Assembly: GCA_009841075.1 (NCBI GenBank) | Contig: VXMP01000081.1 | Span: 1 to 49,334 of the forward strand | Reading direction: 5' to 3' | Length of the DNA: 49,334 nt | From: Acidimicrobiia bacterium | GTDB lineage: Bacteria; Actinomycetota; Acidimicrobiia; Spongiisociales; Spongiisociaceae | Part shown: one piece after another, positions 1-49,334 of the stretch | Layout of the letters: every line of letters begins with the position of its first letter | Position numbering within the stretch: the first letter of the stretch is position 1 | Notes under the pieces: model-generated | The model's input: the letters and a program-made list of their open reading frames with translations, nothing else | Told to the model about the DNA's origin: nothing | Databases searched by the model: none | Translations under genes and position numbers: made by a program

Positions 1-1024
1 CCCCGGGGGTTTCGTACCCGTAGCGGTTGAGTTGGTCGATAAGCAGGCGTAGCCGTCCGGCACTTCTCCGGTCGAACCACATCACCAGGCGGGCACAGTC
101 AAGCACGTCCTGGTCCCGTACTTCGGCGTCCAATGGGCCCGACGCTTCGATGCGGCCTTTGGTGAGGATGTCCGCAAAGCGATCGTTCAGATCTTCCAGC
201 TGCATGGAGGTGGGCCGATGCCGAAGTCGGATCACCAGCCGCCCGCCCACATAGCGCTGGGAGTGGTAGTTGGCGTAGAAGCGCACGATCTCGTCTGCGG
301 CGGCTATCGGGTCGCCGGTGAAGGTGAACAGATCAAGATCGGCGGGACTGATCATGCCGTCTCCTTTCAGGCGCTCCTCTACAAATGCCGACCATGAAGA
401 CCAGTAGGAATCTTTCGACTCCATCAGCACTATCGGTTGGATGGGGGCCTTGCCGGTCTGAATCAGGGTGAGCAGCTCAAAGGCCTCGTCCATGGTCCCG
501 AACCCTCCCGGGAAGATGGCGAAGGCGTGCGACTCCTTGACGAAACCCAGTTTTCGGGTGAAGAAGTATTTGAAGTTGATCACCCGGGAGTCTTCCAGGT
601 AGGGGTTGGCCTGGGCTTCAAAGGGCAGCACGATGTTGACGCCGAACGAACCCTCCTTGCCCGCCCCTCGGTTTCCCGCCTCCATGATTCCCGGGCCGGC
701 CCCGGTCACCACCATCCACCCTCGGTCCTCCCACATATGGCGGGCGAACTCCTGGGCCAGGAGATAGTCGGGATGGTCGGAGGGGGTGCGGGCCGAACCG
801 AAGATGGTCACCTTCGGGATCGCCTCAAAGCTACGGAACACCTTGGCGGAGTAGCGCATCTCCTTTAAAGCGCTGTTGAACAGCTTCAGCTCCCAGCGGT
901 CGGCACCGTCTTGCTGGAGCTTGAGGGCCGTGGTGATCAGCTCGGAGATCAGGTCTTGGTCATCGGGGTATTCGGCCCGATCCACCAATGCCTGGATCTG
1001 TTCGTTAAATCGGGGGTCTCTCAT
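1..1024 (-). CDS. LOG family (TIGR00730-type) Rossmann-fold protein, C-terminus cut by window edge
   Basis: Reading from the ATG at 1024, 341 codons stay open to the window edge, so the C-terminus is missing. The central part carries the family signatures: a nucleotide-binding GAGPGIMEAGNRGA stretch at residues 108-121 and PGGFGTMDE at 172-180, the PGGxGTxxE motif of LOG / lysine-decarboxylase-like proteins. Characterised LOG proteins cleave cytokinin-type or other nucleoside 5'-monophosphates at the N-glycosidic bond; in most bacteria the substrate is unknown. An N-terminal helical extension of about 70 residues and the long C-terminal part make it larger than the roughly 190-residue minimal family members. 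It starts 11 bases after the stop of the Ppx/GppA gene and is probably cotranscribed with it. Family assignment is firm; the exact reaction is not. Confidence 0.88.
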   Translation of the reverse strand, partial: MRDPRFNEQIQALVDRAEYPDDQDLISELITTALKLQQDGADRWELKLFNSALKEMRYSAKVFRSFEAIPKVTIFGSARTPSDHPDYLLAQEFARHMWEDRGWMVVTGAGPGIMEAGNRGAGKEGSFGVNIVLPFEAQANPYLEDSRVINFKYFFTRKLGFVKESHAFAIFPGGFGTMDEAFELLTLIQTGKAPIQPIVLMESKDSYWSSWSAFVEERLKGDGMISPADLDLFTFTGDPIAAADEIVRFYANYHSQRYVGGRLVIRLRHRPTSMQLEDLNDRFADILTKGRIEASGPLDAEVRDQDVLDCARLVMWFDRRSAGRLRLLIDQLNRYGYETPG

Positions 1025-1035
1025 TCTGTATCGGT

Positions 1036-1968
1036 TCAAGGGGTCTCCTGGGTGGTTGGTTGAACATATTCGAGGTCGGTCGCCAACTCGAGGCACACCC
1101 CGTCAAGAATGTCGGCACCGGTCACGGTGATCTCGCCTAGGCCGAGGGTGAGGAGGGCGGCTTCGGCGATGATGGCACCGCCCAGGATAATAGGTGCCCG
1201 CTTTTTGTTAAGTGCCGGGAGGGAACGCTTTTCCGGAAGGGTCAGGGTCGCCAGCCGGGAAGCTATCCGGTCAAGATCGTCCGAACCGAGACGGGTACCC
1301 TCCACCACCGACCAGGGCTCCCCGCTCAGGTAAAGATGCAGGGAAGCCAGGCTGGTCCAGGTACCGGCGGTTCCGAGCCCAAGATGGTTCGGGAAGGGGC
1401 CGGCCGGCCCAAGCGTCTCCTCCACTGCTCGGCGGGCGGCGGAAACCTGTCCCGATCGGGCCGGATGGTCCGGCAGAAATCCCTCGGTGACCCGGACGGA
1501 ACCCAGGTTGACCGAAACCCCGCCGGATTTGGTAACGATTTCGGTGCTTCCTCCTCCGATGTCGATTACCACGATCTGGTCGAGGTCGGCTCGGCGGAAG
1601 GTGGCCCCCTGGAAGGCCAGGGCCGCTTCTTCGGTGCCGGAGATCACCTCGGGCCGGAACCCGAGCGCCTGTTGGGCCGCATCCAGAAACTCTTCCCGAT
1701 TGGGGGCGTCACGGGTAGCGGCGGTGGCGACGGCCCGGGCCGCAACCGGACGGGTTCGTTCGATAAGCCTCCCATAGTGGGCTAGCACCCGAACGGTTCG
1801 TTCTATGGAGTCCGGCGCTAACCGCCCACAATCGTCTGCCCCCCTTCCCAGTCCGGTGACCTGATCGATACGCTCCAAATCCACCGGATCATCCGCTCCC
1901 TTGGTTCCTAGGTCCCAGATCAGAAGACGGGTGCTGTTGGTGCCGATATCTACGGCGGCAACCCTCAT
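1036..1968 (-). CDS. Ppx/GppA family exopolyphosphatase / pppGpp phosphohydrolase
   Basis: A 310-residue protein of the ASKHA (actin-like ATPase) superfamily. Seen: N-terminal phosphate loop DIGTNSTR at residues 7-14, the SGTEEA motif that supplies a catalytic glutamate, the second phosphate loop DIGGGSTE in the middle, and a GLGTAGTWTSLA segment in the third subdomain. The family removes terminal phosphate from inorganic polyphosphate and/or the 5'-phosphate of pppGpp, linking it to phosphate storage and the stringent response. The length fits short actinobacterial Ppx proteins that lack the C-terminal HD-like domain of E. coli Ppx. It lies between the AAA ATPase gene (15-base gap upstream) and the LOG gene (11-base gap). 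Which substrate dominates cannot be read from the sequence. Confidence 0.9.
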   Translation of the reverse strand: MRVAAVDIGTNSTRLLIWDLGTKGADDPVDLERIDQVTGLGRGADDCGRLAPDSIERTVRVLAHYGRLIERTRPVAARAVATAATRDAPNREEFLDAAQQALGFRPEVISGTEEAALAFQGATFRRADLDQIVVIDIGGGSTEIVTKSGGVSVNLGSVRVTEGFLPDHPARSGQVSAARRAVEETLGPAGPFPNHLGLGTAGTWTSLASLHLYLSGEPWSVVEGTRLGSDDLDRIASRLATLTLPEKRSLPALNKKRAPIILGGAIIAEAALLTLGLGEITVTGADILDGVCLELATDLEYVQPTTQETP

Positions 1969-1983
1969 CAGGTGGGAGCGGCT

Positions 1984-2991
1984 TTAAGAGCCGAAGGGTG
2001 GGTCGGTCGGCCCTTTCCGCACACAGGCGGTCCAGACCGTCTCGTAATGGTCGAGATCGTAGACCTCGATATGCGGGAGCACCATGGTCTCCCAAGCTCG
2101 ACGAAGCGGATCGCGGCGGGTGTTGTGCATCATCAGGCCCACCGGAAGGCGGTCGAGAACCGTCCGCAGGCTGATCGGGGTTTCCACCCGGGTGTTCGGA
2201 TCGTTCGACAGAAAGGACCGGTTGATCTCGGTGGCCAGCCGGCTGATGTGATGGACGTAGTTGTCGCGCATGGCCGGATAACGGCGCACCAGCATGGCCT
2301 CTATTTCGGTGATGTCGGGGAAGTTCTTTTCCCAGATAACCCAGCGGTCGGCGAACGCCTTGTTAAGGGTTTGGGTGCCTGCGTAGTCGCGTAGGTCGGT
2401 GGGGTTCATGGTTCCATACAGGCGGACATCCTCCCGCAGGGGTACGGTTTCGCCGGTCGGCAGGTCCAGGGCGGCGTAACGGTCCAGCAGTCCATGCAGG
2501 GCGAACAGGGTTTCGGCTCCGGCGGCGTTGAGCTCGGACAGGTTAACCAGGGCCGGACCTCTCAGGGCCCGGGTGATGTCGCCGTCCTCCCATCGACTTT
2601 CCGTACCGCCCAAGCCGTCCCCGTAGAGCTTGACCGAACCGATCAGGGTGATATCACGCACCTCTCCGGTCATGGGGATCCGGTAGTAGGGCAGGCGCAG
2701 CTGGGCGGCGAACTGCTCGATATCGTGGTCCTTGCCGGTTCCCATATGTCCTCGAAGGGCCAGATGGAGTGGCAAGGTTCCGGCGGGTTGCTCTCGGCGG
2801 ATGCGCTCCACCTGGGCAAAGCGGTAGAGCATGCCCACGTCCACGTAATGAGGGTCGGGTTGAGGTATCTTGCCGATCCTCTGCGGATAGTCCGGTAGGC
2901 CCTCTTCGGTTACCACCACCGTTTCCAGGGTGATGGGTTCACCGCGGCCGGTCGGGTCGGTGAACGTGACCGAGGTCGCCGGGTCAGGCAC
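1984..2991 (-). CDS. CobS/MoxR-like AAA ATPase with altered Walker motifs
   Basis: A AAA+ protein of the CobS/MoxR type. The ORF extends to 3069, but the first 26 codons only overlap the end of the VWA gene. A GTG at 2991, overlapping that gene's TGA, is the more likely start (335 residues). In long-ORF numbering the Walker A loop reads GHMGTGKD (107-114), with Asp where Ser/Thr normally binds magnesium. The Walker B region reads LVNLSELN (174-181), with Ser in place of the usual Asp but the catalytic Glu kept. A sensor-1-like GTMNPTD follows. The next gene upstream encodes a VWA protein; such pairs usually act as chaperone-like remodellers or metal-insertion partners. CobS of cobaltochelatase is the closest named relative, but no cobalamin gene is nearby, so that role is not claimed. 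Confidence 0.82.
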   Translation of the reverse strand: MPDPATSVTFTDPTGRGEPITLETVVVTEEGLPDYPQRIGKIPQPDPHYVDVGMLYRFAQVERIRREQPAGTLPLHLALRGHMGTGKDHDIEQFAAQLRLPYYRIPMTGEVRDITLIGSVKLYGDGLGGTESRWEDGDITRALRGPALVNLSELNAAGAETLFALHGLLDRYAALDLPTGETVPLREDVRLYGTMNPTDLRDYAGTQTLNKAFADRWVIWEKNFPDITEIEAMLVRRYPAMRDNYVHHISRLATEINRSFLSNDPNTRVETPISLRTVLDRLPVGLMMHNTRRDPLRRAWETMVLPHIEVYDLDHYETVWTACVRKGPTDPPFGS

Positions 2992-5122
2992 TGCGTTGCC
3001 TATGGTTGATTGCCATCCCGTTCTCGGTGGATATGCGCCCTTCCCTGATCCACCAGGCGTCGTTTCCATCCCGGGCCAGACCTCGGCGCAGCGCCATTCG
3101 CACGCCGGTCACCATGGAGTTGGCCAGCTCGTCAGGACGGGAGATCACCTGGTTGTGTCGGTAGGCGGAGGCCACCGTGTCGTCCCCTACGCCGATCCCG
3201 AGAACCGTAGTGCCCTGGCCCTCCACTTCTTGTACTGATTTGTTCAAGGCTTCCACCGATCCCCTGGTCATTCCGTCGGCCAGCACCACCAACACCCGCA
3301 CCCGGGCACCGTGATCGGCCTGTCGCCTGGCGGCGTAGGTTACATTCAACTCGTCCACGTTCGCACCTTTCTCGAACAGCGACACCGGAGGGGTCTTTCG
3401 AGGGTTACGGCGGGCCTCTAATCCGGCCTCGCTTCCTTTTAATGCGGTCCAGAACAGACCGGCCAGTAGGTCGTCCGAACGCCGCCAGGGCTCATGGAAC
3501 TCCGACAGGACGTAGTGGTTGACCGTGGATACCAGGCGATCGGCCGCCGACCCGTGGCTCTGACGCAGGTCGCTGATGGCGGCGGTGCGGCGTCGCGAAT
3601 AGGTCCATTCGGTGTCGTCTACCTTGGCCACAAAGGCCCGGTTGAACAAGGACACCTCAAAGTCCACCCTAAGCTCGCTGCACATCGCCGCCAGGGTCCA
3701 GGCCCCCAGCATGGCGGCGGCCAGACCCCAGGGCCGCCGATCGCCTGGGGCGGCCAGACGGCGAGGTTGGAGCATGGAGGCCGATCCGTCCACCAACACG
3801 CTGACCGAATAGGAGCGCCGGGTGGGAACCGAGCGGCGTTCGAACATGCGCTGATAAAGGCCGCCCCCCAGGAGCAGAGCGGCATGAGGCGACAAGTCCC
3901 CGGCGTCGAAGCCGGATCGAAGCCCCCGCCGCTGGTTGGCGATGAACAGTGGATATAGCTCACCTGCTACCCGACGACGGTCCAGATGCCATTCGCCGGC
4001 TGTTTCTAGCAGGGCTTCCTTACCCATGGGGGCAAAGCTACGGAAGGTTTCGGGAACCCGGGCCACGGATAGCGTGCCGCTCAGCCCGGTAGGTAGGTAG
4101 ATCAGCGGCGCCTGGCTGACCCTTAGCAGCTGGTTGATCCCCTCGTTGGTCACCTGGTCGGTCTCGGCGGATCGGAGGTCCTGGTAGGAGGGGCCCTCGG
4201 CGGCCTGGCGGGTCTCGTGATAATGGTCGGCGTCGGCAACGATAGGTGAGAACAGACGGACCCGATCCAGGCCTTCGGTCATGGCCTCCTTTTCGGCTTC
4301 TTGCCGACGGGTGCGGTTTCGGGCTGTTTCGTCGGTTTGGGCCGCCTGGAGCAGGCCATGGGCTCGAGCTATTTTGACCAGTTTCAGGGCCATCCCTCCC
4401 ACCTTCCAGGGGTCAGCGGCTTCCGATACCGCCGCCAGGATGGACCGTGAATCCGCCCAGGCCGCCCCGGAACGGGAGTCGAGCCTTCTTTCCAGCTCTC
4501 GATCGTCCGCATAGTGTCCGACCGTCAGGAAGCAGGCGATGGTGAAGCGGGTTAGGGGGCCGGCCGCTTTGATCGCCCCTCGGGTCGAGTTTCGATAGAT
4601 GTCCTGCAATACCGATCGGGCACCCGGATAATCCTTCAGGCCATGGCGTTCCTGGCGGGCGTCCTCGATGGCGAAGAACAGAACCTCTGCCGGGGGGCCA
4701 CCCGCCACTTGCAAGGCGTCGAAGAGGCCGATCTCCTCTCCGGCTTCGGTTGGGTAGGGCTGATCTTCCGGTACCCAGTCGATCGGTAACGGCCGGGTCT
4801 GGTCGAAGTCGGCGGAAACCAGATGGATCACTTCGTGGAGAGCCGAAGCCAAGGCCGTCTCTTCTGCGCTCACCGGGGCATGGCGACTGTAGGCGGCCGA
4901 AAAAAGCCCGGGGTCGATTACCACCTCCTGTTCGGACGCTCGGCTTGACGCGCCGAGAACCACCCGCAGGTCGTCACGGCCGCTCAAGGTGCGCGCCACC
5001 CTGGTTACGGCACCGGATACCCGCATGTATCGGGCTACCACGGCTTCGATAGCCCGTTCCTCGGGAGGGAGTATCTCGGATAGCAGCGCACCGCGACGAG
5101 GCGGGGCGGTCTTGGTGGTCAA
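2984..5122 (-). CDS. CobT-like VWA domain protein with HExxH motif
   Basis: A 712-residue protein with two recognisable parts. The N-terminal half has HEVIH at residues 96-100, followed by an EDARQE segment near 153-158; CobT-like proteins share the EDxRxE segment, and HExxH could bind a metal. The C-terminal part is a von Willebrand A domain with a metal-ion-dependent adhesion site, DGSAS at 445-449, and a later ADGMTRG loop. No signal peptide or membrane segment is visible, so it is probably cytoplasmic. Its stop codon overlaps the likely start of the AAA ATPase gene, which supports a two-component ATPase-VWA complex. The product of such pairs varies (cobaltochelatase, gas-vesicle, metallo-cofactor or stress roles); here it is unknown. 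Confidence 0.82.
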   Translation of the reverse strand: MTTKTAPPRRGALLSEILPPEERAIEAVVARYMRVSGAVTRVARTLSGRDDLRVVLGASSRASEQEVVIDPGLFSAAYSRHAPVSAEETALASALHEVIHLVSADFDQTRPLPIDWVPEDQPYPTEAGEEIGLFDALQVAGGPPAEVLFFAIEDARQERHGLKDYPGARSVLQDIYRNSTRGAIKAAGPLTRFTIACFLTVGHYADDRELERRLDSRSGAAWADSRSILAAVSEAADPWKVGGMALKLVKIARAHGLLQAAQTDETARNRTRRQEAEKEAMTEGLDRVRLFSPIVADADHYHETRQAAEGPSYQDLRSAETDQVTNEGINQLLRVSQAPLIYLPTGLSGTLSVARVPETFRSFAPMGKEALLETAGEWHLDRRRVAGELYPLFIANQRRGLRSGFDAGDLSPHAALLLGGGLYQRMFERRSVPTRRSYSVSVLVDGSASMLQPRRLAAPGDRRPWGLAAAMLGAWTLAAMCSELRVDFEVSLFNRAFVAKVDDTEWTYSRRRTAAISDLRQSHGSAADRLVSTVNHYVLSEFHEPWRRSDDLLAGLFWTALKGSEAGLEARRNPRKTPPVSLFEKGANVDELNVTYAARRQADHGARVRVLVVLADGMTRGSVEALNKSVQEVEGQGTTVLGIGVGDDTVASAYRHNQVISRPDELANSMVTGVRMALRRGLARDGNDAWWIREGRISTENGMAINHRQRSA

Positions 5123-5141
5123 GGCGAGGCCTGGGCCCGGT

Positions 5142-5954
5142 TCATAAGAAGGACACGATCGACAGTCCGGCCACTATCAGTACGTAAGGCAGCAGCACCC
5201 GTAGTTTCTCGGCACCGGAGGGGGTTTTCTGCCAGACCCAGGTAATGAAAATGCCCGCAACCAGGCCACCGATATGGGCTTGCCAGGCGATGGAAGGGGC
5301 GATGAGGGGGAGAGCCAGGTTGATTCCCAGTAGGACAACCAGCTGACGGAACCGGGCGTCACCGGAGGGGGTATGTCGGTGGGGTAGGGTTTCCATCAGC
5401 ACCGCGCCGAACAATCCGAAAATTGCTCCCGAAGCTCCCACCGCCGCCCCGCCCGACATGGCTTGGAAGGCAATCCCTCCCGCCACGGCGCAGGCCAGAT
5501 AGAGGCCGACGAAACGGAGCTTTCCCGCCTGGCGCTCTATGAACGGCCCCAAGGCGTATAGGGCGTACATGTTGAAGACGATGTGGAGCAGGCCGGTATG
5601 GAGGAAGGCGGCGGTTATGACCCGCCACCATTCTCCGGCTCTCACCCACCAGCCGATGTGGGCGTATTCGGCCACATATTGAGGGTTCATACGTTGAAGA
5701 ACGTAGGACCCCACTGTAAGGACGATGATCGTCAGGACGGCGGAAGGCGTTCCGGTGCCCAGGTTGCGGGCGTTGACGACCCGGGTGGTGGTCCCGGCGC
5801 ACTCCGGGCAGAGCTGGCCGACCGGCGCATCTCGGTAACAGCTCCCGCAAATCAGCCGATCACACTTGGAGCACCGCAGGAAGGTTTCCCGATCGCGGTG
5901 TCGGTAGCAGGTCAAAGGAAGATCAGGTTCGAAGGCGGACATCCGGCCACCCAT
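5142..5954 (-). CDS. Rhomboid intramembrane serine protease with N-terminal zinc module
   Basis: A 270-residue membrane protein. Residues about 16-52 hold eight Cys/His residues in a B-box-like pattern (CYRHRD, CSKCD, CGSC, CPEC), suggesting a small cytoplasmic zinc-binding domain. About six hydrophobic segments follow. The catalytic serine is in GASGAIFG (Ser175) and the catalytic histidine in QAHIGG (His227), the Ser-His dyad of rhomboid proteases that cut transmembrane substrates. HNxxxxY-like and WR motifs are seen as GLLHIVFNMY and GEWWR. The start may be the ATG at 5954 or the one at 5942, which has a better GGGTGG ribosome site. The same zinc-plus-rhomboid architecture is common in actinobacteria. 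The substrate is unknown. Confidence 0.92.
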   Translation of the reverse strand: MGGRMSAFEPDLPLTCYRHRDRETFLRCSKCDRLICGSCYRDAPVGQLCPECAGTTTRVVNARNLGTGTPSAVLTIIVLTVGSYVLQRMNPQYVAEYAHIGWWVRAGEWWRVITAAFLHTGLLHIVFNMYALYALGPFIERQAGKLRFVGLYLACAVAGGIAFQAMSGGAAVGASGAIFGLFGAVLMETLPHRHTPSGDARFRQLVVLLGINLALPLIAPSIAWQAHIGGLVAGIFITWVWQKTPSGAEKLRVLLPYVLIVAGLSIVSFL

Positions 5955-6044
5955 TTTAGAGGGTACGGAGATGATCCCTTCAAGGGGTTTCTATCGAGCT
6001 GACACCCTTTACCTATCGAATGGGCCGGTTGCCGAGAAAGCTTG

Positions 6045-6050
6045 TACCAT
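6045..6050 (+). promoter_or_regulatory. Candidate -10 box for a leaderless M16 peptidase transcript
   Basis: TACCAT fits the actinobacterial TAnnnT -10 pattern and lies 7 bases before the ATG at 6058, so transcription would start at or next to the start codon. No Shine-Dalgarno sequence precedes that ATG. No convincing -35 box is visible. Confidence 0.35.
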
Positions 6051-6057
6051 CTCACCC

Positions 6058-7308
6058 ATGCAGGTTGAGGTTTCCACAACGCCTACCGGTTTGAAGGTAG
6101 CCACCGAATCGGTCCCCGAGGTGAGGTCGGTGGCGGTGGGTTGCTGGGTCTACACCGGCAGCCGGGATGAGCTACCCCACGAGGCCGGGGCGGCCCATTT
6201 TCTGGAGCATCTGCTGTTCAAAGGCACCGACAACCTGTCGGCACGGGATATCTCCGAAACCTTTGACTCCATAGGTGCCCAGAGCAACGCCTTTACCTCC
6301 AAGGAGGCTACCTGTTTTTGGGCTCGCATGCTCGACAAGGAGCTCCCCACCGGCCTGGACCTGCTGGCGGAGATGTTGCAGCGCCCCGCTTTCCGTCCTG
6401 AAGAGGTCTCCTCCGAACGGAACGTGGTGATCGAGGAAATCAACATGAACGAGGATGACCCCTCCGATGTGGCGGCCGAGGCCTTTCTCCGGACCCTGTT
6501 CCGAGGGCATCCGCTGGGATTGCCGGTGCTGGGTACCAGGGAATCGATCGGTTCCATGACCCCGGAGGATTTGAGGGGTTACTGGCGGAGACGATACGGG
6601 TCGGGAACGGTGGTTATAGCCGCGGCCGGCAACGTGGCGCACTCCGAGTTACTGGACATGGTGACCGACCGGTTCGGGGATTGGGAGGCGGGTGACGACC
6701 GCCATGAACAGACCTCCCCTCAGGTGGAATCCCAGGTCAAGGTGGTGGAGCGGGACACCGAGCAGGTCCACCTGGTATACGGAGGCGAATCGATTCATCG
6801 TACCGACGAGGGAAGGTACGCCGATGCGGTAATGCATCACATTCTGGGCGGGGGGATGTCCTCCCGGCTGTTCCGGAAGATCCGCGAGGAGCGGGGCCTG
6901 GCCTACGCCGTCCACAGCTTCGCCATGCGCTTCGCCGAAACCGGTCTGTGGGGTATCTACATCGGCACCACACCGGCCAACGCCCACACCGTTATGGAGA
7001 TACTTAACGAAGAGATCGGGGCCATGATTAAGGACGGGGTTACCGAGGCCGAGTTGGAGAGGGCCAAAGGTCACATGCGTGGTGCACTGGCCCTTTCGCT
7101 GGAGGACACCAACGCCCGGATGATCCGCCTCGGACGCAACCACATTTTCGGACTCAGGCATCTTTCTCTGGACGAACGGCTGGAGAAGATCGAGTCCACC
7201 ACCAGAGACGACATTGCCGAGATAGCCGCCCGCACCTTGAAGGGGCCGAGGGTGGTCGGGGCGGTGGGACCGCTTCCCGCCCAGGAGTTCGAGGGATATC
7301 TGGCGTGA
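6058..7308 (+). CDS. M16 family zinc peptidase (PepR / processing-peptidase-like)
   Basis: The ORF is open from 5971, but homology to the family begins at the ATG at 6058, giving 416 residues. The inverted zinc motif HFLEH is at residues 47-51, followed by the downstream glutamate region NVVIEEINMNEDD that supplies the third zinc ligand. The C-terminal half is the second, inactive M16 domain, with a GGGMSSRLF motif. The family cleaves peptides in a closed chamber formed by two such domains, and actinobacterial members lie beside dapB as here. The start of dapB overlaps the stop of this gene (GTGA), so the two are translationally coupled. It is probably cytoplasmic, since no signal peptide is seen. 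Confidence 0.93.
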   Translation: MQVEVSTTPTGLKVATESVPEVRSVAVGCWVYTGSRDELPHEAGAAHFLEHLLFKGTDNLSARDISETFDSIGAQSNAFTSKEATCFWARMLDKELPTGLDLLAEMLQRPAFRPEEVSSERNVVIEEINMNEDDPSDVAAEAFLRTLFRGHPLGLPVLGTRESIGSMTPEDLRGYWRRRYGSGTVVIAAAGNVAHSELLDMVTDRFGDWEAGDDRHEQTSPQVESQVKVVERDTEQVHLVYGGESIHRTDEGRYADAVMHHILGGGMSSRLFRKIREERGLAYAVHSFAMRFAETGLWGIYIGTTPANAHTVMEILNEEIGAMIKDGVTEAELERAKGHMRGALALSLEDTNARMIRLGRNHIFGLRHLSLDERLEKIESTTRDDIAEIAARTLKGPRVVGAVGPLPAQEFEGYLA

Positions 7309-8078
7309 TCCGGGTGGGGATTTCCGGTGCGCCCGGCCGGATGGGTCGGTTGGCCCAGTCCGCCCTCGGGCACTGCGATGATTTGGCGGTATCCGACCTA
7401 TATGCGCCCCGACACGGAGGGGAACCACTGGAAGCGGGAGTTTGCTCATCCGACCCCGAGTCCCTGCGGGGATGCGAGGTAATCCTGGAGTTGTCCCATC
7501 CGGACACCGCCCCGGCCAACGTCAGTCGATGGAAGTCCTTCGGTTCCCATGTGGTGATCGGGGCCTCCGGTTACGACCGCTCTCGTATCTTCGCCCTGCG
7601 GGAGGAATGGGTCGGAAGTCGGCAGAGATGTCTGGTGGTGCCCAACTTTTCGGTGGGGGCGGTTTTGATGGCCCGTTTTGCGGAGATGTCGGCACCGTTT
7701 TTTCCGGCGGCCGAGATAGTCGAGCTGCACCACGCCCAAAAGCGGGACGCCCCCTCCGGCACCGCCCTTGACACCGCCACCCGGATGAGCCGGGCGGCGG
7801 GTCGGAAGACCGATATTTCTCCCCTGGATCGGGGCCGGGAGCTGAAGGAGGGGGCGTTAGGGGCGACCGTGGACGGGGTGCCGATCCATTCGGTTCGGAT
7901 GCCCGGCCTGCTGGCCCACCAGGAGGTGATGCTCGGCAAGGAAGGGGAATACCTCACCATCCGCCACGACACCACCGATCGGGTGGCCTTCGCCTCCGGT
8001 ATCGTCCTGGCGGTACGGTCGGTGGCGGGGCTGGCCGAACCGGTGACGGTAGGCCTTGAAGGGATCCTTGGTATCTGA
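7305..8078 (+). CDS. dapB: 4-hydroxy-tetrahydrodipicolinate reductase
   Basis: A 257-residue enzyme of the lysine / diaminopimelate pathway. It reduces the product of DapA with NAD(P)H. The N-terminal Rossmann loop GISGAPGRMG is at residues 5-14. The signature ELHHAQKRDAPSGTAL carries the catalytic His pair, the Lys and the DAPSGTA loop. It starts with GTG overlapping the TGA of the peptidase gene. dapA follows after a 137-base gap, so the two pathway genes are adjacent but may have separate promoters. The length matches the family. Confidence 0.95.
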   Translation: MIRVGISGAPGRMGRLAQSALGHCDDLAVSDLYAPRHGGEPLEAGVCSSDPESLRGCEVILELSHPDTAPANVSRWKSFGSHVVIGASGYDRSRIFALREEWVGSRQRCLVVPNFSVGAVLMARFAEMSAPFFPAAEIVELHHAQKRDAPSGTALDTATRMSRAAGRKTDISPLDRGRELKEGALGATVDGVPIHSVRMPGLLAHQEVMLGKEGEYLTIRHDTTDRVAFASGIVLAVRSVAGLAEPVTVGLEGILGI

Positions 8079-8215
8079 ATATCCGGTGTCCGGTCATCCG
8101 CTAGGTAGCCAAGGGGCTCTATGCTTAAGAGGGTACCCGCCATCGAATCCCAAGAACCGATCACCGGGGTTTGCGACACAATGAATAGTTTCCGATTCGT
8201 AACAGGTAGTCCATC

Positions 8216-9097
8216 GTGGCTCTGACGACTGGTTTGTATACCGCCATGATCACCCCTTTTACCGAGGATGGTGCGGTGGATTACGGCCGCATGGCCCGGC
8301 TGGCCGTCCATCTGGTGGAAACCGGACACGACGGGCTGGTCGTTTCCGGCTCCACCGGCGAATCCCCCACCCTCTCCGACACCGAAAAGCTGGCCCTGTA
8401 CTCCACCGTATCGGATGCGGTGCGGGGCAAGGCGGTGGTGGTGGCCGGAACCGGAACCTACGACACCCGGCACTCGGTAGAAATGTCGAAGAAAGCGGCC
8501 GATTTGGGAGTGGACGCCATTATGGCGGTGTGCCCCTACTATTCGCGGCCCAGCCAAGCCGGTCTCCTGGCCCATTTCCTGGCCATCGCCGACGCCACCG
8601 ATCTACCGGTCATGGTCTACAACATCCCCATCCGTACCGCTCGGCTGATCGAAGCCGAAACCCTGGCCGAGATGTCTGCCCACCCCAACATTGTGGCCAC
8701 CAAAGACGGGGTGGGTGATCTGCAATACACCCAGGCCTCACTTGATCTCCTACCGGAGGGCTTCATGTTGTTCTCCGGCGATGATTCGGCCACCTTCCCG
8801 ATGCTGGAAATGGGTGGGGTGGGGGTGGTTTCCGTGGCCGGGCACCTGGCCGGACGACAGATCAAACGGATGATCGAAGCCCATCAATCCCATGATCCGG
8901 CCGAAGCCCGGCGGCTCCATGACGGCCTGATGCCCCTGTTCGACGCCTGCTTTGTCGAACCCAACCCGATGCCGGTCAAAGCCGGCCTTAACGCCCTATG
9001 GGAACCGGTAGGTGCTCCCCGACTCCCGCTGGTTCCCGCCTCGACAGAGACCAGGGACCTGGTGGTGGCGGCGGTGGGCCGAGCCCAAAGGTTGTGA
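8216..9097 (+). CDS. dapA: 4-hydroxy-tetrahydrodipicolinate synthase
   Basis: A 293-residue class I aldolase-type TIM barrel that condenses pyruvate with aspartate semialdehyde. The Schiff-base lysine is in VATKDGVGD (Lys163) and the catalytic tyrosine in VMVYNIP (Tyr135). The STGE motif at residues 46-49 contributes the pyruvate-binding threonine. It starts with GTG at 8216. The end of the gene overlaps the GTG start of RNase J by four bases. The 137 bases before it hold no gene; they may hold the dapA promoter, but I see no clear -35/-10 pair there. Confidence 0.95.
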   Translation: MALTTGLYTAMITPFTEDGAVDYGRMARLAVHLVETGHDGLVVSGSTGESPTLSDTEKLALYSTVSDAVRGKAVVVAGTGTYDTRHSVEMSKKAADLGVDAIMAVCPYYSRPSQAGLLAHFLAIADATDLPVMVYNIPIRTARLIEAETLAEMSAHPNIVATKDGVGDLQYTQASLDLLPEGFMLFSGDDSATFPMLEMGGVGVVSVAGHLAGRQIKRMIEAHQSHDPAEARRLHDGLMPLFDACFVEPNPMPVKAGLNALWEPVGAPRLPLVPASTETRDLVVAAVGRAQRL

Positions 9098-10728
9098 GCG
9101 TAAGGATCACCTTTCTGGGGGGGCTGGGGGAGGTAGGTCGCAACTGCGCGGCGGTTGAAATAGAAGGCCGGATCATGCTGATCGACTGCGGCCTTATGTT
9201 CCCCGAGGAGGATATGAGGGGGGTGGATCTGGTCCTACCGGATTGGCGGTGGTTGTCGGAGCGCAGAGAAGATATCCAATGTGTGGTACTAACCCACGGC
9301 CACGAGGATCACATCGGCGGGCTGGGTTATTTCCTTCCCGAGTTTCCCGTACCCGTCTATGGGACCGAGCTTTCGCTGGCGATAGCAGCCGGCCGGGTGG
9401 ACGAGTTCGGTATCGACCGGGACTTTCGACCAATTCCCGATGGCCGTTGGGTTCGGGAGGGGCCTTTCAAGTTTCAGCTGATACCGGTTTCGCATTCGGT
9501 CCCCCAAGGAAGCGGGATAGCCCTGGACACCTCGGAAGGGTTGATCCTCCACACCGGGGATTTCAAGCTGGATCCCACTCCGGTAGACGGCAGGCGAACC
9601 GATCTCCCCGCCTTCGGTCGTTTCGGCAATAGGGGGGTGCGGCTGCTGATGTCGGATTCCACCAACGCCGAACGGGCCGGTTACATACCCTCCGAGAAAT
9701 CCCTGGAGCCCTCCATCTCTACCATCGTCCAGCGGGCACCGGGCCGGATCGTATGCACCTGTTTTTCCAGCCATCTGCATCGGGTTCAGCAGCTGTCGGA
9801 TGCCGGGCTGGCGGCGGGTCGCTATCTCAGCTTCATCGGTAGGTCGATGGAGCGCAACGTGACCATCGGCACCGATCTGGGGGTTCTTCACCTGCCGTCG
9901 GATCGGATAGTGGGGATTGAGGAGTCGATGCATCTTCCTCCCGAACAGGTGATGATCATCACTACCGGATCACAGGGAGAGCCGTTTGCGGCCCTGTCCC
10001 TGATGGCGATGGGGCGGCACCGTAGCGTCACCTTGGACGAAACCGATACCGTGCTGATCTCCGCCACTCCGGTACCAGGCAACGAGACCGCCGTTTCCAG
10101 GGTGATTTCGGACCTGACCCGCCGAGGATCGACGGTTTTCCATAGCGGAAATGCCCGCGTCCATGTTTCGGGCCACGCCTCGGCAGAAGAGCTTAAAACC
10201 TTCATCAACCTGGTACAACCCTCGACGCTGGTCCCCATTCATGGTGAATATCGCCACCTTCAGGCCCACGCCGATCTGGCCGCAGAAATGAACGTTCCCG
10301 AGGTTCTGGTGCTGGAAAACGGGGACGCCGTGGAGCTGGACGGCTCCACCACCCGGGTGGAAAGGGCCGCCGTCAAGGCCCGATACATTTATGTGGACGG
10401 TACGGGAGTGGGTGATATCAGACCCGGCCTTCTCCGAGAGCGGGCTCGATTGAGCGATGACGGGGTGGTGGTGGTGTCCCTTCTATTGACCGAAGATGGC
10501 AACGAGCTGTTGGCCACCCCCCGGGTGGCGAGCTATGGGCTGACGGACCACCCGGATGAGGTTATGGAAGAGGTGGCCGAAGAGATCGAAGCGGAAGCCT
10601 ATGACAATCCGTCCGGCTTCTTCCGGGATGTCGACCAGGCGGTTCGCCACATCGTCCGCCGAGTGATCAGAAACCGGGTGCGACGCAAGCCGGTGGTTAT
10701 GCCGGTTATAACCCATTTCGACGGGTAA
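9094..10728 (+). CDS. rnj: Ribonuclease J
   Basis: The ORF is open from 8998, but the family begins at the GTG at 9094 (VSVRITFLGGLGEVGRN), which overlaps the dapA stop. This gives 544 residues, close to the usual 550-560. The metallo-beta-lactamase motif HGHEDH is at residues 68-73, followed by the beta-CASP domain and a C-terminal region ending in conserved basic residues. RNase J has 5'-to-3' exonuclease and endonuclease activity and matures rRNA and mRNA. The dapA-rnj-ftsK order is typical of actinobacteria. Confidence in function is high. Confidence 0.95.
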   Translation: MSVRITFLGGLGEVGRNCAAVEIEGRIMLIDCGLMFPEEDMRGVDLVLPDWRWLSERREDIQCVVLTHGHEDHIGGLGYFLPEFPVPVYGTELSLAIAAGRVDEFGIDRDFRPIPDGRWVREGPFKFQLIPVSHSVPQGSGIALDTSEGLILHTGDFKLDPTPVDGRRTDLPAFGRFGNRGVRLLMSDSTNAERAGYIPSEKSLEPSISTIVQRAPGRIVCTCFSSHLHRVQQLSDAGLAAGRYLSFIGRSMERNVTIGTDLGVLHLPSDRIVGIEESMHLPPEQVMIITTGSQGEPFAALSLMAMGRHRSVTLDETDTVLISATPVPGNETAVSRVISDLTRRGSTVFHSGNARVHVSGHASAEELKTFINLVQPSTLVPIHGEYRHLQAHADLAAEMNVPEVLVLENGDAVELDGSTTRVERAAVKARYIYVDGTGVGDIRPGLLRERARLSDDGVVVVSLLLTEDGNELLATPRVASYGLTDHPDEVMEEVAEEIEAEAYDNPSGFFRDVDQAVRHIVRRVIRNRVRRKPVVMPVITHFDG

Positions 10729-10731
10729 GCG

Positions 10732-10760
10732 TTGGCCAGAGGGCTTGGTTGGTGTAACCT
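10732..10760 (+). promoter_or_regulatory. Candidate ftsK promoter
   Basis: TTGGCC at 10732-10737 and TAACCT at 10755-10760 are separated by 17 bases, matching the sigma-70-type layout. Transcription would start about 5 bases before the ATG at 10772, so the GAGGGG at 10761-10766 may or may not be in the transcript. Only three of six bases match the TTGACA consensus, so this is tentative. Confidence 0.35.
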
Positions 10761-10771
10761 GAGGGGCTTAC

Positions 10772-13210
10772 ATGGCCAAAACGACATCCACCCGTGCGGG
10801 CACGGGGCGGAAGCGGGTGTCAAAGGTACATGAGAATCAACGGTTGAAGGGACGTCCGGCACCCCCTAAAAAGGGGAAGCCCGGTGCCAAAAAGCCGTCC
10901 ACCTCCTCGGCTCGAACTGCGGCCAAGCCCACCCCTGCGCCAAAGAAGGCGAAGTCCGGACCGACCAAAGCCCAGCCCCGCCGGTCGATCTTTGGAATAT
11001 TGAAGCAGCGGCTCGGATCCGGATTGGGGAAGCAGGTTCATCACCTGATCGGGTTGGGTATGGTTCTGTTGGGGGTTATAGCGGGCTTGGCATTGGTCAA
11101 TGCAGCCGGACCGATCGGCCAGGGTTTAGTCGACGGCATCCGCTGGCTGGTGGGCTGGTGGGTATTCATCCTTCCGGCGATCCTGTTTGGGGTGGGTTTA
11201 ACCCTGCTGCTCGGTGAAGAATCCTACGCCTACAGCCGTACCCTGTTCGGAGTGGGGGCACAGCTGTTCGGATTGGTGGGGTTGTTCCATTTGATGACGG
11301 GTAACCCGGCCTTCGCGGATGGGGCCGATCGGTTCCAGGAATCCGGCGGGTCGCTGGGTGCCTTGGTCGCCTACCCCATGGAAAGAATGCTCGGATTTTG
11401 GGGGGCGGTGGTGATGTTGGTGGTGATAGTTTCGGGGGGCGCAATAGTCACCGTGCGGGCTTCCATACGGGAGGTTCTGGTGGCGTCGGGCCGGATGGTC
11501 GCGAACGCGCTAGGAAAGATCCGAGCCGCTTTACGGTCGTCCGGGAACGGTTTTGCCCGTCTGTTAAGCCGCCGCAAAGAACGCCAAAAGATGCGGTCCG
11601 AAACGGCGGTGGTTTCGGTGCCCCGCCGCCCGCCGCCTACGCCGTCGCCCCAGGATTCCACCTACCTGACCGAGCAGCCGGCCGCGTCTCCCGAAGATAA
11701 CCCTCCGGCGGAAAAAAAGGTCAAACCGACCCAAAAGAAAAAGAAGAAGCCGGCTTCGTCGAGCTCCTCGAATGGTGACGGATATCAACTGCCGCCCTTG
11801 AGCCTGCTGGATAACCCTCAGTCCTCCCCCCGAAGCGGTCGCATGATCCAGGAAACCGCCCGCCAGCTGGAAGCCACCCTTCGGGATCATGAAGTCAACG
11901 CCCGTCTCACCAACGTGGTGTCGGGGCCGACCGTCACCCGCTACGAGATCGAGCTGGCGGCGGGAGTGAAGGTGGCGCGGGTGACCGGACTTTCCGGAGA
12001 TATCGCCTATGCGTTGGCCACCCCTGACGTTCGTCTGTTGGCACCGATCCCTGGGCGTTCGGCGATCGGGGTGGAGGTACCCAACAAAAGCCGTAGCCTG
12101 GTCACCCTGGGCCAGGTGCTGGCCTCGGAGCAGTCGGACAACGATGTCCACCCGTTGACGATCGGACTGGGGGAGGACATTTCCGGTCGTCCGGCCATGA
12201 TCAACCTGGCCGAGCTACCCCATCTTCTGATCGCCGGGGCAACCGGTGCCGGAAAATCCTCCTGCATCAACTCCATCGTCACCTCCATCCTGATGCGGGC
12301 CACCCCCAAAGATGTGCGGTTGATAATGGTCGACCCCAAGCGGGTGGAACTCGGCCAGTACAACGGGGTTCCTCATCTGTTCACCAGGGTGATAACCAAG
12401 CCGAAGAAGGCGTTGGAGGCGTTGCAGTGGGCGGTGGGGGAGATGGACCGGCGTTACGAACTGCTGGCCGAAAGCGGGGTACGCGACATAACCGGATACC
12501 ACGAAAAATATGATGTAGGCTTGCTGGAGCCCGCCCGGTTCGATCGGTTCCCGTACCTGGTCATAGTCATAGATGAGCTGAACGATCTGATGATGGTGGC
12601 CGGACGGGACGTGGAATCGGCCATAGTTCGCATCGCCCAGATGGCCCGGGCGGTTGGGATCCACCTGGTGATCGCCACCCAGCGTCCGTCGGTCAACGTG
12701 ATCACCGGAGTTATAAAAGCCAACATCCCCAGCCGGTTTGCCTTCTCGGTTGCCTCCCAGGCCGACTCCAGGGTGATAATTGACTCGGTAGGTGCCGAAA
12801 AACTGATCGGAATGGGGGACATGCTGGTCATCACCGCCCGCGAGCCCCGGCCCCAGCGGGTACAGGGGGCATGGGTCAGCGAAGGGGAGGTGGCGGCGGT
12901 GGTGCGTTGGGTGAAAGAACAGAAGTCGGCCGACTACAAAAAGTTCACCGAAGAGGTCCGGCAAGCCCAAATCCAAATGGTGTCCGAAGAGGACGAAGGC
13001 GAGGATCCCGACCTGATCCGCCGGGCCGGCGAGCTGGTAATCCGATCACAGCTCGGATCCACCTCGATGTTGCAGAGAAAGCTCCGCATTGGTTTTGCCC
13101 GGGCCGGGCGGATCATGGATATTCTCGAAAACAAGGGCATCGTGGGGCCGTCTGAAGGTTCCAAGGCCCGAGAGGTTCTGGTTGGTGCGGATGAGAGGGT
13201 TGACGCCTGA
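10772..13210 (+). CDS. ftsK: DNA translocase FtsK/SpoIIIE
   Basis: An 812-residue protein. Residues 1-90 are very basic and rich in Lys, Pro and Ala. Four hydrophobic membrane segments lie between about 92 and 225, and a Pro/Lys-rich linker runs to about 345. The motor domain has Walker A GATGAGKSS (489-497) and Walker B VIVIDELNDLMMV (597-609; Asn604 replaces the more usual Ala). The C-terminal gamma winged-helix domain is present (RAGELVIRS through GIVGPSEGSKAREVLV) and reads KOPS-like polarity sequences in other bacteria. It pumps DNA at the septum during chromosome segregation. The length is typical of actinobacterial FtsK. Confidence 0.95.
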   Translation: MAKTTSTRAGTGRKRVSKVHENQRLKGRPAPPKKGKPGAKKPSTSSARTAAKPTPAPKKAKSGPTKAQPRRSIFGILKQRLGSGLGKQVHHLIGLGMVLLGVIAGLALVNAAGPIGQGLVDGIRWLVGWWVFILPAILFGVGLTLLLGEESYAYSRTLFGVGAQLFGLVGLFHLMTGNPAFADGADRFQESGGSLGALVAYPMERMLGFWGAVVMLVVIVSGGAIVTVRASIREVLVASGRMVANALGKIRAALRSSGNGFARLLSRRKERQKMRSETAVVSVPRRPPPTPSPQDSTYLTEQPAASPEDNPPAEKKVKPTQKKKKKPASSSSSNGDGYQLPPLSLLDNPQSSPRSGRMIQETARQLEATLRDHEVNARLTNVVSGPTVTRYEIELAAGVKVARVTGLSGDIAYALATPDVRLLAPIPGRSAIGVEVPNKSRSLVTLGQVLASEQSDNDVHPLTIGLGEDISGRPAMINLAELPHLLIAGATGAGKSSCINSIVTSILMRATPKDVRLIMVDPKRVELGQYNGVPHLFTRVITKPKKALEALQWAVGEMDRRYELLAESGVRDITGYHEKYDVGLLEPARFDRFPYLVIVIDELNDLMMVAGRDVESAIVRIAQMARAVGIHLVIATQRPSVNVITGVIKANIPSRFAFSVASQADSRVIIDSVGAEKLIGMGDMLVITAREPRPQRVQGAWVSEGEVAAVVRWVKEQKSADYKKFTEEVRQAQIQMVSEEDEGEDPDLIRRAGELVIRSQLGSTSMLQRKLRIGFARAGRIMDILENKGIVGPSEGSKAREVLVGADERVDA

Positions 13211-13280
13211 CGCCCTTTCTCTGCGGTGGCAACCGGTCGGCCGAGAGAGGGATCGAACCCATAAGGGGTTTGGTCCGGCG

Positions 13281-13286
13281 TACCAT
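13281..13286 (+). promoter_or_regulatory. Candidate -10 box for a leaderless E2 transcript
   Basis: The same TACCAT word as in front of the M16 peptidase lies 8 bases before the ATG at 13295. This again predicts a transcript starting at or beside the start codon. There is no Shine-Dalgarno sequence before that ATG. Confidence 0.3.
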
Positions 13287-13294
13287 GGGTGCTG

Positions 13295-14470
13295 ATGCCC
13301 TACATCTTTAAGCTTCCCGACATCGGCGACGGCCTGACCGAAGCAGATATTGTTCGCTGGCGGGTGGAGGTGGGACGCCCGGTCGAGGCCGATGAGGTGC
13401 TGGTGGAGGTGGAAACCGCCAAGGCAGTGGTAGAGATACCCTCGCCGGCCGAGGGCACGGTGCTGCATCACGGTGCCGACGAGGGCCAAACCCTTCCGGT
13501 AGGGGAGGTGCTGGCGGTTATCGGCGGGCCGGATGAGGTATGGCCCGAGCCGAGACAGGCGGGCGGGGCCGGGGTGGAATCGGAACCCTCGGCAGGCACC
13601 CGGGCCGCTTCTCCGGCCTCAGGGGGGAGACGTCCCTCGGCCGGTGGAACGGTCAAGGCGTTGCCGGTGGTTAGAAGGTTGGCCCGGGAGATGGGGGTTG
13701 ATCTGTCGGCGGTGATAGGTAGCGGGCCGGACGGAAGCATTACCCGGGAAGACGTACAAGCCGCCGCCCGAGGCGAAATCCGGACTGAAGCAGGGTCAGA
13801 GGGAGAGCGGATTCGTCTGTCAATGCTGCGGCGTACCGTAGCCGAACACATGAGCTCCTCCTGGCGGCAAATCCCGCACGCCACCATCTTCCACGAGGTA
13901 GATGCCACCGGGCTTTTGTCGGCCCGGCGGCTTCTGGCCGACCGATACGGGCGGAGCTTCCCCATGGAAGCCCTGGTCGTGAGGGTGCTGGCACCTCTAT
14001 TAAAGGAATATCAGGTGTTTAACGCCACCCTGGACGGGGAGGAGCTGGTGTTGCACCCTCATCTGAATGTCGGGATCGCGGTAGACACCGACCACGGCCT
14101 GCTGGTGCCGGTTATTCCCGCTGCCGACCAACTCGGTTTGATGGAGCTGGTGGAGGCCATCTCCGATATTGCCGCCCGAGGCAAAGCCCGCTCCCTGACC
14201 ATGGAGGATATGGCCGGCCTGACCTTCACCATCACGAATATCGGGGCGGTGGGCGGAAGTCGGGGCACCCCGATCATCCCGATGGGTACTACCGCCATCC
14301 TCGCCATCGGCCGGGCCGCCGACGCGCCGGTGGTCCGTGAAGGGACTCTGGCGATCGCCCCGATGATGCCGCTCTCCCTGGCCTTTGACCATCGGGTTAT
14401 AGACGGAGGTCTGGCGCAGAGGTTTTTGAACACCCTGGTCGAGAAGCTGGAGAACCCACCCCGGTCCTAA
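13295..14470 (+). CDS. Dihydrolipoamide acyltransferase (E2 of a 2-oxoacid / acetoin dehydrogenase complex)
   Basis: A 391-residue E2 subunit. The N-terminal lipoyl domain has the lipoylation lysine in EVETAKAVVEIPS (Lys43). A peripheral-subunit-binding domain follows an Ala/Gly/Pro-rich linker (ALPVVRRLAREMGVDL). The catalytic acyltransferase domain ends with the FDHRVIDGG motif that carries the active-site histidine and aspartate. A GTG two codons upstream (13289) is an alternative start. Matching E1-alpha and E1-beta genes lie on the opposite strand 1-3 kb away, with a second, free-standing lipoyl protein. Whether this E2 serves that E1 is likely but not proven. No E3 (dihydrolipoamide dehydrogenase) is in the window. 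Confidence 0.9.
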   Translation: MPYIFKLPDIGDGLTEADIVRWRVEVGRPVEADEVLVEVETAKAVVEIPSPAEGTVLHHGADEGQTLPVGEVLAVIGGPDEVWPEPRQAGGAGVESEPSAGTRAASPASGGRRPSAGGTVKALPVVRRLAREMGVDLSAVIGSGPDGSITREDVQAAARGEIRTEAGSEGERIRLSMLRRTVAEHMSSSWRQIPHATIFHEVDATGLLSARRLLADRYGRSFPMEALVVRVLAPLLKEYQVFNATLDGEELVLHPHLNVGIAVDTDHGLLVPVIPAADQLGLMELVEAISDIAARGKARSLTMEDMAGLTFTITNIGAVGGSRGTPIIPMGTTAILAIGRAADAPVVREGTLAIAPMMPLSLAFDHRVIDGGLAQRFLNTLVEKLENPPRS

Positions 14471-14618
14471 GAGCGCCTGAAGAATGCCCAAACTCGATCC
14501 GGGAAATGCCGGTACCCCACTCGGGGATCAATGAGAACCGGCCAACAGAGGTTTGTTAAAGAGCGCCTAAGCTAGATGGCTACCGGGAAATTATCAACAC
14601 CTCGTGGGGAGAGAGGCC

Positions 14619-15434
14619 ATGCCGACCAGTACCGTCCTTGATCCGGCTTTGACCGACCGTCGTAAGAATTCGTTGCCGGACGTGAAAGAGTCGGCCCTGC
14701 CCGGCCGGAATATAAGTATTGCGGGATGCGAGGGGCGGATCGAGGCCCGAACCCTGTCCAAAGATATGTCCGGACCGGCCACCAGGTTGGTGAAGTTGAG
14801 CCACGGTTGGGGCTCCGGCGTGTCGGGGGCCTTTACAGCCGATGTGGAGATATTTGTGATCCAGGGCCGGCTGACCGTGGGCGGCCGGACGGTAGATCAA
14901 TACGATTACGCGGCGGTGAGGTCGGGCGAGATGATCTCCGGGATCCGTGCCCTTGACCCGACGCTGGCCTTGTTGATGACTTCTGCGCCGGTTAGATACG
15001 ACACCTCGGTGGGCGGCATGCTCTCTCAGCCGTTTATCGGTGCCAATCGAGACTCCAAATGGCAGCCGGTCGGCCCGCTACCCGGCCGGTTCGTTCGCCA
15101 TCTGGCTGATGGACTGCATGGCCCGGTTTGGCTGGCCGGGGCCCGCCAATGGTCCAATCAAGGTGGTCCTTGGCATTCCCATGAGGGTGCCGAGGAGGTG
15201 TTCGTCCTGGACGGAGAGTTCACCATCGCCGAGCATGATCCCTCCCTTGATGGTCACCGTTCAAACGAGCCTGCGGACCCGGCGGTCTATATAAGACCTC
15301 CTGGTACCTACACCTTCCGACGACCGGGCGTTTTGCACGCCGGACCCGGGTCGTCCTCCTCGGAGCTGGCGCTGGCCTTTCACCGACTGCACGGATCTAA
15401 GGGCCAAACCTGGACCGATCATCACCAGGAATAA
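14619..15434 (+). CDS. Bicupin domain protein of unknown function
   Basis: A 271-residue protein built from two cupin beta-barrels. The second barrel has a GPWHSHEGAEEVFVLDGEF segment typical of metal-binding cupin motif 1, with a cupin motif 2-like segment RRPGVLHAG. The first barrel lacks the histidines, as seen in ADVEIFVIQGRLTVGG, so it is probably structural. The ATG at 14619 follows a GGGGAGAGAGG ribosome site; a GTG at 14604 is possible but less likely. It is separated from the E2 gene by 148 bases in which the nonamer GAGCGCCTxA occurs twice (14471 and 14561). It may act on a sugar-derived or organic acid given its neighbours, but no substrate can be named. Confidence 0.78.
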   Translation: MPTSTVLDPALTDRRKNSLPDVKESALPGRNISIAGCEGRIEARTLSKDMSGPATRLVKLSHGWGSGVSGAFTADVEIFVIQGRLTVGGRTVDQYDYAAVRSGEMISGIRALDPTLALLMTSAPVRYDTSVGGMLSQPFIGANRDSKWQPVGPLPGRFVRHLADGLHGPVWLAGARQWSNQGGPWHSHEGAEEVFVLDGEFTIAEHDPSLDGHRSNEPADPAVYIRPPGTYTFRRPGVLHAGPGSSSSELALAFHRLHGSKGQTWTDHHQE

Positions 15435-15460
15435 AGGCCTGATAAACGCGAGATGCCGGT

Positions 15461-16462
15461 TTAGCTAAGGCCCATAACCTTTCGGGCCGCCTCCACAATT
15501 TGGTCGGGTCCGGGTACTACCTCCTCTTCCAGAGCGGGGCTGAAGGGAATCGGTGCCGATCGGGCCCCCACCCGAACCGGTGCCGCCTGGAGGAGGTCAA
15601 AGGCCCGTGAGGTAATGGTGGCCACCACCTCGGCCCCGAAGCCGCCGAAGGTCCAGGCTTCGTGGGCCACCACCAAACGACCGGTCTTGGCGACCGACCG
15701 CAGGACGGTTGCCAGGTCGAGCGGTACCAAGGAGCGCAGGTCGATCACCTCGGCCTCGATACCCATTTCGGCCAGGCGTCGGCAGGCGGACAACGCGTGT
15801 CCGGTCATCACCGAATAGGTCACCAGGGTCAGGTCGGTACCGGGCCGACAGATCGCCGCCGACCCTAGAGCAACCCGGTAGTCTTCCACCGGCACCGGCC
15901 CCCTTTTGGCGGTGATCTTTTTGTTTTCCAGATATACCACCGGGTCGTTATCGGCGATGGCCGCCCGGAGCAGCCCTTTGGCGTCGGCCGGGTTGGAAGG
16001 GGCCACCACCTTCAGACCGGGCAGGTGGGTGAACAAACCCTCCAGGCTGGAGGAATGCTGGCCGGCGGAGGAGCGCAGCACCCCGTCGGAAGCTCTCAGA
16101 ACCAGCGGAACCGACACCTGACCGCCGAACATGTATCGGAACTTGGCGGCCTGGTTGACGATCTCGTCCATAGCTCCCAGGGTGAACTCCACGAAGCTCA
16201 TCGAGGCCACCGGACGGAGTCCGGTCACCGCCGCTCCCACGCTCGCCGCCATGATGATCGCCTCCGAAATGGGCATGTCGATAACCCGTTGCGTCCCGAA
16301 CTCGTCCAGTAGGCCCCGAAACTGCCCGAAGTTTCCTCCCCAGCTGATGTCCTCGCCCAGCACAATTACCCGCTTGTCCTCCCGCATCGCCAGGCGCATG
16401 GCGTCGACGGTGGCCTGCCCGAAGCTCATCCGCCGTGTAGGGGCGTCGCTTTCGATATCCAT
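15461..16462 (-). CDS. Thiamine-diphosphate-dependent dehydrogenase E1, beta subunit
   Basis: A 333-residue beta subunit of the PDH / BCKDH / acetoin dehydrogenase E1 type. Recognisable segments are VIVLGEDISWGG near residue 35, the conserved PISEAIIMAASVGAA and FVEFTLGAMDEIVNQAAK blocks, and the C-terminal transketolase domain with the IDLRSLVPLD block. The start is ATG at 16462 or GTG at 16465; both overlap the TGA of the alpha subunit gene, so translation is coupled. The subunit completes the ThDP active site of the alpha subunit to decarboxylate a 2-oxoacid or cleave acetoin. The exact substrate cannot be fixed from sequence. An SDR in the same operon favours acetoin/diol-like or sugar-acid metabolism. 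Confidence 0.9.
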   Translation of the reverse strand: MDIESDAPTRRMSFGQATVDAMRLAMREDKRVIVLGEDISWGGNFGQFRGLLDEFGTQRVIDMPISEAIIMAASVGAAVTGLRPVASMSFVEFTLGAMDEIVNQAAKFRYMFGGQVSVPLVLRASDGVLRSSAGQHSSSLEGLFTHLPGLKVVAPSNPADAKGLLRAAIADNDPVVYLENKKITAKRGPVPVEDYRVALGSAAICRPGTDLTLVTYSVMTGHALSACRRLAEMGIEAEVIDLRSLVPLDLATVLRSVAKTGRLVVAHEAWTFGGFGAEVVATITSRAFDLLQAAPVRVGARSAPIPFSPALEEEVVPGPDQIVEAARKVMGLS

Positions 16463-17442
16463 CACGAACCGGCGGTGAAAACGAAATCCAGGGCGGTGGA
16501 AACCTCCGGATCAGGGCTGTTCTCGGCATACCGGACCGCCGCTTCAGTCTCCGCTTCCGCTTCCTTCCAGATCGTCTTCAGCCCGACTTCGGTCATAATC
16601 CCGTGGTCCGAAAGCGCCCGTTCCCAGGTCCGAATCGGGTCGGATTGACGCCGATCTTCCACCTCGGAAGCCTCCCTATAAACCTCGGCATCGCCCACAT
16701 AGTGGCCGCCGAAACGGTAGGTTTCCATGTTCAATAAGGACGGCCCTAATCCGGAGCGGGCCCGCTCTACCGCTTCCATTGACCTCAGATGGGTTTGGTT
16801 CGGGTCGTTGCCGTCCACTGTGATCCCAGGGATTCCGTAGGCGGCGGCCCGGTCGGCCAGGTTTTCAACGGAAGTGGTGCGCAGACGCGAGGTGAACTGG
16901 GCGTACTGGTTGTTCTCGCAGACGAAAACCACCGCGAGGCGATGGGCGGCGGCGAAGTTAAGGGCCTCGTGGAAGGTTCCCTTGTTGATGCCGCCGTCCC
17001 CGAAGAAGCCCACCGCCACCTGACCCGATTCCCGGTAGCGGGCCGAAAGAGCGGCACCGGTGGCGATACCCAATCCTCCGGCCACGATGCCGTTTGCCCC
17101 CAACATCCCCACCGAGAAGTCGGCCACATGCATCGATCCGCCCCGACCTCGGCACGCTCCGGTCTCCTTCCCGTACAGCTCGGCCATGATCGGCCCCATG
17201 GCCATGCCCTTGGCGATGGCGTGGCCGTGTCCACGATGGGTGGAGGTTATGTAGTCGTCCGGTTGCAGGGCGGCGCACACCCCGGCGGCGATGGCCTCCT
17301 GGCCGATATAGGTGTGGACGAAACCGGGCAGCTTGCCCGCCTTGAACAGTTCCTCTACCCGGGACTCGAACACCCGGATCCGAACCATGGTTCGATGGAT
17401 ATGGGCGGCCCGGTCGGGGGTCATTCCGTCGATGGTGCTCAT
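16462..17442 (-). CDS. Thiamine-diphosphate-dependent dehydrogenase E1, alpha subunit
   Basis: Although the frame is open to 17832, the family begins at the ATG at 17442 (MSTIDGMTPDRAAHIHRTM), overlapping the SDR stop (ATGA), giving 326 residues. The ThDP motif GDG (148-150) ends about 27 residues later with ENN. The HRGHGHAIAKG and GRGGSMHVAD segments are typical of E1-alpha of pyruvate/acetoin dehydrogenases. It works with the beta subunit encoded just downstream and a lipoyl-bearing E2. The conserved phospho-loop around DRAAAYG is present. Confidence 0.92.
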   Translation of the reverse strand: MSTIDGMTPDRAAHIHRTMVRIRVFESRVEELFKAGKLPGFVHTYIGQEAIAAGVCAALQPDDYITSTHRGHGHAIAKGMAMGPIMAELYGKETGACRGRGGSMHVADFSVGMLGANGIVAGGLGIATGAALSARYRESGQVAVGFFGDGGINKGTFHEALNFAAAHRLAVVFVCENNQYAQFTSRLRTTSVENLADRAAAYGIPGITVDGNDPNQTHLRSMEAVERARSGLGPSLLNMETYRFGGHYVGDAEVYREASEVEDRRQSDPIRTWERALSDHGIMTEVGLKTIWKEAEAETEAAVRYAENSPDPEVSTALDFVFTAGS

Positions 17443-18191
17443 TGGGCGGTGTATCCGCCGTCGACGGCGATGATCTGACCGGTGATCATCCGGGCGGCGT
17501 CCCCGGCCAGGAATACCGCCGACCCGGCTACATCCTCCGGTTTTCCCAGCCTTCCCAAGGGAGTCCGGGTGAGGAAGAAATCCTTCAAATGGGGTTCTGT
17601 CTCCCATTGTTGCTGCACCAGTTCGGTGCCGATATGTCCGGGGGCGATGGCGTTGACCCGAACATTGGAGGGTCCCCATTCCACCGCCAGGGTTCGGGTC
17701 ATCTGGACCACTCCTCCCTTGCTCGCCTGGTATCCCACACTTCCGGGGAACCCGACCAGACCTCCGATCGAAGCGATGTTGATGATCGACCCCCCACCCT
17801 GGGAGATCATGATCCTTCCCACTGCCTGGCACATGTAGAGGGTTCCCTTGACGTTGACATCAAGGACTCGGGCCAACCGCTCGGGTGGGTAGTCGACGGC
17901 TGCGCCCCGCCCGCCGATGCCGGCGCTGTTGACCAGTACATCGATGCGACCCCAACGGCCTACCAGGTCAGAGACAGCTTGGTCAACGGGTTCCGGATCG
18001 GCTACATCCAGCGTCACGGCTGCTCCCCCGATAGTGTCCGCTACCCGCCGGTTGGCTTCTTCGGCAATGTCTATTCCCACCACCTCGGCACCCATCTCGG
18101 CCAGGGCGGCGGCTATGGATTTACCCAGGCCGCTAGCCGAGCCGGTTACCACCGCCACCCGATGGTCGAGCCGGAAGGAGGGGGTGGTCAC
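17439..18191 (-). CDS. Short-chain dehydrogenase/reductase
   Basis: A classical SDR of 250 residues. The cofactor loop TGSASGLG is at residues 16-23, an acidic Asp after beta-2 (GIDIAEE) suggests NAD(H) preference, NSAG is present, and the catalytic triad is Ser141, Tyr154 and Lys158 (YQASK). It begins with GTG overlapping the stop of the lipoyl protein gene and overlaps the E1-alpha start, so it is an integral part of this operon. It may oxidise a hydroxy compound to the ketone used by the E1 enzyme, for example a diol or hydroxy-acid. That link is inference from position. Confidence 0.9.
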   Translation of the reverse strand: MTTPSFRLDHRVAVVTGSASGLGKSIAAALAEMGAEVVGIDIAEEANRRVADTIGGAAVTLDVADPEPVDQAVSDLVGRWGRIDVLVNSAGIGGRGAAVDYPPERLARVLDVNVKGTLYMCQAVGRIMISQGGGSIINIASIGGLVGFPGSVGYQASKGGVVQMTRTLAVEWGPSNVRVNAIAPGHIGTELVQQQWETEPHLKDFFLTRTPLGRLGKPEDVAGSAVFLAGDAARMITGQIIAVDGGYTAQ

Positions 18192-18442
18192 GGATTTATG
18201 TAGGCGAGAGTGGTACCCACCGGCACCTCATAGTCGGAAGGCTCGACCACGATCCGTATGGTTCCGGCGGAAGGGGCTTCCAGGGCTACCTCGGCCTTCT
18301 CGGTTTCTATGACCACCACTTCCTGGCCTTCGCTGACCGTCGAGCCCTCCTCAACCAGCCATTCGATAACCACCACCTCCTCCACCACTCCCATCTGGGG
18401 GATGGTTAGTGCTACCTGATCGGAAACGTCCGCTTCGCTCAT
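18188..18442 (-). CDS. Free-standing lipoyl (biotinyl/lipoyl-attachment) domain protein
   Basis: An 84-residue protein that is one complete lipoyl/biotinyl beta-barrel. The modified lysine is expected in ETEKAEVALEAP (Lys49); the ETEKA context points to lipoylation rather than biotinylation, which usually has MKM. No catalytic or subunit-binding domain is attached. It opens the four-gene run lipoyl protein, SDR, E1-alpha, E1-beta, with overlapping stops and starts. It could be a separate swinging arm delivering the acyl group between E1 and the E2 encoded at 13295-14470, or a GcvH-like carrier. Confidence 0.88.
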   Translation of the reverse strand: MSEADVSDQVALTIPQMGVVEEVVVIEWLVEEGSTVSEGQEVVVIETEKAEVALEAPSAGTIRIVVEPSDYEVPVGTTLAYINP

Positions 18443-18503
18443 TCCAGGGCTCCGTTGTTCTTCTCGGTCTTGGTCCGGCCGGTTTAACCCACGACCCGAC
18501 CGG

Positions 18504-19757
18504 TTAGGTCGCAGACCCTTTACCTGAGGTTACCTGTCCAACCTCTCGACGGGTTTTAAGACGCCATACCAGCATCATCCCTACCGCCGCCACACAGTTG
18601 ATGATTACCCCGGCCCAGGAGAGGTGGTAGTTGCCGAAGGTGTCCACTCCCCATCCGAACAGCACCGGACCGATCGTCAAACCCAGGCCGAAGCCCAGCA
18701 TTATCAAGCCGGTACCCTCTCCGGTCCGGCGAGGCCCGGACAGCATGATCGCCCCCATCATGCCCACCGACATCCACGATCCCAGGCTTACCCCGATCAG
18801 GATCGCCCCCACCCAGATCAGGAGGGGAGTGGTGTAGGGCGCTACCCAGATTGCGGTCAGGGCGGCGAAGGCAATCGTTCCGATCACTATCAGAGGAACG
18901 GAAGGATGGGCGGCTTGTTCGGCGATCCGCCCCCAGACCACCCGAGACAGGGTTCCCGATCCCCCCGACACGGCAATAACCACCCCCGACAGGGTGACCG
19001 ACATGCCCAGGGTTTCCTGAGCGAAGAGGGGAGCAAAAGCCGAATAAGCGCCCACCCCGACGCCCATGGTTACCCCGTAGACCGAAAGCCATCGGACCGC
19101 CGGTGGCAGCTTGCCAGATTGTTCTGGGGAGGTGGGAGCGGCTTCGGGGTGTAGCGGGACCGGTCGGGGCACCACCCCCAGGGCCAAGGCGATAACCGCT
19201 CCGGCCAACAGGGTGGTGAGTGCCAATGCCTGGCGCCATCCCAGCAGCTCGGCTATAAACGGCAGGGCCAGACCGGCGAACAGCAATCCGACCTGCACTC
19301 CCGACTGTTTAAAACCGGTGATCCACCCCCTGGATCCCGAGCGGACGTTATCCACGATGATGGTGTTGGTGGCGGAGTTGGCCCCCGCCGCGGGTAAACC
19401 GGCAATAGCGGCGAAAAGGAGCAGCGACCAGAAGTCCCAGGAAACCGACATCGACACCATGCCGGCGATAAAGAATGCCAGCATCAAGATCAGGTGGTTA
19501 CGTCCCCCGATCCGGTCGGCCAGCCTACCGAAGGGGATGCTCACCGCCATGATGAGCAGGGCTTGGAAGGTAGCTACCGCCCCGATTTCGGTGCGGCTCA
19601 AACCCAGCTCGTCGATAAAGTACCGGGCAAATATACCGATAATCGGCCCGGGCATCATCGAAAGGGCCATAACCCCGGCCAGGACCACCGAAATCCAGGC
19701 CAGGGAGGGCCGTTTGGTCGAACTTGTAGCGGGCGGTTTGATTTCGTGTCTCCCCAA
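18504..19757 (-). CDS. MFS transporter
   Basis: A 417-residue protein with about 12 hydrophobic segments. The loop between segments 2 and 3 reads GRLADRIGGRNHL, the major facilitator signature. A central cytoplasmic loop holds PHPEAAPTSPEQSGKLPP-like polar sequence between the two six-helix halves. The only in-frame start near the N-terminus is a TTG at 19757. It lies 90 bases after the enolase-superfamily gene and 61 bases before the lipoyl gene on the same strand, so it probably imports the substrate of this operon. The substrate is unknown. Confidence 0.88.
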   Translation of the reverse strand: MGRHEIKPPATSSTKRPSLAWISVVLAGVMALSMMPGPIIGIFARYFIDELGLSRTEIGAVATFQALLIMAVSIPFGRLADRIGGRNHLILMLAFFIAGMVSMSVSWDFWSLLLFAAIAGLPAAGANSATNTIIVDNVRSGSRGWITGFKQSGVQVGLLFAGLALPFIAELLGWRQALALTTLLAGAVIALALGVVPRPVPLHPEAAPTSPEQSGKLPPAVRWLSVYGVTMGVGVGAYSAFAPLFAQETLGMSVTLSGVVIAVSGGSGTLSRVVWGRIAEQAAHPSVPLIVIGTIAFAALTAIWVAPYTTPLLIWVGAILIGVSLGSWMSVGMMGAIMLSGPRRTGEGTGLIMLGFGLGLTIGPVLFGWGVDTFGNYHLSWAGVIINCVAAVGMMLVWRLKTRREVGQVTSGKGSAT

Positions 19758-19808
19758 GCCGGGGTAGTTCAGTACTTAAGTGGGATGGTAGATAAAACCC
19801 GGAGCGGC

Positions 19809-19824
19809 ACCGGAAGTTTCCGGT
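19809..19824. promoter_or_regulatory. Perfect 7-bp inverted repeat upstream of the MFS gene
   Basis: ACCGGAA-GT-TTCCGGT forms a near-perfect palindrome in the 90-base gap between the enolase-superfamily gene and the MFS gene. No T-run follows, so a repressor site or mRNA hairpin is more likely than a Rho-independent terminator. Function is inferred only from symmetry and position. Confidence 0.4.
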
Positions 19825-19847
19825 CAACCGGCGGAAGGGCAGGCTGT

Positions 19848-21041
19848 TTATCGAACGGTGGTTGACGAGACCCGGAACGGTTCAAGGGAAGTGGTCAAGG
19901 TAACGCCCAGCCCCGATGCTTCGCCGAGGCGAAGGCGGCCCTCCGCCATTCGGGGATAGGGTTGGACAAGTTCGGTGCGGAGCGGGTTGGGGTTGGTGTC
20001 GATTTCCAGCAGGCCGTCTCCCCCGGCGGTGGCCAGCAGGTGGGCGGAGGCCACCAACCCAACTCCGGCACCGAGATGATGCGGGCAAAACCTGCGCCCG
20101 GCCGCCAGGATTCGTCGGGCGATCGGCAGGCAGCCGGTTATTCCACCCCACTTGGTCAGGTCGGGTTGGATGACCGCCCAGGCCTCGACCCGGATGGCCT
20201 CGTCGAAGGCCGAGAAGCCGTACAGGTTTTCTCCTCCGGCCAGGGGTATCGGGGACCGGGCGGCCAGTTTGTCCCAGTCGGAGGCGGGGCTGTCGGCGGG
20301 GAGGGGTTCTTCCACCCAAACGGGGGAATAGGGTGCCAATGCCCCGATCATCTGCTCGGCTTCGGAAGGCGACCAGGCCTGGTTGGCGTCTACTGCAATG
20401 GCGGTTTCCGATCCTAGTGCGGCCCGCAGTTTCCGCAGGTTGGATAGGTCCTTGGAGGCCTCAAACCCGACCTTGAGTTTGAAGGCCCTATGCCCATCTG
20501 CCTCGGCATGGCAGGCCAGATCAACCGGATTATCAGGCCCGATCCCGCTGGCATAGGCGAGCACCACCCCGTTTCCTTCCCCGCCCAGCAACCGCCACAA
20601 GGGCTTCCCTATCCGCCGGGCGGACAAATCCCATAGGGCGACATCAATACCCGCCACACAGTGGTTAAACGGGCCGATTTCTCCGGCTTGAAGGCCCAGT
20701 AACCGGAACCGTCGGGTGAGATAGTCAAAAACCGCCGCCGGACCCCGCCAGTACCTACCCACGATGGCCGGGGCTAAAACCTCGGTCAGGAGGGCGAACC
20801 GATGAGCAGCGGCCTGAGAGGGAAAGTTGCACCACACCTCTCCCAGGCCGGACCGACCATCTTCGTCTGTGACCCGGACTATCAAGGCGGGACGGTCTTC
20901 CATCCTCCCGAAGGCGGTTTGGACGGCTTCGGTAATCGGGTAGCGATAGACCTCGACCGTTACCGACTCGATACGAAACGATTCGGTGTCGGGCCACGAG
21001 AATGGGTCGGGTTCGGTCTTGCTTGGCATAGCTCGGATCAT
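19848..21041 (-). CDS. Enolase-superfamily (mandelate racemase / muconate lactonizing type) enzyme
   Basis: The frame is open to a TTG at 21086, but the ATG at 21041 (MIRAMPSKTEP) is a more natural start, giving 397 residues. Numbered from 21086, the metal ligands are Asp233 (AVDANQAW), Glu259/260 (WVEEPL) and Glu286 (GGEN). The KxK pair at 203 and 205 (FKLKVG) and the histidine in PHHLG (336-337) offer bases on both faces of the substrate. This fits a sugar-acid dehydratase or racemase. It heads the minus-strand operon with an MFS transporter, an SDR and a lipoyl-dependent E1. The substrate acid is unknown. Confidence 0.9.
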   Translation of the reverse strand: MIRAMPSKTEPDPFSWPDTESFRIESVTVEVYRYPITEAVQTAFGRMEDRPALIVRVTDEDGRSGLGEVWCNFPSQAAAHRFALLTEVLAPAIVGRYWRGPAAVFDYLTRRFRLLGLQAGEIGPFNHCVAGIDVALWDLSARRIGKPLWRLLGGEGNGVVLAYASGIGPDNPVDLACHAEADGHRAFKLKVGFEASKDLSNLRKLRAALGSETAIAVDANQAWSPSEAEQMIGALAPYSPVWVEEPLPADSPASDWDKLAARSPIPLAGGENLYGFSAFDEAIRVEAWAVIQPDLTKWGGITGCLPIARRILAAGRRFCPHHLGAGVGLVASAHLLATAGGDGLLEIDTNPNPLRTELVQPYPRMAEGRLRLGEASGLGVTLTTSLEPFRVSSTTVR

Positions 21042-21103
21042 GGATTGAGGCCGGAGCCGGTATCGTAGGGGCTCGGATTCTCCCAAACTACTAGGCGAGC
21101 AAT

Positions 21104-23335
21104 ATGGCGACCAGCTTCCAATCAGAGGCCGAACCCGACTTCCAAGGGGTCGTAGGTAACGACTTCCGTGATTCGGTCCCCTGGTGGCCGCCGATGGAGT
21201 CCGACGTTCGGGGCAAACCCGACGTGGTGGTGGTAGTTCTGGACGACGTCGGTTTCGCCGGGTTGGGATGCTACGGTGCCGAGATCGACACCCCGGCTAT
21301 CGACGCCTTGGCCGCCGCCGGGATCCGCTTCAACGACTTTAACGTAACCCCGCTGTGCTCGCCCACCCGAGCCTGCCTGCTGACCGGTCGTAACCACCAC
21401 AGTGTGGGGATGGCCTATCTGTCGAACGTCGACTCCGGCTTCCCCGGCTACCGGGGCCGGGTCACCGAATCGGCCGGCACCCTGGCCGAGGTACTCCAGC
21501 ACGCCGGTTACGCCACCCTGGCCATCGGCAAATGGCATCTGGCCCCCTTGGAGGAAACCACCGCCGCCGGACCCTACGATCAATGGCCGCTGGGTCGGGG
21601 TTTCGGGCGCTACTACGGCTTCTTGGACGCTCTCACCGACCATTTCTATCCCGATGTGGTGGAGGACAACCATCGGGTGGGCCCGCCGGGACGGCCCGAA
21701 GACGGCTATCACCTCACCGAAGACCTGGTCGATCATTCCATCTCCTACCTACGGGATCAGGTCTCGGTTAAACCGGAGCAACCCTTCTTCCTGTACTTGG
21801 CTTTCGGAACCGCCCACTGCCCCCACCAGGCTCCCCAGGAGTATCTGGACAAGTATCGGGGTCGCTACGACATCGGCTGGGACGCCATCCGCCGCCAACG
21901 CTTCGAACGCCAGAAGGAACTAGGCGTTATCCCGCCCGACACCGAGCTGGCCCCGCTTAACCCCGGCGTGGAGGAGTGGGACAACCTTTCGGCCGATCAG
22001 CAGAAGCTGTTCGCCCGTTTCCAGGAGGCCTACGCCGCCATGTTGGACCACACCGATGTACAGCTGGGACGGCTGTTCGGTTTTCTGGACTCCATCGGGC
22101 GGCTGGACAACACCATCGTGGTGGTTTTATCTGACAACGGGGCCAGCCAGGAGGGCGGTCCGGATGGTGGAGCGGACATCGTCACCTACGAGGAGGATCG
22201 GTTCTGTACGGTCGATTTCAATATGGAGCGATACGACACCATCGGAAGCCCTCATTCGCAGACCAACATCCCCTGGGGTTGGGCTCAGGCCGCCAACACC
22301 CCCCTGCGCTGGTACAAGCAGAACACCTACGCCGGGGGTGTCAGAACCCCGTTGGTGGTTTCCTGGCCGGATGGGTTAACCGACATCGGCGGGGTTCGTT
22401 CCCAGTTCGTGCACGCCATCGACATCGCCCCGACCCTCCTGGATCTGGTAGGGGTTTCCCCAAGGGAATCTTATGAAGGTGTGGCCCAGATGCCCCATCA
22501 TGGCGCGTCTATCCGCTCGGTGCTGGATGACGAGGATGCCGCCGCCCCACGAGGACGCCAATACTTTGAGATGATCGGCCATCGAGCCATGTGGAACGAC
22601 GGCTGGAAGGCGCTGGCCAGGCACCGGCGTAACGAGCCGTTCGAGGAGGACCCCTGGGAGCTCTATCACATTGATTCGGACTTCTCGGAATGTAAGGACG
22701 TGGCCGCCGAGCACCCCGACAAACTGGCCGAGTTGGTAGACCAATGGTCGGAGGAGGCGGCCCGCTATTCGGTCTTCCCGCTTGACGACCGCTATCTGGC
22801 GGTGCGGGCTTCCACCTTCCAGACTCCGGGTTCTCCCCGGGCCCGGCAGGTCTTTTCCTATCTGGGAGGATCGAGCCGAGTGCCGGGCGGGGTTACCCCG
22901 TTGGTTTTCAACCGAGACTTCACCATCACCGCCCGCATATCGCCTCTCCAGGAATCGGATCAGGGGGTTTTGGTGGCGGTGGGGGACGTCAGCGGAGGAT
23001 ATGTGCTCTATATAGCCGATCGCCTGCTGGTCTTCGAGTACTGCTACCTGGGTGACCGTCAGACGCTGGAGTCGGAAACCCCGATCCGGGCCGGGACATC
23101 CGAGGTTTCCTTCCGATTCATCAAAACCGGCGACTATCAGGGGATAGGGAGCCTCCGGGCGGATGGTCGGACGCTGGGCGAGCAGAAAATGAGCGACATG
23201 GCCCAGGGGATGATCTCGTGGGGATCGCTCAGCGTCGGTGCAGATACCCTGTCGCCGGTTAGCCGATCCTACGAGGGGGAGTTCCCGTATACCGGCGAGG
23301 TGAAACAGGTGGACTTCGAGCTGGGTGATCCCTGA
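21104..23335 (+). CDS. Type I (formylglycine-dependent) sulfatase
   Basis: A 743-residue arylsulfatase-family protein. The metal-binding DD pair is in VVVVVLDDVGFAG (47-48). The formylglycine signature CSPTRACLLTG starts at Cys85, the residue oxidised to formylglycine by a maturation enzyme not seen in this window. GKWHL and the later metal site LSDNGASQEGG are also present. The last 140 residues form an extra beta-rich domain. No signal peptide is visible, which points to a cytoplasmic enzyme acting on an imported sulfate ester. The length fits the large AtsA-like subgroup. It is divergent from the enolase-superfamily gene with only 62 bases between. Confidence 0.93.
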   Translation: MATSFQSEAEPDFQGVVGNDFRDSVPWWPPMESDVRGKPDVVVVVLDDVGFAGLGCYGAEIDTPAIDALAAAGIRFNDFNVTPLCSPTRACLLTGRNHHSVGMAYLSNVDSGFPGYRGRVTESAGTLAEVLQHAGYATLAIGKWHLAPLEETTAAGPYDQWPLGRGFGRYYGFLDALTDHFYPDVVEDNHRVGPPGRPEDGYHLTEDLVDHSISYLRDQVSVKPEQPFFLYLAFGTAHCPHQAPQEYLDKYRGRYDIGWDAIRRQRFERQKELGVIPPDTELAPLNPGVEEWDNLSADQQKLFARFQEAYAAMLDHTDVQLGRLFGFLDSIGRLDNTIVVVLSDNGASQEGGPDGGADIVTYEEDRFCTVDFNMERYDTIGSPHSQTNIPWGWAQAANTPLRWYKQNTYAGGVRTPLVVSWPDGLTDIGGVRSQFVHAIDIAPTLLDLVGVSPRESYEGVAQMPHHGASIRSVLDDEDAAAPRGRQYFEMIGHRAMWNDGWKALARHRRNEPFEEDPWELYHIDSDFSECKDVAAEHPDKLAELVDQWSEEAARYSVFPLDDRYLAVRASTFQTPGSPRARQVFSYLGGSSRVPGGVTPLVFNRDFTITARISPLQESDQGVLVAVGDVSGGYVLYIADRLLVFEYCYLGDRQTLESETPIRAGTSEVSFRFIKTGDYQGIGSLRADGRTLGEQKMSDMAQGMISWGSLSVGADTLSPVSRSYEGEFPYTGEVKQVDFELGDP

Positions 23336-23380
23336 ATGGGAATGACCTCCCGGACTCTTCTTCTGACCTAACCGGTCATC

Positions 23381-24580
23381 GTGGATAGGCAAGCTCTGGT
23401 CATAGGAGTGGGGATGACCCGGTTCGTGGGGTTCCGGGCGGACGCCGGGATTCGTGATCTGGTGGCCGAGGCAGCCCGGAACGCCCTGCTTGACGCCGGA
23501 TCATCCCTGAGCGCCATCGACCTGGGCGTGGCGGCCTACGAAAGCGATCATTTCAACCGCCAGATGAGCCTGGGCCATGTCCTGGCGGAGACGGTCGGCC
23601 TGACGGGAAAACCGACGGTAAGGGTGGAAGGCGGAGGGGCGACCGGGGCGTTGGCCATCCAGACCGCGGTGACGGCGATCCAGGCCGGGTCGGCCCGGGC
23701 GGTGTTGGTCTTCGGCGGCGAAACCAACGGTCGGTCGGTCGATCGGGCCACCGCCACCGAAATACTTGCTCTTTCGGCCGATTTCGAATGGGAGATGCCG
23801 CTGTTCGGAACCTTCGCCGCCCCCTATGCCCTGATGATCACCGAGCACATGCGGAGATACGGGACCACGGCCGAACAGTTCGCCGAGATTGCCGTCAAAA
23901 ATCGCCGGATCGCCCTTCACAACCCCGACGCCCACAAGGGCATGAGCATCACCGTCGGGGAAGTAAGAGGCTCGGCACCGTTGGCCGATCCCTATCGGCT
24001 GTTCGATGCCAGCCTGCTCAGCGACGGTGCCGCCGCGGTGCTGCTGGCCACCCGGGATTGGGCGCAAGCCCATTCGCCGACCTTTCGTGATCGCCCGCCG
24101 GTGGCGATAGCCGGTACCGCCGCGGTTACCGACCATCCTCGCCTGTCGGACCGGCCGGAGGAGATGTTTCCCCACTTCGCCGCCAAGCGTCTAGCCGCCC
24201 GACAGGCCTACCGGATGGCGGGCATCGACCACCCCTCCGAACAGATCGACCTGGCCGAGGTATACGACTCGTTCAGCGGGGCGGAGCTACAGGCCTACGA
24301 GGACCTGGGTTTCTGCCCGGTGGGCGAAGGAGGCCAAGCCGCCGGAGAGGGCCGTTTCGACCTGGACGGACTCATCCCGGTCAACACCTCGGGCGGCTTG
24401 CTCGGCCGAGGCTCGGCGGTAGGGGCCACCGGCATCGCCCAGGCGGTGGAGGTGGTGCGCCAACTGCGGGGTGAGGTGGAGGGGGAGCGGGCGGTTTCCG
24501 ATCCTAGGATAGGTGTGACCGACACCCACGCCGGAGTGGGTGCCCTGGCGGTGGTCAACGTTTTCGAGCGGCTCGCCTGA
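23381..24580 (+). CDS. Thiolase-fold protein (SCP-x / DUF35-partner type) lacking catalytic residues
   Basis: A 399-residue thiolase-superfamily protein starting at GTG 23381. The usual nucleophile position reads VEGGGATGA (82-90), with Gly86 where the active-site cysteine normally lies. The C-terminal GHPxGATG motif is GSAVGATG, so the second catalytic histidine is also absent, and EVYDSFSG replaces the usual EVHDxF. It is followed 7 bases later by a DUF35 OB-fold protein, the standard partner of this thiolase subgroup. Such pairs take part in HMG-CoA synthesis in archaea or in steroid side-chain retro-aldol reactions in actinobacteria. The retro-aldolase group also has a degenerate thiolase site, so a lyase role is possible. 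Confidence 0.85.
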   Translation: MDRQALVIGVGMTRFVGFRADAGIRDLVAEAARNALLDAGSSLSAIDLGVAAYESDHFNRQMSLGHVLAETVGLTGKPTVRVEGGGATGALAIQTAVTAIQAGSARAVLVFGGETNGRSVDRATATEILALSADFEWEMPLFGTFAAPYALMITEHMRRYGTTAEQFAEIAVKNRRIALHNPDAHKGMSITVGEVRGSAPLADPYRLFDASLLSDGAAAVLLATRDWAQAHSPTFRDRPPVAIAGTAAVTDHPRLSDRPEEMFPHFAAKRLAARQAYRMAGIDHPSEQIDLAEVYDSFSGAELQAYEDLGFCPVGEGGQAAGEGRFDLDGLIPVNTSGGLLGRGSAVGATGIAQAVEVVRQLRGEVEGERAVSDPRIGVTDTHAGVGALAVVNVFERLA

Positions 24581-24587
24581 GGTTCGA

Positions 24588-25076
24588 ATGAAGTTCACCG
24601 GCACCCATAAGTTCACCACCCCGGAGGGCCAGGAGTATTCACTGTTGGGGATCGAGATGACCCAGCGCTATCGCCATACGGTCGGCTTCTCCGACCCCTT
24701 CTACCAGGGGATAGATCAGGGCTTGTTGCGGGCCACCCGATGTTCGGGATGCGGTGCTTCCTGGTTTCCTCCCCGCCGATACTGCCCAGAAGATCAGTCC
24801 GAAACCGTCTGGTACGACCTTTCCGGCACCGGTAGGATCGTGGCCGCCACCCGGGTTCATATACCACCACCCTTCGGAGGTGTGAAGGTCCCGTATGTGC
24901 TGGCTTCCATCCGGCTGGACGGGGTGGACGGCGGGATAACCCATCGGGTACTAACCGAGGAACCACCGGAGTCGGGTAGCTTGGTGGTGGCGAGATTCGA
25001 CGGAGCCGATCCCGACCGTCCTCCCCTTCACCCCTTATTACGATTGGCGTTCGAAATCCAGGAGACGACCAAATGA
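24588..25076 (+). CDS. DUF35 / OB-fold Zn-ribbon acyl-CoA-associated protein
   Basis: The ATG at 24588 gives 162 residues; the frame is open from 24540, but the earlier part overlaps the thiolase gene. A zinc-ribbon-like region, CSGCG ... YCPED, keeps three of the usual four cysteines; the fourth is replaced in CPED. An OB-fold follows, with the typical PPPFGGVKVPYVLASIRLDG segment. Proteins of this family bind thiolase-fold partners and shape an acyl-CoA channel. Its stop overlaps the next gene (ATGA), so it is cotranscribed with the sugar cluster. Confidence 0.88.
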   Translation: MKFTGTHKFTTPEGQEYSLLGIEMTQRYRHTVGFSDPFYQGIDQGLLRATRCSGCGASWFPPRRYCPEDQSETVWYDLSGTGRIVAATRVHIPPPFGGVKVPYVLASIRLDGVDGGITHRVLTEEPPESGSLVVARFDGADPDRPPLHPLLRLAFEIQETTK

Positions 25077-25915
25077 CCCGACCGGTAGGTATCGAGATCT
25101 TCTACTGGCTGGACAACTGGTCGGACGATCAGTCTTCCGTCTTCCACAAAGCCGCCCAGGTCGGTTATGACGGGGTGGAGATTTCCCTGGTAGCCGGCCA
25201 GGACGTGGGAGTTGAGCGGATGGCCCGCACCGCCGAATCCTTAGGTCTAAAGGTGCTCTGCAGCACCGGTCTCAGTCCCACCAAGGACATCTCCAGTCCC
25301 GATCCGACCATCCGCCGGGCCGGTATCGACATGCTGAAGCGCTGCCTTGACAGCTCCGCCCGGCTGGGAAGCCCCATATTGGGAGGGGTCACCTACGCCC
25401 CGTGGATGGGCTTTTTCGAGGGCGATTTGGACGGCTACCGCAACCGGTCGGCCGAAGCCATGCATGAGGTGGCCGATTACGCCGCCGGCTTGGGAATCGA
25501 CATCTGTCTGGAGGTTCTCAACCGGTTCGAGACCTTCATGTTCAACACGGTGGCAGGCTGCCTGGACTACATGAACCAGGTAGGACATCCCTCCCTGAAG
25601 GTGGAGCTCGACACCTTCCACATGAACATGGAAGAAGACAACCTGGCGGATGCAGTCCGGTTGGCAGGCCAACGGATAGGGCACGTCCAGGTAGCGGCCA
25701 ACAACCGCCGCGCCCCCCAGTACGGCCACATTGACTGGGCCTCCTTCGGCCAGGCCCTCGACGAGGTCGGATACCAAGGCTGGGTGGTGTTCGAGACCTT
25801 CCCCAACTCCTCCGCCGAAACGGGTCGGGCCACCTACGCCTGGAGGGATCTGACCGACCGTCCCGACGAGGATGCGGCCGAGGCGGCCCGCTTCATCCGG
25901 GAGCACCTGGCGTGA
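25073..25915 (+). CDS. TIM-barrel sugar (phosphate) isomerase/epimerase
   Basis: A 280-residue AP-endonuclease-2-type TIM barrel resembling D-tagatose/D-psicose 3-epimerases and L-erythrulose-1-phosphate isomerases. Metal-ligand regions are visible as LEVLNRFE, VELDTFHMN and VFETF. The third ligand region reads GHVQVAANNRRAPQYGHIDW; the position that normally holds the second histidine of GHxH appears to be Gln. The gene overlaps DUF35 upstream and DhaK downstream by four bases each. Next to a split dihydroxyacetone-kinase-like pair, a ketose or ketose-phosphate epimerase role is likely. The substrate is not determined. Confidence 0.85.
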   Translation: MTRPVGIEIFYWLDNWSDDQSSVFHKAAQVGYDGVEISLVAGQDVGVERMARTAESLGLKVLCSTGLSPTKDISSPDPTIRRAGIDMLKRCLDSSARLGSPILGGVTYAPWMGFFEGDLDGYRNRSAEAMHEVADYAAGLGIDICLEVLNRFETFMFNTVAGCLDYMNQVGHPSLKVELDTFHMNMEEDNLADAVRLAGQRIGHVQVAANNRRAPQYGHIDWASFGQALDEVGYQGWVVFETFPNSSAETGRATYAWRDLTDRPDEDAAEAARFIREHLA

Positions 25916-26922
25916 GCATCCGTTACCGCCGCTTCCTCAACGATCCCTCCCGGGCGGTAGCCGAGATGCTGGAAGGCTACGTCGCCGCCCACGCCGACCT
26001 GATCTCCCTGCAGGACGGGATGGTGGTTAGGGCGGTTCCCAAGCCGGCCGGACGGGTGGGGTTGGTGATAGGCAACGGCTCCGGCCATGAACCGGCCATG
26101 ATCGGCTGGGTGGGTGAGGGCCTGTTCGACGTGAACGTGGCCGGCCCGATTTTTTCATCTCCCGGGCCGTCCGCCATCCTGACCGGAATCAAGGCCGCCG
26201 ACCGGGGCGGAGGGGTGCTGTTGCTGGTATCCAGCCATGCCGGTGACATCATGAACGCCGATCTGGCTATGGCCGACGCCGAGGACGAGGGCATCCGAGT
26301 GGAGATGGTGGTTCTATACGATGACATCGCCTCGGCACCCAAGGATCAAATCACCGAACGGCGGGGCGGGGCCGGGCTCTTTTTCGTCTGGAAAATGGTG
26401 GGGGCCGCCGCCGAGCGGGGCGATTCGCTGGAGGAGTGCGCTGCGGTGGCCCGCCGGGCCCGGGATAGAAGCCGGTCGCTCTCCGCCGCCATCGGAACGG
26501 TCGCCCATCCGGTGAGCGGACAACCCTTGGGCGACCCGGACGATCCGGCCCTGTCGGTGGGGATGGGGGTTCACGGCGAACCGGGTACCCGACTCGGAGA
26601 AGATGTAGAGGCCGACCAGATTGCGGAACACATGATCTGCCGCCTGATCGACGATGCCGAGCTGTCGGACGGTGATCAGGTAGCCCTGCTCCTCAACAAC
26701 GCCGGATCGGTCACCTTGATGGAGCTTTCCGTCCTGTATAGGGGGGCTGTCTCCGCCCTGGAGAAAAGGGGGATCGAGGTGGTGCGATCCTGGATCGGGC
26801 CCTATGCCACCACCCTGGACATGGCGGGTTTCGCCTTCGCCATCTGTCACCTGGACGAGGAGTTGCCGGCCTTGTATGACCGACCGGCCCGGGGTGCCGG
26901 GTTCACAATGATCGGCCGGTAG
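25912..26922 (+). CDS. Dihydroxyacetone-kinase-like protein, DhaK (substrate-binding) subunit
   Basis: A 336-residue DhaK-type subunit starting with GTG in a GTGA overlap. Seen: GNGSGHEP at 54-61, SSHAGDIMN near 108-115, and GVHGEPG with His221, the residue that in DhaK binds the keto substrate covalently as a hemiaminal. Homologues phosphorylate dihydroxyacetone, or in actinobacteria D- or L-erythrulose. The nucleotide-binding DhaL part is encoded separately by the next gene. No DhaM phosphotransferase protein is present in the window, so it is open whether ATP or a PTS protein is the donor. Confidence 0.92.
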   Translation: MSIRYRRFLNDPSRAVAEMLEGYVAAHADLISLQDGMVVRAVPKPAGRVGLVIGNGSGHEPAMIGWVGEGLFDVNVAGPIFSSPGPSAILTGIKAADRGGGVLLLVSSHAGDIMNADLAMADAEDEGIRVEMVVLYDDIASAPKDQITERRGGAGLFFVWKMVGAAAERGDSLEECAAVARRARDRSRSLSAAIGTVAHPVSGQPLGDPDDPALSVGMGVHGEPGTRLGEDVEADQIAEHMICRLIDDAELSDGDQVALLLNNAGSVTLMELSVLYRGAVSALEKRGIEVVRSWIGPYATTLDMAGFAFAICHLDEELPALYDRPARGAGFTMIGR

Positions 26923-27585
26923 GTGTCAAAAGTTGATCGGGACCTGGTTGATCGGGATCTGGCGGTCCGGCTGGTCGCTGCTGCCGCCCGCCGAGTACAC
27001 GACCATCAGGAGATGCTGTCCCAACTGGACGCGGTGGCCGGAGACGGCGACCACGGAGTCAACATGTCTACCGCCCTCGGCGAGGCCGATCGGCGGTCCG
27101 GTAAATGCGATCATGTCACCGCCGCAGAAGTATTCAAAGCCGCCGGGTCGGCCTTCCACGACACGGTAGGAGGAGCCGCCGGAGCCCTGTTCGGCGCTTT
27201 TTTCCGGGCGATGGGGGGCGGGTTGGGCCGATCAGCGGAGCCCGGGCCGGCCGATTTGGTAGCCGGCTTGGAGAAAGGCGTAGCGAGAGTGACCCGGGTG
27301 GGAAGGTCCGAGCCCGGTCAGAAGACCATGCTGGATGCCATGGCCCCGGCCGTTTCCGCCGCCCGCACCACCAGGGAAGCCGGCGGAACGTTGGCATCCG
27401 TGCTCCGGTCGGCGGCAGAAGCAGCTCGTGACGGGGCAGGTGCCACCGCCGCTATGCGCCCTTCGGCCGGTCGGGCCCGCTATGCCTCTGACCGGAGCCT
27501 GGGCACAGAAGACCCCGGGGCGAACACGGTGGCGCTCATATTCGAGGCCTGGGCCGACGAGATAAGTGGAGGAAAACATGGGTAA
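26923..27585 (+). CDS. Dihydroxyacetone-kinase-like protein, DhaL (nucleotide-binding) subunit
   Basis: A 220-residue alpha-barrel kinase subunit starting with GTG directly after the DhaK stop (TAG-GTG). The phosphate/magnesium motif DGDHGVNM is at residues 41-48. Also present are the GGAAGALFGAFF loop, the GQKTMLDAM segment and the C-terminal GRARYASDRSLGTEDPGA block. It works with the upstream DhaK-like subunit to phosphorylate a short ketose or triose. Eight bases of its end overlap the start of the fucose-isomerase-like gene. Confidence 0.92.
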   Translation: MSKVDRDLVDRDLAVRLVAAAARRVHDHQEMLSQLDAVAGDGDHGVNMSTALGEADRRSGKCDHVTAAEVFKAAGSAFHDTVGGAAGALFGAFFRAMGGGLGRSAEPGPADLVAGLEKGVARVTRVGRSEPGQKTMLDAMAPAVSAARTTREAGGTLASVLRSAAEAARDGAGATAAMRPSAGRARYASDRSLGTEDPGANTVALIFEAWADEISGGKHG

Positions 27586-29017
27586 GACCAGACTACGGGT
27601 CGGATATGTGGGCGTGGCGTTCGAGAGCTACTACGCCGATGAACACGACCAGTATCGGCGGGCTATCAACGGTCTGGAGCGTCTGGCAGAGGAGCTGGAC
27701 TTCGACCTGGTGTCGATCGATCACGGCATCGGCGATCTGGAAGCGGCCCGCCAGGCCGCCGACCATCTCTCCGGCTGCGGGCTGGATTTTCTGGTTCTGC
27801 AGGCGGCCGCCTGCGCTTCCGGCGAGCTCCTTCAACCGCTGGCGGCGGTCGCTCCCCGGCTCGGCCTCTGGGCGACCCCCGAGCCCGTCCTGGAGGGTTC
27901 GATTCAGCTCCATTCGCTGGTTTCGACCAACCATTTCGCCTCCATAATCCGGCGCTATCTGCGTGAGGAAGGAGTCCCGTTCAAATGGTTTCTGGGCCAC
28001 ATCGACGAACCGGAAACCGTGCGACGGTTCGAGGTTACCTTTCGAGCCCTCAAAGGGATCAAGGCGATGTCAACCGCTCGGATCGGCTGGATCGGCGGCA
28101 TCTCGCCGGGTTTCTACAACATGCTGTTCGAAGAAGACAGCCTGGAGAGCCGTTTCGGTACCACGGTCGGAACCCACACCATCGACGAAGTGGTATCCCT
28201 GGCGAAGAGCATCGAAACCGGATCGGCCCGATCGGTGGTGCAGATGGCCACCGACCTGGCCACGGAGGTGACCGCCCCCTCCATTGGCATGGACCGCAAC
28301 GCCCGGCTCTATCTGGCCCTGCGCCGCCTGATCGAGTCGGAAGGCTACGATGCTCTGGCGGTTCAGTGCTGGCCGAGCTTCCAGGAGGACTTCGACATGG
28401 CCCCCTGCATGGCCTACAGCCTGCTGGGTTCGGAAGACGGTCTGGCGGTCTCCTGCGAGGGGGATGTTCCCGGAGCGGTGTCGATGCTGCTGATGAACTC
28501 GATGTCGTCCAATCACGGGTCCTCGACCCTGCTGGATCTGACCACTCTGGATCTGGAAGCCGATGCCGCCCTGCTCTGGCACTGCGGGGTCACCCCCCGC
28601 CATTTCGGGGCCGGCAACGGAATCCGGTGGGTGGACCATGTGACGCTGGGTCGTAAATCGGACCTGCGCTACGGGGTGTCCGGTGATCTGCTGTTCGCCC
28701 CTCAATCAACCACCATCGCCTACGCCGGAGACGACTTCGGCGAGCTGTTCATCGCTACCGCCGAGGTGGTGGACACCGGAAAGGCCGGTTTCGACGGCAC
28801 GCGGGGCTGGTTTCGGGACTTCCGGCTCAACGGGGAGCCGATCGAGCTGATGGATCTGGTCAACACGGTGATGGTGCAGGGTCGTGAACACCATTATGCG
28901 GTGGCTCAGGGCGACCTTTCCTCGGAGCTGGCGGAGGTGGCGGCCTGGCTGGGGATGCGCACCACCCGGGCCATCCCGATGCGCGATCACCTTCAGGTGG
29001 TGGAGCTAAATGACTGA
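27578..29017 (+). CDS. L-fucose/L-arabinose isomerase-like protein
   Basis: The ATG at 27578 follows a GGAGGAAA ribosome site and gives 479 residues. Fold-level features match the fucose/arabinose isomerase superfamily: an N-terminal Rossmann-like domain, a middle domain with QCWPSFQEDFDMAPCMAYS, and a C-terminal domain. The superfamily interconverts aldoses and ketoses using a divalent metal bound by Glu and Asp residues. It overlaps DhaL and the aldolase gene, so it belongs to the same pathway. Many proteins of this shape remain uncharacterised, and the sugar is not known here. Confidence 0.82.
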   Translation: MGKTRLRVGYVGVAFESYYADEHDQYRRAINGLERLAEELDFDLVSIDHGIGDLEAARQAADHLSGCGLDFLVLQAAACASGELLQPLAAVAPRLGLWATPEPVLEGSIQLHSLVSTNHFASIIRRYLREEGVPFKWFLGHIDEPETVRRFEVTFRALKGIKAMSTARIGWIGGISPGFYNMLFEEDSLESRFGTTVGTHTIDEVVSLAKSIETGSARSVVQMATDLATEVTAPSIGMDRNARLYLALRRLIESEGYDALAVQCWPSFQEDFDMAPCMAYSLLGSEDGLAVSCEGDVPGAVSMLLMNSMSSNHGSSTLLDLTTLDLEADAALLWHCGVTPRHFGAGNGIRWVDHVTLGRKSDLRYGVSGDLLFAPQSTTIAYAGDDFGELFIATAEVVDTGKAGFDGTRGWFRDFRLNGEPIELMDLVNTVMVQGREHHYAVAQGDLSSELAEVAAWLGMRTTRAIPMRDHLQVVELND

Positions 29018-29945
29018 TCACGGGTCGAGCCGGTTGGAGGAGGATCCGATCGGCTCCCGGCTTGGAAAGGTGTCGACCAAGGCGGGACTTTTCACGGTCT
29101 TGGCCATCGACCATGTCGGCTCGTTCGCCCAGACGGTGCGTCCCGACCGTCCCGATTCGATGACCGGGGCCCAAATAGTCGAGGCCAAGCACCCCATTAT
29201 TGCGGCGCTGGGCCCCATAAGCCGGGCGGTTCTGATCGACCCCGCCTATCTTGCCGTCCGCTCCTCGGCAGGTAAGGGTGAGGGTGCGTTGACCGACCTG
29301 GGGCTGATAGTGGGCATCGAGGACGGAGACTACGCCGACGTGCTGACCACCCCGCGACTCCTGGCGGGATGGAATGCGGAGCGGGCCGCCGAGCTGGGGG
29401 CGGACGCGGTCAAGATATCCATGTACTTCGATCCACGGGGCGACAGTTCCGCAGCCGAGGCGTTTGTGACCGAAGTGGTAGATCAGTGCCGCAAGGCCGA
29501 TGTGCCGCTCTTCTGCGAACCGTTGGCGCTCTACCAGGCCCCCGAGGAGCGGGCCAATGCGGTGCTGGAAGGGGTGAGACGGTTCGGCGGTCTGGGTGCC
29601 GACGTGCTCAAGCTGCAGTTTCCGGCGCTCCCCGAGGCAAGCGAGGATCGGGCCGTCTGGGACCAGGCCTGTGCGGAGATCAACCGGCTAAGTCCGGTTC
29701 CCTGGGTCATCCTGTCGGAAGGAGGCGACTACGGACTGTTCCGGGATCAGGTGGAGATAGCCGGTCGGGCCGGGGCTTCCGGTTTTCTGGGAGGCCGGGC
29801 GATCTGGCGGGAAATGGCCACCGATCGCAGCCGTACCCGAGAAGCGCAGGATCGGCTTACCGAGCTTTCAGAGGTCGCCCATGCCCACGGGATCGGATGG
29901 CGGGCTTCCCGAGCCGAACGTAGGGTTCGCCCGATCGGCGGGTAG
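29010..29945 (+). CDS. Class I aldolase of the LacD / tagatose-1,6-bisphosphate family
   Basis: A 311-residue TIM-barrel aldolase. Family landmarks are LAIDHVGS (31-38), ADAVKISMYFDPRGD (131-145) and ADVLKLQFPA, where Lys201 corresponds to the Schiff-base lysine. Homologues cleave tagatose-1,6-bisphosphate, or sulfofructose-1-phosphate in the YihT branch of sulfoquinovose breakdown. The kinase and isomerases just upstream give a plausible isomerise, phosphorylate, cleave sequence. A sulfatase 6 kb upstream makes sulfated or sulfo-sugars worth considering, but no sulfosugar-specific gene is identified. Confidence 0.88.
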   Translation: MTDHGSSRLEEDPIGSRLGKVSTKAGLFTVLAIDHVGSFAQTVRPDRPDSMTGAQIVEAKHPIIAALGPISRAVLIDPAYLAVRSSAGKGEGALTDLGLIVGIEDGDYADVLTTPRLLAGWNAERAAELGADAVKISMYFDPRGDSSAAEAFVTEVVDQCRKADVPLFCEPLALYQAPEERANAVLEGVRRFGGLGADVLKLQFPALPEASEDRAVWDQACAEINRLSPVPWVILSEGGDYGLFRDQVEIAGRAGASGFLGGRAIWREMATDRSRTREAQDRLTELSEVAHAHGIGWRASRAERRVRPIGG

Positions 29946-29951
29946 CCGGGC

Positions 29952-30713
29952 ATGGAGGGGACCGGTCGCCTCTACTCCGACCTGACCTACCTTTGGCCGG
30001 TGGTGAGCCCTCCGGAGGATTACCAGGAAGAGGCCCGCCACTGGAGGGACGCCATCTACGCCGGTCTGGGTCAAGGACGCCATCGGATTCTCGAGCTCGG
30101 TGCGGGAGGCGGACACAACCTGTCCCACCTCACCGACCATTTCGATGCGGTGGCGGTGGATCTTTCGCCCCACATGCTGGCCCACTCCCGCCGCCTTAAC
30201 CCGCAGGTAGAGCACCATCAGGGGGATATGCGGACGGTACGGCTGGGGCAAACATTCGACGCGGTACTAATCCACGACGCCGTGTCCTACATGCTCACCG
30301 AAGAGGATTTAAGGGCGACCTTTGCCACCGCCCGCGCTCATCTGAGAACAGGCGGGTTGTTGTTGGTCGCCCCCGATCTGGTCGCGGAAACCTTCCGGGA
30401 GGGAATGACCCTGCACTGGGATATCCCACCCCCCTCCCGGCCCGGGGTGTTGGAAGTGTCGGTGGAGGAAAGGCTGACCGACCCCGACCCGTCCGACACC
30501 AAGATCGAATCCCTGATCACCTACACGATCACCGAAAACGGTCACCGAAGAGTGGAAACCGATCTTCATGTGACCGGACTTTTCTCGTTGGCCACCTGGC
30601 TGGCGCTGATGGAGGACGCCGGGTTCCAGACCGAAATCCTACCCCTACCCGGCGACGGAGACGGATGCGGAGTACACCTCTTCTCCGGCCTCCTGACCGA
30701 TCGCGACTCCTAG
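29952..30713 (+). CDS. Class I SAM-dependent methyltransferase
   Basis: A 253-residue protein. The SAM-binding motif [13 protein letters not shown] is at residues 46-57, followed by [10 protein letters not shown] and the motif-IV-like [14 protein letters not shown]. The family methylates small molecules or proteins; nothing in the sequence fixes the acceptor. It begins 6 bases after the aldolase stop and so may belong to the same transcript. Its TAG stop and the stop of the opposing acyl-CoA synthetase gene share the CTAG at 30710-30713. Confidence 0.88.
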
Positions 30714-32362
30714 GCGGATTTGGTGTCGGCGGCCTGGCCGAGGCCCAGCTCGGCTATGGAAACCTCGCGCATCTCCACCTTGCGGATTTTGCCGGTGACC
30801 GTCATCGGAAAGCCTTCTACGAACTTGACGTAATGCGGCACCTTGAAGTGGGCGATTCGGCCCCGGCAGAAGTCTCGGAGGTCATCTGCGGTGCAGTCGG
30901 AGCCCGGGCGTAGCTTTAACCAGGCCATGACCTGTTCTCCGTACCGCTCATCGGGCACCCCGATCACCTGGACGTCTTCGACCGCCGGATGCCTGTAGAG
31001 GAACTCCTCGATCTCCCGTGGGTATATGTTCTCACCGCCCCGGATGATCATGTCTTTTATCCGGCCCACGATGTTGACATATCCCTCGGCATCCATGACG
31101 GCCAGATCACCCGAGTGCATCCAACCTTCCTCGTCGATAGATTCCTCCGTCTTCTCGGCGTCGTTCCAATAGCCGATCATGACCGAATAGCCGCGGGTGC
31201 ATAGCTCCCCCTCCTGGCCCCGCCCGACGGTCTGGCCGTTTTCAGGGTTGATGATCTTGATCTCAACGTGGGGATGGACCCGGCCTACGGTAGATACTCG
31301 TCTTTCCACCGAGTCGGTGGTCATGGTCTGGGTGGAGACCGGTGAGGTTTCGGTCATCCCGTAGGCGATGGTCACGTCGGTCATGTTCATCTCGGCGATG
31401 ACCTGTTTCATCACCTCTACCGGGCAGGGCGAGCCTGCCATGATCCCCGTCCGTAGCGAGGAAAGGTCGAAACCTTCCAGACCGGGATGGGACAGCTCGG
31501 CGATGAACATGGTCGGAACCCCGTAGAGGCTGGTGCATCTTTCCTGCTCCACCGCCCGCAGCACCTCGTCCGGATCGAAGCCTGCCCCCGGCAGCACGAT
31601 CGCCGACCCGTGGGTGGTGCAGGCCAGCGTCCCCAAAACCATCCCGAAGCAGTGGTAGAGCGGAACCGGCAGGCACACCCGATCCTGCTCGGTGTAGGCG
31701 CAGGCTTCGCCCACAAAGAAGGCGTTGTTGAGGATGTTGGAGTGGCTGAGGGTGGCCCCCTTGGGGAATCCGGTGGTCCCCGACGTGTACTGGATGTTGA
31801 TGGGGTCGTCATAATGAAGAGAAGCGCCCCGTTCGGCCAACACCTCGCCCATTCCGTCATCAACCGGTTCGATCAGGGTCTCCCATTCCGGAGTGTCGAA
31901 GAAAACCACCTGCTCCAGGTCGGGCAGGTCATCCACGACTTCGGCGACGATTTCCCGATAGTCCGACGACAGGTGGGTTTGGGCCGAGACCAGCATCCGA
32001 CATCCGGATTGGCCCAGCGCGTAGCTCAGCTCGTGGGTGCGATAGGCGGGATTGATGTTGACCAAAATGATGCCCGCCTTGGCGGTGGCGTATTGCAGCC
32101 AAACCCATTCCGCCCGATTGGGGCTCCAGATACCCACCCGGTCTCCCACCTCCAAGCCCGCCCGGAGGAGGCCCATCGCCAGCCGGTCAACCGATTCGTT
32201 GAAGGCCCGATAGTTCTGGCGAATCCCCTGGTGAACCGACACCAGAGCGTCTCGGCCGGGAAAACGCTCGACGGTTGATTCCAGGTTCCGGCCGATGGTC
32301 TCCCTTAGTAGGGGGGTGGTTAGATCACCCTGGGCGTAAGACGGGGCGGGTCGGGTTGTCAT
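30710..32362 (-). CDS. AMP-binding acyl-CoA synthetase
   Basis: A 550-residue adenylate-forming ligase. The ATG at 32362 has GGAAGGAAAG about six bases upstream and is preferred over the ATG at 32380. The P-loop [11 protein letters not shown] is at residues 192-202, with [20 protein letters not shown], the SGDL motif and the hinge [21 protein letters not shown] further on. The C-terminal catalytic lysine lies in [11 protein letters not shown]. It most resembles medium/long-chain fatty acyl-CoA synthetases (FadD-like). It is convergent with the methyltransferase gene and divergent from the nucleoside hydrolase gene. Confidence 0.93.
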
Positions 32363-32440
32363 CCGATTCTTTCCTTCCATCTCGCCGGATCGGGGATGGG
32401 CTATCCAGGTCTTCGGATCTGCTCTATCTGTTCCGGGAGT

Positions 32441-32485
32441 AGATTAGAAATCTTATAGATCAGCAATCATCTAGATTAGGGATCT
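32441..32485. promoter_or_regulatory. Two direct-repeated dyads, operator-like, before the nucleoside hydrolase operon
   Basis: AGATTAGAAATCT (32441-32453) and AGATTAGGGATCT (32473-32485) are 13-bp near-copies, each palindromic (AGATT...AATCT and AGAT...ATCT). Their starts are 32 bp apart, about three helical turns. A third looser dyad, TAGAT...ATCTA, lies between. The stretch is much more AT-rich than its surroundings and sits between the divergent acyl-CoA synthetase and nucleoside hydrolase genes. A dimeric repressor or activator is expected to bind here; its identity is unknown. Confidence 0.55.
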
Positions 32486-32508
32486 ATTCGGGTAGGAGAA
32501 GAAATCAA

Positions 32509-33609
32509 ATGACCGTGTTTCAGAGGGTGGGCGACTCTCGCAGAATGGAGATGTTCGAGGACCGGCCGGGTCCGGCCCGGGTTTTGATCGACACCGACAC
32601 CGCCAACGAAGTGGATGACCAATACGCCCTGGCCTGGGCACTTCTGTCACCCGACCGCATCGAAATCGAGGCCATAGTCGCCGAACCCTACGGTCATATC
32701 CATATGCGGGAGCAGCTGACCGCCGAATACCAGGCCATACGCGCCGGTACCACGGTCGACGGAATCGAGGAGAAGTACGGCGGCTGGGCATGCCACCTGA
32801 TCGACCAGGACCTGGATCCGGCGGATATTCATCTGGTAGGTCCGGCGGAAGGTATGGAGGAATCCTACGAAGAGATCCACCGGGTGCTGGGGAAGCTCGG
32901 CATCTCCGGAGAAGGCCTGGTATTCCGAGGTTCGGATCGTTATATGCCCGCACCGGACGTGCCGGTGGAAAGCGAGGGTGCCCACCGGATCATCGAGGCT
33001 GCGCTGGCCGACGATGAGCGGGTTTTGCACGTGGTGGCCATCGGATGTGTGACCAACATAACCTCGGCCCTGCTGATGGCCCCCGAGATCTCTTCCCGAA
33101 TGGTGGTCAACTGGACATCCGGCTATCCCACCTGGGTGAACCTGGACAACACCCCCTCCCTTAACCTGGTACAGGATCCGCACGCCTCCCGGCTACTGTT
33201 CCAATCCGGCGTTCCTCTGGTCTACCTTCCCGGATACCACATCGGGGCTCAGCTCAACTTCTCCCGGCCGGAGGCGGAGGCCTGGATCAAAGGCAAGGGT
33301 GCCATCGGGGACTATCTATATCACCTCTACCTCAACAATCCGATCTGGAAGCAGCGGGGAGTGGAACAGTTCCCCGGACTGTCCTGGGTGGTGTGGGACC
33401 TGATCAACATCGGCTGGCTGATCAACCGTCGCTGGGTGCCGACCCGGGTTACCACCACCCCCTACCTGGACGACAACCTGGTCTGGCAGGGCCGACCGGG
33501 TGGACCGGTCATGCTCGAAGCGGTCGGCATCGACCGGAATGCCATATTCCACGACCTGATCACCAAGCTCGACAACCAGGACCAAATCCTGGCCTCCAGA
33601 GCCTCTTAA
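32509..33609 (+). CDS. Nucleoside hydrolase family protein
   Basis: A 366-residue protein of the inosine-uridine-preferring nucleoside hydrolase family. The calcium-binding signature is the DTDTANEVDDQYA stretch at residues 28-40, an expanded version of DTDxxxDD. GCVTNITSALL and a C-terminal block with LEAVGIDRN and HDLI follow. The insert between the Asp motif and the rest, with an EGMEESYEEIHRVLG helix, is longer than in typical nucleosidases. A relative acting on a sugar derivative is therefore possible. It heads a plus-strand run with a dehydrogenase, a KARI-like protein and an ABC importer. Confidence 0.85.
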   Translation: MTVFQRVGDSRRMEMFEDRPGPARVLIDTDTANEVDDQYALAWALLSPDRIEIEAIVAEPYGHIHMREQLTAEYQAIRAGTTVDGIEEKYGGWACHLIDQDLDPADIHLVGPAEGMEESYEEIHRVLGKLGISGEGLVFRGSDRYMPAPDVPVESEGAHRIIEAALADDERVLHVVAIGCVTNITSALLMAPEISSRMVVNWTSGYPTWVNLDNTPSLNLVQDPHASRLLFQSGVPLVYLPGYHIGAQLNFSRPEAEAWIKGKGAIGDYLYHLYLNNPIWKQRGVEQFPGLSWVVWDLINIGWLINRRWVPTRVTTTPYLDDNLVWQGRPGGPVMLEAVGIDRNAIFHDLITKLDNQDQILASRAS

Positions 33610-33619
33610 GGAGATGAGC

Positions 33620-34651
33620 ATGAAAGCGGCCTGCCTGCTTCCCGAAGGCGGAATCGAACACCAGGAACGTGACCGACCCTCTCCCGGTGCCGGCCAGGTA
33701 CTGATCGCTCCACGCATGGTCGGGATCTGCGGTTCCGATCTCCACTACTACAAGGACGGGCGGATAGGTAGTTGGCAGGTGCGGCAACCTCATGTGCTGG
33801 GACACGAATTCGCCGGGGTGGTGGCGGGTCTCGGCGAAGGGGTTACCAACACCCGGGTCGGCGATCATGTGGCGGTGGAGCCCATCGTCCCCTGCGAAGA
33901 GTGTGACCCCTGCCATAGAGGGCTTTACAACCTCTGTCCAAACATGCGGTTTACCGGCTCTCCCCACACCGACGGCGCTCTCCAGGAGTATGTGAACGTT
34001 CCCGCCCGGGGCGTCCATCGACTACCTGACGGAATGGACCTCGCGCTGGGTGCCCTGGTGGAACCCACCTCCATCGCCGTCCATGCGGTGCGCCGGAGCG
34101 GGATCAAACCAGGCGATACCGTCTTGATCATCGGGGCCGGTCCGATCGGGTTGCTGATCCTGGCGGTCGCCCTGGACTACGGTGCCGAAGCGGTCTACTC
34201 CACCGACGTAGACGACGGCCGTTTGGAACTCTCCCAATCCCTTGGTGCCACCGCCGCCCTCAACGTAGCCGGTCTGGGGTCGGAAAAAATCCTTGAAGGG
34301 TTGAGTACCGGAGCGCCGGATGTGGTATTTGAGGCGGTGGGAAGCCCCGGCACCTTGGAAACCGCCGTGCGTCTGGTACGTCCCGGAGGATTGGTGGTGG
34401 CGGTGGGGGTAAACATCGAGGAACGGATTCCGTTCAACCTGATGTTGATCCAGTCCAAGGAGGTAACGGTCGTTCCGATCTATCTCGGCCGGGACGCCTT
34501 CCCCGAAGCCATCTCCCTTTTGGCTTCCGGCCGGATCGACGGACATAAGCTCATCAGCCATCGCCTCCCGCTCGCCCGGACCGCCCAAGCCATGGACATC
34601 GCCATGGGTGGTCGGGCCGGGGCGGTCAAGGTGATGATCGAAGTCCCATAA
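33620..34651 (+). CDS. Zinc-dependent medium-chain polyol dehydrogenase (sorbitol/xylitol type)
   Basis: The ATG at 33620 lies 6 bases after AAGGAG and is preferred over the ATG at 33614, giving 343 residues. Catalytic zinc ligands are Cys37 (GICGSDLHYY), His62 and Glu63 (GHEFAG). The structural zinc site is Cys92, Cys95, Cys98 and Cys106 (CEECDPCHRGLYNLC). The Rossmann motif GAGPIGLL follows. The GSDLHYY segment is characteristic of sorbitol/xylitol/threonine dehydrogenases. It probably oxidises a sugar alcohol with NAD(+). The KARI-like gene follows 21 bases later. Confidence 0.92.
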   Translation: MKAACLLPEGGIEHQERDRPSPGAGQVLIAPRMVGICGSDLHYYKDGRIGSWQVRQPHVLGHEFAGVVAGLGEGVTNTRVGDHVAVEPIVPCEECDPCHRGLYNLCPNMRFTGSPHTDGALQEYVNVPARGVHRLPDGMDLALGALVEPTSIAVHAVRRSGIKPGDTVLIIGAGPIGLLILAVALDYGAEAVYSTDVDDGRLELSQSLGATAALNVAGLGSEKILEGLSTGAPDVVFEAVGSPGTLETAVRLVRPGGLVVAVGVNIEERIPFNLMLIQSKEVTVVPIYLGRDAFPEAISLLASGRIDGHKLISHRLPLARTAQAMDIAMGGRAGAVKVMIEVP

Positions 34652-34672
34652 ACCCACTCCCGAGGTTCTGCC

Positions 34673-35677
34673 ATGGCGAAAATGTACTTCCAGGAAGACT
34701 CGGATCTGAGCCATCTCCAGGGCCTGACCATCTGCATAGTCGGATACGGAAACCAGGGTAGATCCCAGGCGCTTAATCTGGCCGACAGCGGGCAGCAGGT
34801 CATCGTCGGCAGTCGGCGGGACGAGTCCTATCAAGCCGCCCGCCGAGACGGTTTCCAGGTGCTCCCGGTTGCTGAGGCGGTGCAACAGTCCGACATCATC
34901 TTCCTGCTGGTTCCCGACGAGGTTATGCCCCGGGTTTTCGAGAGGGAAGTCGCCCCTAACCTGGAGGCGGGCAATATGGTGGTCTTCGCCAGCGGCTACA
35001 ACATCGCCTTCGATCTGATCGAGGTGTCACCGGACGTGGACGTGGTTTTGGTCGCTCCCCGCATGATCGGGGCGGGCGTCCGAGACACCTATCTGAGCGG
35101 GGAGGGCTTCCCTAGTCTGGTGGCCGTCCATCAAGCTGCCACCGCCACCGCCTGGGAGCGGATGCTGGCCTTGTGCGAAGGGATCGGTTCGATACAAATG
35201 GGGGTGATCGAGTCCTCATTCCTGGAGGAAGCCACCGTGGACCTGTTCGCCGAGCAGGTGGGATACCTCTACGCCGTCCGCCGCTACTGCGAGGCTCTGG
35301 TAGAGGCGGGCTGCAGCCCCGAAGCGGCCATGCTGGAGTTCTACGCCTCTGGGGAGGGCATCGCCACCGCCAAGGCCTATCGTGACATCGGTTTGTGGGA
35401 TCAGATCACCCTTCATTCCCGTACCAGCCAGTACGGACAGGAGGTAACCGCCCGACTCTCCCCCGAAGAAGAGGAAGCCGAGAAGCAACGGCTCAAAGCG
35501 ATCATCGATCACATCCAGGACGGTTCGTTCGCCCGGGAATGGGCGGCGGAACAGCAGGCCGGTTTCCCCGAGTTCGATCGGGTCAGGTCCCTCAACATGG
35601 ATCACGAGATGCGGAGTGCCGAGCGCCGGCTCTACCGGATACTGGGCCGGACCAAAAACTCGACATCCGAGGAATAA
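34673..35677 (+). CDS. Ketol-acid reductoisomerase-like protein without the canonical catalytic residues
   Basis: A 334-residue protein with the fold of IlvC. The NADPH loop GYGNQGRSQALNL is at residues 24-36, and IIFLLVPDEVMPRVF follows. The magnesium-binding segment SFLEEATVDLFAEQ keeps Asp190 and Glu194. The catalytic histidine segment AHGFN is ASGYN (Ser107), and the APKGPGH segment is APRMIGAG (Arg130 for Lys). It sits in a catabolic operon, not with other branched-chain amino acid genes. It is probably an oxidoreductase or isomerase acting on a different 2-keto or sugar-like substrate. Family placement is firm; function is open. Confidence 0.85.
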   Translation: MAKMYFQEDSDLSHLQGLTICIVGYGNQGRSQALNLADSGQQVIVGSRRDESYQAARRDGFQVLPVAEAVQQSDIIFLLVPDEVMPRVFEREVAPNLEAGNMVVFASGYNIAFDLIEVSPDVDVVLVAPRMIGAGVRDTYLSGEGFPSLVAVHQAATATAWERMLALCEGIGSIQMGVIESSFLEEATVDLFAEQVGYLYAVRRYCEALVEAGCSPEAAMLEFYASGEGIATAKAYRDIGLWDQITLHSRTSQYGQEVTARLSPEEEEAEKQRLKAIIDHIQDGSFAREWAAEQQAGFPEFDRVRSLNMDHEMRSAERRLYRILGRTKNSTSEE

Positions 35678-35802
35678 TCCGCCTTCATTGTGCAAACCGC
35701 CTCGATCCTCTCTAAGGTAGGCAGGCCCGTCAGCCGCTTCGTGCCTTGACCCGGTTGTCGGGTTGCGAAACAACAAATGGAACAAGGAGGAGAACCGGTT
35801 CT

Positions 35803-37251
35803 ATGCGCGAGAAGAAAAAGATCAATCGTCTACTTCGCCTGGGTGCGTTGCTGTCCGTCTTTGCCCTGGTAGCGGCGGCCTGCGGCGATGACGACACCAC
35901 CCCCGAAACCGTGGTGGTCACCTCGATCGTAACCGAGGTAGAAGAACGGGTAGTCACCGAAGAGGTGGTGGTCACTTCGATCGTGACCGAGGTAGAAGAA
36001 CGGGTAGTCACCGAAGAGGTAATCGTCGAGGTTCCGGTAGAGGTAGAGGTCATGCCCGAGCCCATGGGACCGACCGGCCCCGGCCTGTTGGATCTGGACG
36101 ATTCGGAGCTGGCCGGCATGTCCTGGGACGAAATAGTGGCCGCCGCCGCCGGCGGACGGGTCAACTGGTTCATGTGGGGCGGTAGCGCGGTGATCAACGC
36201 CTACGTCAACGACTGGGTATCCGACGAGGCCAAGTCCCGCTACAACATCGACCTCAACCAGGTTCGTATCACCGACACCGTCAACGCGGTGGACACGGTG
36301 ATCTCCGAGACCGAAGCCGGTGAGTTCTCCAGCGGTTCGATCGACCTGATCTGGATCAACGGAGAGAACTTCAAGACCATGAAGAACGCCGGCCTCTTGT
36401 TCTGCGGCTATTGGGACATCATGCCCAGCATGGCCAACGTCGACCAGATGGCTGCTACCAATGCCTTCGACTTCGGCACTGCGGTAGACGAATGCGAGGT
36501 TCCCTGGAACCAGGCCCAGTCGGCCGTGTTCTACAACAGCGCGCTCGTGCCCGAGCCTCCCGCCGACATGGATGCTCTGCTGGCCGCCGCCTGCGCGAAT
36601 CCAGGAACGTTCACCTATCCGGCACCCCCGGACTTCACCGGTAGCGTTTTCGTGCGTCACGTCTTCTACAACGAGGCGGACAAGATCCTCCCCGGCGGGC
36701 ATCAAGACATGATCGGAATCCCTTTCGATCAGGCACTTTATGATCAGGTAGCCACGGCGACCTGGCAAACCCTGAACGACCTGGAGCCCTGCCTGTGGCG
36801 TAGTGGTGAGACCTATCCGGTTGACCAGCCCGCCCTTGAGCAGCTTTACTCCAACTCCGAGGTAACCCATTTCCTGGCCTACGGACCGGCTTCGGCCGGG
36901 TCAAAGGTGGAAAGCGGGGTCTTCCCCGAGTCCACCCGCACCTACGGTCTGGACAGCGGCCAAATCGGTAACACCAACTTCGTAGCCATGCCCTACAACT
37001 CGCCCAACAAGGCGGCCACCCTGGTAGTGGCGGACCTTCTGCTGAGCATCGACGGGCAGCTACAGAAGGCCTACCCGGATGTTTGGGGACAGATCAACGT
37101 TCTCAACGCCGCCTCGCAGGTCCATTTCTCGGACGTGCCACGCCATCCTTCGGTGGTTGATCCGGCCGAGGTGACCTCCCTTGGCGAGCTCCTCGGTGAC
37201 TGGGTCCCCGCCATCGAGGAAGGCTGGAAGACCAACGTAGCCGAGCAATAG
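35803..37251 (+). CDS. YnjB-like ABC transporter substrate-binding lipoprotein
   Basis: The ATG at 35803 follows AAGGAGGAG and gives 482 residues. It has a lipoprotein signal peptide with a basic start, a hydrophobic core and the lipobox LVAAAC (Cys27). A Val/Glu/Thr-rich linker with an 18-residue tandem repeat (positions 35911-36018) then extends it from the membrane. The binding domain matches the COG4134 YnjB family, with VNWFMWGG near its start and SIDLIWINGENFKTMKNAG further on. Two permeases and an ATPase follow. The YnjBCD substrate is not established in any organism I can recall. Confidence 0.9.
   Translation: MREKKKINRLLRLGALLSVFALVAAACGDDDTTPETVVVTSIVTEVEERVVTEEVVVTSIVTEVEERVVTEEVIVEVPVEVEVMPEPMGPTGPGLLDLDDSELAGMSWDEIVAAAAGGRVNWFMWGGSAVINAYVNDWVSDEAKSRYNIDLNQVRITDTVNAVDTVISETEAGEFSSGSIDLIWINGENFKTMKNAGLLFCGYWDIMPSMANVDQMAATNAFDFGTAVDECEVPWNQAQSAVFYNSALVPEPPADMDALLAAACANPGTFTYPAPPDFTGSVFVRHVFYNEADKILPGGHQDMIGIPFDQALYDQVATATWQTLNDLEPCLWRSGETYPVDQPALEQLYSNSEVTHFLAYGPASAGSKVESGVFPESTRTYGLDSGQIGNTNFVAMPYNSPNKAATLVVADLLLSIDGQLQKAYPDVWGQINVLNAASQVHFSDVPRHPSVVDPAEVTSLGELLGDWVPAIEEGWKTNVAEQ
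35911..36018 (+). repeat. Two 54-bp tandem repeats in the SBP linker
   Basis: Positions 35911-35964 and 35965-36018 are nearly identical 54-mers with about two mismatches, each coding for the same 18 residues (VVVTSIVTEVEERVVTEE). A shorter third partial copy, VIVEVPVEVEV, follows. They form the spacer between the lipid anchor and the binding domain and could change in number by slippage in units of 18 residues. Confidence 0.85.
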
Positions 37252-37267
37252 ACCAAGATTTCGAGTA

Positions 37268-37314
37268 AAGGGATACGGGGTTGGCGTGACCGGATCGCGC
37301 CAACCCCTTCCCTT
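37268..37314 (+). terminator. Strong hairpin between SBP and permease genes (attenuator or processing site)
   Basis: GGGGTTGGCG (37277-37286) pairs perfectly with CGCCAACCCC (37298-37307) around an 11-base loop, and AAGGGA pairs with TCCCTT outside it. It lies 16 bases after the SBP stop. There is no clear T-run, so it may protect the upstream mRNA end or partly stop transcription. That would fit a need for more binding protein than permease. Confidence 0.55.
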
Positions 37315-37316
37315 AG

Positions 37317-37414
37317 GAGGATGCTGAAAAAGATGGAGATGCTTGGCCCGCGATTTCATCTAACCGTGGTTTCGTTCCTGCTAGCGGGCCAATCGGACAT
37401 TTTTCAGCATCCTC
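37317..37414. mobile_element. 98-bp MITE-like inverted-repeat element inside the ABC operon
   Basis: Perfect 15-bp terminal inverted repeats (GAGGATGCTGAAAAA at 37317-37331 and its complement at 37400-37414) enclose a second 9-bp inverted repeat, TTGGCCCGC (37343-37351) / GCGGGCCAA (37384-37392). Both flanks read AG, a possible 2-bp target duplication. The GCTGAAAAA end resembles ends of several insertion-sequence families. It has no coding capacity beyond a 35-codon frame. It ends 20 bases before the only plausible start of the first permease gene. No second copy is in the window. Confidence 0.55.
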
Positions 37415-37434
37415 AGAGTTCGGGATAACGGTTC

Positions 37435-38340
37435 TTGGCCTCTAGAAGGATTCGGATAAAACGGAAGGCCCTCTCGGAAGCGGCCGGGCGTCGACTTACT
37501 ATTACGGTGCTCCTGGCACCCGCCATTCTGGTGATCCTGCTGCTCTTCATGGGGGGCCTGATCACCGGGTTTCTCCGCAGTTTGGGATACTTTCCCCTGA
37601 TCGGACTCCACGACTTCAACTTCAACGCCTACACCGCCATCCTCTCCGACAACGGTTTCATCCGAAGTTTCATCATCACCTTCCACATCGCCTTCACCTC
37701 CACCCTGATAGCCGGCATCCTGGCGGTGGCTTCGGCGATGCTTCTCCGACCGGCCTTCCGAGGCAAGCGGTTTGTCCAGTTCATCTTTTCCCTTAACCTG
37801 ACCATCCCCCACCTGGTGGGGGCGGTCGGGGTGCTCTACCTGTTCTCCGGGAGCGGTCTTATCTCCCGCCTCGCCACCGCAGCCGGGTTGATAGATACCC
37901 CGGCCGGTTTCCCGCCTATGGTCAACGACCCCTGGGCCATCGGCATAATCATCCAGTACGTCTGGAAGGAGATCCCGTTCATCGGGGTGATCGTCCTGGC
38001 GATCCTCCTCTCGGTAGGGGAGGACTACGAGTCGGTGGCCCGTTCCCTCGGGGCCAACCGCTGGCAGGCCTTCCGCAACGTGACCTTGCCTCTGATCATG
38101 CCAGGGGTGGTTTCGGCCTCGGTTATCGTCTTCGCCTTCACCTTCGGGGCATTCGAGATCCCCTGGCTGCTCGGCACCACCTTCCCCAAGGCCCTTCCGG
38201 TCCTGGCCTTCGAGAGCTACACGGATGTGGACCTGGCCGCTCGACCCCAAGCCATGGCGATGGCCATGGTTATAGCCTTTATGAGCAGCCTGATGATCAT
38301 GGCCTACATGAAGCTCTCCCGCCGTTACGTTCGGAGCTAG
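37435..38340 (+). CDS. YnjC-like ABC transporter permease 1
   Basis: A 301-residue inner-membrane protein with six hydrophobic segments. The EAA-type loop SVGEDYESVARSLGANRWQAF contacts the ATPase. The only usable start is a TTG at 37435: an in-frame TAA lies at 37426, and no ATG or GTG occurs before the first membrane segment. No good ribosome site precedes it. The MITE-like element just upstream may have replaced the original start region. The second permease begins 3 bases after its stop. Confidence 0.87.
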   Translation: MASRRIRIKRKALSEAAGRRLTITVLLAPAILVILLLFMGGLITGFLRSLGYFPLIGLHDFNFNAYTAILSDNGFIRSFIITFHIAFTSTLIAGILAVASAMLLRPAFRGKRFVQFIFSLNLTIPHLVGAVGVLYLFSGSGLISRLATAAGLIDTPAGFPPMVNDPWAIGIIIQYVWKEIPFIGVIVLAILLSVGEDYESVARSLGANRWQAFRNVTLPLIMPGVVSASVIVFAFTFGAFEIPWLLGTTFPKALPVLAFESYTDVDLAARPQAMAMAMVIAFMSSLMIMAYMKLSRRYVRS

Positions 38341-38343
38341 CGG

Positions 38344-39231
38344 ATGACCGACCTAAAAAACGTATCAGCCGACCAGAACACCGAGCTAGCCGTCCCTGTC
38401 TCCTCAGCGGGTTCGGGACGCCGCTTCCGGCTGCGCATCTTCGGGCGATGGGTGGGCATCACCGGCCTGCTTACCTTCCTGATCGCCCCGATCGTGCCGC
38501 TGTTTATCTGGTCGATCAGCTTCCGATGGTTCTATCCGGCCATCTTCCCCACCGAATACAGCGGGCGGGCCTGGTCGGAGGTGATCAACCCGAACAACGA
38601 TGTGGTGGGTGTGGCCTGGAATACTGCCCTGATCGCCCTGGTGGTAACCATTTTTTCCATACTGCTGGGGGTACCGGCCGGCCGAGCCCTGGGGCTATAC
38701 GAGTTCCGTGGCAAGCGTCTGGTCGAATGGCTGATCCTGGCCCCGATCATCGTCCCCGGTTTGGCGGTGGTGCTCGGCATCCACGTGCTTTTCATCCGGG
38801 CCGGGCTTTCCAACACCATTCCGGGGGTGATCCTGGTGCATCTGGTGCCCACCCTCCCCTATATGACCCTGGTCATGTCGGGGGTGTTCGCCAACTACGA
38901 CACCGACTTCGAGCTCCAGGCCCGTTCTTTGGGTGCCGGCCGCTGGGCCACCCAATACCACATCACCCTGCCCGCCATCTTCCCCGGCGTGGTGGTGGGT
39001 GCCCTGTTCGCCTTTATAATCTCCTGGAGCCAGTACGTGCTGACCCTGCTGATCGGAGGGGGACAGGTTCAGACCCTTCCCCTTTTATTGTTCGGTTTCG
39101 TGCGTTCCGACCCGGCCATCGCCGGTGCCTTGAGCGTGGTGTTTATCCTGCCGGCGGTGTTGGTGTTGCTGCTGAGCTCTCGTTACCTGTCCGGAGATAA
39201 CGCCGCCGTAGGAGGTATTGGAAACATATGA
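38344..39231 (+). CDS. YnjC-like ABC transporter permease 2
   Basis: A 295-residue membrane protein with six hydrophobic segments after a polar 35-residue N-terminus. The cytoplasmic EAA loop reads DTDFELQARSLGAGRWATQY. In E. coli the two permease halves are fused in YnjC; here they are separate genes, as in many actinobacterial importers. Its stop overlaps the ATG of the ATPase gene (ATGA). Confidence 0.9.
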   Translation: MTDLKNVSADQNTELAVPVSSAGSGRRFRLRIFGRWVGITGLLTFLIAPIVPLFIWSISFRWFYPAIFPTEYSGRAWSEVINPNNDVVGVAWNTALIALVVTIFSILLGVPAGRALGLYEFRGKRLVEWLILAPIIVPGLAVVLGIHVLFIRAGLSNTIPGVILVHLVPTLPYMTLVMSGVFANYDTDFELQARSLGAGRWATQYHITLPAIFPGVVVGALFAFIISWSQYVLTLLIGGGQVQTLPLLLFGFVRSDPAIAGALSVVFILPAVLVLLLSSRYLSGDNAAVGGIGNI

Positions 39232-40298
39232 CCCAGGTAACCCTCAGCGCGCTGACCAAACAGTTCGACCAGAAATCCGATCCGGCGGTCGACCGGCTGG
39301 ATCTCCAGATCGAGTCCGGCAAGCTCACCGCCCTGCTCGGGCCGTCGGGATGCGGCAAGACCACCACCATGAAAATGATCGCCGGCCTGCTCCGGCCCAC
39401 TTCGGGAGATATCAGCTTTGACGGCCAGTCGATCCTGAGTATCGCTCCGGAGGATCGGGGAGCGGTGATGGTATTCCAGAACTACCTGCTCTTCCCCTAC
39501 ATGACCATCGCAGAGAACATCGGATTCGGCCTGAAAATGCGCAAAATGGACCGCAAAGAGATTCGGTCCCGGGTCAAGGATATGCTCGACCTGGTGCAGC
39601 TGCCCGGTTTCGAGGAGCGCCGCCCCCGACAGCTGTCGGGGGGGCAGCAGCAGCGCATCGCCCTGGCCCGGGCGCTGATAGTCCAACCCAACGTCTTGTT
39701 GCTGGACGAGCCTTTGAGCAACCTCGATGCCCACCTTCGAGACGAGATGCGGGAGCTGATCCGGCGTATCCAGACCGAGATGGCCATAACCACCGTGTTC
39801 GTCACCCACGACCAGGAGGAGGCGGTGGTGCTGGCCGACCGGATTGCCCTACTCTTCGACGGTCGGCTCCAGCAGTTCGACGTTCCCGATGCCTTCTTCG
39901 ACACCCCCAAAAGTGTGGAGATCGCCAAATTCTTCGGCGGCACCAACTTCATTCCAGGCTTCTACCAGGACTCCGAGATCAACACTTCGATCGGTCGGTT
40001 TTCGGCCCCGCATTCGGCGGTGGGCGAGGGAGATGCGGTGCTCAGCATCCGCCCCGAGGCTATAACCCTCGGTGCCAACGGGGACAATTCGGTGACCGGA
40101 ACCATCCGCTCGCATGTGTACGTGGGTCGCTACGCCCGCTTCCGCATCGAGATCGGAGAGGTTGAGGTCGAAGCGGTGACCGACCCCGGGGCGGTGAAGA
40201 TGTTCAGCGACGGCGAGGAAATCCCGGTCCGGTTCGATCCCAACAAGATCTGGGTGATTTCTCCCTCCCCTGATGTCGCCCTTCAGGACGGCGGTTGA
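39228..40298 (+). CDS. ABC transporter ATP-binding protein (YnjD/PotA-like)
   Basis: A 356-residue ATPase. Walker A GPSGCGKTT is at residues 38-46, the Q-loop in VFQNYLLFPYMT, the signature LSGGQQQR at 135-142, Walker B LLLDEP at 156-161 and the H-loop in FVTHDQEE. The last 100 residues form a TOBE-like regulatory domain (LSIRPEAITLGANGDNSVTG). It energises the importer encoded by the three preceding genes. Its TGA overlaps the TTG start of the MFS gene. Confidence 0.94.
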   Translation: MTQVTLSALTKQFDQKSDPAVDRLDLQIESGKLTALLGPSGCGKTTTMKMIAGLLRPTSGDISFDGQSILSIAPEDRGAVMVFQNYLLFPYMTIAENIGFGLKMRKMDRKEIRSRVKDMLDLVQLPGFEERRPRQLSGGQQQRIALARALIVQPNVLLLDEPLSNLDAHLRDEMRELIRRIQTEMAITTVFVTHDQEEAVVLADRIALLFDGRLQQFDVPDAFFDTPKSVEIAKFFGGTNFIPGFYQDSEINTSIGRFSAPHSAVGEGDAVLSIRPEAITLGANGDNSVTGTIRSHVYVGRYARFRIEIGEVEVEAVTDPGAVKMFSDGEEIPVRFDPNKIWVISPSPDVALQDGG

Positions 40299-41497
40299 GC
40301 TCCGACTCCCGACCAACCGAATCCATCCGATGGGGTCTGATAGCAGCAGCCTGGTCGGTCTACGCCCTCTACTATCTGGGCCGGGTCAACTTCTCGATAG
40401 CCGTACCTCGGCTGGGCGAGGAGGCCGGTTTGGATGCAACCGAGATAGGGGCTCTCGCTGCCGGCTTCTTCTGGGTCTACTCCCTTTCGGCGGTTCCGGT
40501 GGGACGGATAGCAGACCGTTACGGGGTCAGATGGTTGACCGGTTTGGGCCTGGTGGGAAGCGGTTTGATGAACCTGCTGTTCATCGTCTTCGCAGAGAAC
40601 TTTTCCGCCGCCCTGGTTATCTGGTCCGCTAACGGGGTTTTCCAGGCCATGGGGTGGACCCCTCTAGCCGGTGGGCTGGGCCGCTGGGTTAGTGGCGAGA
40701 GGGCAGGACGGGTGATCGCCTCCTTCGGCTCCTGCTTCGTGGCGGGCACGGCTTTCACCTTTGCGGTGGGTGGGTTCATAGTCGAGCGGGGCGGTGCCCA
40801 AAGTGCCTTCCTGGCCGCCACCATCGTGATGGTTCCGATCGGGATGATCTGGTGGATCGGGGTTAGAGACCCGGTGGTGGCTTCCGCTTCCACCCTACCT
40901 TTGGGCGGGTTGATCAGGCAGGTCTTCTGGCTACTGCCTCCCGCCGGGGCGCTGGGGGTCGCCTATGTGGCGCTGATCGTCTGGACACCGGCCTATTTCG
41001 TGGAGGTACATTCCCTTACCGTCGGGCGGGCCGGTTTGTTGTCGGCCGCTCTTCCCGCCATCTCCATCCTGGCCACCATTTGGGTGGGTTCCTGGTTCCG
41101 TTCCTCTGAAGGTGCCGAAACCATTCTCAAGGGGGGAATCGTGCTCGGCATCACTGCGGTTCTGCTCTTTCTGGTCGGCCAGGCCCCCGGCCTTTTGACG
41201 GCCTTTCCTTCCATCGCCGCCGCTACCGCCCTGGTCGGGGCCTCTTCCTCTTTGGTAATGGGCCTTTATCCTCGCATAGCTGCGCCCGGCCGGGTAGCCC
41301 TGGCCAGTGGAATATTCGCCATGGTCTTCAACCTGGGCGGCGGGGCGGGTGCCCCGGTGGTCAGCGGGTTCGTGGACCGAGCCACCTGGGACCAGGTATT
41401 CAACTTCTTGGCCCTATCCGTCCTGGCTGGGGGCCTATGGAGCTATATCTGGTATCTGTCGGCCCGCCACCCGGCCCTTTTCGGCAGGTTCCGGTAG
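40295..41497 (+). CDS. MFS transporter, sugar-phosphate/organic-anion type
   Basis: A 400-residue protein with about 12 hydrophobic segments, starting with TTG in a TTGA overlap with the ATPase stop. The N-terminal YYLGRVNFSIAVPRL segment and the loop GRIADRYGVRWLTG are typical of the GlpT/NNP or anion:cation symporter groups. Coupling to an ABC importer operon suggests uptake or export of a related compound. The substrate is unknown. Confidence 0.88.
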   Translation: MSSDSRPTESIRWGLIAAAWSVYALYYLGRVNFSIAVPRLGEEAGLDATEIGALAAGFFWVYSLSAVPVGRIADRYGVRWLTGLGLVGSGLMNLLFIVFAENFSAALVIWSANGVFQAMGWTPLAGGLGRWVSGERAGRVIASFGSCFVAGTAFTFAVGGFIVERGGAQSAFLAATIVMVPIGMIWWIGVRDPVVASASTLPLGGLIRQVFWLLPPAGALGVAYVALIVWTPAYFVEVHSLTVGRAGLLSAALPAISILATIWVGSWFRSSEGAETILKGGIVLGITAVLLFLVGQAPGLLTAFPSIAAATALVGASSSLVMGLYPRIAAPGRVALASGIFAMVFNLGGGAGAPVVSGFVDRATWDQVFNFLALSVLAGGLWSYIWYLSARHPALFGRFR

Positions 41498-41563
41498 GTA
41501 GGCTTCCTGGTCTGGGTTCGGATGGTTCCGTGATAGGTCTTAAGTAGGGAGGACTCTCAGAAA

Positions 41564-42337
41564 TTGGGTAAGCACAGAGCGGTCATGGACTTGGAAAGAA
41601 ACGAGTGGATCGCCGCGCTCGGGATAGCGGAAGAAGACATCCCCCATGCGGTCATCCTGGAGGGTTCCTGGTGGAGAGCGCAACGCACCGAATGGCGGCT
41701 GAGCCTGCTGGAGGAGGTGCGCGAGCTGGCCTTTCCCGACCTTTTCCTGGGCTATTGGAAGGGAAGGCCGGTGGTTTACTCCTGCATTTACGGAGCGGCC
41801 CGAGCCGTGGAGCCGGCCCACCTGTTCGGGGTTCTGGGCACGCCGCGCATGGCCATGATCGGGACCTGCGGTGCCCTCCATCCTGGATTGACCACCGGAG
41901 ATGTGGTGGTCCCTTCCGTAGCGGTGCCCCGGGAAGGGGTGGCGCATCTATATGGGGCGGGTGAAACAGTCGAAGCCGACCCCCATCTGACCCGACAAGG
42001 CCGCCGCTATCTGATGGAGCGGGATATCAAAGCCGCCGATTCGATGCACCTGTCGTGGGTTTCGATTTTCGCCCAAAGCGGGGCGATGGTGGCGGATTGG
42101 CGTCGCTCGGGCTACGAATCGGTGGATATGGAGGCCGCCACCCTGTTTGCGGTTGCCCAGCACTACGGTTTCGAAGCGGTGGCGTTTCTGGTTGTCTGGG
42201 ATCAGCTCGACCTGGACCGGAGCTTTCTGGATCCGCTCGACCCACGAGGACAAGCCCGACTGAACCAGGCCAACCAGGCAGTGTTCGAGGCCGCCCTGGC
42301 GGTTCTTTTGGACCCCGACCCTATGGAAGGTAATTAA
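41564..42337 (+). CDS. Nucleoside phosphorylase / nucleosidase-like protein
   Basis: A 257-residue protein of the PNP/MTAN/uridine phosphorylase superfamily. The phosphate/ribose loop [16 protein letters not shown] is near residue 98, the substrate motif [11 protein letters not shown] near 185. A TTG at 41564 lies about 9 bases after GGGAGGA and is the likely start; the next ATG (41585) is too far from it. It may release or phosphorolyse a base from a nucleoside, in line with the nucleoside hydrolase at the head of the cluster. Its TAA overlaps the dtd ATG (TAATG). Confidence 0.88.
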
Positions 42338-42792
42338 TGAAAGCCCTGATCCAGCGGGTGGATCACGCCTCCGTAACGGTGGAGGGGGAGGTGATCGGAC
42401 AGATCGGACTCGGCCTGCTGGTGCTAGTGGGAGTGGGTCGGGCCGACACCGAGGCGGACGTTTCCGCCCTGGCCAACAAGGTGGTGGGGCTGCGGGTTTT
42501 CCCCGACGAGCAGGGCCGCTTCAACCTTCCTCTAGGCGAGGTGGGAGGTGCCATGCTGGTGGTAAGCCAGTTCACCCTGTATGCGGATGTCCGCCGAGGC
42601 CGCCGCCCCGGGTTCACCGAAGCCGCCCCGCCTGAACAGGCCGAACAGCTGGTTGACCGGTTCGCCCAAGCCGTCCAAGACCAAGGCATCGAGGTAGCCA
42701 CGGGAAGGTTCGGTGCCATGATGGAAGTAGATCTCCGCAACAACGGCCCTTTCACCCTGATGGTCGAAACCCAAAACGGAAGGGTGTTTTAA
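42337..42792 (+). CDS. dtd: D-aminoacyl-tRNA deacylase
   Basis: A 151-residue protein. The motif SQFTLYAD is at residues 77-84 and the Gly-Pro motif reads NNGPFTL at 135-141 (NxGPxT in the family). The enzyme hydrolyses D-amino acids and glycine from mischarged tRNA. The length matches the family exactly. It is coupled to the preceding gene and converges with a small membrane-protein gene 3 bases beyond its stop. Confidence 0.95.
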
Positions 42793-42795
42793 GTC

Positions 42796-42957
42796 CTAAA
42801 GACGGCTTGAGGATGTACTGTCTTTCTCCATCTCGCGCACCAGAGCTTTCATGTCGGCGATTAGGTCGCGCAGATCAGAGCGGATCTCGCAGATCATATT
42901 ACACAGGAAACCAAATCCGGCACTAAATACGGCGATAATTATGTTTTCTATAGTCAT
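42796..42957 (-). CDS. Small membrane protein with C-terminal coiled coil (hypothetical)
   Basis: A 53-residue frame starting at ATG 42957. It has one hydrophobic segment (NIIIAVFSAGFGFLCNMI) followed by a charged heptad-like tail (CEIRSDLRDLIADMKALVREMEKD). This layout is common for small bacterial membrane-anchored coiled-coil proteins. The AGGGAG upstream touches the start codon, so the real start could be further upstream (the frame extends to 43020). A perfect palindrome lies just before the start. It is more AT-rich than its neighbours and sits at the edge of the accessory region. No family is recognised. Confidence 0.5.
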   Translation of the reverse strand: MTIENIIIAVFSAGFGFLCNMICEIRSDLRDLIADMKALVREMEKDSTSSSRL

Positions 42958-42969
42958 CTCCCTAATAAT

Positions 42970-42984
42970 GCTAGTTGAACTAGC
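42970..42984. promoter_or_regulatory. 15-bp palindrome before the small membrane-protein gene
   Basis: GCTAGTT-G-AACTAGC is a perfect 7-bp inverted repeat with one central base, 12 bases upstream of the start at 42957. The five-base word CCTAA flanks it on both sides as a direct repeat. It looks like a repressor or autoregulatory site; that is inference from symmetry. Confidence 0.4.
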
Positions 42985-43087
42985 GCCTAAGGGCAAACTA
43001 CATCCTCTGGGACCCATCATAGCCCTAATGACTAGGTTTGACCATGAATTACGAGAATTGCATTGCGGATCCAGGGATCAAATTTTC

Positions 43088-43190
43088 GCGCTCTTGGGAT
43101 TACCCCTGGTAGGCGGAGTCCGATGATGTGCAGGTCGGCCAAACATTCGGCGGCAAGGGCAGAGGTCTGGGTCACGCGCTGTGGTGGTAC
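43088..43190 (-). repeat. Sixth, isolated copy of the ISP C-terminal motif module (U6)
   Basis: Read on the minus strand this stretch codes for SALAAECLADLHIIG...GVIPRAR, clearly related to module U5 (AALAADCLADLHIID...RVIPRAL). At DNA level 43088-43172 is a direct repeat of 44268-44350: the first 18 bases are identical, then a few mismatches and two short gaps. The 5' part (about 43170-43190) is more diverged and abuts the DUF4268 gene start. It lies outside the main array, on the far side of that gene. Confidence 0.75.
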
Positions 43191-43204
43191 AGTTCCTTTG
43201 AATC

Positions 43205-44179
43205 ATGGGTACCGAAGTGAGTAAAGAGTCTCTCTCGAAGATCAGGAAGGTTGCCTTGCGCAAGGTTTGGCCTCAGGAAGCCAGTGATTTCACACCGTGG
43301 CTGGAAGAGCACCTGGGCGAGCTGGGAGAAGCCCTCGGAATCGAACTTGAGGCATCAGAGCGTGAGTCTCGGGTTGGCAGCCGTTCCCTGGACATCATGG
43401 CCACCGACAGCAACGGCCGTCCGGTGATCATCGAGAACCAACTCGAGCGCAGCGACGATGACCACCTAGGCAGGCTCCTGATCTATGCCGCCGGTAAGGA
43501 CGCCGATTTCATCATCTGGATCGCCAGGGATTTTGAGGACGAACACTGGCAGGTGCTGCAGTGGCTCAATCAGCGGACCGGCACCGATACCCAGTTTTTC
43601 GGCGTTGCGATCGAGGTATGGAGGATCGACGACTCCAGGCCTGCTCCCTACTTTAAGGTGGTCGTGGCCCCGAACGACTGGCGAAAGCGAAACGTCTCAC
43701 GAAAACCGAGATACCGCGAATTCCGGCAACGACTGGAAGAAAAGCTGAAACTTGAGCCCGATCTTCCACTCCTACCGGGCAGCAACCATAACAAACCCTG
43801 GCTGGCCATTTACCACGTTGACGGACTCAACTACTCGATCGACTTTCGCGACCGGATCTATTTCTCGTTCCAACTTGACACCCGCGGTGCCCCGAGCTTG
43901 GAATGGTGCCGGTCCTCCTTCGACCGGATTAAGGAAGACCGAGACGGCATCGAAGATAAATTAGGCAAGCTGGAGTGGATCCGGGAGTGGCAGCGAAATC
44001 GGGGAAGCGCAATTGTCAGCCACCACACCGAGAGTTTTTCCGACCTCACGTACACATGGCCCGAAGTTCACCAATGGGCCATCAACAGATACCGCCTCTT
44101 CCGAGAAGTATTTGAGCCCTACCGAGAAGAGCTACTGTCCAGCCCCCTGTCCCGCGCCGCCCAAGAACAGGACGATTAG
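43205..44179 (+). CDS. DUF4268 protein with N-terminal PD-(D/E)xK nuclease-like domain
   Basis: A 324-residue protein. The N-terminal part reads SLDIMATDSNGRPVIIENQL, matching a restriction-endonuclease-like core D63...E77-x-Q79, followed by the helix ERSDDDHLGRLLIYAAG. The C-terminal half corresponds to DUF4268 (FDRIKEDRDGIEDKLG). Such proteins are frequent in defence islands and beside restriction systems, but their function is not established. It is transcribed against the restriction enzyme gene and is framed by direct copies of the module sequence. TACAGT at 43188-43193 could be its -10 box. A GTG at 43217 is an alternative start. Confidence 0.85.
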   Translation: MGTEVSKESLSKIRKVALRKVWPQEASDFTPWLEEHLGELGEALGIELEASERESRVGSRSLDIMATDSNGRPVIIENQLERSDDDHLGRLLIYAAGKDADFIIWIARDFEDEHWQVLQWLNQRTGTDTQFFGVAIEVWRIDDSRPAPYFKVVVAPNDWRKRNVSRKPRYREFRQRLEEKLKLEPDLPLLPGSNHNKPWLAIYHVDGLNYSIDFRDRIYFSFQLDTRGAPSLEWCRSSFDRIKEDRDGIEDKLGKLEWIREWQRNRGSAIVSHHTESFSDLTYTWPEVHQWAINRYRLFREVFEPYREELLSSPLSRAAQEQDD

Positions 44180-44250
44180 CCCCAGTGGGTAGTTTCAGAT
44201 AATCAATTCCGGTGGTTCGGCCCGGACACGGACGGGTTTGGTTTAAGGAT
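44180..44250. other. Spacer between DUF4268 gene and module U5
   Basis: Seventy-one bases between convergent coding stretches. No gene or convincing terminator hairpin is seen. Confidence 0.5.
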
Positions 44251-44376
44251 CTAAGACGGCCTGCGGAGCGCTCTTGGGATTACCCGGTTGGCGGGGTCGA
44301 TGATGTGAAGGTCGGCCAAGCAGTCGGCGGCAAGGGCGGCGGGTAGGGTTCGGTTGGAGGGGCTGGAAATCAGGAT
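44251..44376 (-). repeat. Module U5 of the ISP motif array
   Basis: The minus-strand frame reads KEAILISSPSNRT...AALAADCLADLHII...NRVIPRALRRPS and stops at 44251. It lacks a start codon and is out of frame with U4. Its first bases (GCGATCCTGATT) contain the TGA that ends the U4 frame. It is the copy most like U6 on the other side of the DUF4268 gene. Confidence 0.75.
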
Positions 44377-44489
44377 CGCCTCTTTAGTGTGCGGGTCTGC
44401 TGTCCCGGGCCCATGGTGTGCAGGTCGGGGATCGGTCTGGTCGCCAGTATCCCGAAGACCGCCATGTTGGAGGGGCCGGTCAGGAGGAT
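44377..44489 (-). repeat. Module U4 of the ISP motif array
   Basis: The minus-strand frame reads QTAILLTGPSNMAVFGILAT...PIPDLHTMGPGQQTR and ends at the TGA inside the U5 core. SNM, F, LAT and PDL match U2 most closely. The start-to-start distance from U2 is 267 bp, so U2 and U4 share a frame. Confidence 0.75.
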
Positions 44490-44605
44490 GGCCGTCTGGG
44501 AATGATTCGAGAGGGTTGGTTGGTTCCGGCTGCGCAAAGGTCCCCCAGGAGGTTGGTGGCGAGGGCGGCGAAGATGGTCCGGTTGCTGATTGAGGTGATG
44601 ACGAT
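44490..44605 (-). repeat. Module U3 of the ISP motif array
   Basis: The minus-strand frame reads MEGIVITSISNRTIFAALAT...LLGDLCAAGTNQPSRIIPR and ends at the TGA inside the U4 core. This copy has a potential ATG start (44614) just before it. It lies 270 bp from U1, so U1 and U3 share a frame. SNRT and AALA match U5. Confidence 0.75.
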
Positions 44606-44756
44606 CCCTTCCATTCCTCCGGGGGGGTGTCGGTTAATCGGGATAGCCCCTCGGGATGGCTCGGGTCTGACGGGATCCGGCGATGGTGGCCAGGTCCGGC
44701 AGGGTGTTGGTCGCCAGGGCCTGGAAGGTCATGTTGGAGGTTCCGCTGATCAGGAT
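44606..44756 (-). repeat. Module U2 of the ISP motif array
   Basis: The minus-strand frame reads QAAILISGTSNMTFQALAT...TLPDLATIAGSRQTRAIPR and stops at a TAA (44634-44636). Its core GATCCTGATC contains the TGA that ends the 1387-residue enzyme. It is 151 bp long because of an extra C-rich tail after the stop. Confidence 0.75.
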
Positions 44757-47700
44757 CGCTGCCTGGGTACGGCTCGGGCACCGCCTTGATTGGGTCCGAG
44801 GCTGTTGAGGTCGGGAATCCATCCGATGGCGAGTACGGTGCAGATGTCCCGGTTGTTCTGGCTGGGGAGGAGGATCGATGGGGGGGGGTGTGTAAGGGTT
44901 GGATCAGGTTTCGGGAACAAGGCCGAGATGGTCTTGACCGACGACAGGACGCGATGGTCCTCATAGAGCCAGAGCTTGGTGAAGGGCCGATATAGGACTT
45001 CGCGGATGCGTGCCTCATCGAATTGGATAGGCTCTCTCGTGCCGAGAGAGCTTTTGAGTCGTCCGGTCCATTTGATCTTATCCAGCTGGTAGTTCTCGGT
45101 TACTTCCTCAAAAGAGAAACCTTCGTCTAGATATTCGATAGCCTCGTTGTAAGCGTTTATCAGCCGTTTTGCCCGTATGGCCAGTTCAACACGGCTGAAA
45201 GAGTAGACGTATGTGTCACACGCGCTTGTGAGACCTAGTGCGCTGGTGTGAGTAGCTCGGTTGGCTTTCTTATCTTTAGAGGTATCGCATACCGGCAGCA
45301 GATTTTCGAAAGTTCCGTCGGTGAGGTTGACCCAATCGTGGCGGTCGTTGATCGGAACGGTTTTGAATTCGTCGCCTGTCACGTCTCCCAGCCGATCCAG
45401 CCAGGCGAACTTTTTTTCCAGAGTGGAGTACTCGGGTACCTCGGCATAGTGGAGCAAGCCGGGGTGGTGGGGTTCATGTTCGGGACTGCGTACCGCCACG
45501 GTGATCTGCACTCCGTTGCGGGTTCCTTGCCCGAATACGTTATCTCCTTCCCTCTTACGCTCTTTGCCGCTTTTGTAGGCGTCGCCGCGCAGGTTTATCA
45601 CATAGAGGTGGTCGAACTCTTCTCTTAGGCAGGCCCGCATCCCTACCAGCGCAGTGCCGGTGGCCAACGAATTGGGATGGATGAACGCCACCACCCCTTG
45701 TCGGTTGTCGGGATCGGTCGGGTCGCCCAGCCGGTCGGTGGCCCAACGGATGGCTTGGACGTAAAGGTTCCCCCAGGCTTTACCTCCCCCACCTTTCCTG
45801 GTGACCTGTTTGTGGTGTTCGCCGTAGGTCTCGCGAACCCGTTCTTTGATATGGGTGTTCTTGAGGTTGGGATTGTCATCGCCTGCGTCCTTCTGCCCAG
45901 CCCGCCAAGGCGGGTTACCGAGAATCACCCGAATAGTTCGTGCGTCCTGCTCCAGAGCCCGGACCGGGTTGTCGCCCAGTTCAAACTGTCCTGCCTGGGA
46001 GCCGGTAAAGGTGTCCCGCAGCACGATTCCCTCAAAGGGACGGTAGCCGTTATCAAACACCCCACGTGAGGAGGCGGACTGTTCGATCTTGAGGGCGGCT
46101 ATGTAGTAGGCCAGTAACACCATTTCGCCGGCATGCATCTCCGATAGATATTTGTGGGCAACGTGGTCGTCGGATATCAAAGGTTGCCCATCCCGACCGG
46201 AGATGGCCAGTAGCCGAGACAGGAAGGTGCCCGTGCCGGTGAACGGATCAAGTATCTCCACACCGGGATCTCCCAACGACTTCCCGAAGTGCTTCCGAAC
46301 CACTGCCTCGGCGCTGCGGAGCATGAAGTCCACCAACGGAACCGGGGTGTAGACGATTCCCAGTCGCTGTACCACCTCGGGTATAGCCGACTTGAAAAAC
46401 CCTTCGTAAACATCCTGGAGGATCTGAAGTTTGGCGGCGTCCGGGTCGGCGTCTTCGGACACATCTTCAAACACGGTGGCGATCCGGTCGTAGGAACGCT
46501 TGAGGGGTTGGATGAGCTGATCGAAGTTCACCCCCGCCTGATTCTGCATCTCGTTAAGAACGGTGTTCAGATGTATGGAAATTGGGTTTTCCTCCCGGAA
46601 AGAATGGTCGGAGAAGAATGCATCAAACACCGGGATGGTCACGGCGTGCTGTGCGATCATCTCAATGGCATCCCGTCGCTCAAAGGCGGGAATCACGGTT
46701 TTGCGCATCCCCTCGGTGAACCGGTCGAGAGTGGCCTTACCCTCTCCCTCACGGGTCTTGCGGTCCACCTCTTGGAACACCTTCCTGTAGACCCCGGCCG
46801 CGTTACGCCCCCAGGACGGCCAGTAGTGACGATCTCCCACCTGGTCCACCATCACAGAAGCTATCTCTGGGAGAAGACCGGGGAGGCTTTCTTGGCCAGT
46901 ATTCGGGATGGTGGTGGTGGTACGGTCGATCAACCGGATGATGTTCGGGGCCAAGCTGGGAGAGTTGACCATGGCGTCGAACCGCTCGTCGTGAGCCCGG
47001 AGGGCGCGGCAAACTTTCCAGACTTGTTGAAAAGCGGAGTCTTTCAGGAACTCCTCTGACCGAAGTGTCTGGCCGTCGGGCACTAGCACAGGTATAACTA
47101 TGTAGCCTTTGTCCTTCCCCTCGGCCTGGCGCATGACCCTGCCCACCGCTTGGACAATGTCTACTTCTGACTGCCGTGGGGCCAGGAACAGCACCGCATC
47201 CAGAGCCGGGATGTCCACTCCCTCAGACAGACACCGGGCGTTGGTCAATACCCGGGTGCTTCCATCCGGCTGGTCCTCTCCTCGCAGCCACTGCACCTTT
47301 TCAGAGCGTTCGTAGGCGTTTTGTTTTCCGTCTATGTGCACTACATCCAGGTCGGTTACCTCAAGCCCCCGATACTCGCTGGATCGTTCCTGCTGGTAGT
47401 TGTCGCACACGGCCCGCCAATGTTGTTCTATCTTCTTAGAAGTGGCGATTTTGTTCGTGAACGCGATAGCTCGACGGCAGCTATAGAAAGGATTGAGTGC
47501 TCCGGCAGGGCGGTCCCGTTCCACTCCCAATGTGTTGGGATCGGCCAAGGCGTCCCAGCATCCCACCATCTGAACCCAGTCTTCTGCATTTAGCACTTGG
47601 GTACTGGTTATATTTCCCCTGTTGTCCTCATACTTCTTCCAGTATCTGTCATATCCTTGGATGTGGTGGTTTTCGTCGTAGGCGATCACCACCACTTCAT

Positions 47701-48913
47701 AGTCGGAGAGCAGCCCGGCGTTGATGGCGTCACGAAAGCTCTGCTGGTAGAGGATCGGCCCATAGAGGCTTTCGTCGTCCATTGAATAGACCTCACCTCC
47801 AGCCCGCTTCTTCCATCCCGAGGCGTATAGGCGCTGAGTAGCAGTCATAAACAGCCGACGATGGGCATCGAGACGGTCTCGGTCATGTACCAACTGGAAC
47901 AGGCCTTTGTTACCCGATGAGTCTTCGATGCCGGTGGTGCGGTGGGCTTCATCGCAGATCACCAAGTCGAAGATGGGTGCTCCCAGATCTTGGGCCTCGC
48001 ATACCTTCCGAAGGGACTGATAGGTGGAAAAAACCACCGTCATGGCTTCGAAGGCTTCCCGTTTCAGTTTGGAGGCAATGGCTTCAGGGTCGGTGGTCAC
48101 CGGCATGGCCAACTCGGATAGATTTGCGTCCTCTGAGTCACGGGCTGCCTTGGAGTCCGCACATACCGCCAGGTAGCGGTGCTGAATATCCGGGTCCTTC
48201 TGGTAAGCCCAGGTGCGCATGGTCTGGCTCATCAGGGCGATTGATGGCACCAAATACAGTACCCGCCCGCCTAGCCCCACGTTGCGTTCTGCTGCCCACA
48301 ATGCCACTTCTGACTTACCCGACCCGCAGGGCATCAGCACCCGACCCAGGTCACCTCCCTCCGACCCGAACAGACCGGTCTGGATGGCTTCCAGGGCTTC
48401 TTCCTGATGCGGGCGGGGAACGTGACGATCTGCGGCCCACCGCAGAGTAGAATCGGGCTGCTCTATCAGCTGCCTCCAGTCTCCTACTGGCCAGGTATCA
48501 AGGTCGCCGCCGGTGATGATCTCGGCTGAGGCAGCATCCAGTTTCTTCCTTGCATTGGCCGAGTAGTTGCCGGTGGCCACAAAGATTCGGGCTTTCCATT
48601 TCTCGTCCACCGTGTAGGACAGGAACTTGTCCACTTCGCGGATATTTACCGATCCGGAAGCGTAGAACTTGCACTGGATAGCACAGAGCCCACCGCCGTA
48701 ATCCTCCGTTTGTTCACCTACCAGATCAATACCCAGGTCCACACCCCCGGCCTCCGGCCAATCCGACCAGAGCCACAGCTTGGTGAAGCGTTCCTTGTAT
48801 TGAGGGTTTTCAAGCAGGGCGTTTCTAACCAGTTTTTCGAACGCTCTTCCGCGCCGATATTTGCCGGAAATATCGGCGCGGAGACGATCTAGTGCCTCAG
48901 CTAAATGGGGCAT
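44750..48913 (-). CDS. Type ISP-like restriction-modification enzyme (nuclease-helicase-methylase), C-terminally short
   Basis: A 1387-residue single-chain enzyme. N-terminal Mrr-like PD-(D/E)xK domain: GVDLGID (Asp63) and IQCK (Gln80, Lys82). Superfamily-2 helicase: Walker A GSGKSE (197-202), DEAH (321-324), MTAT, and motif VI QAVGRVMRQ (588-596). N6-adenine methylase: YTPVPLVDFM, SAM motif DPFTGTGTF (889-897) and NPPW (1000-1003). A TRD-like region with VLYRPFTKLWLYEDHRVLSS lies near 1310. This order matches LlaGI/LlaBIII-type translocating enzymes, but those are about 1,570-1,600 residues long and end in a further domain that is missing here. The gene stops inside module U1/U2. Its ATG lies 1 base after the stop of the upstream gene, so translation is coupled. 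Confidence 0.9.
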   Translation of the reverse strand: MPHLAEALDRLRADISGKYRRGRAFEKLVRNALLENPQYKERFTKLWLWSDWPEAGGVDLGIDLVGEQTEDYGGGLCAIQCKFYASGSVNIREVDKFLSYTVDEKWKARIFVATGNYSANARKKLDAASAEIITGGDLDTWPVGDWRQLIEQPDSTLRWAADRHVPRPHQEEALEAIQTGLFGSEGGDLGRVLMPCGSGKSEVALWAAERNVGLGGRVLYLVPSIALMSQTMRTWAYQKDPDIQHRYLAVCADSKAARDSEDANLSELAMPVTTDPEAIASKLKREAFEAMTVVFSTYQSLRKVCEAQDLGAPIFDLVICDEAHRTTGIEDSSGNKGLFQLVHDRDRLDAHRRLFMTATQRLYASGWKKRAGGEVYSMDDESLYGPILYQQSFRDAINAGLLSDYEVVVIAYDENHHIQGYDRYWKKYEDNRGNITSTQVLNAEDWVQMVGCWDALADPNTLGVERDRPAGALNPFYSCRRAIAFTNKIATSKKIEQHWRAVCDNYQQERSSEYRGLEVTDLDVVHIDGKQNAYERSEKVQWLRGEDQPDGSTRVLTNARCLSEGVDIPALDAVLFLAPRQSEVDIVQAVGRVMRQAEGKDKGYIVIPVLVPDGQTLRSEEFLKDSAFQQVWKVCRALRAHDERFDAMVNSPSLAPNIIRLIDRTTTTIPNTGQESLPGLLPEIASVMVDQVGDRHYWPSWGRNAAGVYRKVFQEVDRKTREGEGKATLDRFTEGMRKTVIPAFERRDAIEMIAQHAVTIPVFDAFFSDHSFREENPISIHLNTVLNEMQNQAGVNFDQLIQPLKRSYDRIATVFEDVSEDADPDAAKLQILQDVYEGFFKSAIPEVVQRLGIVYTPVPLVDFMLRSAEAVVRKHFGKSLGDPGVEILDPFTGTGTFLSRLLAISGRDGQPLISDDHVAHKYLSEMHAGEMVLLAYYIAALKIEQSASSRGVFDNGYRPFEGIVLRDTFTGSQAGQFELGDNPVRALEQDARTIRVILGNPPWRAGQKDAGDDNPNLKNTHIKERVRETYGEHHKQVTRKGGGGKAWGNLYVQAIRWATDRLGDPTDPDNRQGVVAFIHPNSLATGTALVGMRACLREEFDHLYVINLRGDAYKSGKERKREGDNVFGQGTRNGVQITVAVRSPEHEPHHPGLLHYAEVPEYSTLEKKFAWLDRLGDVTGDEFKTVPINDRHDWVNLTDGTFENLLPVCDTSKDKKANRATHTSALGLTSACDTYVYSFSRVELAIRAKRLINAYNEAIEYLDEGFSFEEVTENYQLDKIKWTGRLKSSLGTREPIQFDEARIREVLYRPFTKLWLYEDHRVLSSVKTISALFPKPDPTLTHPPPSILLPSQNNRDICTVLAIGWIPDLNSLGPNQGGARAVPRQRS
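44757..44875 (-). repeat. Module U1, the expressed copy at the 3' end of the ISP-like gene
   Basis: This is the last part of the 1387-residue protein: ILLPSQNNRDICTVLAIGWI...PDLNSLGPNQ...ARAVPRQRS, then stop. It is the in-frame representative of the motif repeated in U2-U6. The distances to the next cores are 119, 151, 116 and 113 bp. Confidence 0.75.
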
Positions 48914-48914
48914 T

Positions 48915-49334
48915 TCAACCTGCCTCGATGTCGGTCAGCGAGGGGGGTAGGGACTTGATGATTTCGGCCGACCGGACCGAAACGTGCACCAGCCTCCGCA
49001 GGTGACGGATCAGGTTGAAGGGACGGTCCTCCCACACGTGCCAGCTGTTGGGGTCGTCCACGATTCCTGAGGCCTTGTCTTCTTTATGGCGGAGCGAGTC
49101 GATCGCCCAGTGAAGCGGGCTCCGTCCTGATACCTGATATTGGTGGGCTTTCGCAGGTATTTCTTCGATCCGGCAACGGTCGTTGACCCAGAGAACGGTT
49201 TGATCGCTCTGCTTGTTATCTTCCCCCCGACCCCAATGCATCTTCCCGATGCGGAACAGATGTGGAGTTTTTGCGGCAGCCCTATCCCCGGCCTCGTCTA
49301 AGCCGAAGCGTAGATCAGAGCTCTCCGCCCCACC
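48915..49334 (-). CDS. C-terminal domain of a type ISP-like enzyme, partial at window edge
   Basis: The frame is open from the window edge to a TGA at 48915, giving 139 visible codons. It contains DLRFGLDEAGDR, PHLFRIGKMHWG, YQVSGRSPLHWAID, DKASGIVDDPNSW and a terminal VSVRSAEIIKSLPP. These are the landmarks of the extreme C-terminus of single-chain helicase-methylase restriction enzymes, the very part missing from the 1387-residue protein encoded 1 base downstream. An internal ATG (49241) is preceded by conserved residues, so the gene continues beyond the window. It may be a second complete enzyme or a detached C-terminal subunit. Confidence 0.82.
   Translation of the reverse strand, partial: GGAESSDLRFGLDEAGDRAAAKTPHLFRIGKMHWGRGEDNKQSDQTVLWVNDRCRIEEIPAKAHQYQVSGRSPLHWAIDSLRHKEDKASGIVDDPNSWHVWEDRPFNLIRHLRRLVHVSVRSAEIIKSLPPSLTDIEAG

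What the first reader, a model, noticed from the sequence alone, without database searches (positions are those of the whole stretch)
44251..44875. Tandem array of out-of-frame alternative 3' end modules behind a type ISP-like restriction enzyme
The last 40 codons of the 1387-residue enzyme (U1) are followed by four divergent copies of the same motif (U2-U5), each 113-151 bp. All share the pattern [IL]-L-[IL]-x-x-x-x-N-[RM] ... LA[TA] ... DL ... R-x-[IV]-P-R. Each copy keeps an intact frame of about 35-40 codons but has no start of its own and is shifted relative to its neighbour. At three of four junctions the stop codon of one module (TGA) is embedded, out of frame, in the ATCCTGA / CTCCTGA core that opens the next. 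Copies of two types alternate (SNR type U1, U3, U5; SNM type U2, U4). Recombination between cores would join the enzyme to a different tail that still ends in a ready-made stop codon. Inference: a silent reservoir for switching the C-terminal, target-recognition-proximal end of the enzyme. Decay after duplication is the main alternative.
Basis: partly seen in the sequence, partly recalled or inferred. Interest (0 to 1): 0.82.

Follow-up and report, generated by a model that had tools for sequence, protein, structure and literature searches.

The report
Slippage-switched specificity tails of restriction enzyme
A bacterial DNA-cutting enzyme carries a row of spare DNA-recognition pieces in different reading frames, and changes in the length of short DNA repeats in front of them appear to choose which piece is attached, so that one gene could make five (in relatives up to seven) differently aimed enzymes.

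Summary
The five modules (U1-U5) are copies of the base-reading beta-hairpin/Loop VI piece of the type ISP target-recognition domain (TRD). Two poly-C tracts sit in front of them: C9 before U1 and C7 before U3. Tract 1 in frame 0 gives U1, +1 gives U2, and -1 gives a stop-free path to tract 2, whose three frames give U3, U4 or U5. In silico, tract length alone yields five enzymes of 1387-1554 aa, each ending in exactly one module. The same layout recurs in about 20 loci of Acidimicrobiia. The repeat units differ (G/C, GA, TC, AC, CCGA, GGAGC). At all 31 fully readable tracts the three frames give three different outcomes. Ordinary type ISP genes have one in-frame module and no tract. The rest of the TRD (the 'guide') is a separate neighbouring gene, at 48915-49334 in the window. 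Best explanation: slipped-strand phase variation selects the specificity module. Recombination is not needed for switching, though modules are exchanged over evolution. Tract-length polymorphism is seen between close relatives (G9 versus G11). Specificity change itself is inferred. Closest precedent: two-state H. pylori JHP1272.

The parts
44753..48913 (-). Type ISP restriction-modification enzyme (nuclease, helicase, coupler, MTase, first half of TRD); with C9 in tract 1 it ends in module U1 (1387 aa)
   Evidence: Pfam Mrr_cat_2, ResIII, ISP_coupler, Type_ISP_C 5-150/342; LlaBIII E=5e-199
44880..44888 (-). Tract 1, poly-C9 on the coding strand: frame selector U1 / U2 / pass
44750..44878 (-). 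Module U1 (QNNRD type) with stop; frame 0 after tract 1
44634..44759 (-). Module U2 (SNMTF type) with stop; frame 2 after tract 1
44621..44627 (-). Tract 2, poly-C7: frame selector U3 / U4 / U5
44480..44608 (-). Module U3 (NR...CAAGTNQ type) with stop; frame 0 after tract 2
44370..44492 (-). Module U4 (SNMA type) with stop; frame 2 after tract 2
44251..44379 (-). Module U5 (SNR...DP type) with stop; frame 1, open from tract 1 through tract 2
48915..49334 (-). Guide gene: second half of the TRD (Type_ISP_C 261-340/342 in the part present), 5' end cut by the contig end; stop codon lies 1 nt before the enzyme ATG
   Evidence: complete homologues match Type_ISP_C 165-341/342
43086..43187 (-). Partial, probably dead U5-like module copy beyond an inserted gene

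Best explanation
This is a phase-variable type ISP restriction-modification enzyme whose DNA specificity is probably switched by replication slippage in simple-sequence tracts. Shown by sequence: each tract's three reading frames lead to three different outcomes, in the window a module with its stop, another module with its stop, or a stop-free frame that runs to the next tract; the last tract offers three modules. In the window, tract 1 (C9) = U1, C10 = U2, C8 or C11 = pass; tract 2 (C7) = U5, C8 = U3, C6 = U4. Also shown: each module covers the TRD segment that contains base-reading Loop VI of LlaGI/LlaBIII, and the remaining TRD half ('guide') is a separate adjacent gene. Inferred: the tracts slip in living cells, the guide protein binds in trans, and each module gives a different recognition sequence for methylation and cleavage together, so that a clonal population is a mixture of enzyme specificities against phages.
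For: Tracts occur in front of the modules in every complete array except the eroded G000:C37 one. All 31 fully readable tracts obey the three-frames, three-outcomes rule; (2/9)^13 = 3e-9 for 13 three-module tracts (not corrected for descent). Required out-of-frame paths carry no stops, against 1.9-8.0 expected after synonymous recoding; P = 0.0005 in the window. In-silico tract lengths give five products with one module each. Among 80 named type ISP loci, multi-module loci have tracts 14/14, the others 2/66 (Fisher 8e-14). Different repeat units sit at the same place: mono-, di-, tetra- and pentanucleotide. Modules silent in one genome are in frame in another: SNMIF in G011, QLPF in G093, SNMA in G065. 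Pooled pN/pS is 0.43. Relatives G387 and L154 differ in tract length, GA 15 versus 40 nt, and G9 versus G11 in an internal tract where both are out of frame in opposite directions. The residue after 'DL' of each module aligns with LlaGI H1368 / LlaBIII N1360, which read the +3 base; in the window it is N, A, C, H, H.
Against: No within-strain or read-level tract variation could be examined, and no methylome exists here for these organisms. Tract 2 in the window is only C7, so slippage there may be slow. Selecting U2, U4 or U5 adds a long out-of-frame linker before the module. In G065, G093, G011, L140 and the full-TRD group one module precedes tract 1, so some products hold two modules; their arrangement in the fold is unexplained. 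The G013 SNMTF module has an internal TAG. Homopolymer lengths in short-read MAGs can be wrong. The AlphaFold model of the MTase-TRD part was too poor to use.
Confidence: 0.82

Rival explanations
1. The modules are silent cassettes that replace the expressed tail by recombination at the shared core.
For: Cores between modules are similar. G387 and L154, about 95% identical over much of the gene, differ by a complete first module. Module order varies between genomes.
Against: All modules are direct copies on one strand. Tracts plus stop-free frames already give access to every module, which recombination would not need. Stop avoidance in the required frames and replacement by other repeat units are unexplained by recombination.
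Confidence: 0.07
2. Programmed ribosomal frameshifting or transcriptional slippage at the tracts makes a fixed mixture of tails from one DNA sequence.
For: Homopolymers can cause slippage during expression; the frames reached are the same as for DNA slippage.
Against: GA, TC, AC, CCGA and GGAGC tracts serve the same place and are not usual slippery sites. Tract length differs between close relatives and internal tracts put the gene out of frame.
Confidence: 0.06
3. Degenerating tandem duplicates behind the gene, with no function.
For: One module (G013 SNMTF) has an internal stop; the 43086-43187 copy is partial.
Against: Purifying selection on modules across genera, conserved module types over a whole class, no stops in required frames.
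Confidence: 0.02
4. The tracts switch the tails, but the tails tune stability, on/off state or partner binding (for example, guide docking) and not DNA specificity.
For: Modules sit beside the split with the guide. Internal on/off tracts show that these genes are also switched off.
Against: Modules differ at the residue that reads the +3 base in LlaGI/LlaBIII. The H. pylori JHP1272 precedent changes specificity.
Confidence: 0.12

Closest known systems
H. pylori JHP1272 / HP1353-HP1354 type IIG enzymes (PMC3936762)
   Same: Two homopolymer tracts; the late one adds or removes a C-terminal recognition element and changes the methylated motif; the other switches on/off.
   Different: Two states only, one added domain and an MmeI-like enzyme. 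Here three frames per tract, nested tracts, 3-7 paralogous modules, a type ISP enzyme and a split TRD.
C-terminal phase variation in Helicobacter canadensis and Neisseria gonorrhoeae (PMC2823697, PMC5320596)
   Same: A repeat tract near the 3' end switches the C-terminus between three frames.
   Different: There the alternative ends are mostly short and unrelated. Here every frame ends in a homologous, selected module of a known DNA-reading segment.
Phase-variable type IIG enzyme of Campylobacter jejuni (PMC4889913) and type III mod phasevarions
   Same: Repeat-tract switching of a DNA methyltransferase (abstracts).
   Different: Described there as stochastic switching of methyltransferase expression, not multi-way choice of a recognition module.
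Type I hsdS inversion systems (PMC4948785, PMC7394358)
   Same: A clonal population expresses several specificities of one RM enzyme (abstracts).
   Different: Works by recombination of hsdS genes, not by frame choice.
LlaGI / LlaBIII type ISP enzymes (PMC4872093)
   Same: Same domain order and recognition loops.
   Different: One fixed TRD in one chain; here the TRD is split into two genes and its Loop VI piece is variable.

Membership tests
Type ISP restriction-modification enzyme | Mrr nuclease, SF2 helicase, coupler, gamma N6-MTase and C-terminal TRD in one chain | tested here: met
   Pfam domains and LlaBIII E=5e-199 over residues 19-1371; the MTase NPPW motif is present in the translation
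Type ISP restriction-modification enzyme | Complete TRD (core plus guide) in the same polypeptide | tested here: not met
   Type_ISP_C 5-150/342 in the enzyme; 165-341/342 in separate neighbour genes. It is therefore a split-TRD variant
Simple-sequence-repeat phase variation | Repeat tract inside the ORF whose length sets the reading frame | tested here: met
   Tracts and in-silico products
Simple-sequence-repeat phase variation | Observed length variation between cells or close strains | tested here: inconclusive
   Seen between about 95% identical relatives (GA 15/40 nt, G9/G11); not testable within a strain here
C-terminal phase variation / RM specificity switch (JHP1272-like) | Late tract changes the C-terminal recognition element | tested here: met
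   Modules map to the Loop VI region of LlaGI/LlaBIII
C-terminal phase variation / RM specificity switch (JHP1272-like) | Methylated motif changes with tract length | not testable with these tools
   Needs methylome data
Recombinational cassette switching (hsdS, shufflon) | Invertase or inverted repeats flanking cassettes, rearranged forms | not tested
   Modules are direct copies, all on the enzyme's strand; no dedicated search for an invertase was made and no reads are available

The most novel reading that the evidence does not exclude
A reading-frame multiplexer: nested simple-sequence tracts address 3-7 overlapping, frame-staggered recognition modules, giving one restriction enzyme a discrete, reversible set of DNA specificities, with the constant half of the recognition domain supplied in trans by a separate gene. 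The layout persists across a class of bacteria while the repeat units and modules are replaced.
Probability: 0.7. Interest if true: 0.92.

Novelty: new variant of a known kind. Interest (0 to 1): 0.88.

Why it matters
Slippage phase variation of restriction enzymes is usually an on/off or two-state switch, and multi-way specificity change is known from recombination. Here nested tracts address homologous recognition modules in all three frames, a compact way to store 5-7 specificities in about 600-900 bp without a recombinase. It would explain how uncultured Acidimicrobiia could diversify phage defence and methylation in a clonal population. It also gives a natural module set for learning how Loop VI sets type ISP specificity, and it warns that gene callers will annotate most of these coding regions as non-coding or frameshifted.

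Tried and rejected
IMG/VR scan with the enzyme: no match. Phylum-wide module search of 396 genomes: only single-module matches besides the window's own genome. Decay: rejected by pN/pS and stop avoidance. Recombination as the main switch: not needed. Re-initiation of tiny ORFs: modules have no start codons. AlphaFold model of the window MTase-TRD segment with 8 sequences: mean pLDDT 52.7, module below 40, so not used. Whole-genome G9 counts in G000 appear inflated by poly-G runs at contig ends and were not used. A first stop-avoidance simulation with module-derived codon usage and without pass frames gave weaker per-locus values, 0.06-0.49; the fuller one, with enzyme codon usage and pass frames, is. 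A first-order random-sequence null for homopolymers was uninformative, because real sequence avoids long G/C runs (4 runs of 7 or more observed, 40 expected).

Full report
1. Observation. The enzyme (44753-48913, - strand) is a type ISP restriction-modification protein: Mrr nuclease, helicase, ISP coupler, MTase and Type_ISP_C, with LlaBIII as the best solved relative (E=5e-199). Five homologous modules of about 40 codons lie at its 3' end in frames 0, 2, 0, 2, 1. Two features were missed: poly-C tracts of 9 (44880-44888) just before U1 and 7 (44621-44627) just before U3.

2. Frame logic. After tract 1, frame 0 reads U1 and stops, frame 2 reads U2 and stops, and frame 1 has no stop until it has crossed tract 2 and U5. 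After tract 2, frames 0, 2 and 1 end with U3, U4 and U5. Changing only tract lengths in silico gives: C9 U1 1387 aa; C10 U2 1426 aa; C11 plus C8 U3 1478 aa; C11 plus C6 U4 1514 aa; C11 plus C7 U5 1554 aa. Each contains exactly one of the five modules in frame.

3. The same device elsewhere. Relatives of the enzyme and module-profile searches of the order and class found arrays in G065, G093, G013, G011, G352, G387, G343, G380 and G274. A scan of named genomes added L139, L140, L142, L143, L145, L149 and L154. Most records are titled Acidimicrobiia, Acidimicrobiales or Acidimicrobiaceae; two are titled only 'bacterium'. Candidatus Hopanoidivorans cymbastelae belongs to Acidimicrobiales. That several bins come from marine sponges is my reading of their names, not a test. 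Tracts are G/C 7-19, (GA)n, (TC)n, (AC)n, (CCGA)9 and (GGAGC)12. At 31 tracts where all three frames can be read, the three outcomes are always different: module plus stop, early stop after a module lying before the tract, pass to the next tract, or guide. G011 and G352 have three tracts; G352 reaches seven alternative modules and G011 six modules plus an early stop.

4. Controls. Of 80 named type ISP loci, all 14 with two or more modules have a tract; of the other 66, two have one. One of those two is cut by a contig end (L141) and the other has the tract in the guide part (L156) (Fisher 8e-14). Ordinary loci have a single module in frame 0 followed by the rest of the TRD in frame 0. Stops in the required out-of-frame paths: none observed, against 1.9-8.0 expected after synonymous recoding with enzyme codon usage. 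Loci are related by descent, so products of P values are only indicative.

5. Selection and state differences. Module orthologues differ mostly at third codon positions (323:223:511, pN/pS 0.43). A module out of frame in one genome is the in-frame tail in another: SNMIF in G011, QLPF in G093, SNMA in G065. Module C is in frame in G085, while its relative G093:C82 reads the guide. G387 and L154, about 95% identical over much of the gene, have (GA) tracts of 15 and 40 nt, different first modules, and an internal tract of G9 versus G11. Both lengths put the gene out of frame, in opposite directions, so G10 would be on. Similar internal tracts coincide with frame breaks in G093, G011 and G352 and are in frame in G065. 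Recombination thus exchanges modules over evolution, and slippage sets the frame.

6. What the module is. The module profile matches LlaGI (E=2e-5) at INISGQGDKADFATLISEYLSDMHVIGGQARNLPRF and LlaBIII weakly at the same place. The residue after 'DL' is LlaGI H1368 and LlaBIII N1360, which read the +3 base pair; LlaGI G1372 and Q1373 follow (PMC4872093). In the window this residue is N, A, C, H, H; in G352 it is N, C, K, H, S, A and H (the last read from the sequence PDLHLM). The modules also hold the beta-hairpin that the same paper calls evolutionarily constrained.

7. Split TRD. The enzyme covers Type_ISP_C 5-150 of 342. The missing half is a separate gene: upstream in the window (48915-49334, 1 nt before the enzyme start, 5' end cut by the contig end), upstream on the same strand in G011, L140 and L149, divergent upstream in G065, G093 and G013, and downstream in G352, G343, G380, L139, L142, L143, L145 and L154. 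It is itself broken between two frames in L139 and L140. In G085, G093:C82 and G001 it is instead reached by one of the three frames of a GA/TC tract, the other two giving further modules. The guide does not read bases in LlaGI, which fits a constant part shared by all tails.

8. Mechanism. Replication slippage in tract 1 or 2 changes the frame; translation of the enzyme continues into another module; the guide protein completes the TRD; methylation and cleavage specificity, sharing one TRD, change together. Steps shown by sequence: tracts, frames, modules, split TRD. Inferred: slippage in vivo, guide binding, different motifs. The H. pylori enzymes JHP1272 and HP1353-1354 show experimentally that a late homopolymer tract can change RM specificity by adding a C-terminal recognition element (PMC3936762). 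C-terminal phase variation as a class is described in PMC2823697 and PMC5320596. A 2025 review lists SSR switching of single methyltransferases and recombinational switching of TRDs; the words searched gave no frame-multiplexed case in it (PMC11868660). Two further literature searches found none. The library lacks most subscription papers, so novelty is provisional.

9. Weak points. No strain-level or read-level data; tract 2 of the window is short; long out-of-frame linkers; arrays whose first module precedes tract 1 make two-module products; poor structure model.

Noticed in passing
window 43205-44179 (+): DUF4268 gene, PADLOC candidate defence PDC-S11 (E=7e-81), lies between U5 and a partial U5-like copy (43086-43187) with an exact 18-bp repeat (43088-43105 = 44268-44285), as if inserted in the array.
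   Followed up: partly
L188 (Gluconacetobacter johannae) about 10060-11300: A type ISP gene of a cultured alphaproteobacterium has an (ACAGA)n tract of at least 115 nt after its module; one frame gives a second module, another the rest of the TRD, the third stops early.
   Followed up: partly
L156 (Verrucomicrobiae MAG), guide region: A G23 tract splits the guide half of the TRD between two frames, an apparent on/off switch.
   Followed up: no
G065, G093, G011, G352, G387, L154 enzyme genes (L004:4690, L005:1493, L136, L158, L159, L154): Extra G9-G11 tracts inside helicase or MTase coding parts, most at points where the assembled frame breaks: on/off switching on top of tail choice.
   Followed up: yes
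G000:C37:5500-9900 (L040, L032): A second type ISP gene in the window's own genome has modules in all three frames but only an eroded GA-like tract, so the switch there may be frozen.
   Followed up: partly
L035 (G013) SNMTF module: In-frame TAG inside an otherwise well-conserved module: either a decayed module or a sequencing error.
   Followed up: no
window 35911-36020: 54-bp tandem repeat, 2 copies at 96%, inside an ORF.
   Followed up: no
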